From assembly GCA_016928095.1 (NCBI GenBank), contig JAFGLL010000093.1, positions 1-44,721 on the forward strand: 44,721 nt of DNA. The letters are read 5' to 3'. Shown here one piece after another: positions 1 to 44,721 of the stretch (position 1 is the stretch's first letter; every line of letters starts with the position of its first letter). The notes under the pieces were generated by a model, which saw nothing but the letters and a program-made list of their open reading frames with translations, was not told where the DNA came from and searched no databases. This stretch comes from Thermoplasmatota archaeon (GTDB lineage: Archaea; Thermoplasmatota; Penumbrarchaeia; Penumbrarchaeales; Penumbrarchaeaceae). A program made the translations under genes and the position numbers.

Positions 1-73
1 GATAGATCGATAACTTCTTATTTGGCTGGCCCTTGGGAATGGGCTCACCGTCGATGATTTTCCATTCCCAAGG

Positions 74-318
74 TCCCGACCGGTCCACCATCCTATTGTT
101 TTTCATTGTAGTTGAAATGGAAATAGGATGCCCGGTCATGGGGATTTGAACCTTGGTCTTTGGAATTCCGTGTTTCCTTTTCGCGGAATTCCAAAGTGCG
201 CTCAGTTCCGAAGGAAGTGAGCTGCATTAAATCCCGACCGGTCCACCATATCCTATTGCTTATGATTGGATTATATTCGGAAATAGGATATCCGATCAGT
301 GGGATTTGAACCTTGGTC
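74..318. repeat. Two copies of an 85-87 bp palindromic repeat with tRNA-like words
   Basis: Copy 1 spans about 74-158 and copy 2 about 232-318. Both start with TCCCGACCGGTCCACCAT, contain a hairpin with arms ATCCTATT and AATAGGAT around a variable loop, and end with GGGATTTGAACCTTGGTC. The outer GACCGG and CCGGTC (CCGATC in copy 2) also pair, so each copy can form a nested stem. The spacer holds two more palindromes: 158-170 with 184-196 (13 bp, GGAATTCC core) and 200-209 with 213-222. A 12 bp inverted repeat, 31-42 with 62-73, abuts copy 1. The minus strand reads GGTTCAAATCCC, like a tRNA T-arm, and the plus strand reads like a tRNA 3' end finishing in CCACCA. No full cloverleaf can be drawn because the T-stem does not pair. 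It may be a structured RNA, a tRNA-derived repeat or a mobile-element remnant. Confidence 0.6.
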
Positions 319-804
319 GGTAAAGGAAACATTCCAGCATCCTCTGATGATATGTGATCATCAGTCCGATCTACTTTCGGCTTATTGTTATCTGGTATGA
401 GAAAGCAAGATTGTGAAAAAAGTGTTTTGAGTAGCACATTTCATCTCTCTCTAACTTAAACACTGCTTGTTCCTTTAAAAATTCTTAAACTCAGGCTTAG
501 ACTCAGGTTTGTACTTCTCTATAGCACAATTTGTTATGGATGGGTAAAAATTAATTCTATCCCACACCCTCCCCCTTAACCCTTTTGATCTTTCTATAGG
601 GTTACGAAAAAATGTCGATCGATCGTTCAACGCCTTGGTTGAAAAGACATAGTGCTTATGTGATGTGGAGTTATGGTTCAAAAAAAATTTATTTCGAATT
701 TCGGAAACGCAGACGGACCTTTCCAGCATACTTAAATAATTGTAAGAAAAGGTTACCAAACTTCCTTTAATAGCTCCGACCGATGTTATTTTCATACCTG
801 AGAA
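319..804. other. Gene-poor, AT-rich stretch
   Basis: No reading frame here has a convincing start, ribosome site or protein-like composition. The only structure seen is an 8 bp inverted repeat, CTGATGAT at 344-351 with ATCATCAG at 357-364. The long minus-strand open frames that cross this area run through the repeat copies or antisense to the small genes downstream and do not look coding. Confidence 0.5.
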
Positions 805-834
805 AAAGCCCCCCTGGCGATGGGGAGCGGCTTT
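805..834. promoter_or_regulatory. Hairpin upstream of the first small gene
   Basis: AAAGCC (805-810) pairs with GGCTTT (829-834), and CCCC (811-814) can pair with GGGG (822-825). On the minus strand the stem is followed by TTTTTCTC, so it could end leftward transcription. On the plus strand it sits 23 nt before the ATG at 858 and could instead be a leader structure. No minus-strand gene that needs the terminator is visible. Confidence 0.4.
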
Positions 835-857
835 CTTCCCGGAGAAAGGTGACGAAA

Positions 858-1016
858 ATGAGTTCAGCAAAGGACATAGGAACAATGAGGGCCGAACTCT
901 CGGCTCTCTTGAAACAGTATCCCGAACTCGAGGAGTTCGTTTCGGATGCTAACGAGGAACTATGGACGATCGAAATAGCTCTCGAGATAGAGGAGGATGG
1001 CGAGGATGATAACTAG
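858..1016 (+). CDS. Small acidic protein, unknown function
   Basis: This is a 52-residue protein, rich in Glu and Asp, with the C-terminus ending EEDGEDDN. The ATG at 858 is preferred because AAAGGTGA lies just upstream at 845-852; an in-frame ATG at 783 has no such site and would read through the hairpin at 805-834. I do not recognise a family. It appears wholly helical, with no cysteine and no membrane segment. The stop overlaps the next small gene by 11 nt, so the two are likely co-translated and may act together. The gene is short enough that its reality rests mainly on the ribosome site and the overlap. Confidence 0.5.
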   Translation: MSSAKDIGTMRAELSALLKQYPELEEFVSDANEELWTIEIALEIEEDGEDDN

Positions 1017-1266
1017 GAACAAGAAGAGCGATAAGCTCGTTCGGAAACTGAGAAGGGTCCTTGACAAGGTCCATCCCGACGAACTCAAGCTGTCCCCCAT
1101 CACCGTCATGGAGATAATGGAGGAAGCGGAGGATCGGGAGATCGATGTCGTCGAGCTCGAGATGGAGGACGATGGCGAGGTCACGAAGCACATCTGCTTC
1201 AAGGGCGTCCCGATCATCCTGTGCGTCAAGCTCTCGCATCATCAGAGAAAGCTCGCATACGCCTGA
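1006..1266 (+). CDS. Small hypothetical protein coupled to the preceding ORF
   Basis: The product is 86 residues long from the ATG at 1006. An ATG at 997 is also in frame, but GGAGG at 992-996 would then touch the start codon; it is ideally spaced from 1006. The N-terminus is basic (RNKKSDKLVRKLRR), the middle strongly acidic, and the C-terminus hydrophobic then basic. Predicted character is helical N-terminal half followed by a beta-rich end (HICFKGVPIILCVKL). I recognise no family. The overlap with the 52-residue ORF suggests translational coupling. A hairpin at 1300-1328 probably ends the transcript. Confidence 0.55.
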   Translation: MITRNKKSDKLVRKLRRVLDKVHPDELKLSPITVMEIMEEAEDREIDVVELEMEDDGEVTKHICFKGVPIILCVKLSHHQRKLAYA

Positions 1267-1299
1267 CCTTAAAATAGATCTGATCGCGGATATGATACC

Positions 1300-1328
1300 A
1301 TCCCGCCCTGATAGGTTCAGGGTGGGAT
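1300..1328. terminator. Hairpin between convergent genes
   Basis: ATCCCGCCCTG (1300-1310) pairs with CAGGGTGGGAT (1318-1328), 11 bp with one G-T pair and a 7 nt loop. It lies between the rightward small genes and the leftward acetyltransferase, whose stop codon it touches. A long T-run is missing on both strands, so it may act as a bidirectional terminator or an RNA 3'-end stabiliser. Confidence 0.45.
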
Positions 1329-1834
1329 CAAGGATCATGGTCCAAGTAAATCCTTAGCTCTTTCAGGTAATCCCTGAACCCCCAGCTTCGGTAGACATTG
1401 TATGCAAGATCATTGTAGGCGAGTACTCGGATCGAGATATCCGAGATACCTTTACTTTGAAACCAATCGAGGGTGATCTTCCACATCTTGGTGCTAACTC
1501 CCTCCCCTCGGTAGCCTTCCTTTATGTAGAGGTCGCTGATATACCCGATATAGTCTTCCTTGAAGACCGGTATATTCTTCTGGATCCGTGAAAGCATGTA
1601 CCCCTGGATAACCCCATAGTCCTCTAAAACCAGAACCAGGCCATGTCTGGATCTTATGCTCCTCGAGAAATATCCCTTTACGATATCCCGGGCGTTTCCC
1701 CTCATCCTCGGGAGCATATCCCCCACGTCAGCTCTTCCGAGACCTCTTTGCTGTTCCATGAACCTCTTCCATAACTCGACGAGCTCGTCGGCCTCCTGAA
1801 GCCTGGCTTTCCTGATACGTGTCAACGGTCTCAT
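1328..1834 (-). CDS. GNAT-family N-acetyltransferase
   Basis: This is a GCN5-related acetyltransferase of about 168 residues that would transfer an acetyl group from acetyl-CoA to an amine. The fold can be followed from IRKARLQEADELVELW at the N-terminus to the motif A region (YISDLYIKEGYRGEGVSTKM), which supplies the acetyl-CoA pyrophosphate loop R-G-x-G-V/A. The motif B end, NDLAYNVYRSWGFRDY, is the usual GNAT C-terminal signature. The ATG at 1834 is chosen because the domain begins right after it; a TTG at 1861 would add nine residues. The substrate cannot be told from sequence; the RimI-like group or small-molecule acetylation are both possible. It stands convergent with the small genes at 858-1266. 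Confidence 0.85.
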   Translation of the reverse strand: MRPLTRIRKARLQEADELVELWKRFMEQQRGLGRADVGDMLPRMRGNARDIVKGYFSRSIRSRHGLVLVLEDYGVIQGYMLSRIQKNIPVFKEDYIGYISDLYIKEGYRGEGVSTKMWKITLDWFQSKGISDISIRVLAYNDLAYNVYRSWGFRDYLKELRIYLDHDP

Positions 1835-1870
1835 CTCCAAAAATTTATCGAACCCGTGCAATGATACGTG

Positions 1871-2266
1871 TCAGAGATATGAATCCACGTTCTCGAGCTT
1901 CTTCTGGTACTCCTTTCCAAGGTCAATGAACAGATAGTATATGTTGAGGAACCATGCCGGCCAGAGGCCTGCGCAAAGGCCACCGATAAGTATCAGCCAG
2001 AAGATGGAATTGGGATCCTTCCTGACACTGCAGTCGATCGTGTACTTCCCTTCTTCCTTTCTCTTCACGACGAACCTTGCCGAGCAATCGAACATGAAGT
2101 CGCCGAATATGCCGATCTTGCCATCAACGAGCTTGATGATCCCTTTTTCATCATTGGTGGTCAATGTTCCCCCGAGAGGCCCTATGGCATCCCGAACCGC
2201 TTCCATGACAACAAGCTGTGGCGCGTCGGTCCTTACCACCCTTATGAAGTTGTAATCCGTTGACAT
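1871..2266 (-). CDS. Hypothetical protein with C-terminal membrane hairpin
   Basis: The likely product is 131 residues from the ATG at 2266, preceded by AAAGGGA. A longer version from 2323 is possible: that ATG overlaps the stop of the upstream gene as TGATG, which would couple the two. The N-terminal 80 residues look like a soluble alpha/beta domain (YNFIRVVRTDAPQLVVMEAV), followed by positively charged strands and a hydrophobic region (IFWLILIGGLCAGLWPAWF and the next 12 residues) that would form one long or two short membrane helices. The short tail is charged and cytoplasmic. I do not recognise the family. Co-orientation with the Cys-rich membrane protein upstream suggests one transcript. 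Confidence 0.6.
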   Translation of the reverse strand: MSTDYNFIRVVRTDAPQLVVMEAVRDAIGPLGGTLTTNDEKGIIKLVDGKIGIFGDFMFDCSARFVVKRKEEGKYTIDCSVRKDPNSIFWLILIGGLCAGLWPAWFLNIYYLFIDLGKEYQKKLENVDSYL

Positions 2267-2322
2267 TCCGTATCCCTTTGCAGATAATGATGTCCTTATT
2301 AATACCTTATCGAATTCCCCCA

Positions 2323-2883
2323 TCAAGACCCGGATCGGGGTCCTTCCCCCCCTAGCCTCTCGTTGAGCTCCCTGAAACCAGGGCATCTGAACCAGTTGCC
2401 TTTCCAGGGGCACCTTCTGCATTTCTTCTCCATTTTCACGATCCTGAAGGAACCGAGCATGCCCGCTACAATATAGAGCTGGATGAAGATGAGCATTCGA
2501 AAAACCAGGTGAACTGGTATAGAGAACACTCCAATGGTCATGGAGGCCAGTCCAAGGCCGAGGAAGAACTTGATGGTCCTATGCCTCAGGCCTCTCCCCT
2601 TTCTCCAGAGGGATATAAGCTCGAAGGACCCGAGAACAAGCCCTGACAGCATGAATTGCCACCAGGAGAGCTCATGATGCAGCCCAAGGACAACGATCGC
2701 TGCTATCGCACATAGCATGGTAGGATACGTGACGATACACCCCCAGCATACCCTCCACTTGCCAACATGCAGGACATCTCCATCGTAGTATCTGCAAAGT
2801 GGGTGGTGGCTGAGAAGATAAGGGTATGAAGCTTTCAGGTATTTGAGTCCCTTCTTCAATTCTCGCCACTCGCTATATGCCAT
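2323..2883 (-). CDS. Cys/His-motif membrane protein, DUF2085-like (copy 1)
   Basis: This is an integral membrane protein of 186 residues with a conserved soluble cap. Near the N-terminus it has LLSHHPLC, an acidic stretch, then G-x(4)-CWGC and YPT, an arrangement reminiscent of DUF2085-type membrane proteins. Four hydrophobic segments follow. The C-terminus carries a second cluster, C-x2-C-P-W-x-G-N-W-x2-C-P-G-F-R. The Cys and His residues could bind a metal or form disulfides; this is inference. The gene at 4005 has the same plan and is a clear paralogue. The ATG at 2883 is favoured, with AAGGGGTGG just upstream; a GTG two codons earlier is possible. It probably shares a transcript with the gene ending at 1871. 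Confidence 0.7.
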   Translation of the reverse strand: MAYSEWRELKKGLKYLKASYPYLLSHHPLCRYYDGDVLHVGKWRVCWGCIVTYPTMLCAIAAIVVLGLHHELSWWQFMLSGLVLGSFELISLWRKGRGLRHRTIKFFLGLGLASMTIGVFSIPVHLVFRMLIFIQLYIVAGMLGSFRIVKMEKKCRRCPWKGNWFRCPGFRELNERLGGEGPRSGS

Positions 2884-2975
2884 GACCACCCCTTCATGGG
2901 CTCAATTAATATCCATGCGTTCCAGAGTTACCGGTCATCCCATTGAACCTCAACATCTGAACAGACTTGCAACAG

Positions 2976-2983
2976 TTATATAT
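2976..2983 (+). promoter_or_regulatory. TATA box for the DUF4234-like gene
   Basis: The sequence TTATATAT stands about 65 nt before the ATG at 3046 in the 162 bp divergent spacer. It is the best archaeal TATA element in that spacer and would give a transcript with a leader of about 40 nt. Confidence 0.45.
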
Positions 2984-3045
2984 CCGTCACTGTTTATCGA
3001 TGACCATCCCATGAAGTATATGAACCTTCGTTCGGGGTGGCATAG

Positions 3046-3396
3046 ATGGTAAAACATGGAAATCCGGGTGTGGAAAGGAATCCGATCGCATGGTGGGTCC
3101 TCGGACTGTGTTTCGTGGTCGACATCATCTGGGTCTACCGGGTCTGGAAGGAGATAGCCTCCTTCACGAAGAAGGATATAAATCCGGTCCTGAAAACGGT
3201 GCTTATGTTCGTCCCGATACTGAACATCGTGATCGTTTACCAGATGTTCTCGGAGATATCCGAGATGGAGGAGATGGTCGGAATATACGAGGATGAAAGG
3301 CTGGATCCCATCATCAACCTGGTAATGTGCTTCCTTTTCCTGATAGGGATCATGTTCGCACAGCAGCATCTCAACAAGGTGTGGCAGAGAGCCTGA
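3046..3396 (+). CDS. Small membrane protein, DUF4234-like
   Basis: The 116-residue product has the pattern of DUF4234-type proteins: a short polar N-terminus, then PIAWWVLGLCFVVDIIWVYRVW, a charged loop, a second hydrophobic pair around VLMFVPILNIVIVYQM, and a last helix near INLVMCFLFLIGIMF before a polar end. Three to four membrane helices are expected. No catalytic residues can be seen, and the family has no assigned role. The gene is transcribed away from the Cys-rich membrane protein and stands alone, with 220 bp before the next gene. Confidence 0.65.
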   Translation: MVKHGNPGVERNPIAWWVLGLCFVVDIIWVYRVWKEIASFTKKDINPVLKTVLMFVPILNIVIVYQMFSEISEMEEMVGIYEDERLDPIINLVMCFLFLIGIMFAQQHLNKVWQRA

Positions 3397-3616
3397 GACA
3401 CTTCACACGATCGAGATGCGACCCCGGATCGGCCGACCATCCCCGGGAGGATCATATCAACTTCGTGTATCATGGGCATGATGAGGAAAAAGGTCGTTTT
3501 CCGATATGAGTTCGTTCGGAATGTCCGAATTGTACCTTTTCAATAAGGATTTGAAGATATATTTTAATAATATGTCGGCCATTTCTTCGACAGAAGGAGA
3601 TCGTTGAGGTGTTCAT

Positions 3617-3880
3617 ATGGGTGATGAAAAGATTACTGGTCAGAAGAGTCCGGTCGGAACATTGTTCCTGAACCTGTGCTTGCTTGGGTGTGTCGGATAT
3701 TTCTATATCGGACAGTGGCAGAAAGGATTGGCTGCTCTAGCAGCGACATTGATACTAAGTGGGATAGGGGTCGGACTTATTGTACCGATAGTCGCATGCA
3801 TCGATGGATACATGCAGGCCAAACTGATGACCGAAGGTAAAGCCCTCAAGCATTGGACGTTCTTTTCACAGTCCGCCTGA
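3617..3880 (+). CDS. TM2-domain-like small membrane protein
   Basis: This is an 87-residue protein with two membrane helices: about 15-30 (TLFLNLCLLGCVGYFY) and about 39-62. The join contains GYFYIGQWQKGL, which matches the TM2 domain pattern of Gly, aromatic, Gly-Gln and Lys-Gly. TM2 proteins are small membrane proteins of uncertain function. The ATG at 3617 has GAGGTG 7 nt before it. AT-rich sequence at about 3557-3572 provides a TATA element. A very strong terminator follows at 3903-3938, so the gene is probably a single-gene transcript. Confidence 0.7.
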   Translation: MGDEKITGQKSPVGTLFLNLCLLGCVGYFYIGQWQKGLAALAATLILSGIGVGLIVPIVACIDGYMQAKLMTEGKALKHWTFFSQSA

Positions 3881-3902
3881 GATGTGTGTATATTGTTCTG
3901 AA

Positions 3903-3938
3903 CTTGTGGACCCAATCTTGGGTCCACAAGTGTTTTTT
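3903..3938 (+). terminator. Strong intrinsic terminator
   Basis: CTTGTGGACCCAA at 3903-3915 is mirrored perfectly by TTGGGTCCACAAG at 3918-3930 and followed by TG and six T residues. It lies 23 nt after the TM2-like gene and matches a factor-independent terminator. Confidence 0.85.
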
Positions 3939-4004
3939 CCCTCCAATATTTTTCGATCATCCATTTTCTGAAAGATTTAAATCGTATATCATTGATGGTC
4001 GGTT

Positions 4005-4796
4005 GTGTACAAGGACATTATTAAAACAGTGCGAAGACTGTCCCCATTTCTGCTCTCTCACCATCCCGATTGTTCTTTCTTCGATCAGGACATTTATCGG
4101 GTGTTCGGGAAGAAGATATGCCTGGGTTGCAGCATTGCATATCCGACCGCTTTCCTTGTGATAATATCCTCCCTTCTTACGGGATGGTACCGTTCATTTC
4201 CGGAATTGATAATTCATGAGGACATGTTGATCATCGCCTCTATGATGATGGGATCTCTGCAGTTCATCAAATATGTTGGTCTGCGTTCTTCAAGACCTTT
4301 GAACATTTTCATCAAGATCTCGTTGGGACTATCCCTGGGAGGGATAACGGTTTGGATCTTCACGATACCAATACACCTGATCTTCAGGATCTTGCTGTTC
4401 ATCATTTTCTTCATTTTTGTGCAGTTCCTCGGGTCTTTGAGGTTCAGAAGTGTCAGGAACATTTGCGCCGATTGCATCTATCATGGGGATTGGGATATAT
4501 GCCCGGGTTTCAGAAATATCAACAGATACCATGATTTCAGTCATATCGTTGACAGGAGAGGTCTCGAGAGACTGATATTTGATAGAAAACGGAAGCAAAG
4601 GCCATCCTATGGGTCCAGGATGAGGAGGACCCGGAAACCACCGATCGACCTGGTCGATGGATCGAAACGATGGACCTATCATGATATCATCTACGAGGTT
4701 CCGTGGTTGCCCGGACCGAGGTTCGGAGTTTCGAGATACGAGGATATACCACACGGGAAAAGAGAGGCCTATCGATCTGTCACCCTTCATCGCTGA
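4005..4796 (+). CDS. Cys/His-motif membrane protein, DUF2085-like (copy 2) with basic tail
   Basis: This 263-residue protein is a paralogue of the gene at 2323-2883. It repeats LLSHHPDC, the G-x(4)-CLGC-x3-YPT motif, a run of about four hydrophobic helices with the shared IPxHLxFRxLxF stretch, and the C-terminal C-x2-C-x4-DW-x2-CPGFR cluster. After that the copies part: this one adds about 90 residues, rich in Arg, Tyr and Pro, which look disordered and may bind nucleic acid or membrane. The start is a GTG; GATTTAAATC at about 3973-3982 sits at TATA distance, so the mRNA may be leaderless. Function is unknown; metal or disulfide chemistry in the membrane cap is a guess from the invariant residues. 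Confidence 0.7.
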   Translation: MYKDIIKTVRRLSPFLLSHHPDCSFFDQDIYRVFGKKICLGCSIAYPTAFLVIISSLLTGWYRSFPELIIHEDMLIIASMMMGSLQFIKYVGLRSSRPLNIFIKISLGLSLGGITVWIFTIPIHLIFRILLFIIFFIFVQFLGSLRFRSVRNICADCIYHGDWDICPGFRNINRYHDFSHIVDRRGLERLIFDRKRKQRPSYGSRMRRTRKPPIDLVDGSKRWTYHDIIYEVPWLPGPRFGVSRYEDIPHGKREAYRSVTLHR

Positions 4797-4982
4797 TCAT
4801 GGCCCGGACCATGGGGTTTATGTGATCCTTCCTGTTCCAGGATGTCCAAAGACAATAGAGTCCTATTTTCAGAGATGTCACAAAGCTCCTTGATTCCAGA
4901 TGAATCCATGGTAGGGTTTTTAATAAATAATCCCCTTCCACCCTATAGTCCCAAGTAGTGTATCGGCGATGGAGGTGCCCCC

Positions 4983-5255
4983 ATGGACTGGACAGGAAAG
5001 AAGGTCAAATGGATCTCAAGGTTGGCAATAGGTTTGGGGTTCGGCGGGTTGGTTCTCTTGTTGGCTCCCTTTTTGTGCTACATTGCTCCATTCTTGAGTC
5101 AGGCCGGTGTGCTCTTTGGTCTGTTCGGCTTCGCGAAATATGGGAAAGAGGAAGATCGATCCAACAAGATGTATTCCATAGTTGGAATGATAGGCGGTAT
5201 TCTGGGTCTCATACTCTTCTGCATGATGTTCATATTCGATTGGGCCATCTGGTGA
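4983..5255 (+). CDS. Small two-helix membrane protein
   Basis: This is a 90-residue hypothetical protein. A basic N-terminus (DWTGKKVKWISR) precedes a long hydrophobic segment, about 15-45, which can be one or two helices. A charged loop (KYGKEEDRSNK) leads to a last helix, about 65-86. The basic start suggests a cytoplasmic N-terminus. No family is recognised. TTTTTAATAAATAA at about 4917-4930 is a plausible TATA region, and AGGTG lies before the ATG. It is separated from neighbours by 186 and 89 bp and may be transcribed alone. Confidence 0.5.
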   Translation: MDWTGKKVKWISRLAIGLGFGGLVLLLAPFLCYIAPFLSQAGVLFGLFGFAKYGKEEDRSNKMYSIVGMIGGILGLILFCMMFIFDWAIW

Positions 5256-5344
5256 AGTCCCGAGGTCCAGTCAGGGCGACCAGCAAGCACAAGCTTATTT
5301 AGTCTGCCATCCATTCGACCCTTAAAGGACCGGAGGTGTATAGC

Positions 5345-5629
5345 TTGCAGCAGAGGGTGAACACAGGTACGAGAAGGGCTCCGCCAAGAACATCGACAGG
5401 TACAGGTATGAAAGCGCCTCCAAGTCCTGTGATGAGAAAGGTATCCACCGCTGCCAGGATCTTCTACCTCATGAGATGGGCTTACCACTTCATAACTCCC
5501 ATCGGGATGCTGATCATCATCTGGGGCATATACGAGGCGCAGTTCGGAAAGCCAGAGGTTGCCTGGCCGATAATAATAGGTGGAGGCCTATTCACCTATC
5601 TGGCAAATTTCTTCAACAAGGCCAGATGA
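5345..5629 (+). CDS. Small membrane protein with basic Pro/Thr-rich N-terminus
   Basis: The product is about 94 residues. A TTG at 5345 is preferred because GGAGGTG (5332-5338) lies 6 nt before it; the in-frame GTG at 5336 is part of that ribosome site. Residues 1-45 are basic and rich in Arg, Thr and Pro, so probably unstructured, while two hydrophobic helices follow (YHFITPIGMLIIIWGIY and AWPIIIGGGLFTYLANFF). No family is recognised. The HAD hydrolase starts 13 nt after its stop, so the two are probably co-transcribed from a promoter near the AGCTTATTT at about 5292. Confidence 0.5.
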   Translation: MQQRVNTGTRRAPPRTSTGTGMKAPPSPVMRKVSTAARIFYLMRWAYHFITPIGMLIIIWGIYEAQFGKPEVAWPIIIGGGLFTYLANFFNKAR

Positions 5630-5642
5630 TTAGGGGTCCGAC

Positions 5643-6407
5643 ATGAGTACTTCCTTTTCCGGTTTGGGTGGGGTCCTCTTCGATCTCGGTAATACACTGA
5701 TACCCTTTACTCCCCGAGATTCGATGGAGTTCGTTCTGAAATGGTATTTTTCGACCCCTGGCATCCAGGATGCGGTCCCATTCCCCGATTTTCTGGAGAC
5801 CTTCAGGGAGGTGAACCGGGAGGAGAGGTCCAGAATGCGTTCCCGGAGGTGGGAGGCCACGGTGAAGACACGTTCCGGTATGATCGAGGCTTCGTTGACG
5901 GCAAAAAGCTTCCAGGTAAAGGGCATATCGAAACCCCTGGAGGCGACCCATACCCACGCATTCACTTCATGTCTCAGGGTAGATAACGATACCCGGCATG
6001 TCCTGAGCACTTTATCATCCATGGAGGGTATCTCCGGAGGTCCTATGAAACTGGGACTGGTCTCCAATGCAAGCGACGGTGAGGCGATCCGACAGTTCCT
6101 TGACCGATCCGACATCAAGAAATATTTCGGGAGCATCACGATATCAGGTGAGATAGGGGTCGCCAAACCATGGCCCGATATCTTTATACTTGCTCTGGAT
6201 GGTCTGGGCCTCTCACCGGACAAGGCGCTCTTCGTTGGGGACCGGTATGATGCCGACATCACAGGTCCGAGGAGCATTGGTATGAGGACAGTGTACATCC
6301 GTCAGTACCATACAGAGGGAGAGCCGCCGGAAGGGGTCGAGATCGACGTTCCGACCATCGAGCACATACTTGAACTCCTCCCCCTCATCGAAAGCGGAAG
6401 GAACTGA
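5643..6407 (+). CDS. HAD-superfamily hydrolase
   Basis: This is a 254-residue haloacid dehalogenase-like hydrolase, probably a phosphatase acting on a small phosphorylated metabolite. Motif I is VLFDLGNTL (nucleophile Asp14), motif II is LVSNAS (Ser141), motif III Lys175 sits in VAKPWPDIF, and motif IV is GDRYDAD (Asp200/Asp205). The helical cap lies between residues about 25 and 120. In motif I the usual second Asp of DxD is Gly16, so the standard general acid is missing, as in some non-phosphatase or modified HAD members. It follows the small membrane protein by 13 nt and converges on the L37e-LSm pair. The substrate is unknown. Confidence 0.85.
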   Translation: MSTSFSGLGGVLFDLGNTLIPFTPRDSMEFVLKWYFSTPGIQDAVPFPDFLETFREVNREERSRMRSRRWEATVKTRSGMIEASLTAKSFQVKGISKPLEATHTHAFTSCLRVDNDTRHVLSTLSSMEGISGGPMKLGLVSNASDGEAIRQFLDRSDIKKYFGSITISGEIGVAKPWPDIFILALDGLGLSPDKALFVGDRYDADITGPRSIGMRTVYIRQYHTEGEPPEGVEIDVPTIEHILELLPLIESGRN

Positions 6408-6544
6408 TCGATGAGATGGGCACTGAGACGTAGGCATTGAGTACATTTTTGTCCATTTGTTCGGTGTTAGATGTGGTGGTACCGGCTGGAAAAGATGACC
6501 GCAGAGCGGTCCTGCAGGTTTTGGCGCATTTCGATCGTAAAACG

Positions 6545-6709
6545 TCAATGCGTCTTTGCCCAGGCATAACCCCTGACCTTGGAGGTATTCCCGTACCCGC
6601 ACGATGAGCAGGCCTTCTTCCTGATGTGGTAGGAGTGCCTTCCGCACCTTCTGCACCTGATGTGCAGGGTCTTGTTCCTTTTTCCCATGGATGGAGTTCC
6701 CTTTGACAT
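6545..6709 (-). CDS. rpl37e: Large-subunit ribosomal protein L37e (eL37)
   Basis: This 54-residue, strongly basic protein is the archaeal/eukaryotic ribosomal protein eL37, which binds 23S rRNA near the exit tunnel. It begins [20 protein letters not shown] and carries a zinc ribbon of two CxxC pairs: Cys19-x2-Cys22 (CRRC) and Cys34-x2-Cys37 (CSSC). It ends [12 protein letters not shown], typical of the family. It lies 14 nt after the LSm gene on the same strand, the arrangement known from many archaea. The gene is complete though short. Confidence 0.95.
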
Positions 6710-6723
6710 TATTGCCGCCTCCT

Positions 6724-6942
6724 TTATGGTGAAATATAGATGACATTGTCGCCCCGGACTATGATCGAATCGGCCCTGGAAACGATCTCGCCGTCGATTA
6801 TCTCCTCGGAATTCTTGAGAACGAGGTTCAAGTGCAGGTCAAAACCATCCAGCACTCCTCTGAATTCCCTTCCTGCCCTGAGCTCAACGATAACGCGACT
6901 TGATATCGCCTTGTTCAGAGCGGTAAGAGGTTTTACGGGCAT
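6724..6942 (-). CDS. Archaeal Sm-like RNA-binding protein (LSm/SmAP)
   Basis: This 72-residue protein is an Sm-fold subunit that assembles into a heptameric ring and binds U-rich RNA. The Sm1 motif is clear ([26 protein letters not shown]) and the Sm2 motif is [13 protein letters not shown] at the C-terminus. Length and both motifs fit archaeal SmAP1. It precedes L37e by 14 nt, a conserved archaeal gene pair. CTTAAATAAC at about 6976-6985 (minus strand) is a probable TATA box, and GAGGACCAGGT precedes the ATG. Confidence 0.95.
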
Positions 6943-6992
6943 ACCTGGTCCTCGGTTGCGAGACTACATACAGGTTTGTTATTTAAGGGTTA

Positions 6993-9900
6993 TCACCCTC
7001 GGTTATCGGGGAACATCTCGGACAGTATCTCGTCAAGGTCCATTTCCATGTCTGGGTCGTTCTCTCTCGTTTCGCCCTCCATCACTGGGTGATCCCCCTC
7101 CCTGATGAGTGCCCCCTCCACATCGATCGGTGCCGGGGGCACCGGGATGCTTTCATCGGTCCTAACCCTTCTGCCGGGTCTGTTCTTGAAATCCTTCTCG
7201 GAGAGGGCCCTTGCTTCCCGGGGAGCATTCGTCCCCACAGAATCCAATATTCTTTTCTGCCTTCTCTCCTGGACCCTCAAGAACACTCCGTAGATTATCA
7301 GGAAAGAGAAGATCAAAACTATCATTATTATAAAGATGAGGCTGAAGTCCTCGGTGGGTCTGTCCCTGATGTCCACGACCAGCTGATATTCGGTAACACC
7401 GTTCTCCGAATTCCCGTCGTCCACCGTTATGATGACGATGTGCTCACCCTTACTGGCGTCCTCGGGTATCTTCAGTGTGAAATTGGAGAATCCGAATTCG
7501 TATCTGCCGTAGGTCCATTCGACGATGAAACTGAAGTGGAGGTCCCCATCAGGGTCCTCTATCTGCAGATTGATATCCAGATCGCGGCCTCTTGTAGCAT
7601 TGATCCTGGCGGGGGAAAGCACTTTCGGTGGATCGTTGGTCTGAGTCACGTTTATGGTCATTATCAGCTCCACTTCCGGAGTATCCCCGTCGGTGGCGGT
7701 GAAGGTCACGAGATTGGCCCCGAGATATCGATCCGTGGGAAGGACCGTGATGTTGAAGATACTGTTATGACCGCCCGAGACCTTCTCCACATATACCCAG
7801 CTGGTCGAGGTGTTCAACGCAATCTCCTCTGAGTCCACATCGAACAGGGTCATTGTGAAATTGGTCGGTTCGTCCTCTCTTACCTCCTTTATCTTGGATA
7901 TCTGGGGGAATCGGGGGGGATCCGGTACTTCAAGAACCTCCACGAGCACCAGATCGTTCCTGGTCACCGAACCGTCGGTAGCATAGAAGCGGATCGCAGC
8001 CCCCCCTGACCAGTCGATCTCCGGAACGATCTCGAAGGACCGATCCTCCGGGTCCTGTTCCAGAGTGATGTTACCGTACTCGACCTCACCCCATACCTCA
8101 AGCGGTGAAGGGCCGTCCGTATCGACGATCCTTTTCATTGATATCAGGTCCAATCTCTCTCCCTTGTACCTTTCCGTGAACGTCTCGTCCTCCTCGAGGG
8201 TTATCCGATCCATAAGGTCCATCTCCAGTGGATGGTTGACCTTGAGGTCCCTGCTTGCCATGTTATTCAGGCTGTTCGACTCGAGTCTCTGGGGGAATAT
8301 CTCGACCCATGCGGTGAGAACGGGATCGTCGTTGTTTCCCCAGGTGATATTCGTTCGAAAAGTGAGATCTCCAGGGGAAAGGTCTTCGAAGTTCGCGTTC
8401 ATGGGCGATTTGCCGGAGGTGGCATACCAGGTCCAGTATAGGAATATGTGTTCGATGGTCGTATCTCCATTGTTCCTGATGGTGAAGACGGCCTTGAACG
8501 GTTCCCCGTAGACAGGCGGATCGGGCACCAGCACGATCTCATTGTCGATCTGCAGGTCCCAACCCGAGGTGGCTTCGATCGAGCCGATATATGGGAGATA
8601 ACCCTCCTTCGTGGCTACCACCCTCAGCGTTCCAAGCTTGGTGATATCTGGTAGGAGATGGATTGTACCGTTCGATCCGATCCTGACGGAGAGGTACACT
8701 TCAGGGTCGAGAGGATCCGTCACGGTTATCTCCGTTCCAGGGAGCGGTTTTCCGCTGAGGCTGTCCACCACGGTAACGTCGAACCCCTTCTCATGATCGA
8801 ACGTATCCGACACTTGAACGATCATATCCGAAGGTTCGTTCAGCCATATCGGGCCTTCGGGGTCTCCGAGCAGGTTGTAGGCCAGACTGTCAATGTTGAA
8901 TATCTTCGAGAACTGGTCTATATCTATCGTGCGCCCCAGGTCGTATTCCAGATGGAGCTGGTAGTTCCATTTCTGTTTGTACAAGGCCTCTCCAGGTCTG
9001 GGGACGCCATGATAAAGAAGCTTGAAATATTCCTGGGCAAGCCACCAGTTGCCGAAGGAGTAGGTCGAGTTCTGGTCCCCGGGATCGGGTCTGAACTCAC
9101 CGCGATATGTTTCCACGGTGGCACCAATCAGGCAGATCGCTCCTCCGTCCTCGTTCAGCAGCAACCTCTCCATGTTCGTATCGTCGATCTCGTCGAAATC
9201 CGTTGATGCGCAGCTTGAAATGTACACAAGGGGGAGCCGTTCGCCATTTCGGATGGTCTCCGCCATCCCGTAAGTGAAGTGTTCGTCGTAATCCCTATCA
9301 TAGCTCCATCGGCCTCCACCCTCTCCCTTGTAGTTCGTGCAGTTGCCGTTGAAGGGGTCTCCATGGCATGCTATAAGGACGGTGGAAAAACCTGCCTCAT
9401 AATATGAGCCAAAGGATGAACGGTTGAGGGAGTCGAACATCACATTGTAGCCACCGTATTCGATCTGCGGGTAGTCCACAAGTTGGAACGGGGTAACTGT
9501 GGAAGGCAGATCCTCCTTGACCTTCAGGACAAGCTCGTATGCGTTATCCTTGTAGGCGTCATACTGGACGGGGTCGTTGGGGACATCCATCAGGGACCCT
9601 GAAAGCAGCATAGAGCTGGCCCAGGACCCGGGGGGAGGGTCCATCTCGTACGATATCTGCTTCGAGACCATCATCCGGACCTCATCCCGGGTGGAGGCTG
9701 GAAAACGGCCCACATAGACATCCGCAGTGAAGTCCTTCTCCTCGAACTTCTTGTCATCCTCCAGGTAATCCTCACCGTAGATGCCGTTCTGGTTTATATC
9801 CCAGTCCCCCCCTCTCTCCCGGTCAAGACCGGCATAATAGTAATCCGTGGCAACGAAGTTGTCGGGGTCGTCCCTCCCATCTTCGGCCGAACCGTTCACG

Positions 9901-10346
9901 AACACGTATCTCGGAGGTATGATCTCTCCATCCCCGGCAAGGAGCACCCATTCCAGCCCCTGGTTCCTGCCTTTCAGAGCAACCAGGAAATCCCTGATGG
10001 TCTCCGCTCTATCCTTTTCAGGGGCACCGTAGCTGGAGTTGATATCCTCGAGGGAGAAGAAGACGGCTTTCACTCCTTTCTGCGTCTTCCATTCGATGAG
10101 AGGTTTCAGCTCCACTTCGAAAACGGAGGGGCCTATCGCGGCATATTCCAGCTCTTCTATCCTGGGAGCCGGGGACAGTGAGGTCCTGACCGGGAGGTCA
10201 CCTGTTTCCGATCCTTCTATCATAACGGGTGCCTCCCCGGTGATGGTGTGTGTTCCATCGGCTCCCTCGGGGAACGGCATCGGACCGGTTAGCGGTCCGA
10301 CCACCATCAAGAGCATGATCAGATATGCACAGAGCCTGCCTTCCAT
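6993..10346 (-). CDS. Membrane-anchored C25 (gingipain-like) surface peptidase
   Basis: The 1117-residue protein is exported and held by a C-terminal helix. A signal peptide (EGRLCAYLIMLLMVVGPLTG) starts at the ATG at 10346, which has AGAGGT 6 nt upstream. Residues about 60-510 form a caspase-like C25 domain with AGDGEIIPPRYV, YVGRFPA, the catalytic His in ACHGD (about 328) and the catalytic Cys in SSCAS (about 379). Beta-sandwich modules follow: a carboxypeptidase-regulatory-like segment, a CARDB-like segment with NNGDTT, and cadherin-like repeats marked by EDEPTNF and TNDPPKV. The membrane helix, about 1000-1022, is followed by about 95 acidic cytoplasmic residues. It would digest extracellular protein or process surface proteins. 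The cytoplasmic tail is longer than usual. Confidence 0.85.
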   Translation of the reverse strand: MEGRLCAYLIMLLMVVGPLTGPMPFPEGADGTHTITGEAPVMIEGSETGDLPVRTSLSPAPRIEELEYAAIGPSVFEVELKPLIEWKTQKGVKAVFFSLEDINSSYGAPEKDRAETIRDFLVALKGRNQGLEWVLLAGDGEIIPPRYVFVNGSAEDGRDDPDNFVATDYYYAGLDRERGGDWDINQNGIYGEDYLEDDKKFEEKDFTADVYVGRFPASTRDEVRMMVSKQISYEMDPPPGSWASSMLLSGSLMDVPNDPVQYDAYKDNAYELVLKVKEDLPSTVTPFQLVDYPQIEYGGYNVMFDSLNRSSFGSYYEAGFSTVLIACHGDPFNGNCTNYKGEGGGRWSYDRDYDEHFTYGMAETIRNGERLPLVYISSCASTDFDEIDDTNMERLLLNEDGGAICLIGATVETYRGEFRPDPGDQNSTYSFGNWWLAQEYFKLLYHGVPRPGEALYKQKWNYQLHLEYDLGRTIDIDQFSKIFNIDSLAYNLLGDPEGPIWLNEPSDMIVQVSDTFDHEKGFDVTVVDSLSGKPLPGTEITVTDPLDPEVYLSVRIGSNGTIHLLPDITKLGTLRVVATKEGYLPYIGSIEATSGWDLQIDNEIVLVPDPPVYGEPFKAVFTIRNNGDTTIEHIFLYWTWYATSGKSPMNANFEDLSPGDLTFRTNITWGNNDDPVLTAWVEIFPQRLESNSLNNMASRDLKVNHPLEMDLMDRITLEEDETFTERYKGERLDLISMKRIVDTDGPSPLEVWGEVEYGNITLEQDPEDRSFEIVPEIDWSGGAAIRFYATDGSVTRNDLVLVEVLEVPDPPRFPQISKIKEVREDEPTNFTMTLFDVDSEEIALNTSTSWVYVEKVSGGHNSIFNITVLPTDRYLGANLVTFTATDGDTPEVELIMTINVTQTNDPPKVLSPARINATRGRDLDINLQIEDPDGDLHFSFIVEWTYGRYEFGFSNFTLKIPEDASKGEHIVIITVDDGNSENGVTEYQLVVDIRDRPTEDFSLIFIIMIVLIFSFLIIYGVFLRVQERRQKRILDSVGTNAPREARALSEKDFKNRPGRRVRTDESIPVPPAPIDVEGALIREGDHPVMEGETRENDPDMEMDLDEILSEMFPDNRG

Positions 10347-10412
10347 ATGTGGACCTCTTTCATGATGGAACCTCACAGCTTCGACAAATAATTAACGGTC
10401 ATTTGCTGTCAT

Positions 10413-10443
10413 ATGAGCAATGGCGCTCATCCTTTATTATATA
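10413..10443. promoter_or_regulatory. Divergent promoter with palindrome beside a TATA box
   Basis: TTTATTATATA (10433-10443) is a strong TATA element about 27 nt before the GTG at 10466, fitting a leaderless start. Directly upstream is ATGAGC-N6-GCTCAT (10413-10418 with 10425-10430), positioned where a regulator could block or recruit TBP/TFB. The protease gene starts 66 nt away on the other strand, so the site could affect both. Confidence 0.5.
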
Positions 10444-10465
10444 TGCAAAGACAATTACACATCCG

Positions 10466-11710
10466 GTGGGATATAGGAGCAGCACTATTGAGAGTGCAAG
10501 ATTCCAGAAGCTTGGAGTTGTGGTCCTTGCAGGTAATACCAAGGTCAGGAGGATGATGGGCAGGAGGAAGAGAAAGGGGCTCTTCTTAAGGGTCCGGAAC
10601 CCGTCATACTGGCTGGCAACAAGGGAAGAACTTGAATCCGGATTTTCATCCAAGATAAATCAGGACGATTACATAGTGGGGGAGAACAAATCCCTCCTTT
10701 TCCTTCATCCGGACCTGATATCTCAGAAGAACCTGAACTTCTTCAAGAGGGTCCTTTACTTTGCCGGAAAGACCGGGGACCGTTTCTACAGGAGGAACAA
10801 GAAGGACCTGCTTGAGTACCTTTCAAAGGAGGGCAGGTCGGCAATATACATGGTGGTAAAGACCCTTCTGGGGTCCGAAAGTGTGGATCCTGATCGGATA
10901 ATCATTGTCGGTCCACAGGTCCAACTGGAGCGGGAACTTAGGGGTAATGGGATCTGCAATGTGACGATGGTCGAGCAGGGAAGCTCCCTCGGGGAGAACA
11001 TACAGAGGGGCAAGAAGGAGCTTGACAGGAAAGGTTACAGCGGAGCATATTTTCTGGTAGTGGGGGGTGACGTTCCCATGATATCCAACGCCTCGATATC
11101 GGATTTCCTGGAATCTGCAGCGGAACGTGGAGGGGAACCGGATATATTCTTTGGCATGGGATCCAGGCAGGAGATGGGTGTGTTCATCTCCGAGCATGGA
11201 CTCGACCATATGGGCAAGGTCGGTCCGAACAGACCCGCAAAAGGCAACTTCAACAAGTTCGGCATTCCCCTTGTGGACGACCTGGGGATATTCGGTCAAA
11301 GGATGACGAGGGTGAACATGATGATGGGGAATCTCTTCCTCTACCGGAGCAGATCGGTCGACAGCGGTTTCATCAACAGGTTCTATTCGGTCAGGAAGAT
11401 GTTCGCCAACCCTTTCACGCTACCATATCTGGCCATGCACTGGGCACGCCCTCTCTTCAGAGCATCGAGGTGGAGATTGACCCTCTCCGAGGCCGAAAGG
11501 ACCTTCAAGGAAAGGACCGGGATCGAACTGAGGTTATGCACGGTCCATCCGGAGATAGCGCTCGACATGGATTCCTATACCGACCTGAGGAGATTATCGA
11601 CACTTAAATACCATCGTGACGGCGAGACAATGGACCTCGAGCTCAGTTTCAAGGAGTATTTGAGAAAGAACAAAAGGAAGAGGAAGGAGCAGAGGAAGAA
11701 GGACAGGTAA
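10466..11710 (+). CDS. Nucleotidyltransferase-fold protein (GT-A/MobA-like), divergent
   Basis: The product is about 414 residues from a GTG at 10466, placed 27 nt after a TATA box; further upstream starts would read into the promoter. The signs of a nucleotidyltransferase fold are LGVVVLAGNT near the N-terminus, RIIIVGPQVQLERELRG, and YFLVVGGDVPMIS with the Asp that would bind the metal-nucleotide. About 80 residues separate the VVLAG strand from AIYMVVKTLL, far more than in MobA or sugar-1-phosphate transferases. The C-terminal 80 residues are basic and end with a Lys/Arg-rich tail (KNKRKRKEQRKKDR). NTP-transferase activity is inferred; the substrate is unknown. It runs ahead of the unrecognised gene at 11774. 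Confidence 0.6.
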   Translation: MGYRSSTIESARFQKLGVVVLAGNTKVRRMMGRRKRKGLFLRVRNPSYWLATREELESGFSSKINQDDYIVGENKSLLFLHPDLISQKNLNFFKRVLYFAGKTGDRFYRRNKKDLLEYLSKEGRSAIYMVVKTLLGSESVDPDRIIIVGPQVQLERELRGNGICNVTMVEQGSSLGENIQRGKKELDRKGYSGAYFLVVGGDVPMISNASISDFLESAAERGGEPDIFFGMGSRQEMGVFISEHGLDHMGKVGPNRPAKGNFNKFGIPLVDDLGIFGQRMTRVNMMMGNLFLYRSRSVDSGFINRFYSVRKMFANPFTLPYLAMHWARPLFRASRWRLTLSEAERTFKERTGIELRLCTVHPEIALDMDSYTDLRRLSTLKYHRDGETMDLELSFKEYLRKNKRKRKEQRKKDR

Positions 11711-11773
11711 AGCGGTCAATGACCGTCCCCACGCAGCACAAACCTTCTAACCTTATCCTGCATTTCCCCCTTG

Positions 11774-13135
11774 ATGAAAGGCCTGAGGCTTTCCGACAGG
11801 GTGAGGGGGTCCGAGTTCTGTCGGTTCGAGAGATCGCTGCTCTTCGATCCTGCCCTCAAGGATGCTGGTTTCGTTTCCTATCTGGGGACAAGGACGTTCA
11901 GGCTGATGAAGTCCAAATTCACGGATATGGATTCCGGTCGCATATACGTCCTGCCACCGGAGATGACGATCTCTCCGGCCGAGGGCAGCTTCGTCCAGGT
12001 GGAAGTGGATGGTCTGTACCGCGATATCCATTTGGAGACGAGGGCCGATGTCCCGGGTCCTGTTTGGGATGCCACCACCTATGCCGAGGTCGGAGCGGTC
12101 AAGGAAGAGAGGGTCCCTCTTCCCCCTCCAACCCTACCTGTCGATGAGTTCCTAGACAGGGTTTCCCGATCATGGAAGGATCCGGAAGAGGACCATCTGG
12201 AGTACATCATCGCTCTGCTGATGGTCAGCTCACCAAGGTCGATAATGGGGGGTGGCGGCCTTGGTTCCGAAGGAATTCAGAGGGAGAGGGGGCTGTTAAA
12301 AGGGTCCAGTCGGGACCTGGCAAACACCATTCTTTCCCAGCTTCCCGTGGAATTCAGGACAGGCGGCACCTCGCAATACAAATATTCGAAGATCGAGGGT
12401 GTTCATGATATCAGGCTTATCCGGAGCGGCAGGATCAACGAGAACTGCTATTCCCTGGTCCCGGAAAGGATATCCGGACCATTGATGGAAAGAAGGGTCC
12501 CCATACAGCTGCCGTTCGTGGTCAGGAACGCCGAGTATCGAGGTCGGGAACCCGAGATCGACCTGGATGTACTGGATTACCAGCTTTCCGGTCTATATCT
12601 CCCCCCACCCCCTGAAAAGCTTCAGGAAAAGATATACAAGGATATCATGGACAGACTCCGACAGGAAGAGTTTTGGGATATACCCTGTATCGGTGAGATC
12701 GACAGGACCGCGGGTCCAAAGATCGGTCTTGCCCTTTCCCGCCTCTTTATCGGCAGAAGTTTCGATGGGAAAGGTTACAGAGCGTCCAGGACCGAACGGT
12801 CCGGGGTAGTGGGCCTCATAAAGAACATCCTGAGTTACGGTTTCGAGAACCTGAGGCTCAAGTTGAAAGAGGAGGACTATCTGCGTTCCAGAAGGTCCGA
12901 GCCATGGAGGGACAGGTTGAAACCTCTCGACAAGGAGATATACGTTCAACTCCGGACATTCCATGAGGAACAGGGTCTGGACGAGATACCACGCGGATCG
13001 ATCCTGCCCGGTGTCAGCCAGCACAGGATAGACGCATCACTTGACAGGTTGAACAGGTACGGTTACATACTGCTTCTGAAGAACGGTGCCATAATCAAGC
13101 TGGTCCTCTCCCTGGAGCCCGAGGATATACCATGA
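11774..13135 (+). CDS. Hypothetical protein, 453 residues, probable winged-helix C-terminus
   Basis: I do not recognise this protein. From the ATG at 11774 (a TTG lies one codon before) it has no signal peptide or membrane segment. Residues about 1-110 are beta-rich with the phrase RIYVLPPEMTISPAEGSF, residues about 120-220 helical, and there is a glycine cluster (MGGGGLGSEG). The last 90 residues (KPLDKEIYVQLRTFHEEQGL to IIKLVLSLEPEDIP) look like a winged helix: two helices, a recognition-like segment HRIDASLDRLNRYGYI, and two strands. A nucleic-acid role is therefore possible but unproved. It follows the nucleotidyltransferase gene by 63 nt. Its stop abuts the stop of the ATP-grasp gene with no base between. 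Confidence 0.65.
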   Translation: MKGLRLSDRVRGSEFCRFERSLLFDPALKDAGFVSYLGTRTFRLMKSKFTDMDSGRIYVLPPEMTISPAEGSFVQVEVDGLYRDIHLETRADVPGPVWDATTYAEVGAVKEERVPLPPPTLPVDEFLDRVSRSWKDPEEDHLEYIIALLMVSSPRSIMGGGGLGSEGIQRERGLLKGSSRDLANTILSQLPVEFRTGGTSQYKYSKIEGVHDIRLIRSGRINENCYSLVPERISGPLMERRVPIQLPFVVRNAEYRGREPEIDLDVLDYQLSGLYLPPPPEKLQEKIYKDIMDRLRQEEFWDIPCIGEIDRTAGPKIGLALSRLFIGRSFDGKGYRASRTERSGVVGLIKNILSYGFENLRLKLKEEDYLRSRRSEPWRDRLKPLDKEIYVQLRTFHEEQGLDEIPRGSILPGVSQHRIDASLDRLNRYGYILLLKNGAIIKLVLSLEPEDIP

Positions 13136-14239
13136 TCACTCCTCCGCCTCTAGGCTCTCTGAAGTGGGCTTTTTTCTCCATCCGGCGGCATCCCAGTTCC
13201 TGGAAAGCTCGGACTTGAGCCCCGGGCCGATCAGGGCGGGATCCATCTTGTTCTTCCTTATGTATCTCTCGACCCATCTGATCCTTCTCTTCATTCCGGC
13301 ACCATTGGCGTTCTGGATCTCCAATCCCGGACGTTTGTTGACCTCCAGGACGACCACGCCTCTACCCTCCGCCAATGTTAGATCGACTCCGACGAAACCC
13401 ATACCCATGCAGCTGGCTGCTTCGGATGCCTTCTCAAGTATCTCTTCCCACATGTTGAAGCGGAAGCCGACCAGGGTCTTCCCCGACATGGGGTGTCTCT
13501 TGATATTCCTCCTGAGGAAGGTCGCCGATATTATCCTGCCGTCCGAGATGGATATCCCCGCTCCTATTGCGCCCTGATGGATGTTGGCCCTTCCCCCGGA
13601 GACCTTCGTGGGAAGTCTTGTCATCGCCATGATGGGGAATCCCTTGAATGCCACGATCCTGATATCCAGAAGTCCGGGTGTATGAAGCTCCCGAAGCTTC
13701 CTGCTGATCACAAGCCTCTCCTCTACCAGTGCCCGGTCCGGTTCATTCCTGGTATATTCCCCGTCAAGCACCCTCTTGGCATGGCGAAGGATATAGCCCC
13801 CATCCACTCCTTGACCCGATGTCAGGATATATCTTTGCGCCGCCCTCCCGTGAACGACAAGTACACCTGAACCGCCGTGTCCTTTTGCCGGTTTTACAAC
13901 GAAACGACCATCGGACCCCTTCATCCATCTGGAAAAGCTATCGAGGTCCTCCTCGTTCTCCAGGACCATGAATGTCTCCGGGATCGGGACACCGGCTTCC
14001 CTGAGCCTGATCTTCTCCTCCACCTTGTCAAGGGTCTCCATGAGCTCCTTTGGATTGTACCTGTCGATCAGGGTCTTCCAGTTCTCCTTCGTCAGTATGT
14101 CGCTCATACCATACCAGGAGGTCGGCAGTCTGCCCTCATGCTCTATCCTCAATTTCTTCTGGACCTGCTTGAACCTGTTGGTCCGTCTCCTGAAGGAAAA
14201 AATAGGCGGTCTCGCCGTAGTGGAGGTCCTGTTTGCCAA
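13136..14239 (-). CDS. ATP-grasp ligase, alpha-L-glutamate ligase-related
   Basis: This 367-residue protein belongs to the ATP-grasp group related to RimK and sugar-transfer-associated ATP-grasp proteins. Such enzymes activate a carboxylate with ATP and join it to an amine. Evidence is the ATP-binding loop VVKPAKGHGGSGV at about 114-126, VEERLV, and the metal-site segment ending VLEVNKRPGLEIQNANG, where Glu and Asn coordinate magnesium. RANIHQGAIGAGI is also typical. The TTG at 14239 is used because GGAGG lies 8 nt upstream. It is the last gene of the minus-strand array, 66 nt after AMP phosphorylase. The amine acceptor is unknown. Confidence 0.8.
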   Translation of the reverse strand: MANRTSTTARPPIFSFRRRTNRFKQVQKKLRIEHEGRLPTSWYGMSDILTKENWKTLIDRYNPKELMETLDKVEEKIRLREAGVPIPETFMVLENEEDLDSFSRWMKGSDGRFVVKPAKGHGGSGVLVVHGRAAQRYILTSGQGVDGGYILRHAKRVLDGEYTRNEPDRALVEERLVISRKLRELHTPGLLDIRIVAFKGFPIMAMTRLPTKVSGGRANIHQGAIGAGISISDGRIISATFLRRNIKRHPMSGKTLVGFRFNMWEEILEKASEAASCMGMGFVGVDLTLAEGRGVVVLEVNKRPGLEIQNANGAGMKRRIRWVERYIRKNKMDPALIGPGLKSELSRNWDAAGWRKKPTSESLEAEE

Positions 14240-14305
14240 TGGTCATCCTCCCTTTATGTTCGCGCCCCCATATTACAGATGAGTGCCATAAACCATTCCG
14301 TCATT

Positions 14306-15880
14306 TCACTGGACCGTATGTATGACCTTCTCCCCCGGTACTATCTCCAGTACCATCCCCTCGATCTGGAATGGAGAGAGCTTCTGGGCTGTTGTCACAG
14401 CCATTTTCAGCTTCTGCTCGTTGCTTGAGAATATCCTGAAAAGCACATCTCCCCTGTCGACCTGATGACCGTTCTTCCTCTCCAGAACGATGCCGCCGAG
14501 CTTGTCGTGCGGACATCCCGCGGCCCTTGCGATCCTGACCATGGATTTGTTATTGATCGAGGATACGTAGCCTCTCTGGTTCGAGAGGACCTCGGCCGAG
14601 TACTTACCTACAGGGACATCCTCCGAGGTGATATCCCTTATCTCGGTGCCCTGTGCTTCTATGATCTCCCTGAACTTGCGGAGGGCCGATCCATCATTGA
14701 GGAGTTCGTCCGCCCTCTCCTTCCCGTCCCCGGAATAACCGCTCATTTCCAGTAGGATGCCCGCAAGAGAGGTGGCTTTCTCGACCGCCGATGAGGAGGG
14801 AGGGGCTCCCTCGAGTATCTGAAGTGCTTCCTTGCATTCCAGGGCTGGCCCGATGTTCCTGCCGACCGGTTGACCTCCGAAGGTAATGGCACACTGGATA
14901 TGGATACCTATCTGCTCACCGATGTCCATGAAATCACGGGCATACCTCCTTGCAAGGTCCAGCGACTTGACCTTTGTATGTGGCCCGGTGGGTATGTCCA
15001 TGAGGACATGGTCAGCTCCGACAGCCTTTTTCTTGGCAAGGACGGAAGCTATGACCTGGGAGTAAGGATCTATGGAAAGCGGGTACTCCGCTCTTATGAT
15101 GATGTCATCGGCCGGAGCGATGTTCACCCCACCCCCCCAGGCGATCGTTCCGCCCACACTCTCCGTTATCTCCTTGATCCTCCATCCGGGAATGGTAACG
15201 TTCGCTACGGTCTCCAGTATGTCGGCCGTTCCGCCTGCCGAGGAGATCGCCCTTGAGCACGTCTTCGGAATATAGAGTCCTGCTGCTGCCACTATCGGAA
15301 CCACGAGCAATGTCACTTTGTTACCCGGAACACCTCCGACCGAGTGAAAATCGAAGATCGGCTCGACATCGAGGTCTATGATCTCCCCGTTATCGACCAT
15401 GGCCAGCGTGAGGTCCTTGATCTCCTTATTGGTGAGAGGGTGCATGTAGGTGGATGTGACGAAGGCAGAGAGCTCCACGTCGGAAAGCCGGTGGTTCGTT
15501 ATCTCCTCGGTCAGGATGTTTATCTCCTCCGTGGTCAGCACAATATTGTCCAACCTCTTCTTGATGATCTCTATGGACCGGGGTTTCGTGACAGGAACAA
15601 GTCGTATCTGGTCACCGTCAGAGACCCCCAGGGTCTTTCTTCCCTTGTTCAACATCCCGACCTCGTTACCCTTGACCACCGAATCGGTCAGCTCGACGAT
15701 AGCTATCAGATTCGCCTCACCGCTGGACACCTTTACACGGTCAAGGGACCTCAGACCGAGCATCACGGCATCGGACCTGTTCATGATCAGGGTATACTCC
15801 CCCGTTTCCAGGTCTATCTCCCTTACCATGAAGTCCGATGGTGTTCCTGCGGCATCCGGTTCTTTATCGTTCTTTGTCAT
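14306..15880 (-). CDS. deoA: AMP phosphorylase
   Basis: This 524-residue enzyme splits AMP (also CMP, UMP) with phosphate into the base and ribose 1,5-bisphosphate, the first step of the archaeal nucleotide-salvage route. It has an N-terminal beta domain of about 85 residues, absent in bacterial thymidine phosphorylase. The conserved core HSVGGVPGNKVT, TCSRAISSAGGTADILE and GGGVNIAPADD follows, and QLQ-type C-terminal domain strands near GYVSSINNKSM. The usual length is about 500, so the N-terminus is slightly extended. The ATG at 15880 has GAGG 7 nt upstream. The next enzyme, ribose-1,5-bisphosphate isomerase, lies directly upstream in the same operon. The symbol follows common archaeal annotation; this is not the bacterial thymidine enzyme. 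Confidence 0.95.
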   Translation of the reverse strand: MTKNDKEPDAAGTPSDFMVREIDLETGEYTLIMNRSDAVMLGLRSLDRVKVSSGEANLIAIVELTDSVVKGNEVGMLNKGRKTLGVSDGDQIRLVPVTKPRSIEIIKKRLDNIVLTTEEINILTEEITNHRLSDVELSAFVTSTYMHPLTNKEIKDLTLAMVDNGEIIDLDVEPIFDFHSVGGVPGNKVTLLVVPIVAAAGLYIPKTCSRAISSAGGTADILETVANVTIPGWRIKEITESVGGTIAWGGGVNIAPADDIIIRAEYPLSIDPYSQVIASVLAKKKAVGADHVLMDIPTGPHTKVKSLDLARRYARDFMDIGEQIGIHIQCAITFGGQPVGRNIGPALECKEALQILEGAPPSSSAVEKATSLAGILLEMSGYSGDGKERADELLNDGSALRKFREIIEAQGTEIRDITSEDVPVGKYSAEVLSNQRGYVSSINNKSMVRIARAAGCPHDKLGGIVLERKNGHQVDRGDVLFRIFSSNEQKLKMAVTTAQKLSPFQIEGMVLEIVPGEKVIHTVQ

Positions 15881-15902
15881 TTACATTCCTCTGATGGCCT
15901 GA

Positions 15903-16877
15903 TCACAACCAGCTGAACTGTGTTCTCTTTCCCTCCAATGTCACAGGCCCATCCATCTCGAACATCTCCCTGATCACCTCTGTGGCCATGTAGGGTGAGA
16001 CGATCCCGAGCTCCGTCACGATAGCATCGATGTATTCGGGAGGGGTCGCATCGAATACGGGGTTCAATATCCTGGCACCCTGGAAGTCCGACGGCCTCAT
16101 CGGTGATGCGACCTCCGTCGGGCCCCTGTCCTCTATCTCGACCAGGGACCCGAGCAAGGTCTCTTTGGAGAATTTGAAGGTTTCGGCACAGACCATGAAC
16201 GGTACCCTTGATTCATGTGCCGCCAGAGCTATCTGGGATGTGCCGATCTTGTTGATAACCGCTCCGTTGGCGGTCACGGTGTCCGCCCCGACGACCACCA
16301 CATCGATGTCACGCATGAAATGACGCACGGCAGGATCCACGATCATGGTCACCGGGATCCCTTTGTCAAGTAGCCATCTGGCAGTGATGTGCCCCTGCCT
16401 CCAGGGTCGGGATTCCGTGGAGAAGACCATCTCGACCCTTCCATCATGGTATGCACGTTCGATAGTGTTCAGGGCAGCCATGGAATTGCAGTGGGTAAGT
16501 ACTGTCGAACCCTTCGGGACCCTCTTGCTCCCTATCTCGGCGATCCCTTCCCTGGCTATCTCGGCGTTTTCCCTGAACTCCCTGGATTGAGCGGCTATCC
16601 GCTCCTTCATGGAGGCCACATCTTTCTCGGTCTCGACCCCCCTCAATGTCAGCAATATGCCGTTCCTGAGGGATACTGCCGTTGGGCGGGTCGAATGAAG
16701 GTCCAATGCGACCTTTCTCAGAGCATCCATGAACTTCTGTCTATCAGAACCGGGCCATGAGCTCGAGAATCCCCCTATCGCACGGGATGCTTCCCGTGCG
16801 ATCATGGCAGCACCCCTTATCGACATGCTCTTGATGGACCTTGCGACCTCCTCTACCTCCTGAGCGGGATCTTTCAT
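15903..16877 (-). CDS. Ribose-1,5-bisphosphate isomerase
   Basis: This 324-residue protein of the eIF2B-alpha/MTNA superfamily converts ribose 1,5-bisphosphate to ribulose 1,5-bisphosphate, which type III RuBisCO would carboxylate. Typical segments are STRPTAVSLRNGI, TVLTHCNSMAALNTI with the catalytic Cys, VFSTESRPWRQGH, and VVVGADTVTANGAVINKIG with the Asp that acts as base. The ATG at 16877 is preferred because GGAGG is 7-8 nt away and the gene then no longer overlaps its neighbour; a GTG at 16895 would add six residues. It sits between AMP phosphorylase and the MBL-like gene. It might be confused with translation initiation factor 2B, but the STRPxxxSLRN motif favours the isomerase. Confidence 0.93.
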   Translation of the reverse strand: MKDPAQEVEEVARSIKSMSIRGAAMIAREASRAIGGFSSSWPGSDRQKFMDALRKVALDLHSTRPTAVSLRNGILLTLRGVETEKDVASMKERIAAQSREFRENAEIAREGIAEIGSKRVPKGSTVLTHCNSMAALNTIERAYHDGRVEMVFSTESRPWRQGHITARWLLDKGIPVTMIVDPAVRHFMRDIDVVVVGADTVTANGAVINKIGTSQIALAAHESRVPFMVCAETFKFSKETLLGSLVEIEDRGPTEVASPMRPSDFQGARILNPVFDATPPEYIDAIVTELGIVSPYMATEVIREMFEMDGPVTLEGKRTQFSWL

Positions 16878-16891
16878 GGACTCTCCTCCGT

Positions 16892-17611
16892 TCACGGGAT
16901 GACCTTGAACATCGGGCCGAAGGCCGGGATCATGATATCACAGTATGATAGCAGTTCGTAGCGGTCCCTGATACTCTGGGCCTGTTTTTTCGTCCTTTCC
17001 TTCCCCCTCTCCCTTATCTCATCAAGGATCGCAGCGACCTCGGGGTCATTTTCCGAGGGTATGCAGGGACCGGATATACCTATTGTCTTGCCTGCATACT
17101 GCAAGGTAGATTGGGACAGGAACTCTTCCTTGCGGGGTATGTGCATCAACAGCACAAGGTTTCCGGGAGCCGGGTCGTTCACAACCTCGAGTTTGAGATA
17201 TCTGTCGATCCAGTGGAACCTGTCGGTGATGGCGATCTTCCTTCTTGGGCCCGGCGGGATGAGGTTCCACTCATCCTTCCTCAGGTGCTGCAAAGCATTC
17301 ACGAAGATATCATCGTTCCCGTTGAAAAGCGGGTCGATCCTCGTAGCGACCATGACATTGACCTTTTCAACACTGAGGTCCATGGAAGTTAAGGACCCCA
17401 TCAACTCCTTTCTTGCGGCTATCGAGCCAGTATCGATCACCACGGTGGCCGTGGGCGTTCTTACAAGGGTCGAGGAGGAAGTGTCCCTTCCGTCTCCATC
17501 GCACCTGCCCTCAACAAGGGTTATCAGCTCGCATCTCCTCGATCCGAAATCCCTGCCCCTTGGAATGGGGCCAGAGGCATCGAGGGCCATCTCCTGGCCG
17601 TCTTCGGTCAT
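16892..17611 (-). CDS. Degenerate metallo-beta-lactamase-like protein
   Basis: This is a protein of about 239 residues whose N-terminal half follows the MBL fold. TATVVIDTGS (about 54-63) is the typical strand and loop before the metal site, and the following helix and VEKVNVMVATRIDPLFNGND occupy the place where active enzymes have HxHxDH. None of the metal His is kept here: the equivalent is RIDPLFNGND. A later PCIPSENDP might be a remnant too. The closest style is the MBLAC1/hydrolase group, but a catalytic role is unlikely unless it uses another metal site. It lies in the same array as AMP phosphorylase and the isomerase, 15 nt before the isomerase. The ATG at 17611 follows GGGGTG; an ATG at 17626 is possible. 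Confidence 0.6.
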   Translation of the reverse strand: MTEDGQEMALDASGPIPRGRDFGSRRCELITLVEGRCDGDGRDTSSSTLVRTPTATVVIDTGSIAARKELMGSLTSMDLSVEKVNVMVATRIDPLFNGNDDIFVNALQHLRKDEWNLIPPGPRRKIAITDRFHWIDRYLKLEVVNDPAPGNLVLLMHIPRKEEFLSQSTLQYAGKTIGISGPCIPSENDPEVAAILDEIRERGKERTKKQAQSIRDRYELLSYCDIMIPAFGPMFKVIP

Positions 17612-17657
17612 CCTATCACACCCCATTCAGGTTACATCTATTTGAATTGATTGCATC

Positions 17658-19691
17658 TCAAACTGCCCATTTTTTAGCACCATCCCGGACCTTCACTGCA
17701 ATGCCGGACCTGCCATCCACCATCAGGCGGGAGGACACCACGGCCCTGCCTACCGCGAAAAGTTCGTCCCGCTCCCCCACGACTAAAACGTCATCCCCTG
17801 CCCTGATCTCCCCGTCAGCGTCCTTCACGAACCTGCAGAAGACGTTGAACCCCTGTGCATTGTAATCCCCCGTTCCCTCCTCGACAATGACCCTGAACCG
17901 CGGCGCGCTGGATGCCCCATGGACCCTGACGGCCGCAACCCACCTCAGATTGAAATGTCCATCTTCCGCCCTCATCGAGAGCAGGTGATGTTTCTTGCCG
18001 TCGGCATCCGCTTCGAAGATGTTCCTAATCTTCCCAGTCCTTCTCGATGTCACAATAGAGATCGGTCCACTGTCCGGGATCATCACCTCATCCGCCCATG
18101 ACCCCCCTATCTTGCCGAACTGCATCCTCAGGATGCACCTTGCCCTTCTGAGGTCAAGGTCCCCGGGAGAGTGGTGACCGGCATCCAATGGCATCTCCCC
18201 GGTACCATCCCATTCGATGATATTATCGTACCTTTTAATGAAAGAAAGATAGTTCCCCTTCATGTATCCCTCCAGTTCCGCATCCAGGTTACCCGGGGTG
18301 GGAAATATCGATTGAGATACAGGATACATGTCATCCACATCGAAAGGGACAGCTCCAAAGGGGGTTCTGATGATCGGCTGCATCCCATCAGGTTGCTCAT
18401 CCCACATCGATCTTATTATCCTGGTCGAATGGGAGCCGGACCAGTTCGTCAGGACCACCGCCCCTGCCAATTTCTCAGGGGAGGCGAAGGTCGAAAGCCG
18501 ATCATGCATCCGCTGGAACTCTGGCCGTGCAAGGGACAACCCCGAAGAGGACATGAACCTCCTATTCGTCCTGGGTGCGTTCTCCTCCAGGTATCTAGCA
18601 TGCTCCTTGATCCTCCTCACCGCCGAATACATGCTGGGATTGGACATTGCGGCCCTCTCAACTACCTCCCATAGGGTCCCTTCCATGATGGCGGCCTTGA
18701 TCTCGTTCAGGGTCTCCCTCAGGACCCACAGGTTATGTCTTGATACAAGTCCAGCCCTCTCGTCCTTTTCCATGGAAAGAAGGTCCTCAGGCCCTCTGGT
18801 CGAACAAACCGGGCATGAGCAGGGCAGGTTCGGCATCTCTCCAAGGTGCAGGGTGCGGTACCTGGTCATGTATCGGTCATCCAATGCGAACTTCGCGTAG
18901 GATGCCGAATCGAAGAGGTCGCACCCAAGAGCGACAGCAAGGGGGAGCACCATCGGGTGGCCTGCTCCGAACAGATGGGCCGGTATCGAGGGGCCGAGGC
19001 CTTTCTTCGAGGAGACTATGACATCCACCAGCAGGGGATAGTCATAGCTCTCCATTATCGGGACCACACCGCCAATGGGGGCATAACCGACACCGAGATC
19101 GAAGACACCCTTACCCGAGAGCGTTCGGAGGTCCAGATGCCTCCCTCCCTGGACAGGTACGGCCAGCTCCATCCCCGGGCCGGTCCCCAACGACGACCTT
19201 GCCCGTTCCATGGTCACCCTGAGGTCCTCGGCAGCACCTTCGTGGTCACATTCCGGGACCGTGAACCTGTCTAGTATGGTCCCGACATCGGAGCCTATCG
19301 AACTCTGGTAGCGCACTATGTCCAGAGGGTCCAGGTCGACCTCTCCTCCGGACTTGCCTCCATACATATAGGATTGGAAGGTACCCGAATCTGTCATAAT
19401 GACCCCAGGATAGTCAAGGAATCCATGGAGCCCCCTCTTTTGTACCTCCTCACTGAGCCTCTCCGACCTTCTGATAATATACGAGTTCGTGATGATCATG
19501 GCGTATCCGAAGCTCTCCAGGAGTTCTGAGGGAGGGACACCAGATCCCACCCCCATCCTGTTGGGGTTCACCACCGGCATGAGCTCCGGGGTATGGACCC
19601 TCCTTCCATTGACCATGTAGGTACCCAACCTTCCGGCCAGATCGGACACCTTGACCTCGAAACTGGAAATGGGGCTCTCGTCGCTCGACAA
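17658..19691 (-). CDS. tgtA: Archaeosine tRNA-guanine transglycosylase (ArcTGT)
   Basis: This 677-residue enzyme replaces guanine 15 in the D-loop of archaeal tRNAs with preQ0, leading to archaeosine. The catalytic TIM barrel shows MTDSGTFQSYMYG (substrate Asp), DLGVGYAPIGG and LFDSASYAKFAL (nucleophile Asp). The zinc site is PCSCPVCST with a later His. After residue about 370 come the archaeal C-terminal domains, and the last 75 residues form a PUA domain (RVIVEEG to VKVRDGAKKWAV). A TTG at 19691 has AGGTG 6 nt before it; a GTG at 19700 adds three residues. It is 15 nt after the hydroxyacid dehydrogenase gene, so both probably share a message. Confidence 0.95.
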   Translation of the reverse strand: MSSDESPISSFEVKVSDLAGRLGTYMVNGRRVHTPELMPVVNPNRMGVGSGVPPSELLESFGYAMIITNSYIIRRSERLSEEVQKRGLHGFLDYPGVIMTDSGTFQSYMYGGKSGGEVDLDPLDIVRYQSSIGSDVGTILDRFTVPECDHEGAAEDLRVTMERARSSLGTGPGMELAVPVQGGRHLDLRTLSGKGVFDLGVGYAPIGGVVPIMESYDYPLLVDVIVSSKKGLGPSIPAHLFGAGHPMVLPLAVALGCDLFDSASYAKFALDDRYMTRYRTLHLGEMPNLPCSCPVCSTRGPEDLLSMEKDERAGLVSRHNLWVLRETLNEIKAAIMEGTLWEVVERAAMSNPSMYSAVRRIKEHARYLEENAPRTNRRFMSSSGLSLARPEFQRMHDRLSTFASPEKLAGAVVLTNWSGSHSTRIIRSMWDEQPDGMQPIIRTPFGAVPFDVDDMYPVSQSIFPTPGNLDAELEGYMKGNYLSFIKRYDNIIEWDGTGEMPLDAGHHSPGDLDLRRARCILRMQFGKIGGSWADEVMIPDSGPISIVTSRRTGKIRNIFEADADGKKHHLLSMRAEDGHFNLRWVAAVRVHGASSAPRFRVIVEEGTGDYNAQGFNVFCRFVKDADGEIRAGDDVLVVGERDELFAVGRAVVSSRLMVDGRSGIAVKVRDGAKKWAV

Positions 19692-19706
19692 TAACTGCAC
19701 CTGCCT

Positions 19707-20693
19707 TCAACGGAGAAAGACCTCCGGATTAACAATATTATCGGGCATCCTTCCCTCAAGGACCGATCGGATACCCTCGACCACCATGAACGCCATATTG
19801 GACCGTGTGGAGATCGTGGCCGATCCGATATGAGGGACCATGATCACGTTGTCGAGCTCCATCAGTGGAGGGTGGACCCGTGGCTCCTCCTCGAAAACGT
19901 CCAATCCCGCCCCACCTATCACCCCACGGGAGAGAGCATCATACAGGGCTTTCTCATCCACTACCGGACCTCTTGCGGTGTTCACGAGCACCGCATCTTT
20001 CTTCATCAAAGATAGTTCCCTCTTGCCGATAAGATGGTGGGTCATTTCTGTCAATGGACAGTTGAGGGAAACGAAATCCGCCTCGCGCAAAAGATCGTCC
20101 AACTCCCGATATAAAGCTCCCAATTCCTGCTCAAGGGAGGGTTTCCTAGACAGCGAATTATACAGCAATCTCATTTCAAAACCTCTGCCCCGCCTCAGGA
20201 CCGCCTCGCCGATCTTCCCGGCCCCCACCACCCCGAGTGTAGCCCCGTGAACGTCCTTCCCGAGCATGAGCCGGGGGCCCCACGAAACGAACTTTCCGTC
20301 CCTGACGTATCTATCACCCTCGGTCAATCTCCTTGCCGATGCCAGTATAAGCCCGAAAGCAAGGTCGGCCGTCGCGTTCGTGAGAACCCCCGGGGTGTTG
20401 ATCACGAAGATGCCTCTGGAGGTAGCATATCCGACATCGATATTGTCCACTCCCACCGCATAGTTACCGATCACCTTGAGACCTGGGGCCCTGTCCATGA
20501 CCTCTCTGTCGATCCGGTCCCCTAATAAGCACAGGACCCCATCCTTGTCGGAAACACGCTCCAGGAGTTCCGACCTCGGCATGGGCCGGTCCTCCTCCCA
20601 GACATCGAGATCAGCGATCCCTTGCAGCCGTTCCATACCATCCTCGGGTAAGGTCCTGGTCACCAGAAGTAAAGGGGTGCCATCCTCCGTCAT
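19707..20693 (-). CDS. D-2-hydroxyacid dehydrogenase (glyoxylate reductase-like)
   Basis: This NAD(P)-dependent dehydrogenase of about 328 residues has the standard layout of the D-isomer 2-hydroxyacid family. The N-terminal substrate domain contains NYAVGVDNID, the Rossmann core has GVVGAGKIG at about 155, catalytic Arg lies in NTARGPVVDE, Glu in DVFEEEP, and His in VPHIGSAT. The best match by eye is glyoxylate/hydroxypyruvate reductase, although related phosphonate or 2-ketogluconate reductases cannot be excluded. The ATG at 20693 lies about 28 nt after a TATA box and is probably leaderless; a GTG at 20699 is in frame. It heads the minus-strand array that continues with tgtA. Confidence 0.9.
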   Translation of the reverse strand: MTEDGTPLLLVTRTLPEDGMERLQGIADLDVWEEDRPMPRSELLERVSDKDGVLCLLGDRIDREVMDRAPGLKVIGNYAVGVDNIDVGYATSRGIFVINTPGVLTNATADLAFGLILASARRLTEGDRYVRDGKFVSWGPRLMLGKDVHGATLGVVGAGKIGEAVLRRGRGFEMRLLYNSLSRKPSLEQELGALYRELDDLLREADFVSLNCPLTEMTHHLIGKRELSLMKKDAVLVNTARGPVVDEKALYDALSRGVIGGAGLDVFEEEPRVHPPLMELDNVIMVPHIGSATISTRSNMAFMVVEGIRSVLEGRMPDNIVNPEVFLR

Positions 20694-20716
20694 GATCACA
20701 CTACCTGCGAGACCTC

Positions 20717-20725
20717 TTTATAATA
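20717..20725 (-). promoter_or_regulatory. TATA box of the salvage array
   Basis: On the minus strand the sequence reads TATTATAAA, centred about 28 nt before the ATG at 20693. This is the standard spacing for a leaderless archaeal transcript, and it could drive the six-gene array from the dehydrogenase to the ATP-grasp gene. Confidence 0.6.
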
Positions 20726-20811
20726 TCCCATCACTGACCAAATTATTATAATGATTGCTATTATAGGAAACAAGTTTACGGTTTTGTCCTGATATGAAAG
20801 GAGACAGTAAA

Positions 20812-22257
20812 ATGGACCTAATACGATATGGAAATGCTCTTGAGCTGAAGGGATCTGGATATGTGCCATTGACCGCAAGGGAAGCGCTGGCACAGGAGAT
20901 GGTCCGGAGGATGGGCGGCTTCAGGTCAGAAGGTCTCTCCCGGGAGGGATCCATGGCCCTTCTGTTCCCGCGAACGATCGTGGACGCCGAGGTCCTGGAG
21001 TGTCTGGTGGCAGCCCTTCTGGGTGGATCCCATATATTGCTTTTCGGGCCATCAGGAACAGGGAAGACGAGCCTGGCCAAGGAACTATGGAACCTCTTTC
21101 CAAAGGAGGTCTATGCGGTAAGCGGATGTCCCGTACAGGATGATCCGATGTCGGTAATGGACCCCGCGTACTGGAAACGGGTCAAATGCTGCCCCTCGTG
21201 CGAAGCGCGTTTCGGGATACCAGGAAAGGATTTCGATCCAGCCGAAGTGGACCCCAGGAAGGTGCCAGTATCCGTGATAACGCTCAGGGAGGGGTACGGG
21301 CTGGCCAGGGTCCAGGGTTCGTCCGAGGTCTTTCCCGACAATCTTACGGGAGTATACAACCTTCACAGACTCGAGGAGGTGGGGGATCCGACGAGCCCCC
21401 TCGTCCTCGAACCCGGAAAACTCCTGCAGTCGAACAGAGGTCTGCTCCTTGTCGATGAAGTTGGCAAGCTCCCGCTTGGCACGCAGAACGTTCTTCTGCA
21501 GGCATTGCAGGAGGGGATCGTCTCACCGGCGAAATCGAGGGAGACCTTCCCTGCCGGTTTCGTCGCGGTGACCACCTCGAACCTCAGGGACCTGGATGCG
21601 ATAAACGAACCCCTCAATGACAGGTTGTCCAACATCTATGTTGATTACATTAAGGACCATATGAAGAACAGATCGATACTGGAAGTTTCCAGAGAACGGG
21701 AATACCATGAGGTGTTCTTCCCGGAGATCTACCTCAACGCCGCCGTTTTCGTGGTCGAATCATGGAGGGACCTATCGGTCGACATCCCGGAACTATCGGA
21801 GGTCGGTTCCAACAGGACCATACTTGACACGGTATCGAGGTCTGTTGCCTATGCCAAGATCGATAGTGAGAGGACCGTCTCCCTTGAGAGCTTCAAGAAA
21901 GGGATCAGGGACGCACTCTACGGCAGGATCCGTGCCAGGGGAGGAGACTCGTTCCTCAGGAACGAGGAGATCGTCAGGGAGTTCCTTTCGGGAAATCTCG
22001 AACTCTCCATCGAGCGGGGCTTCAGACTATACTGGTGCACATTCTTTAAAAGGGGTCTTGGGTCAAGCTTACAAAGGGCGGAGAAGCTCGCAAGGTCCCT
22101 GGCCCAGGGGACGGTCCCCAAAGGCGGTGACGGCGACCTCCTCCTGGATTTCATCAGGAAAATGGAGAGATGGAGGGGGTCGGTGAGCGACGAAGAGGTC
22201 TTCTCGAGTGTGGTTGGTATAATGAACACCATGAAGGACTTCGGCTGCAAGGAATAG
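20812..22257 (+). CDS. MoxR/chelatase-like AAA+ ATPase with cysteine cluster
   Basis: The 481-residue ATPase starts at the ATG at 20812, which has AAAGGAGA just upstream. Walker A is GPSGTGKT (about 79-86), Walker B is LLLVDE (about 211-216), and the sensor segment is TTSNLRDLDAINEPLNDRLSN. Between them sits a cysteine-containing insert: VSGCPVQDDP (Cys106) and KCCPSCEARFG (Cys126, 127, 130), a probable zinc or iron site. The text ...EPGKLLQSNRGLLLVDEVGKLPLGTQ is of the MoxR/magnesium-chelatase I/PrkA type. MoxR ATPases work with VWA proteins to remodel or insert metal into target complexes; the next gene is a VWA protein 18 nt away. The target is unknown. The 3' part is a helical lid. Confidence 0.88.
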   Translation: MDLIRYGNALELKGSGYVPLTAREALAQEMVRRMGGFRSEGLSREGSMALLFPRTIVDAEVLECLVAALLGGSHILLFGPSGTGKTSLAKELWNLFPKEVYAVSGCPVQDDPMSVMDPAYWKRVKCCPSCEARFGIPGKDFDPAEVDPRKVPVSVITLREGYGLARVQGSSEVFPDNLTGVYNLHRLEEVGDPTSPLVLEPGKLLQSNRGLLLVDEVGKLPLGTQNVLLQALQEGIVSPAKSRETFPAGFVAVTTSNLRDLDAINEPLNDRLSNIYVDYIKDHMKNRSILEVSREREYHEVFFPEIYLNAAVFVVESWRDLSVDIPELSEVGSNRTILDTVSRSVAYAKIDSERTVSLESFKKGIRDALYGRIRARGGDSFLRNEEIVREFLSGNLELSIERGFRLYWCTFFKRGLGSSLQRAEKLARSLAQGTVPKGGDGDLLLDFIRKMERWRGSVSDEEVFSSVVGIMNTMKDFGCKE

Positions 22258-22275
22258 GACCGGAGGAATCACATA

Positions 22276-24216
22276 TTGGTAAGGGAAGAGGAGATACCGT
22301 ATCCCCATATCAGGGGTGACGGCGTGGTCCTTCCTGACTGCGGGAAAGGTGTGTACACGCCCTTCAGGTTGACCGCCACCGAGAAGAGGGAACTTATAAA
22401 GGCACTTGCACAGAAAGGCCTGCGGGGTCTGGACGATGTCCTTTCAGAACCTCTGACCGACGGCTCGATCACCCGGAGAATGGAGGAGATCAGGAAACGC
22501 ATAACGGAACAGCTCCAACAACTCCACACCACGAGAAAAGGGATCATGGAAAGTGATTTGAAGCGTCTGATGAGAAGGGGTGCTGTCCTTCAAAGGGACA
22601 ATGATGAAGACCTGATCTATGACGAGAGCTATTTTCGCAGGCTCTCATCCGAACAGATAAGGGGAGAGATATTATCAAGCGACCTTATAGGTCTCATAGA
22701 AGGAAGAGAGGTCCCCGAGGAACAGGATGCTGTCCGTGGACGATTTCGCAGGATGCTCATGGCGGTGAAGGATCTCTTCATCCGGCTATTGTCATACATT
22801 TTGAGACTTCTGAGACGCATTTGGGACCGGTTCCGGAGAAAGAAGAGAGGCGAGGAGGAGAAAGGCAGGGAGGTCGGAAGGAGGAAGAAGGGTGCGATCG
22901 TACTCCCCTTCCCCGGTCTGTCGATGGACCTCGAAAGATGGCAGAGAGAGATGGATGAAAAGCTCGATAGGGACGAGCACCTTCAGAATGCCGTGAACAA
23001 ACGCCTCTCGGACAGATATGGGTATGATGCAGGTCTGATCGAACTGAGGAGGTCCATCGATCCTGAATGGTACAAGGAGAGGGCAAGGAAGGTCCTCCAG
23101 GAGGAGGTCCAAAGTACAGCAGAAAGGAAGATGGGCGAACTTGATAGGGAAAGGAGCGAGTCCCTAAGGACAAGGTCCAAGCAGCTGGAAGAGGAAAGAA
23201 AGGTCAGGGAAGAGCTGATGAAGGCTGAAAAAAGGCTCGAGATGGAGGGATACGAGCTTAGGAAGAAGGCGGAGCAGATGACCACCGAACAGATGAGGAC
23301 CGAACTGCTTCAGACCTTGGCCCATATGGGATACGTTCAGAGCAGCAGACGGTCGGACAGCCTGGAAGAGGCATCACTTCAATGGGAGATCACGGAGGCA
23401 CTCGTGGATAAGTTCTCCGAATTCATCTTCTCGGAGCTGATGCAAAGGAGCACCGGTCTGAGGGATCGAAGGGGAAAGCAGGTGTCGGATGTCGGTGTCT
23501 ATGAAAAAGCACGTATGAGAACCGTTTCCGAGGAGCCGAGGATGGACTTCCTCAGCACGATCGTGAATGCAAGGGTGAACCATCCGGGCGATAGGTCGAT
23601 AGAACCATTCGATGTCATCGTCCAAAGGGAGATAACCACCTCGGAGCTCCATTGCGTGATCCTGGTGGACGTAAGTGGGTCCATGGAGGAGAACAAGCGG
23701 CTTGATGCTGCCAAGAGGTCTGTACTGGCACTCTCCCAGGCGGTGAAGAGGGAGAATCCGCGGAACAAGGTGGACATCATTTCCGTATCGACCAGGGCCA
23801 AACCGGTTACCCTGAAAGAGGTCATGTCCCTTGAGCCACACGGTTTCACCAACCATCAGGAAGGATTTGCCCTTGCCAGGGCCATCCTCGAGAGCTCAAG
23901 GTCCGACCGGTACATGCTCTTCCTGATCACTGACGGACTCCCGGAGGCCTACATCGACATTACCGGTAAACCCGTAGCTGGGGACCTGCAGAAATCCATG
24001 GACATGGCCCTGGCAGAGGTCAATGCCCTGAAGAGGATACCTGACCTCTATTTCGAGATGTTCCTGTTGGAACCCGAGGATGAAAGGTTCGTTTCGGCGG
24101 CCAGGAGGATCGCAAAGGCCGCCGAGGGAGACATGATAGTAGCGGACCCGAAGGAGCTGGCATATCAGGTCATCGATGAGTTCTTATCGGGCGGCCGACC
24201 ATTGGAAGGCGTGTGA
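22276..24216 (+). CDS. VWA-domain protein with charged coiled-coil, partner of the AAA ATPase
   Basis: The product is 646 residues from a TTG at 22276 with GGAGG 9 nt upstream. Residues 1-150 are helical and charged. A hydrophobic/basic helix (about 160-187, FIRLLSYILRLLRRIWDRF) may lie on the membrane. Residues about 265-345 form a coiled coil rich in Glu, Arg and Lys. The VWA domain starts near residue 455 with LHCVILVDVSGSM, an intact MIDAS D-x-S-x-S motif, and continues through ITDGLPEAY. Such a domain binds a metal ion and a partner protein. The gene follows the AAA ATPase by 18 nt and is the expected second component of a MoxR/VWA or chelatase pair. Its stop is only 4 nt from the stop of the convergent next gene. 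Confidence 0.88.
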   Translation: MVREEEIPYPHIRGDGVVLPDCGKGVYTPFRLTATEKRELIKALAQKGLRGLDDVLSEPLTDGSITRRMEEIRKRITEQLQQLHTTRKGIMESDLKRLMRRGAVLQRDNDEDLIYDESYFRRLSSEQIRGEILSSDLIGLIEGREVPEEQDAVRGRFRRMLMAVKDLFIRLLSYILRLLRRIWDRFRRKKRGEEEKGREVGRRKKGAIVLPFPGLSMDLERWQREMDEKLDRDEHLQNAVNKRLSDRYGYDAGLIELRRSIDPEWYKERARKVLQEEVQSTAERKMGELDRERSESLRTRSKQLEEERKVREELMKAEKRLEMEGYELRKKAEQMTTEQMRTELLQTLAHMGYVQSSRRSDSLEEASLQWEITEALVDKFSEFIFSELMQRSTGLRDRRGKQVSDVGVYEKARMRTVSEEPRMDFLSTIVNARVNHPGDRSIEPFDVIVQREITTSELHCVILVDVSGSMEENKRLDAAKRSVLALSQAVKRENPRNKVDIISVSTRAKPVTLKEVMSLEPHGFTNHQEGFALARAILESSRSDRYMLFLITDGLPEAYIDITGKPVAGDLQKSMDMALAEVNALKRIPDLYFEMFLLEPEDERFVSAARRIAKAAEGDMIVADPKELAYQVIDEFLSGGRPLEGV

Positions 24217-24220
24217 TCGA

Positions 24221-24694
24221 TCAGGACCTGACTATTACTGCCAGGAAGATAAAGACTGCAAGTCCGGCCCCCAGTGCGAATCCGATCAGCGCCATCAAGG
24301 GTTTCAACAGAGGTGCGGCGACCCAGTGAACGATCCCGAACAGCGTATCATCCGGGTAATCGGCCTTCAATATCAAATTGAACACTATCCATAATGCCCA
24401 TAGCACGATCCCGGTCGATAGCATTGGCACCGCAATGACCTGGGACCTTTTCTGCCCGTACTTGAACGTGAAAAGGCTTGTGAGTATCGCCACGGTGGCA
24501 AAGGTCATCAGGAAAGAGAACAGAAGATAGGTGAACGGATCGTTGTGATATTCGTGCTCTGAACTGTCCTCCTCCACTGCATATACGGTTCCCGCAATGA
24601 TGAAAAGAGCCGAAACCGAAATGACCAAAGCAAGAAAAATAGCATTGGCTGGCGAACCCGGGGGAACTCCGGTCGAAGGCAATCCTTTCGCCAT
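24221..24694 (-). CDS. Four-helix membrane protein, unknown
   Basis: The protein is 157 residues. Four hydrophobic segments are seen: about 18-40 (IFLALVISVSALFIIAGTVYA), about 53-73, about 84-106, and a long one at about 123-156. The loop EEDSSEHEYHNDP is acidic and probably outside the cell. Motifs for a known transporter or enzyme are lacking. GGAAGG precedes the ATG at 24694. It is located downstream of the Lrp-like gene on the same strand, 32 nt away, and could be in one transcript with it. Confidence 0.6.
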   Translation of the reverse strand: MAKGLPSTGVPPGSPANAIFLALVISVSALFIIAGTVYAVEEDSSEHEYHNDPFTYLLFSFLMTFATVAILTSLFTFKYGQKRSQVIAVPMLSTGIVLWALWIVFNLILKADYPDDTLFGIVHWVAAPLLKPLMALIGFALGAGLAVFIFLAVIVRS

Positions 24695-24726
24695 ACAACG
24701 CCTTCCTCATGAACGTCCGATGGGTA

Positions 24727-24963
24727 TCAGTTGAACTTGATCCCCGTCAGTGTCTTCGTATCGATGACCCCGGGGATGGACCTTACCTTTTCCACCACTA
24801 TCTGGCCCAGGGTGTTAAAGTCCCTTGCTTCTATCTTTGCGATCAGATCGTACTCTCCGAAAAGCGGATGCAGCTCCACTATCTCGGGGACGTTCATCAG
24901 TGCCTTGAACACATCGTGCTCCTTCGCCGGCGCGGTACTAATCAGAATGAAGCCTATTACCAT
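24727..24963 (-). CDS. Lrp/AsnC-type ligand-binding (RAM) domain protein
   Basis: This 78-residue protein consists solely of the RAM/AsnC ligand-binding domain: beta-alpha-beta-beta-alpha-beta with VIGFILISTAPAKEHDVFKAL, VVELHPLFGEYDLIAKIEA and GVIDTKTLTG. There is no helix-turn-helix. Stand-alone RAM proteins form oligomers that bind amino acids and may modulate full-length Lrp regulators. Two good GAGGTGAGG sites precede the ATG. A TATA box at 24998-25008 on the minus strand fits a 20-nt leader. The neighbouring membrane gene follows on the same strand. Confidence 0.9.
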   Translation of the reverse strand: MVIGFILISTAPAKEHDVFKALMNVPEIVELHPLFGEYDLIAKIEARDFNTLGQIVVEKVRSIPGVIDTKTLTGIKFN

Positions 24964-24997
24964 CCTACCTCACCTCTGGACCAATATGGGGGTTCCC

Positions 24998-25008
24998 CTA
25001 TATACTTT
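24998..25008 (-). promoter_or_regulatory. TATA box of the RAM-domain gene
   Basis: AAAGTATATAGG on the minus strand lies about 40 nt before the ATG at 24963, in the 222 bp divergent spacer with the THEP1 gene. It is the clearest TATA element there. Confidence 0.5.
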
Positions 25009-25185
25009 TCGCCATGCATGGATTTCGTTGAAAATGATTTTTCTATTTATTTTGTGGGTTATTATGGTTATTCACCATTATTGAGCTGCCCTACACCGGG
25101 ATTTGCCCATACATTAATTAGGGTAGTTTCCTTTACCCCCCACTGCAACAATGGCCGAGGATGGGCTCTTGGCAGGTGAGGACGG

Positions 25186-25755
25186 TTGAGTAAGAAGATC
25201 AAGATCGGGATTACTGGCCTGCCGGGGGCTGGAAAGACGCATGCTCTACGAAAGGTGGTAGAGATGCTGGAATTGGAGGGGATCAAGGTCGGCGGCATGA
25301 TCACGGATGCTATCGTCGAGAACGGGAAGAAAGTAGGTTTCATGGTGCAGGACCTGCTGACCAAGGAGGAAGGCATACTCGCTCACGAGGATTCGAAGTC
25401 GGATGTCAGGTTCCTCACCTACGGTGTCAACATGGACATGCTCGATAACATAGGTGTGATGGCGATCGAGAGGTCCATTGACACGGCCGATGTCATTGTT
25501 ATAGATGAGGTGGGGAAGCTCGAGGTGGAATCATCGAACTTCGTAGAGGTGGTCAAGGATGCCCTGGAAGCTGATAAACCCCTTCTGCTCACCCTGCATA
25601 AGAAATCCCGGAACCCCCTGCTCCAGGATATACGCAGGAGGGATGATGTCAGGATACTTGAGGTCACCCCCATCAACAAGAACATACTGCCTTACAAGAT
25701 CATTCCCCTGATTAAGGAGGAGATCGGACCTCGCCCCCAGCATGAGCTTTATTGA
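25186..25755 (+). CDS. THEP1-type nucleoside-triphosphatase
   Basis: The 189-residue protein is a P-loop NTPase of the THEP1 (NTPase_1) family, whose members hydrolyse ATP, GTP and other nucleotides in vitro; the physiological role is not settled. The P-loop is GLPGAGKT at about 11-18, and the Walker B is VIVIDEVGKLE at about 103-113, which is the family signature. Length fits the family (about 180). The start is a TTG at 25186 following GGTGAGGA. It is transcribed away from the RAM-domain gene. The next gene is the giant propeller protein, after 225 bp with its own promoter. Confidence 0.95.
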   Translation: MSKKIKIGITGLPGAGKTHALRKVVEMLELEGIKVGGMITDAIVENGKKVGFMVQDLLTKEEGILAHEDSKSDVRFLTYGVNMDMLDNIGVMAIERSIDTADVIVIDEVGKLEVESSNFVEVVKDALEADKPLLLTLHKKSRNPLLQDIRRRDDVRILEVTPINKNILPYKIIPLIKEEIGPRPQHELY

Positions 25756-25867
25756 TCTCTTTGGATCGTTCTATTGATGATCGAATATTGGTTTAAGGCA
25801 AGTGAAGATAGTTTTTAATATCAAACCCATGATTGTCCCGGGCACCTCCACAGGCACATCCAGATAG

Positions 25868-25917
25868 AGGTGTGGTACACCTTTCGTTTCAAATCGTGTA
25901 CAGCAATATACTTATAG
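25868..25917 (+). promoter_or_regulatory. Promoter region of the giant surface protein
   Basis: TATACTTATA at 25908-25917 is a TATA element 64 nt before the ATG, implying a leader of roughly 35-40 nt. About 26 nt upstream is AGGTGT-ggt-ACACCT (25868-25873 with 25877-25882), a compact palindrome that could be an operator. The ribosome site GGAGG is at 25970-25974. Confidence 0.45.
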
Positions 25918-25980
25918 GGCTTCCCAGGATGGTTTGCCCGTAGGAGAAATCAGACAGAAAATTCGATCGGAGGAAAAAAT

Positions 25981-28900
25981 ATGGATCGATCTATTGCAAT
26001 TCCCCACGCCTGGCTGCTGGCCATTGGTCTGCTTTTCGTCATGGTTGCTGCCAGCATTGGCGGATTCGTGTTGTACAAATATGCAAATGAGATAGGGGCC
26101 GACCAGCTGGTCTATGACACCTGGCTCAACGAAAAGAGGGAACTCTTTTCAAAGCTCGGTGACATCACGGCACCTGTTGACGAGAAAGGAAACCCTCTCC
26201 GGAACGATTATATAACCAGGTCCGGCGGGGGACAGCTGAAATGGCAGACCACACTGTTCGAGGCAGAGGGAGAATACCTTTCCTCGCCCGCAGTGCTGGA
26301 CCTGAACAATGACAACGACCTCGAGGTCGTGGTCGCGTCAGCTGGCGATTACATCTACGCACTGGGCCCGGATGGCGAATACTTCTGGCAGGACCCCTAC
26401 GGAGATGATATCATCGATTACCTGGGTCAGACGGCCGGAACCTCCGGTCTAGATTTCGACCCTCCGCACATCTTCTCATCGGTCATTGCCGCTGATGTGA
26501 ACCTCGGGGACACACCCGAGATCATCATAGGGGTAAAGGACGGTGCTCTCTGTATCGGTGCCGACGGTGAGAAGCAGTGGAAGAAAGGGCTCACGACCGG
26601 ATACTACTTCTCGACGGCCTGCATCACCGACCTTGAGGGCGAGTGGACGGGAGAGAAGGAGGACCTTGAGATAGTCCTTGCTTCGGATGACGAGGGAAGG
26701 AGAGGCTGGATCGAGGCCTTCGAGGTAGATGGTGGTGCCATCTTCAGGGAAGAGGCACCCACCGGCGGTGAGGGCGGTCTTATAGGCTGCTCCATTGTTG
26801 CCCATGACCTTGACGGTGACTTCTGGGATGGCCCCTTCCTCATAAATCCCGATGTATCCAAGGAGAGGGATACCGAGCTCATCATAGGCAATCACGATAG
26901 GGGTCTGAGGATATGGGTCCGCCAGGGCGAGAACGCCGAGGGAAAGCCCAACTACGATGAGACCACGAGCGGATGGCTCGGAGGTCACCAGACCTATGCA
27001 ACCACCGCAGTGGCGAACGTCACCGGCACACCCGAGATGGAGATATTCGTCGGCTGTTCAGAGGGATATCCTACGACCTGGACCGGCTGGGGTGGGAAGC
27101 TCTATGTTTACACCCCCGACGGCAAGAAGCTCTGGGATTACTCCACAGGGAGCTCGAGGGCATCCATCTTCAGCTCACCGGCCATAGCGGACCTTCAGAT
27201 AGCCAAGGACGACCCCGAGGAGAAGCACCTTGACTATGAAGTGGTCTTCGGTTGCGACAGCGGTATGATGTATGTCATGAACACCGAGTTCCACTCCTTG
27301 CTCTGGTCCTTCGATACCGGTGGGAGGTGCATGTCCTCCCCGGCCATCTGCAACATCGATAATGACGACGAGCTGGAGATCGTGATAGGCTCCGACTCCG
27401 GAAAGGTATTCTGCTTCGACGGCGATCCTTCCGATGGGATCGACGATGGTGTTACATATCCCGGGGACGGACCCAACCAGGATGTCCTCTGGGTCTATGA
27501 CACCGGAGTCCCGATCGGTATCTCCTCCCCCGTCGTTGCGGATATAGACCTTGACGGTATGCTCGAGGTCGTCATCGGCGACCAGGAAGGACATGTCTAC
27601 TGCATAGCTGCAGGTGGACGGGCTGTCAAGGGCCAGCAGGACTGGCCCGAGTTCCACTGCAACCTCAACAGGACCGGGTTCTACAATCCGCAGACCTCCT
27701 ACGGGGTGGATATCTATCCCAAACTGGACGAGTTCGGGAGGCCTGACTCGATGGTCAAGTCGATCCAGCCCGGTAGCTTCGTCTCGTACAACCTCACCGT
27801 CGAGAACACCGGAAAGGGCATCACCGAGATGAACCGCGACAAGATATTCGTGAGGATAGAGCAGGACTCCATTCCCGAGCACTGGTCGGCCTGGCTTGAT
27901 GTGCCTCCGGACAAGGGCAATGACAATCCGGATTATGTAAGACTGGCTTCCCAGGAGACCGCGCTTCTCACCCTATGGGTCTATGCACCCTGGGAGGGGG
28001 ACATCGGCGAGATGGCCCGTATCAATGTTTCGGCCAACTCATCTTCCGATGAATGGTCCGAAGATACGGCGACCACTCTGTCGGTCCTGGACCTGTTCGT
28101 GGATTTCGAGCTGTTCTATCTCAAAGCCATAGATCAAGACGTACTCTCTCCGCTTGTGAACCGCAAGTGGGACAAGATCAACCCGGGTGCCGATGGACTG
28201 TATACGGTATCTATAAACAACAAGGGTAACCTGAACGACACTTACCTGTTGACACTATCTCAACCACCCAGGGATGCTGGATGGGACTGGTATTTCATAG
28301 AGACCGGCACATTGAACGCTTCGGCCTATCTGACGGCACAGATCCTTGCCGATGAGTTCGGCGGGCGTTCAGGTATGACCTTCACGGTGAAGGTGGAGTG
28401 CCCGATCGATGCAACAAGGGAGACGAAGATACCGATACTCCTGAAGGGTGTATCCGTGCTGTCGCAGAGTTCGGATATCGAGGAGATCACCCAGAAGGAC
28501 GAACTGATAATGGTCGTGGGAGAGCATCACGAGCTGCAGTTGAAGATCGAGGATTCCACCAAATACGTCAATCCCAACTCCACCGTGGAGTTCTATCTGC
28601 TCATAAGCAACCTGGGTAACAAGGATGTCATCAGCGTTCTCCTGTCCGTCGAGGGCAAGATCTCCGGATGGGATGTCAAATTCCCGGAGGAACCGATCCC
28701 GGTATACCAGGGTCAGACCAAGACCATACCCATCAGGGTCAGGGCTCCCAACTGGGCAAGGGCCAATAGCAAGCTTGTCCTCAATATGGTGGGGGTCATC
28801 GAAGGTTCCGCGAACATCAGGGCCACTGCCCCGCTGACGGTCATCGTCAATCATGTCTATGACTTCGATGCCGTTGTGATCGAAAAGCAGGGCGTTCATG

Positions 28901-30201
28901 TCGATCCGGGCAAGAACGTATGGTTCACGATGCAGATCTCGAACCTCGGCAATGGTGACGATATCATCAAACCATCCGCTTTCGAGATACTCCTGGATTG
29001 GAACATGACCTTCTACAACAAGGAAGGGTTCCAGAAATATGAGGTCCCCCTCGATTTCGAGGCGAACATCTATCTGAGCGGCAGGATCAAGGTCCCCGAA
29101 GACACCAGGACCGGACTCTATCCCGTAGGTGTGAACCTGAGCGGTGGGGGGTCATCCATCGTGATCTACGTGAAGGTGTTCGTGAACCAGACCTTCGATC
29201 TGAGGGTAACCTCCATCGACAACGACCACAACATCACCGCGAACATCAGACCCGACCAGGAGAAACCCTTCAATATCAAGGTGTCCAACAAGGGGAACGG
29301 TCTGGAGACGATCACTATGAGGCTCGGGGCCGAGTATGACCATACCAATGATGCAATGAGCGTCCTCTATGACGGATGGGAAGGTAAGTTCGTGGCAGTT
29401 GCAAACACCCCGGACTTCACCACGAACATCCGTTCGTACGATTTCAGGGAGCCAATAGTGATATCCAATCTCCAATCGGATGTTTACTACACCCCGAACT
29501 TCACGGCGGCAGCAGCGTCGGGAACGAACCTTGACGAGATAAGGGAGATCGTTATTGTCCTGGACAAAGGTCAGACCGCATGGGTCCATCTCACCTTGAG
29601 GGCACCAGCTTTCGAGGTCGGCGAGCCATCCGGTACAGGGATCGAGGTGTCGGGGAGCGGTATCGGTCCGGTGGATTACGATGTGACGCACCTGACGCTC
29701 TTCGTTCTGTTCCCGGACCTCGAGTTCGTTGGCAAGGCGGAGTTCTCGGGTGGGACCTCCGATGACATGGATGCAAAGGTCGGAGATGTCCTGACGATCA
29801 TCGTGAGACTGGTCAACTCCGGAGACATACCAGCGGAGAATGTCGATGTCCAGCTCCTCATCGATGGTGTCGAGAAGAAGACATCGACCCTCAGGACCGT
29901 GAAGAACGATACCGAGGACGTAAAGACCGTGATCTTCTCATGGGTGGCGGAAGCTGGTGAACATGATATCAAGGTGGTCATAGACCCCAACAACAATATC
30001 ATCGAGAGCCATGACCAGTTCACCCGCGGAGGAGAAGGCAACAACAACGATCTGAAGGCCAGGGTAGAGGTCGAAGGTTCCTTCGTCGTGAAGGAGCTGG
30101 TGAACGACTATCCTCTTGTCTCCACCATGCTCATAATCCTCCTGGCGATAGTGATACTCGTCGGAGCCACTCTTCTCCTCAAGGGGAGCAAGAAGATCTG
30201 A
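25981..30201 (+). CDS. Giant beta-propeller and CARDB surface protein
   Basis: The 1406-residue protein is anchored at both ends: a signal-anchor helix at about 10-33 (WLLAIGLLFVMVAASIGGFV) and a C-terminal helix at about 1380-1400 before a GSKKI end. Residues about 75-585 form a beta-propeller with FG-GAP/PQQ-like blades, marked by repeats such as LEVVVASAGDYIYALGPDG, YEVVFGCDSGMMYV and LEIVIGSDSGKVFCFDG, with acidic D-N-D-x-D loops that probably bind calcium. Five or more beta-sandwich modules of the NEW3/CARDB type follow, each with a phrase like NKGNxxxT (for example VENTGKG, SNKGNG), then a true CARDB domain near 1255-1365. Likely adhesion, substrate binding or scaffolding outside the cell. 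GGAGG precedes the ATG; a terminator follows. Confidence 0.85.
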   Translation: MDRSIAIPHAWLLAIGLLFVMVAASIGGFVLYKYANEIGADQLVYDTWLNEKRELFSKLGDITAPVDEKGNPLRNDYITRSGGGQLKWQTTLFEAEGEYLSSPAVLDLNNDNDLEVVVASAGDYIYALGPDGEYFWQDPYGDDIIDYLGQTAGTSGLDFDPPHIFSSVIAADVNLGDTPEIIIGVKDGALCIGADGEKQWKKGLTTGYYFSTACITDLEGEWTGEKEDLEIVLASDDEGRRGWIEAFEVDGGAIFREEAPTGGEGGLIGCSIVAHDLDGDFWDGPFLINPDVSKERDTELIIGNHDRGLRIWVRQGENAEGKPNYDETTSGWLGGHQTYATTAVANVTGTPEMEIFVGCSEGYPTTWTGWGGKLYVYTPDGKKLWDYSTGSSRASIFSSPAIADLQIAKDDPEEKHLDYEVVFGCDSGMMYVMNTEFHSLLWSFDTGGRCMSSPAICNIDNDDELEIVIGSDSGKVFCFDGDPSDGIDDGVTYPGDGPNQDVLWVYDTGVPIGISSPVVADIDLDGMLEVVIGDQEGHVYCIAAGGRAVKGQQDWPEFHCNLNRTGFYNPQTSYGVDIYPKLDEFGRPDSMVKSIQPGSFVSYNLTVENTGKGITEMNRDKIFVRIEQDSIPEHWSAWLDVPPDKGNDNPDYVRLASQETALLTLWVYAPWEGDIGEMARINVSANSSSDEWSEDTATTLSVLDLFVDFELFYLKAIDQDVLSPLVNRKWDKINPGADGLYTVSINNKGNLNDTYLLTLSQPPRDAGWDWYFIETGTLNASAYLTAQILADEFGGRSGMTFTVKVECPIDATRETKIPILLKGVSVLSQSSDIEEITQKDELIMVVGEHHELQLKIEDSTKYVNPNSTVEFYLLISNLGNKDVISVLLSVEGKISGWDVKFPEEPIPVYQGQTKTIPIRVRAPNWARANSKLVLNMVGVIEGSANIRATAPLTVIVNHVYDFDAVVIEKQGVHVDPGKNVWFTMQISNLGNGDDIIKPSAFEILLDWNMTFYNKEGFQKYEVPLDFEANIYLSGRIKVPEDTRTGLYPVGVNLSGGGSSIVIYVKVFVNQTFDLRVTSIDNDHNITANIRPDQEKPFNIKVSNKGNGLETITMRLGAEYDHTNDAMSVLYDGWEGKFVAVANTPDFTTNIRSYDFREPIVISNLQSDVYYTPNFTAAAASGTNLDEIREIVIVLDKGQTAWVHLTLRAPAFEVGEPSGTGIEVSGSGIGPVDYDVTHLTLFVLFPDLEFVGKAEFSGGTSDDMDAKVGDVLTIIVRLVNSGDIPAENVDVQLLIDGVEKKTSTLRTVKNDTEDVKTVIFSWVAEAGEHDIKVVIDPNNNIIESHDQFTRGGEGNNNDLKARVEVEGSFVVKELVNDYPLVSTMLIILLAIVILVGATLLLKGSKKI

Positions 30202-30231
30202 TAAGGACCCGAGATGGAGATGGATCCCAGA

Positions 30232-30262
30232 GGGGGGCCCGAATGGGTCCCCCTTTTTTTTT
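30232..30262 (+). terminator. Intrinsic terminator after the giant surface protein
   Basis: GGGGGGCCC (30232-30240) pairs with GGGTCCCCC (30245-30253) over a GAAT loop, and nine T residues follow. It is 31 nt after the stop codon. Confidence 0.85.
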
Positions 30263-30346
30263 GTACATTTTTCACATCCAGTAAGAGGACTAGTTGGTCC
30301 TTTCGGTATGGGGCGAATAAGAAATGTCCCAAGATCCTATCCGGGA

Positions 30347-31750
30347 TCAGGGGACAAGCCGGTATCTGTCCCTGGGGAACAGGACCGTCTCTCTTACATT
30401 GGAAGCCCCGGTTATTATCATGGTCAACCGTTCCGCTCCAAGCCCCCATCCTGCATGCGGAGGCATCCCGTAATCGAAAGCCTTTGTATAGAAGCCGAAG
30501 GTTTCCGGGTCCAATCCAGATCTACCGAGCATCTCTTTGAGCAGTGCTGGTTCATGTACCCTCTGACCGCCGGAGACGAGCTCTTTCTCACCGTAGTTAA
30601 GATCGAAACCCAGTGAGAGATCGGGATCGTCCGGGTGAGGGTGGATATAGAACGGTTTCAACTTCATGGGCCAATCCGTCACAAAATAGAGGGAAGGCCT
30701 GTCCTTTGCGATCTCCTTGAAACCTTCCAGCGGTATATCATCGCCGAACTCGATCGGCCTATTCCGACCAGTGTTCTCGTCCTTTATCTTGAGACCCGCA
30801 TTTTGTAGCTTGTCCACGATACAGCCGTATCTGAGCCTGGGGAACGGTCGCTCCGGAGCCACCAGATGCTGGTCCAGAATATCCAGGTCTATGAAGTTTT
30901 CATTCAGCACATTGGTGTAGACCCTCTGAATGACCATCTCCAGGATATCCATGCAGTCCTCGAGGTTCGCATAGGCCATCTCGATATCTATCGATGTGTA
31001 TTCGTTCAGATGTCTCCTGGTGTCATGCTCCTCAGCCCTGAAGGCGGGTCCGATCTCGAAAACCCGGTCCAGACCGGTAGACATCATGGTCTGTTTGAAG
31101 AGCTGAGGTGATTGGTTCAGGTAGGCCTTCTTGTCGAAGTACTTCATCTCGAAAAGGGCAGTTCCTCCCTCTGTCGCAGTCGCGACTATCTTCGGGGTAT
31201 GGATCTCGATGAACCCCTCTTCAAGGAGTACTTCTCTTGCAGCGGCGAGGATGGTAGAGCGGATCTTGAAGATGGCCTGTATCTCCGGCTTCCTCAGATC
31301 GAGGAACCTGTTGTCAAGACGTGTCTCCATATCGGCATCTACCTTGTCGACCACACCCAGGGGGAGAGGGGTCTTGGCAACACCAAGAACATGGACCTGA
31401 TAAGGGATGATCTCCCAACCGGCCTTTGCCTGTGGAGACTGCTTGATGATCCCTTTGACAGATATGGATGATTCCCTTGGTACGGATACGATCAGGTCGA
31501 AGAGCTCCTTATCCATAGTTTTCGAAAGAGCGGTGACCTGAGCGATCCCGGAGCGGTCCCTAAGATGTACGAATGCCATCTTTCCCAGGTTCCTTGTATA
31601 CTGGACCCAACCGCAAAGGGTGACCTCAGTGTTGTAATCATCTTCACCGATATCTGCCGCGAACTTCGTTCTTTTCCAGTCCGTCCCATCCATCATGGAT
31701 ATCAATCCTTCGTCACTGTTCTCTCGCTGCGTGGATGCATATCGACCCAT
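30347..31750 (-). CDS. aspS: Aspartyl-tRNA synthetase (archaeal type)
   Basis: This 467-residue class IIb synthetase charges tRNA-Asp and, in many archaea, also tRNA-Asn. The N-terminal OB domain holds [26 protein letters not shown]. The catalytic core has motif 2 as [19 protein letters not shown] and motif 3 as [28 protein letters not shown] and [10 protein letters not shown] are archaeal AspRS signatures. Whether it is discriminating cannot be told here. The domain starts near [11 protein letters not shown], so an ATG at 31696 or 31693 may be the true start; the ATG at 31750 follows AAGGT and a palindromic AT-rich promoter near 31815-31842. It is transcribed opposite to the flanking surface-protein genes. 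Confidence 0.95.
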
Positions 31751-32196
31751 GATCAGAGACCTTCATTGGGATATACTCTGTTCATCAGGTCGACCGGACA
31801 AAAAGAATACTCCTATTTATATTGCTTTATACTAGTATAAGAGGATACCAAGGGTCAGATAATCAAAGCTTGTGATCCGGAAGAAGCCTATCCTCTGTAG
31901 GGGGCCCTTCGAACGATCGTTCACCGGCGTCCGGATATCAGTTGAAATACCCTCTATGGGGTCCATGACTGGATGACTTTCAAGCCCCTGTTGTTCCGGA
32001 CTATCCCTTTTGACGAATAATATACATAAAGGATAGAACATAATATGAAAAACATTCGACAATAAGTTAAGAATTGCCGGAAAGCCTTATATAATCGGAG
32101 AATATTTTTCTTATCAGGGTGAGCTGACAGGGGACTGGTTCACTCTGCCCAAGAAAAACAGAGTCGAATGAGAACTACAATAGGTGGTGTAAAAAG
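31751..32196. promoter_or_regulatory. Divergent promoter region between aspS and a surface-protein gene
   Basis: This 446 bp spacer has no gene. It contains the perfect palindrome TATACTAGTATA (31828-31839), whose arm TATAAAG and the adjoining ATATAAATAG lie at TATA distance for aspS. A second perfect palindrome, GAACGATCGTTC, is at 31911-31922. For the rightward gene CCTTATATAATC (about 32082-32093) is a TATA element, giving a leader of about 80 nt, and GGTGGTG precedes the ATG at 32197. Confidence 0.5.
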
Positions 32197-34422
32197 ATGA
32201 GCATAATCAAGAAAAGAGCCATGGCCATAACTCTGATCATGGCCCTATTGACGGTAGCATTCGCCGGGTTGTTCTTTGTAGAGGGAGCTGAAAACCCCAC
32301 AACGCTCAGTGTAACTGTTACCGCAGGACCGATATATGATGGAAACGAGGTTGTTTTCAACCTCACCGGTTGGGCATACGAATGGGATGTCGAAGCTGAT
32401 TTCACAGTGGAGCTGTTCCTGAACGATGCTCTCACCGGTACGCCAGTGTACGATCCGGTCGATGACTATTTTGAATGGACCTGGACAGCTGTTGCGGGCG
32501 ACTATGACTGGATGGTCGAGGTCGTGAACAATACCGACAGTGCAGAGGTGAACACCACCGGAATGTTACATGTGTTCGCCTACCCTGCGTTCGTCGGCAC
32601 CGCTTCAGTAGCCATGCAGGAAGATGTACCATTCGAGTGGAACCTTTCTGCGGAATTCACTGGTGAGGGATTGACCTTTGCCGAGGAAGCCGCTCCGGAG
32701 AACCTTACGTTCACCAAGGATGGAGGTATCTGGACCGTTACTCCCGCCGTTGAATGGTCCGGGAGCGAAGTAGTGAAGATCTTCGCCACCGACGTCAACG
32801 ATATGGAGGTCAACAATACCTATACCTTCACCGTATCGGCTGTCAACGACGTTCCGGTCCTGATCGGCATCGAATACCAGGATATGACCTATACGGTCGT
32901 TGAAAGGACCATCGAGACCGAGTGGAACGAGACGACTGGTGAGGCGATCAACTGGACAATAGTGAATGTCATAGATCTCCCTATCATGGAGGACGAGATG
33001 GAGGTCAACTTCACCGTCAACGCCACCGATAAGGAGACCCCCAAGGACGAACTCACATACGATATCGCAGAAGGGGATCACTATACTATCGAGCTCATGA
33101 ACGAGTCGATACCCTGCTGGTTCCACTTCATTGGCGACGAGAACATGTTCGGGATCTGGGAAGCCGTTCTCACTGTCAGTGATGGTGTGAACGAGATGAC
33201 CGAGACCCTCTGGTTCAATGTTACCGGAGTCAACGACGCACCGACCATCGAGTTCGACACTATCGAGATGGGCGACCAGCTCGACGTCGAGCCCCTCGAG
33301 AATATCAACGTCTCCGTTTCTGTCGCTGATATTGACAGTGAGGAGCTTACCATAGTCTGGTACATCGACGAGGCCGAGGTGGAGGAATGGAACATGGACT
33401 ACTTCCTCTACAACTGGACCGATGAAGGTCTCTACAACATCACCGTCGAGGTCACGGATGGGGACTTGACCTCGGACCTTCTCTACTTCTGGGTCAACGT
33501 CATAGCACCAGCGCCAACATGGACAGCAGCTGATGTTGCCGTTTCCTATACCGAGGGATCCGGAGATGTGGTGGTCGCTGATCAAGTTTTACTGACCTAC
33601 AGCAACCTCAGACTGGCGACCGGTTACCAGGGCATAGATGTCACGGGCATCACGACCGCACTCGATGGAGAGGAGCTCGTGATAACCATAACCTTCGCAG
33701 GAGCCCCTTACACCTCGCCCACGCTAGATGACATGATGGACGGCAACTATATGATACCTGATTACAGGCTCTACTTCGTGAAGTCCACATTCACGGAGGC
33801 CAAGTTCGACCAGGCCGCTCCCAATATGGACTTCGAACCCGCTGAGGCCGATGTATACACCATGGGTTTCTTTTCGGATTACATATCCGGCGACGACGAC
33901 ATGATATCCGGCAACAACATGGTCTTCAGGATCGCCCTGTCCGACCTCGACGACGCGGGGATCACGAAGGATGACTTCCATATCTTCTTCATTGCAACCC
34001 TTGTGGACCACGGTGGCAGTCTACTTGCACCCACCCTGAAGGCCGGATACGATTCTGCCGGAAAGAGCGCGGTCGTGCACCTCGAGCCCGCGGTCGATGA
34101 TGACGATGACGATGATGACGATGATGAAACCAGTTACCTCTGGCTCATCATACTTATTATCGTGATAGTCGTGGTTGTGATCATAATCCTCATTGTTGTC
34201 TTCATGATGAAGGGAAAGAAGGAGGAAGAGCCCGAGGAACCGGCCGAGGAAGAGATGCTGGCACCGGAAGAAGGAGATATGCCGGTGGAAGAAACCGAGG
34301 TTCCGGCTGAGGAAGGCGAGCTCCCGATGGAGGGCTATGAAGAACCCCCGGTGGAGCCTGAAATGCCTGCACCCGAGGAACCGGCTGAGGCCATTCCGGA
34401 AACACCGATGCCTCCACAGTGA
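32197..34422 (+). CDS. Secreted Ig-like surface protein with acidic stalk and membrane anchor
   Basis: This 741-residue protein may be a major surface-layer component. A signal peptide (AMAITLIMALLTVAFAGLFFVEGA) is followed by Ig/cadherin-like modules with phrases such as VNDVPVLIG and VNDAPTIEF, and many Asn-x-Thr sites. A separate beta domain at about 445-630 (PTWTAADVAVSYTEGS onward) follows. Near residue 635 a run of ten Asp (34096-34125) makes a stalk before a single hydrophobic helix of about 28 residues. The tail of about 80 residues is Glu/Pro rich (EEPEEPAEEEM type). The long leader, strong TATA, tight terminator and very acidic composition suggest high expression. It resembles other Thermoplasmata surface proteins only in plan. 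The exact identity is unknown. Confidence 0.8.
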   Translation: MSIIKKRAMAITLIMALLTVAFAGLFFVEGAENPTTLSVTVTAGPIYDGNEVVFNLTGWAYEWDVEADFTVELFLNDALTGTPVYDPVDDYFEWTWTAVAGDYDWMVEVVNNTDSAEVNTTGMLHVFAYPAFVGTASVAMQEDVPFEWNLSAEFTGEGLTFAEEAAPENLTFTKDGGIWTVTPAVEWSGSEVVKIFATDVNDMEVNNTYTFTVSAVNDVPVLIGIEYQDMTYTVVERTIETEWNETTGEAINWTIVNVIDLPIMEDEMEVNFTVNATDKETPKDELTYDIAEGDHYTIELMNESIPCWFHFIGDENMFGIWEAVLTVSDGVNEMTETLWFNVTGVNDAPTIEFDTIEMGDQLDVEPLENINVSVSVADIDSEELTIVWYIDEAEVEEWNMDYFLYNWTDEGLYNITVEVTDGDLTSDLLYFWVNVIAPAPTWTAADVAVSYTEGSGDVVVADQVLLTYSNLRLATGYQGIDVTGITTALDGEELVITITFAGAPYTSPTLDDMMDGNYMIPDYRLYFVKSTFTEAKFDQAAPNMDFEPAEADVYTMGFFSDYISGDDDMISGNNMVFRIALSDLDDAGITKDDFHIFFIATLVDHGGSLLAPTLKAGYDSAGKSAVVHLEPAVDDDDDDDDDDETSYLWLIILIIVIVVVVIIILIVVFMMKGKKEEEPEEPAEEEMLAPEEGDMPVEETEVPAEEGELPMEGYEEPPVEPEMPAPEEPAEAIPETPMPPQ

Positions 34423-34440
34423 GATGTCACAGAGTAATAT

Positions 34441-34472
34441 GCGCCTCCCTTATCGGGAGGCGCTTTTTTTTT
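34441..34472 (+). terminator. Strong intrinsic terminator
   Basis: GCGCCTCCC (34441-34449) pairs with GGGAGGCGC (34455-34463) over TTATC, followed by nine T residues. It is 18 nt after the stop of the acidic surface protein and isolates it from the next gene. Confidence 0.95.
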
Positions 34473-34547
34473 ATACATATTTTTCACCTACCAATTACAC
34501 TATTTATACCAGTGTACAGATATCGTATCCTGTCTCGGGGTGATATC

Positions 34548-37301
34548 TTGTCATTCGGAAAGTCTAAATGGGACTTGATCACGGTTCCGGTGGTCCTGAT
34601 CCTGATCATCGGGTGTTTTATGAAAGCCAGGACAGCGGAGCCCTCCACCAGAGCAGAACCGAACGATACCATCGATGAGGCCGAGGACCTCTATTTCGAT
34701 ACGAATCCCGTCCCCGGCTATCTTGATGCTACCGATACCGATGACTGGTATCATCTCCTTGACCTTGTCGGCGATACGGAGAACGACCAGCTGGATGCTC
34801 AGGAATACTCCATCGGATTGAAGAGGACAGCAGGTGCGAACGTTAAAGGGACCCTCATGGAGCCGAACGGGCTAATCATGGGGGAGATATATTCTGACGG
34901 GTCCCTGGAGGAGCTTATCTTCATAGTCCCAAGGGACGGAGATTATTACCTCTGGGTGACCAGCGATCCCAGGGGGAGCAGCTCATCCTACGAGATCTAC
35001 CAGGGAGGCACGAAAGAGGTGGACAATCGTCCTTACGATAAGAACAATGTTCCACCTGGAATAGGCCTCTCTGAGTCGGTCAACGTGGCGAACTACCTCC
35101 ACCCTTCCAAGGATGTCGTGGATTATTATCATATCTCGGTGCCTCCCGATAGGGCCCTGGAAGCGAAGCTGGCGTTCCAGGGGGACCTGACGTTCAAGCT
35201 CCAGGTACTTAACGAGACATTCTTCCTTTTCGATGAGATGGGGAATGGGGGGTCCTACATATTCAAGAACGATGGAGGATCGGCCGTGGAGATCGTGCTC
35301 AGGGTCTATGTCTCCCTTTCCACAAGGGGGAGCTATCCGGCATCGACAAAGCCCTACAATCTGGAGATAGTGTTGTGGTCATACCTTACCATGCCTGTCG
35401 TAGATCCGTCAGACCCATGGACAATGGCAAGGACGAGCGAAGACCAGCCCCTGTTCCCGAACATCAATCTCACAAGGCATTTCTATGAGCCGAACGGTGA
35501 CGAGATCGAATTCGAACTTGTGGGTGTACCGGAGAACCTGGATACACAGTTCATCTACACAAAGAACCTTGCCAAAAAGGTGATAGCCGTCGAGATGAGC
35601 GTTATTCCGGATACGGATTGGTACGGTGACGAGGTGCTCACATTCCGCTGCAGCGACCGTGATGGCAATATAACGGACAGTATAACGGTCAATGTCACAT
35701 CGGTCAACGATCTTCCTTATGTTGAAAGGATCGGCTCGGCGGAGTACAAAGGTGGTACCTTCTACATGTACGCATACGAGGATGAGATAAAGGTATACAA
35801 TGTGACCTACCATGATGACGACGACCCGATATCAAAGGTCTTCTTCACCTCGAACGAGACACTGGATCTCCTCAAAGTGGACCCTAAAAATGGTACGATG
35901 ACCATAGAAGCAGTCCAGGAGGATGTGGGGGATTACACATTCGCTCTGCAGATGTCGGACACCCACGACATTGTGATGATAGACATTCACCTCAGGATAG
36001 AAGCGGTCAATGAGAGACCCCCGACCCCCCAGATCGTTGTTACCGGGGTAAACCCGGGATCCATACTACCGGGTGAAGAGGTCCTTGTGGAGGCCGTGGT
36101 CGGCCCTGATCCGGACGGTGACGCTCTGGGTTTCACCTGGGAGTGGGGGGACGGTGCTACAAGTATTGGTCGAACCTCATCGCATCTATATGCAGAGGGA
36201 ATATTCGGAAACCGTACAGTTAGACTTACTGTCTCCGATGGCACTCTCACGAGCACGGCCAGTGTGATCATCTTCCTGGAGAGGTCCGAGGACCTTTCAA
36301 TGGGTGACCTCTTCAGGAGTTTTCAGGAGGTGCCGGGAGATGTGGTGAAGTTCGGTGAAAGCTGGAGGTTGAACTATCCCGAAGATGAAAGAAAGTTCAA
36401 GGTGGAAAAGGTGGAGGAAGCGGGTGTGGATATCACATCACTTATCTGTCAGAGAAGGGGGGACAACCTGGAGGTGACCCTGAGCGTCAAGGATTCCATC
36501 CAGATCGACGGTAGCTTCAGGTACAGACTTTACGTTCTCAGACCGGGATATTCGGAGATCGCCGTTGATTTTCAGAACCTCACCAACTGGGTACAGATCC
36601 CGGATAGACGACCTCTGGATGCTGAAATGATCGCCTACAGGGAGTACCTGGGTGATCCTGTTCTCCACAATACCAGCACAGGTTTTATCACCAATCAGCA
36701 TTCCCTTGTATGGCTGATACCATTTGCAGAACTGGTAGATGGAGGATTGACCTTGCCCATCGATCCCGCGAATTTCTCACTGTTCGTCCAATCGGAGCAT
36801 GTACTCGAATACGGCGAGTCCAAGGGTATTGCCGAGAGGTATGTGATGTCCGATACCGCAGGAGAGGGAGCGATCGTGGTAGGTACTATCGGGTCTGATG
36901 GTTCAACCGGGGGGGGTGGCGGATCGAACCTGGATGACATCCCCACATCCACCAAGATCGGTGTCGTGCTGACCCTGCTGGTCCTGTTGGTCCTGATCGG
37001 TTTTGCTTCACTCTATTTCGTGAGGAAGCAGACTAAGGAGAAAAAAAGGGAAGAGGCAGAGTTCATCGAGCATGTCAGGAAGATGCGGGAGGATGGCAAG
37101 AACCTCTTTGGAAAGGAGGTCGAGGATGATGGAAAAAAGCAGGTATCCTACGAGGACCTCTACGGATCATCTCCTCCCGAGGGTCACGATGTGAAAGGGT
37201 CCGGTGTACCCTTGTCCACACTACCAAAAGCAGGTTTGGGTCAGCCTATGGGGGGAGATGCTCATATTATTGAGCACAGAGTGAGCACCAAGGACAGTTA
37301 G
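34548..37301 (+). CDS. Secreted multi-domain protein with PPC-like and PKD modules
   Basis: The start is probably the TTG at 34548, preceded by GGGTGAT and a TATTTATA element at 34501; earlier frame would read through the terminator. The product of about 917 residues has a signal segment (LITVPVVLILIIGCFM), then two PPC-like (bacterial pre-peptidase C-terminal) domains (AEPNDTIDEAEDLYF, DTDDWYHLLDL and a second copy near KDVVDYYHISVPP). Cadherin-like beta modules lead to a PKD domain marked GPDPDGDALGFTWEWGDG. A C-terminal helix (VVLTLLVLLVLIGFASLYFV) anchors it, followed by about 95 charged cytoplasmic residues. PPC and PKD domains commonly sit in secreted hydrolases and adhesins; no protease domain is visible, so binding is more likely. 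Confidence 0.8.
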   Translation: MSFGKSKWDLITVPVVLILIIGCFMKARTAEPSTRAEPNDTIDEAEDLYFDTNPVPGYLDATDTDDWYHLLDLVGDTENDQLDAQEYSIGLKRTAGANVKGTLMEPNGLIMGEIYSDGSLEELIFIVPRDGDYYLWVTSDPRGSSSSYEIYQGGTKEVDNRPYDKNNVPPGIGLSESVNVANYLHPSKDVVDYYHISVPPDRALEAKLAFQGDLTFKLQVLNETFFLFDEMGNGGSYIFKNDGGSAVEIVLRVYVSLSTRGSYPASTKPYNLEIVLWSYLTMPVVDPSDPWTMARTSEDQPLFPNINLTRHFYEPNGDEIEFELVGVPENLDTQFIYTKNLAKKVIAVEMSVIPDTDWYGDEVLTFRCSDRDGNITDSITVNVTSVNDLPYVERIGSAEYKGGTFYMYAYEDEIKVYNVTYHDDDDPISKVFFTSNETLDLLKVDPKNGTMTIEAVQEDVGDYTFALQMSDTHDIVMIDIHLRIEAVNERPPTPQIVVTGVNPGSILPGEEVLVEAVVGPDPDGDALGFTWEWGDGATSIGRTSSHLYAEGIFGNRTVRLTVSDGTLTSTASVIIFLERSEDLSMGDLFRSFQEVPGDVVKFGESWRLNYPEDERKFKVEKVEEAGVDITSLICQRRGDNLEVTLSVKDSIQIDGSFRYRLYVLRPGYSEIAVDFQNLTNWVQIPDRRPLDAEMIAYREYLGDPVLHNTSTGFITNQHSLVWLIPFAELVDGGLTLPIDPANFSLFVQSEHVLEYGESKGIAERYVMSDTAGEGAIVVGTIGSDGSTGGGGGSNLDDIPTSTKIGVVLTLLVLLVLIGFASLYFVRKQTKEKKREEAEFIEHVRKMREDGKNLFGKEVEDDGKKQVSYEDLYGSSPPEGHDVKGSGVPLSTLPKAGLGQPMGGDAHIIEHRVSTKDS

Positions 37302-37421
37302 GTGATAATTCCCAAAAAGAACATTCAAATCATAACATAAATATGAAAGAAGAAGTATGACATGTATTGTACGGTCCATAGAAACCATTAATTACTTCAG
37401 GTAGAAGGCTGGGGGGTCAAG

Positions 37422-40379
37422 ATGAGCCAGGACGATAGGTCAGTGAATTTCCAACGGATCGCAGAGTTCAAGGAGCGTATAGAAGAACTGGCAAAGAAGG
37501 GCGTTGATACATCCCGCCTATCGGAGATCCTGGACAACCTTGGATCGACATTGAGCAGTGTGAAGGATGAGGAGAAGATAGAGACAGCCCTCGAGAAGTA
37601 CGATATACTGCTTTTAAAGATCGAGAGTAAGAATAAAAATGCGATAAAGAAGACCAGGACCAATCGGACCGCGGATGAGGCCCGGCAACCTGCAAGCGTT
37701 GAGCCCGAAAAGAAGCTCATGGAGCCAAAGGAGCCCTCGGCCCCGAAAGCTGATGAGGCCATACCAGCCGCACCTGCGGGAGAGGAGGCTTCCTCCGATG
37801 TGAAGGTAGTGGGCTTGGTCTCCGTTGAGGAACCCGGGCCGCCTGGCGGACCCTCCTCGACCTTTGACCTTGAACGGGCTGACGAGGAGACCAGAAGGAT
37901 CGATGAGATGGCACATGATATCCTGGAGATGGGTGGTGACATATCACCGATACAACCCCACATGGATATGATGAAAAAGGCCAGGGCCAAGGAGGACGAG
38001 GGGGTCTTCACCTCTTACCTTGGGACATCCCGTGATTGGATGGAAAAATACCTGTTCTCGCTTTTAAAGGCGGAAATCGAGAGCACCACCGGCACCATCA
38101 ATGTTTTGATGGAGGATTTCAACAGGGTGGGAGGATCAGAGAGGGTCCATGACCTCGGGACGGAATTATCAGAGTGCCTGGAGGAGCAAAAGGATTTAGA
38201 CCTTGAAGGGTTGAAAGGTGTCCGTTCAAGCTTGATCTTGATCCTTGAAAAAATGCAGGAAGCTCACAAAAAGCTGACCGAGGACCTGACCCGTGATATC
38301 AATAGTTCCATATCCGATGTTGAGACCATGATCCAGGAGATCTCGGTCGAGGTGGATACATCCTCCCTGAGGGAAGAGCTGGAGGAGGTCAGAGGTTTAC
38401 TCTTCAACGGACAGATCATCGAGGCAAAGATCAAGAGCATGGAGCTAGTGGAAAGGGGAGATGCGGAGAGGTCGGGCAAGGAGACAGGGAAACTGGAATC
38501 ACTTCTTCTTTCCATCGGCCCCCTGCTACTGGAGATCGAGACCTCCCTGGGATCAGGATCAAGGGTTTTTCAGGACCTGAAGGAGGAGGAGGGGTCCATA
38601 ATCGAACTTGCCAGGACGGACCCCGACAAAGCACTGAGGTCCATGGAAACCTTCCTGGACAGGGTATCTCAAGAGGCGGCCAATATCGAGGAAGAGGCCA
38701 TCAAGGGCACCCGGAGCAGGATATCGCAGATCAGGAGCGAGGCAGGTGAATTGGTGGATAACATCGATATCTCTCCGATCCTCCATATCCTTGAGAAAGC
38801 CGACGATATGGTTCTGGATGGGGACACGGAGGGCGCTGAGAGGATGGTGGAGAAAGCGGAGGTGGCATTAACAAGGTTGAAGGAGAGGAATGGTTACGAG
38901 ATCGCCTCCAACAGGATAGAGGAGATCAAGGAACAGATGTCAATGATGGAGAAGAAAGGGTTCGACATCACACCGCTCGAGGGTCCTCTCCGGGAAGCTT
39001 CGGGATCGCTGGAGGAGCGTGATCTGGAACTCTTCGAGAAACATCTACTCATCGTCGAGCAGAGGCTTGTCCACATAAGCAACGAGGAGCTTAAAGTGGA
39101 CTACCAGAAGAAGCTTATCAAGATCATGAACCATATGAAGGAGCTTCGTGGGGAAGGGCATGAGATCGGAGCGTTCGAAACCCAACTCGAGAAGATGAAA
39201 GCCCTTTATCTGGACCGCAAGTACGAGGAAGCCGTGAAGGCTGCTCAAGAGCTCCTGGAAGTGATCGGGAGCCGACGATTGTACAAGGTCATCAACCAGA
39301 GGAAGCAGATGGTCGAGGAAGCAATAAGAGAGGCCGACGGACTTCTTGTGAATATAATATCCCCGGCGGAAAAACTGGAAAAAGCTTCGAGGCTCATATG
39401 CTCAAATGAGCATCAGAAAGCACTTGACCTTCTCATAGAGGCACAGGTCGAACTGGAAGAAAAGATGACCAGGAGGACGTTCTCCCTCATCGAGACGGAG
39501 ATCCGCGACCTGGCCGAAAAATGCTCCACGCATGAAATGGATGTGGGAAACGTGGAGGAGATGATATCTTCTGCATATTCCCTTGCCGACGAGGGGAATT
39601 TGAAAGAAGGACTGGACCTCCTGAACGGTTTCCGGGAATCACTTTCTTCCAAGGCAGCCGATCTCAAGGTCAATGAAATGATGGAACAAATGACCGAACT
39701 CATCAGGCAGGGCAGGTCCCTGGGCATGGAGGTTTCCCAGTACAAGACCATACTGACCAAGGCCAACGTACTGATGAGTGCAGGTGATGTCGAAGGTACC
39801 AACGAGCTGCTCTCCCGTGTGATCGAGAACTTCTCCTCGAAGGTCTCGGAAAGGAGGGTGCTCAGGACCAGACTGGACAAGCTCAGAGGCAACCTGCTGG
39901 CGCAGAAAGGGAAACTCTCCCGGCTCGAGAGGTCGGGGATGCCGGTAGCCAGCTTCAACGAAAGGGTCAGAAGGATCGGTGCAATGATAGACGACCTTGA
40001 CCACCAGAATGCGGAGAAGGAACTTTTTAAGCTGGACCGGGAGATCAACGAGCTTCTTACAAGGTCCCCGGACCAGCTGAAGAAGGAAATGGTGGCCACC
40101 ATCATGGACGAGAATGAACCAAGACCCTCCAACGTTGATCAGATGGCAACGTTCGACCAGAGCAGGAAGGAAGCGGTCTCCGAGGCTGACAGGGCCCGGA
40201 CCGAGCTCTTCACGCTCATCCCCAAGATCAAGGTCGAGATCATGAGGCTGCATTCCAAGGGCAGGGATACGGATGAATATAGAAAGGATATCGAGAAGGT
40301 CCAGAACCTTGTCATCCAGAAGCAGTACATTAAGGCGTTCGAGCTCGCCAAGGACTGCCATAACAGGATGACCCTGTAA
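37422..40379 (+). CDS. Large soluble helical repeat protein
   Basis: This 985-residue protein is cytoplasmic by composition, without signal or membrane segments. It is almost wholly helical and rich in Glu, Lys, Leu and Arg. About ten copies of a loose motif recur: I-x2-L-x3-G-hydrophobic-Asp/Glu-hydrophobic-Ser/Thr, then L-x2-A, then a D/E-x-A turn and L-x2-L (for example near residues 27, 171, 308, 446, 513, 579, 705, 768, 838 and 947). The spacing between neighbours in the well-kept part is 63-70 residues, suggesting helical hairpins like TPR or spectrin-type repeats. Residues about 75-150 are Pro/Ala/Glu rich and probably disordered. Function unknown; a scaffold or cytoskeletal role is possible. 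The ATG at 37422 is preceded by GGGGGTC. Confidence 0.8.
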   Translation: MSQDDRSVNFQRIAEFKERIEELAKKGVDTSRLSEILDNLGSTLSSVKDEEKIETALEKYDILLLKIESKNKNAIKKTRTNRTADEARQPASVEPEKKLMEPKEPSAPKADEAIPAAPAGEEASSDVKVVGLVSVEEPGPPGGPSSTFDLERADEETRRIDEMAHDILEMGGDISPIQPHMDMMKKARAKEDEGVFTSYLGTSRDWMEKYLFSLLKAEIESTTGTINVLMEDFNRVGGSERVHDLGTELSECLEEQKDLDLEGLKGVRSSLILILEKMQEAHKKLTEDLTRDINSSISDVETMIQEISVEVDTSSLREELEEVRGLLFNGQIIEAKIKSMELVERGDAERSGKETGKLESLLLSIGPLLLEIETSLGSGSRVFQDLKEEEGSIIELARTDPDKALRSMETFLDRVSQEAANIEEEAIKGTRSRISQIRSEAGELVDNIDISPILHILEKADDMVLDGDTEGAERMVEKAEVALTRLKERNGYEIASNRIEEIKEQMSMMEKKGFDITPLEGPLREASGSLEERDLELFEKHLLIVEQRLVHISNEELKVDYQKKLIKIMNHMKELRGEGHEIGAFETQLEKMKALYLDRKYEEAVKAAQELLEVIGSRRLYKVINQRKQMVEEAIREADGLLVNIISPAEKLEKASRLICSNEHQKALDLLIEAQVELEEKMTRRTFSLIETEIRDLAEKCSTHEMDVGNVEEMISSAYSLADEGNLKEGLDLLNGFRESLSSKAADLKVNEMMEQMTELIRQGRSLGMEVSQYKTILTKANVLMSAGDVEGTNELLSRVIENFSSKVSERRVLRTRLDKLRGNLLAQKGKLSRLERSGMPVASFNERVRRIGAMIDDLDHQNAEKELFKLDREINELLTRSPDQLKKEMVATIMDENEPRPSNVDQMATFDQSRKEAVSEADRARTELFTLIPKIKVEIMRLHSKGRDTDEYRKDIEKVQNLVIQKQYIKAFELAKDCHNRMTL

Positions 40380-40446
40380 TGAGATATCGGTCATGCATCC
40401 GTTCGAATTGACGGTTGGAACCGGATCCTCCGAGGATCATGCCCCA

Positions 40447-41805
40447 CTACCATATCATGGTTATGACAGGAAGTAGAAGAACACCCATGGCGTGGGACCT
40501 TCTTATCCCTGTCAACGGTGCTATCATACCGAGCGATGTGGATACCGAAAGCACCAGAAGACCGAGGGGTCCCGTGAAGGCAAGGACCATCACCGCTATC
40601 AGTATGATTATACTGATGGCCACCTTGCTGTAGGGAAGCCGGGGCATAATATTGGCGAGCCTTGATCCGAGCTTGAGGGTCAGGAAGAAACCCAGACACG
40701 AGGCAAGGAGGGCCGCAAGCAGCAGAAGGGATAGTTCCGAAGGAGGGAGCATACCACTCCATTCCCTCACGTTCACGAGCTCATTCACAACGATGGCCGC
40801 CCCCGATCGAGGTCTCAGGATGAGGAAGAGTGCTCCCAGAACGAAGAACGAGTTAGCAGTGTTTATCGCGGAGAGGGTCAGGATTACCGAGCTTGGTTTT
40901 GGTTCCTTTCGGAATATCATTGCGATCACTGTGGCAACACCTCCGCTCATCCCTGGTAGAAAACCCACAATGGAACCTGCGATGGAGCCAGAGGCGATCG
41001 AGGATACAGCTTCTCCAGGGTCCACGAACTGCTTCTCTATCCTCTGCAACGGAACGGTGGCCCCCCCCCTCAGAGATTCGAGGAGGGTGGATGTTCCGAA
41101 CAGCCCGGAAAGGAGGGGAAAGAGGGAGGTAGCCGGAAGCCCGAGGGGTGAGGTCAATTGGAGATCGAGGGCAACGAGCCCCAGGAGACCCGCTGTCAGG
41201 AAGAGAAAGAATGCCCCCAGAACCCCTAATGTGGATGAGAACCTGCCTTCCGACCACTTGAGCTTCCCGTCCTCTGTTCTGGAAGGAATATAAGGGACCT
41301 TCTTGCTCTCGGTCACCAGCATCAGGACGACAACACCGATCAGGACCCAGACCATGACCTGCTTCAGAAGCTGGTATCCGTTGATGGGGTCTTTCACAAG
41401 CAGGCTGTAAGGTATCAAAAGGAGTGTCCCGGCAACGATGGCCCCGAAGGAACCGACCGCCGATAGGAAGATCGCGCTGTAACCGTTCCCTTCCAGGAGC
41501 ATACCATGGGCGGGAAGGACCGAGAGAGCCGTCTCAGCCTCCGGGGCCCCGAGGAACGTCGAGGGAATGAAATCCAGGAAAGTATGGGCCATCGATGTGG
41601 CCACTATGGCGGAAGCGACCAGGAGCATGGTTTCGGTGGTGGAGAGACCAGTGAGGTCCTGAAGGACCGAGGAGATCATCGGGCACATCCCAAGCAGGAT
41701 GATGGCCACGTTGTTGACATGTACTCCCGGGATCAGGCCTGTAAGGACCCCGAAACAGGTCCCGGCTATAGCCCCGAGAAGGACGAGCAAGATCAGATCG
41801 ATCAT
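40447..41805 (-). CDS. TctA-family tripartite tricarboxylate transporter permease
   Basis: This 452-residue integral membrane protein has about 10-12 helices and the two signature stretches of the TctA family (PF01970 type): GVLTGLIPGVHVNN near residues 19-32 and GSIVGFLPGMSGGVATV in the middle. The conserved FIPSTFLGAPEAETAL and the Gly-Pro rich PLGLPATSLF are also seen. Bacterial TctA forms a citrate-type uptake system with TctB and a periplasmic binding protein TctC; neither is visible here, and many archaeal members stand alone. The ATG overlaps the stop of the upstream OB-fold gene by ATGA (41802-41805), so translation is coupled. The substrate is unknown. Confidence 0.85.
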   Translation of the reverse strand: MIDLILLVLLGAIAGTCFGVLTGLIPGVHVNNVAIILLGMCPMISSVLQDLTGLSTTETMLLVASAIVATSMAHTFLDFIPSTFLGAPEAETALSVLPAHGMLLEGNGYSAIFLSAVGSFGAIVAGTLLLIPYSLLVKDPINGYQLLKQVMVWVLIGVVVLMLVTESKKVPYIPSRTEDGKLKWSEGRFSSTLGVLGAFFLFLTAGLLGLVALDLQLTSPLGLPATSLFPLLSGLFGTSTLLESLRGGATVPLQRIEKQFVDPGEAVSSIASGSIAGSIVGFLPGMSGGVATVIAMIFRKEPKPSSVILTLSAINTANSFFVLGALFLILRPRSGAAIVVNELVNVREWSGMLPPSELSLLLLAALLASCLGFFLTLKLGSRLANIMPRLPYSKVAISIIILIAVMVLAFTGPLGLLVLSVSTSLGMIAPLTGIRRSHAMGVLLLPVITMIW

Positions 41806-43001
41806 TGTGTGACCGCCTCCGATTCAAGGAATAGGGTGTTCAATACCTGGTCATAAAGAAGCTTCCCGGTCACCTCCGTATCGCAGTACCCCATCGGACC
41901 GGTATAGTTCCTGATCTCGAGAGAGACCCCATCCTGCATGATACGGGTAGTGTTCACGAAAACCTCTACGGTGCCGGATACCACCACCCGGCAGTCAACG
42001 AAATCCAGTAGACCCCATTCCATTGAACCGAGGTTTAGCCTCCAAGGGCCGTGTACATCGAGTATCTCGAGGTTTTCCGCGACCAGCTCGAGCCTCATAC
42101 CTTTTACATCCCAGGAGAAGGAGCAGTTGAAAAGCCGGACGAGGTCACCTCTATAAAGGTCGGGTCTGGACTGCGGAAGCCTGACCCTGACGGATATATC
42201 CCCTCCCTCGACCATCTCCGAGATATAGAGGGTATTTCCTCCCGGAGGGTATCTGATATATCCTTCGAGCGTGACCGGTTGAAGAGGCGCTGCAGAGGGA
42301 GAGGCCTCCATCTCGTTCACCAGCCAGAGAAGGCTCGTTGTAAGGGTTTCAGCCCGGGAGAGAAGGTCAAAGCTCCGGTCACCATATGTGATCGCAGATC
42401 GTGGTCCTGTGAAGAAAGCCGTCACGTTAAGTATATCTCCCGGCCTTGGATCGTAATCGATCCTGTTCATGGCCAGGACCACCGGTCTCTCCGTCGATCC
42501 CCCCTCTCCAAGGGGGATGATAACGACCTCCTGGTCCATCCAGCCGATATGGACCGAGGACTGCACCACTGCTGTAAGGTAATTCGTCTTCCCCCATACA
42601 GTATCCCCCTCGAACTTCTGGACGGATGAGCTCTCCTCGATCTGGAAGTCCTCCGCCTTCTGAGCGGTGAGCACAGGGTCCCCTCCGATCATTGTTATCT
42701 CGCCCTCTATGGAGATAAGCGTACCGGGTTCGAGGTCAGGCCTACCATTTTCGATGAATATCTCCATTGTGGTGTTCTCTTCCATCACCAGGCACCAGGA
42801 GGATCCAGAGGCGGAGGATGCAATCCCTATCACCCGACCTTCGACCTCCACCCTTTCTCCCGAATGGTCGACCGCTTCCCACAGATGTATCCTTTCCACC
42901 TCGGTAACTGCCGCAATGATACCAAGCGCTATCATGCCTGCCAATGAGAAAATTACAACAATGATCCTGACCCATCGCTCGCTGAGCTTTGGCAACGCCA
43001 T
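41802..43001 (-). CDS. Membrane-anchored protein with repeated OB-like domains
   Basis: The protein is about 399 residues from an ATG at 43001 (GAGGGTGA upstream; a GTG at 43007 is possible). One hydrophobic helix, about 11-32 (IIVVIFSLAGMIALGIIAAV), anchors it with the bulk outside. The exterior contains four beta-rich segments that each look like an OB-fold: about 47-113 (VEVEGRVIGIASS to LISIEGEITMI), about 140-215, about 235-320 (VTLEGYIRYPPGG), and about 335-397 (CRVVVSGTVEVFV to EVTGKLLYDQ). OB-folds often bind nucleic acid or sugars, but the position outside the cell favours another ligand. Its stop overlaps the TctA-family start, so the two products are probably used together, perhaps as a substitute for a binding protein. 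Confidence 0.7.
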   Translation of the reverse strand: MALPKLSERWVRIIVVIFSLAGMIALGIIAAVTEVERIHLWEAVDHSGERVEVEGRVIGIASSASGSSWCLVMEENTTMEIFIENGRPDLEPGTLISIEGEITMIGGDPVLTAQKAEDFQIEESSSVQKFEGDTVWGKTNYLTAVVQSSVHIGWMDQEVVIIPLGEGGSTERPVVLAMNRIDYDPRPGDILNVTAFFTGPRSAITYGDRSFDLLSRAETLTTSLLWLVNEMEASPSAAPLQPVTLEGYIRYPPGGNTLYISEMVEGGDISVRVRLPQSRPDLYRGDLVRLFNCSFSWDVKGMRLELVAENLEILDVHGPWRLNLGSMEWGLLDFVDCRVVVSGTVEVFVNTTRIMQDGVSLEIRNYTGPMGYCDTEVTGKLLYDQVLNTLFLESEAVTQ

Positions 43002-43094
43002 TTGCACTCACCCTCGTGTATATGAGTCGAACAAGGGTTTTTAAAGTTAGTTGGGGCATTCACACCAGCTGAGAACAAGGGGAATTTTAATTAG

Positions 43095-43622
43095 GTGAAA
43101 AAGTCATGTAGTTGGGTCGAATACTGTAAAATTGACAGGGATAGAGTCCTTATGGTACTGAAGGAAGACCTTTTGGGAAAATCTGCTATTGTCGAATTTT
43201 TCGGGGGAAAGGCCGATGTGGTCTCCCGGTGCGTTCTAGCAACTGCGATCCAGCGTTCCTTCAAGAAGAAGAACCAGGAGGGCTCTCTCGAGGTGGGTGT
43301 GGCAGAAGAGATGGCGGAGCACGTGTTGAACTTCTTCGGGTACGGGGAGCGCATCATCGATAACATGCTCAAGACCGATGACCGTGACATATTCTACATG
43401 TTGGAGGACCTGGGGATCCTCAAGACGGAGAGGGAAGAGACGACGCTTTACGACGGACGGGAGTGGAGGATCAACTACTGGACGTTGAAGAAGAAGTATA
43501 TCGCCGACCTTACCGAGGGTTTTCTTCGCCCCGGCGGTCCAGATATGGCATCTGCCCTCTCCATCATCGACGAAAAAGAGGTTTACGCCGAGCTTCCCGA
43601 CGATATGTGGGACCGGAACTGA
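43095..43622 (+). CDS. Conserved-looking small protein, winged-helix-like
   Basis: This 175-residue protein has no signal or membrane helix. A helical N-terminal half (SAIVEFFGGKADVVSRCVLAT) leads to a compact pattern ending in DIFYMLEDLGILKTEREETT, which resembles a winged helix. REWRINYWTLKKKYI adds a strand and helix. It looks like the archaeal DUF6015-type proteins in layout, a tentative assignment from memory. The GTG at 43095 follows TAGG; an ATG at 43152 would drop 19 residues. The gene diverges from the OB-fold gene across an 87 bp spacer, with a TTTAAAAAC element that could serve the minus strand. A DNA-binding role is inferred only. Confidence 0.6.
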   Translation: MKKSCSWVEYCKIDRDRVLMVLKEDLLGKSAIVEFFGGKADVVSRCVLATAIQRSFKKKNQEGSLEVGVAEEMAEHVLNFFGYGERIIDNMLKTDDRDIFYMLEDLGILKTEREETTLYDGREWRINYWTLKKKYIADLTEGFLRPGGPDMASALSIIDEKEVYAELPDDMWDRN

Positions 43623-43711
43623 AAAACCCGTGTATCCCGTCTATTTATGCATAAATCTTATAAGTATGTATCCTGTCGGAGTGCTGCAACCCGTGCAGGA
43701 GTGAGAATTCC

Positions 43712-44371
43712 ATGGAACTGATGGACAAGGATACAAAGGAGCATGTCAAGGAAGCGCTTGGAGAGATGAAGGGGCCTGTGCATGTGATGGTATTCACGGC
43801 AGAGGACGGATGCATGGCATGCAAGGAGACCCTATCCATAGTGGAAGAGATCTCCGCACTCTCCGAAAGGATCACAGTGAAGCATCTTGATATGGAAAAG
43901 GATAGGAAGTTGGCGGAGAAATATGGTGTGGACAAGACACCCGCGATAGTGATAATGAGGGGGACGGAGCAGAAATACGAATACCTCGGGATCAGGTTCT
44001 TCGGGATACCTGCCGGTTACGAGTTCACGTCGCTCCTGGATGCCATTCTTACCGTTTCAAAAGGAAGCATCGGGATCTCCGAGGAGGGACAGAAGTTCCT
44101 CAGGGGATTGACGAAGGATATCCACATACAGGTCTTCGTCACCCCGACATGTCCATACTGCCCCTCGTCAGTGGTTCTAGCCCATCATATGGCCCTCGTC
44201 AGCGAAAAGGTCACCGCTGACATGGTGGAAGCGCAGGAGTTCCCGGAACTCTCCCAGAAGTTCAATGTCATGGGGGTCCCCAGGACAGTCATCAATGACA
44301 AATACCATCAGGAAGGGGCTGCCCCGGAGAGATTGATAATACAGCTTCTGCAGAAAGTACAGAACGAGTGA
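43712..44371 (+). CDS. Protein disulfide oxidoreductase with two thioredoxin folds
   Basis: This 219-residue protein is the archaeal glutaredoxin-like protein disulfide oxidoreductase (PDO), which makes, breaks and shuffles disulfide bonds and accepts electrons from thioredoxin reductase. Two thioredoxin folds are visible: the first with CMAC (Cys34-Cys37) and cis-Pro in KTPAIVIM, the second with CPYC (Cys147-Cys150) and GVPRTVIND. Length and both CxxC sites match the family. The ATG at 43712 follows GGAGTGAG; AAATCTTATAAG at about 43653 is a plausible TATA box. The gene is followed by 286 bp without genes. Confidence 0.93.
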   Translation: MELMDKDTKEHVKEALGEMKGPVHVMVFTAEDGCMACKETLSIVEEISALSERITVKHLDMEKDRKLAEKYGVDKTPAIVIMRGTEQKYEYLGIRFFGIPAGYEFTSLLDAILTVSKGSIGISEEGQKFLRGLTKDIHIQVFVTPTCPYCPSSVVLAHHMALVSEKVTADMVEAQEFPELSQKFNVMGVPRTVINDKYHQEGAAPERLIIQLLQKVQNE

Positions 44372-44597
44372 GTCCGTGCACTCGGGGATGTACCCTGGAC
44401 GGTGGATAAGAATCCGTACATGTCGTGAGTATGATCGGTTATGTATAGGGCCGACAACTGTTGAAAATCATGTAATATATTATTATTTAGCTATTAATAC
44501 AAAATAATAGATATTATTGGATTATTCCTTCTCTTCACTTTCCATTTTAATAAAAAGATAAAAGTATCATCTGTCAATGGGATCAAGAAAAGGGATC

Positions 44598-44632
44598 GGG
44601 GGCGGCGGGGGAACTCGGGACCGCCCCCTTTT
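44598..44632. terminator. GC-rich terminator between convergent genes
   Basis: GGGGGCGG (44598-44605) pairs with CCGCCCCC (44621-44628), and TTTT follows on the plus strand. On the minus strand the stem is followed by GATCCCTTTTCTT, so it can end both the disulfide oxidoreductase message and the gene entering from the right. The rest of 44372-44657 is AT-rich and holds no gene that I can support. Confidence 0.6.
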
Positions 44633-44657
44633 ACCCCAGATGTGCCCTGTTTTATCA

Positions 44658-44721
44658 CTACAATAACCCAACCATTTCCATGATTTCTTTTTGAGGCTTG
44701 GTAAGCTCGGGAAGTTCCAAA
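44658..44721 (-). CDS. Last codons of a minus-strand gene (partial)
   Basis: The minus strand at the right edge reads an open frame that ends with TAG at 44658-44660. Twenty residues are visible: LELPELTKPQKEIMEMVGLL, which looks like a natural protein C-terminus, charged with helical pattern. The gene enters from outside the window, and its family cannot be named from such a short end. The terminator hairpin at 44598-44632 follows it. Confidence 0.4.
   Translation of the reverse strand, partial: LELPELTKPQKEIMEMVGLL

Follow-up and report, generated by a model that had tools for sequence, protein, structure and literature searches.

Two neighbouring genes of a Thermoplasmatota archaeon, encoding an AAA+ ATPase with a cysteine-containing insert and a coiled-coil VWA protein, raise the question of what the pair does and whether it belongs to one of the characterised AAA+/VWA systems. 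The genes are located in a stretch of 44,721 nucleotides, which as a whole is referred to here as the window. A sequence-only reading of this DNA had described a chelatase/MoxR-like ATPase carrying Cys106 and a KCCPSC motif, followed after 18 nucleotides by a VWA protein of 646 residues. This arrangement is confirmed by the sequence: the end of the ATPase reading frame and the start of the VWA frame are 18 nt apart, the codon of Cys106 occupies positions 21127–21129, KCCPSC supplies Cys126, Cys127 and Cys130, and the downstream reading frame has the described length (Table 1).

Table 1. Features of the gene pair with their positions in the window
Feature	Position	Strand	Remarks
AAA+ ATPase gene, H2-insert clade, PrkA/chelatase-like	20812..22257	+	481 aa
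VWA partner gene	22276..24216	+	646 aa; TTG start codon; start matches the starts of relatives in alignment
AAGGAG, Shine-Dalgarno-like, ATPase gene	20798..20803	+	sequence reading
GGAGG, Shine-Dalgarno-like, VWA gene	22262..22266	+	sequence reading
Walker A GPSGTGKT, residues 79-86	21046..21069	+	glycines, Lys85 and Thr86 invariant (alignment A1)
Putative metal site, first half C-P-V-Q-D (Cys106, Asp110)	21127..21141	+	aligns with C-x3-C of archaeal chelatases
Putative metal site, second half C-P-S-C (Cys127, Cys130)	21190..21201	+	88/89 each
Predicted H2-insert beta-hairpin, residues 152-168	21265..21315	+	immediately follows the Cys site
Walker B LLLVDE, residues 211-216	21442..21459	+	D215 and E216 invariant
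Cys409 (YWC), C-terminal helical region of ATPase	22036..22038	+	invariant, 89/89 homologs
LPDC motif near N terminus of VWA protein	22330..22341	+	P20 and Cys22 invariant, 19/19
Amphipathic basic helix, residues 156-190 (about)	22741..22845	+	AF2 helix, low confidence
Long predicted helix/coiled coil, residues 263-351	23062..23328	+	AF2 model, pLDDT mostly 82-89
Pre-VWA motif GVYEK-R-RTV-E-RMD---NAR--HP--R, conserved	23494..23595	+	alignment A2
VWA domain	23647..24150	+	MIDAS intact across family: DVSGSM, T525, TDG

The ATPase and the VWA protein form a conserved two-gene unit

Among 390 sampled Thermoplasmatota genomes, the ATPase and the VWA protein were each found in 47, with 46 containing both. 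In the two genomes with a single partner (G044 and G053), the locus lies at a contig end. The two genes are adjacent at nearly all loci, and in at least two genomes both are retained even though they are unlinked (on contigs C29 and C36 of G047 and on C199 and C253 of G020). The pair is a conserved two-gene unit and, with the two proteins maintained throughout a phylum, its conservation extends far beyond chance. Clustering of neighbouring open reading frames at 89 loci, aimed at the conserved third gene that the initial reading had proposed to look for, found none common to several clades; the clusters reflect single-clade synteny and shadow frames of the pair itself. The statement that no target is encoded next to the pair is supported. 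In one large clade only, two genes that we read as an ArlI/secretion-type ATPase and as arginine-deiminase-like are located downstream of the pair.

The cysteine insert is shared with chelatases and PrkA proteins

The ATPase matches the Pfam families Mg_chelatase (E-value 1.4e-10) and AAA_PrkA (3.6e-10), both above the gathering score, the latter (PF08298) with 39.9 bits against a cut-off of 25 and the former scoring slightly better. Both families are matched by all 24 aligned members. A sequence search of the PDB returned generic AAA+ matches only. The description as a chelatase/MoxR-like AAA+ protein paired with a VWA protein is supported. The protein possesses the Walker motifs, sensor 1, Arg271 and sensor 2 (GSNR), all of them near-invariant. 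In the secondary structure predicted by AlphaFold2, strands comprising residues 152-157 and 164-168 are found between strand β-2 and the Walker B strand, and we infer that this hairpin would constitute the H2 insert.

The cysteines preceding this hairpin are conserved to different degrees. Cys106, Cys127 and Cys130 are kept in 88 of 89 homologs, and position 110 is Asp in 87 with one additional Glu, whereas Cys126 is retained in just 10 of the 89. Thus, three of the four cysteines singled out initially are conserved while Cys126 is not, and the sequence alignment defines Cys106/Asp110/Cys127/Cys130 as the true conserved set. In a single homolog (G035), all four positions are altered jointly (D, T, S, A). 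The invariant Cys409, which had escaped the initial reading, is located outside of this set.

The insert had been regarded as unusual, but cobalto/magnesium-chelatase ATPases of archaea and several PrkA ATPases carry it as well, at the position in the fold that it occupies in the family. It aligns with CRFSCEP...CWEC of chelatase L182 and with CPFGCPP...CPEC of the CobN-linked chelatase of Halobaculum, these two archaeal proteins being the basis on which we describe a C-x3-C...CxxC trait, which does not come from a published definition of chelatases. On the PrkA side, it aligns with proteins of the GCPINEDPL...LCPFC type, several PrkA carrying GCPxxED…CPxC. YeaG of E. coli and the examined PrkA of B. 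licheniformis have lost all or part of it, and the two aligned MoxR proteins contain no counterpart. These alignments show the insert to be a recurrent element that probably binds metal, found in archaeal chelatases, several PrkA ATPases and the ATPase of the pair.

Sensing of metal or redox state, as initially proposed for these cysteines, would be possible, but a structural metal offers the simpler reading. A specific version of the former invokes a redox switch, in which a reversible disulfide would turn the ATPase on and off as in plant CHLI, where oxidising conditions block the ATPase activity and thioredoxin stimulates it (PMC3778395). Besides this precedent, the switch could draw on Cys409 as a partner for one of the three cysteines of the site. 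Conversely, a conserved acidic residue at +4, together with the alignment to the C-x3-C...CxxC tetrad of chelatases, suits metal ligands better, and upon loss of the site in G035, Asp110 disappears together with the cysteines whereas Cys409 stays. We thus consider a redox switch improbable.

The VWA protein contains an intact MIDAS and a predicted helical arm

The partner protein matches VWA_2 in Pfam (4.1e-9), while a PDB sequence search gave no match. Its AlphaFold2 model has a pTM of 0.42. In a Foldseek search, the VWA domain matches that of NorD (9qh6) with an E-value of 1.4e-6, which is the closest match to an AAA-linked fold. By analogy to NorD, the conserved motif preceding the VWA domain is a candidate 'finger' for insertion into the pore of the ATPase. 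The helix at residues 156-190, initially described as membrane-like, is amphipathic rather than transmembrane, with a maximal hydrophobic moment of 0.92, a 19-residue Kyte-Doolittle maximum of 1.46 and a net charge of +8.

The pair differs from characterised AAA+/VWA systems

We compared the pair with ChlI/ChlD/CobN, PrkA/DUF444/SpoVR, CoxD/CoxE, NorQ/NorD and CbbQ/CbbO, and none of these systems is matched in full. The resemblance to archaeal chelatases (TIGR02442; ChlI/BchI, ChlD) encompasses the H2-insert AAA fold, a PGKLLQANRG-like stretch ahead of Walker B, the location of the Cys insert and a partner with a C-terminal VWA domain, although the fourth ligand position is Asp110 in the pair and Cys in chelatases. 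The notion that both proteins act as I and D subunits inserting a metal into a tetrapyrrole is favoured by Mg_chelatase being the top Pfam match and by the I and D halves of TIGR02442 matching the ATPase and the VWA protein, respectively. The TIGR02442 matches score 30-34 bits, where the cut-off is 779, and the BchI/BchD profiles 27-29 bits against cut-offs of 467-500. Moreover, in a search of 57 genomes, the catalytic subunit CobN/ChlH (PF02514) was absent from every genome bearing the pair and was detected only in G019, G034, G052 and G056, which all lack the pair. Because of this absence we reject a role as chelatase, which is highly improbable and nearly refuted.

The shared VWA partner in the operon relates the pair also to MoxR AAA+ proteins (NorQ/CoxD/CbbQ/RavA), whose compact domain is devoid of the Cys insert in the two proteins aligned. 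The arrangement of NorQ/NorD, with an AAA+ ring and a VWA adaptor containing a MIDAS and a conserved segment ahead of the VWA domain, in which a finger of NorD contacts the H2 insert within the pore as observed by cryo-EM (PMC13036017), provides by analogy the best functional model for the pair. A function as metallochaperone of the NorQ/NorD, CoxD/CoxE or CbbQ/CbbO type for a known enzyme would be in line with the NorD-like fold and with weak matches to VWA_CoxE in 7 of 19 VWA members. However, in the genome of the window and the seven others of its family, neither heme-copper oxidases nor nitric oxide reductases (COX1) nor the CoxL-type MoCoBD domain were detected, and RuBisCO, although encoded in the window's genome, is missing from many genomes with the pair. 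Since the former are absent and RuBisCO is patchy, we reject these roles as obligate function, which is refuted where no client enzyme is encoded, and regard the metallochaperone reading as very unlikely overall.

MoxR-vWA ternary conflict systems of the VMAP, iSTAND, FtsH and β-propeller types (PMC7159879) similarly contain a MoxR/VWA couple within an operon, but the pair lacks a third component and scores 23.3 bits with bpMoxR against a cut-off of 27. In a PADLOC search, only generic AAA stretches were matched and the VWA protein gave no match, on which account membership in a defence system was rejected. RavA/ViaA and YehL/YehP of E. coli are also AAA+/VWA pairs, yet without the Cys insert and with similarity confined to the VWA core or the P-loop.

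The PrkA family (YeaG in E. coli, PrkA in Bacillus) shares several features with the pair. A comparison of the ATPase with the PrkA AAA domain by hhalign extends over 285 columns (E-value 1.1e-18), the AAA domain PF08298 is common to both, the insert is found as CPxxE/D...CPxC in PrkA of Priestia, Pontibacillus, Paenibacillus and Thermomicrobium, and a VWA-type partner gene is adjacent in both. Differences concern the C-terminal kinase-like domain PF06798, which is present in YeaG and Thermomicrobium PrkA but in none of 24 family members, and the VWA protein, which carries a long coiled-coil arm and is not a DUF444 protein like YeaH/YhbH (PF04285; 16.8 bits against a cut-off of 27), with 1 of 19 members being DUF444-like below cut-off. 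SpoVR was detected in none of 57 relatives, with positive controls in E. coli, B. subtilis, Thermus and Haloferax. As PF06798, DUF444 and SpoVR are all missing, membership in this system was rejected. The pair might still be a divergent PrkA/YeaH-type stress module that has lost the kinase-like domain and SpoVR and acts akin to YeaG and YeaH, which jointly put a brake on metabolism in E. coli starved of nitrogen (PMC10954441). The PF08298 match above gathering score, the lack of any canonical PrkA above cut-off in the 57 relatives, the common insert and the E. coli precedent speak for this possibility, whereas the same three absences weigh against it. In the best tree of AAA domains, whose very long branches do not discriminate between a placement with PrkA and one with chelatases, the family and PrkA do not form one clade, although their grouping is not rejected (p-AU 0.22). 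Taken together, we deem such a stress module unlikely.

A proposed remodelling machine with a metal-braced pore hairpin

We favour, with moderate confidence, an explanation in which the pair constitutes an uncharacterised Thermoplasmatota AAA+/VWA remodelling machine, in which an insert braced by a metal would support the hairpin of the pore that grips the VWA partner. The two genes, their conservation and joint occurrence, the common retention and loss of the site residues and the aligned insert of chelatases and PrkA are observed, whereas we infer that the ATPase forms a ring, is contacted at its pore, binds metal and remodels other proteins. The ATPase would belong to the helix-2-insert AAA+ group, with a place between the I subunits of archaeal chelatases and the PrkA ATPase domain, and is expected to form a ring onto which the VWA protein docks as adaptor. 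As in NorD, the conserved pre-VWA segment might reach into the pore and contact the H2-insert hairpin. The client would be held by the MIDAS together with the long N-terminal helical arm, and the basic amphipathic helix might bring it to a membrane or an acidic surface. The Cys106-Asp110-Cys127-Cys130 site, predicted to be located between strand β-2 and the hairpin, would most likely hold a structural metal that braces the hairpin instead of being a dedicated sensor, with zinc as our guess. A variant in which the two proteins make up a new metallochaperone or remodelling system of archaea for an as yet unrecognised client, its ring gated by the metal or thiol state of the C-C-C-D site beside the pore hairpin, appears doubtful to us.

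Discussion

AAA+/VWA pairs are widespread, but few have known clients. Since the pair described here is strictly two-gene and conserved in many families of one phylum, it provides a clean system for a client search. Its seemingly odd Cys insert is common to archaeal chelatases, several PrkA ATPases and the ATPase of the pair. A non-exhaustive look at the literature found no paper on this insert, which may have gone unremarked so far because both YeaG of E. coli and the B. licheniformis PrkA examined lost it wholly or in part.

Organization and distribution of the gene pair

In the window, the ATPase and its VWA partner are encoded in succession at a distance of 18 nt, with the sequence AAGGAG preceding the start codon of the former and GGAGG that of the latter. 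The positions and spacing of both ORFs agree with a sequence-only reading of the same DNA, and so do Cys106 and the KCCPSC motif of the ATPase. Because the upstream gene, which by eye resembles a 2-hydroxyacid dehydrogenase, points away and the downstream ORF, small and membrane-protein-like, is convergent, the pair forms its own two-gene unit. Among more distant genes, the isomerase-like ORF, together with a RuBisCO encoded by the same genome (G000:C66), would fit an AMP-salvage pathway.

Coordinates of the pair, of two conserved cysteine codons and of other genes in the window
Feature	Position	Strand	Description
ATPase ORF	20812–22257	+	481 aa, ATG start
ATPase Cys409	22036–22038		codon
VWA protein ORF	22276–24216	+	646 aa, TTG start
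VWA protein Cys22	22339–22341		codon
Peptidase_C25 family protein	6993–10376	-	large, bearing an Ig-like domain
Ribose-1,5-bisphosphate isomerase-like	15903–16895	-	by-eye reading
TctA family protein	40447–41805	-	membrane subunit of tripartite tricarboxylate transporter

Strong matches to the ATPase were identified in 23 of 57 genomes of relatives, all of which also encode the VWA protein, with one additional genome (G053) containing a VWA gene located at a contig end. A survey of 390 genomes of the phylum found the ATPase in 47, the VWA protein in 47 and both in 46, and in the remaining ATPase genome (G044) the VWA gene is cut off by a contig end. Directly downstream of the ATPase, a full-length-type VWA cluster is found in 79 of 89 distinct loci. 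In two genomes (G047 and G020), other genes follow the ATPase and the VWA gene resides on a separate contig; since both genes are retained although unlinked, linkage alone cannot account for their co-occurrence. A genome of the same genus as that of the window (G001) contains two complete copies of the pair on contigs C289 and C212. A wider scan of 84,980 prokaryotic species, each represented by one genome, detected 111 relatives, the best 80 of which all belong to Thermoplasmatota. One of these 80 records (JAIVGT010000163.1), labelled Halobacteriales at NCBI, corresponds to G044, which is placed in this phylum, and is probably a mislabelled MAG. The ATPase and VWA protein are thus a real, well-conserved and uncharacterised AAA+/VWA pair.

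Relationship to known systems

The ATPase scores above the Pfam gathering thresholds of Mg_chelatase (1.4e-10), Sigma54_activat (2e-10) and AAA_PrkA (3.6e-10), as do all 24 aligned relatives, while no NCBIfam family reaches its cut-off among the matches listed. Its AlphaFold2 model (pLDDT 78, pTM 0.80) shows the AAA+ order: beta-1, Walker A and beta-2 come first, a long insertion separates them from Walker B and sensor 1, and a helical part forms the C-terminus. In Foldseek it is closest to BchI, followed by archaeal Lon and ComM.

A comparison with chelatase, PrkA/DUF444 and CoxD/CoxE pairs, as proposed in the initial reading, revealed that the pair fits none fully. The AAA domain required of PrkA proteins is present, but their C-terminal domain PF06798 was not detected in the 24 aligned ATPase relatives, the VWA protein does not qualify as DUF444 partner and SpoVR is found in none of the 57 relatives' genomes. 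A tree of AAA domains neither supported nor rejected a grouping of the ATPase with PrkA. The pair is not the canonical PrkA/DUF444/SpoVR set, which is carried by haloarchaea; their PrkA genes appeared in 2011 in a list of clusters absent from all other archaea (PMC3102087). A function as chelatase is made very unlikely by the absence of CobN/ChlH in every pair-bearing genome examined. Similarly, an obligate role of the NorQ/NorD, CoxD/CoxE or CbbQ/CbbO type is rejected, as heme-copper oxidase/NOR and MoCoBD proteins are missing in the genome of the window and its family and RuBisCO is patchily distributed among pair genomes. Clustering of neighbours at the 89 loci identified no third gene common to different clades, and in line with the original proposal no target gene lies beside the pair. 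A ternary conflict system, which would contain a third component, was thus rejected; PADLOC returned no match for the VWA protein.

The cysteine site of the ATPase

Contrary to the four invariant cysteines considered initially, conservation extends to Cys106, Cys127 and Cys130 (88 of 89 distinct homologs each) but not to Cys126 (10 of 89). The position of Asp110 is occupied by Asp in 87 homologs and by Glu in one. In the sole exception, the ATPase of G035, Cys106, Asp110, Cys127 and Cys130 are jointly replaced by D, T, S and A, and their joint conservation and loss indicate that these residues function as a single unit. This protein carries SPWA at the place where E. coli YeaG does so too, an apparent parallel loss. 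Cys409 (89/89), which is kept in G035, and the invariant Cys22 of the VWA protein (19/19) do not follow the loss of these four residues, and might form a contact or a disulfide that joins the ATPase to its partner.

The insert was described as unusual; yet inserts at the same place are found in both archaeal chelatases compared, with a full C-x3-C…CxxC pattern (CPFGCPP…CPEC in the Halobaculum protein adjoining cobN, CRFSCEP…CWEC in one from Thermoplasmatota), and, as GCP or SCP…CPxC, in four of seven PrkA proteins, the seven being E. coli YeaG and PrkA from Bacillus, Pontibacillus, Priestia, Paenibacillus and Thermomicrobium. YeaG lacks both halves, and the CPxC half is lost in B. licheniformis and one Pontibacillus PrkA. 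The PrkA proteins from Thermomicrobium and Paenibacillus, which keep this CPxC, contain a second one (CPVC) near the C-terminus that is missing from B. licheniformis PrkA and YeaG, both without the first. In MoxR proteins, the whole insert is absent from the alignment. Judged from these alignments, the insert belongs to a type already known, of which it is a variant, and is no new invention. The residue equivalent to Asp110 is the second Cys in the two chelatases and Glu or Asp in PrkA proteins, which suggests a putative metal site of three Cys and one acidic ligand. In the model, residues 106–130 are placed after beta-2 and followed immediately by a conserved hairpin (predicted at 152–168) that we take to be the helix-2 insert. 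Located beside this pore hairpin, the site would most simply be structural.

The VWA partner and a proposed mechanism

The VWA protein contains a C-terminal VWA domain with intact MIDAS. Its N-terminal 400 residues, for the most part helical, open with the LPDC motif, which is invariant, and contain an 89-residue helix as well as one that is amphipathic and basic. A helix previously regarded as membrane-like is amphipathic and basic; no transmembrane helix was found in this protein, whose top 19-residue window reaches 1.46 and contains K, D and R. Its closest AAA+-linked structures in Foldseek are NorQ-bound NorD VWA domains (9qh6 and others, E ~1e-6), with pilin and adhesin VWA domains matching equally well or better. 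A segment preceding the VWA domain (407–440) is strongly conserved in a protein that otherwise diverges (mean column identity 42%).

In cryo-EM structures of NorQ/NorD, a finger projecting from the VWA domain enters the AAA+ pore and binds the helix-2 insert, a mode presumed by the authors to be general to AAA+/VWA pairs, and ATP-driven rotation was proposed to stretch a linker and thereby open the client (PMC13036017). By analogy, and in light of the conserved segment 407–440 and ATPase hairpin, the Cys/Asp site may brace the hairpin, which would grip this segment, while the VWA protein would carry the client on its helical arm. One candidate role, suggested by YeaG/YeaH, would be the slowing of metabolism under starvation (PMC10954441).
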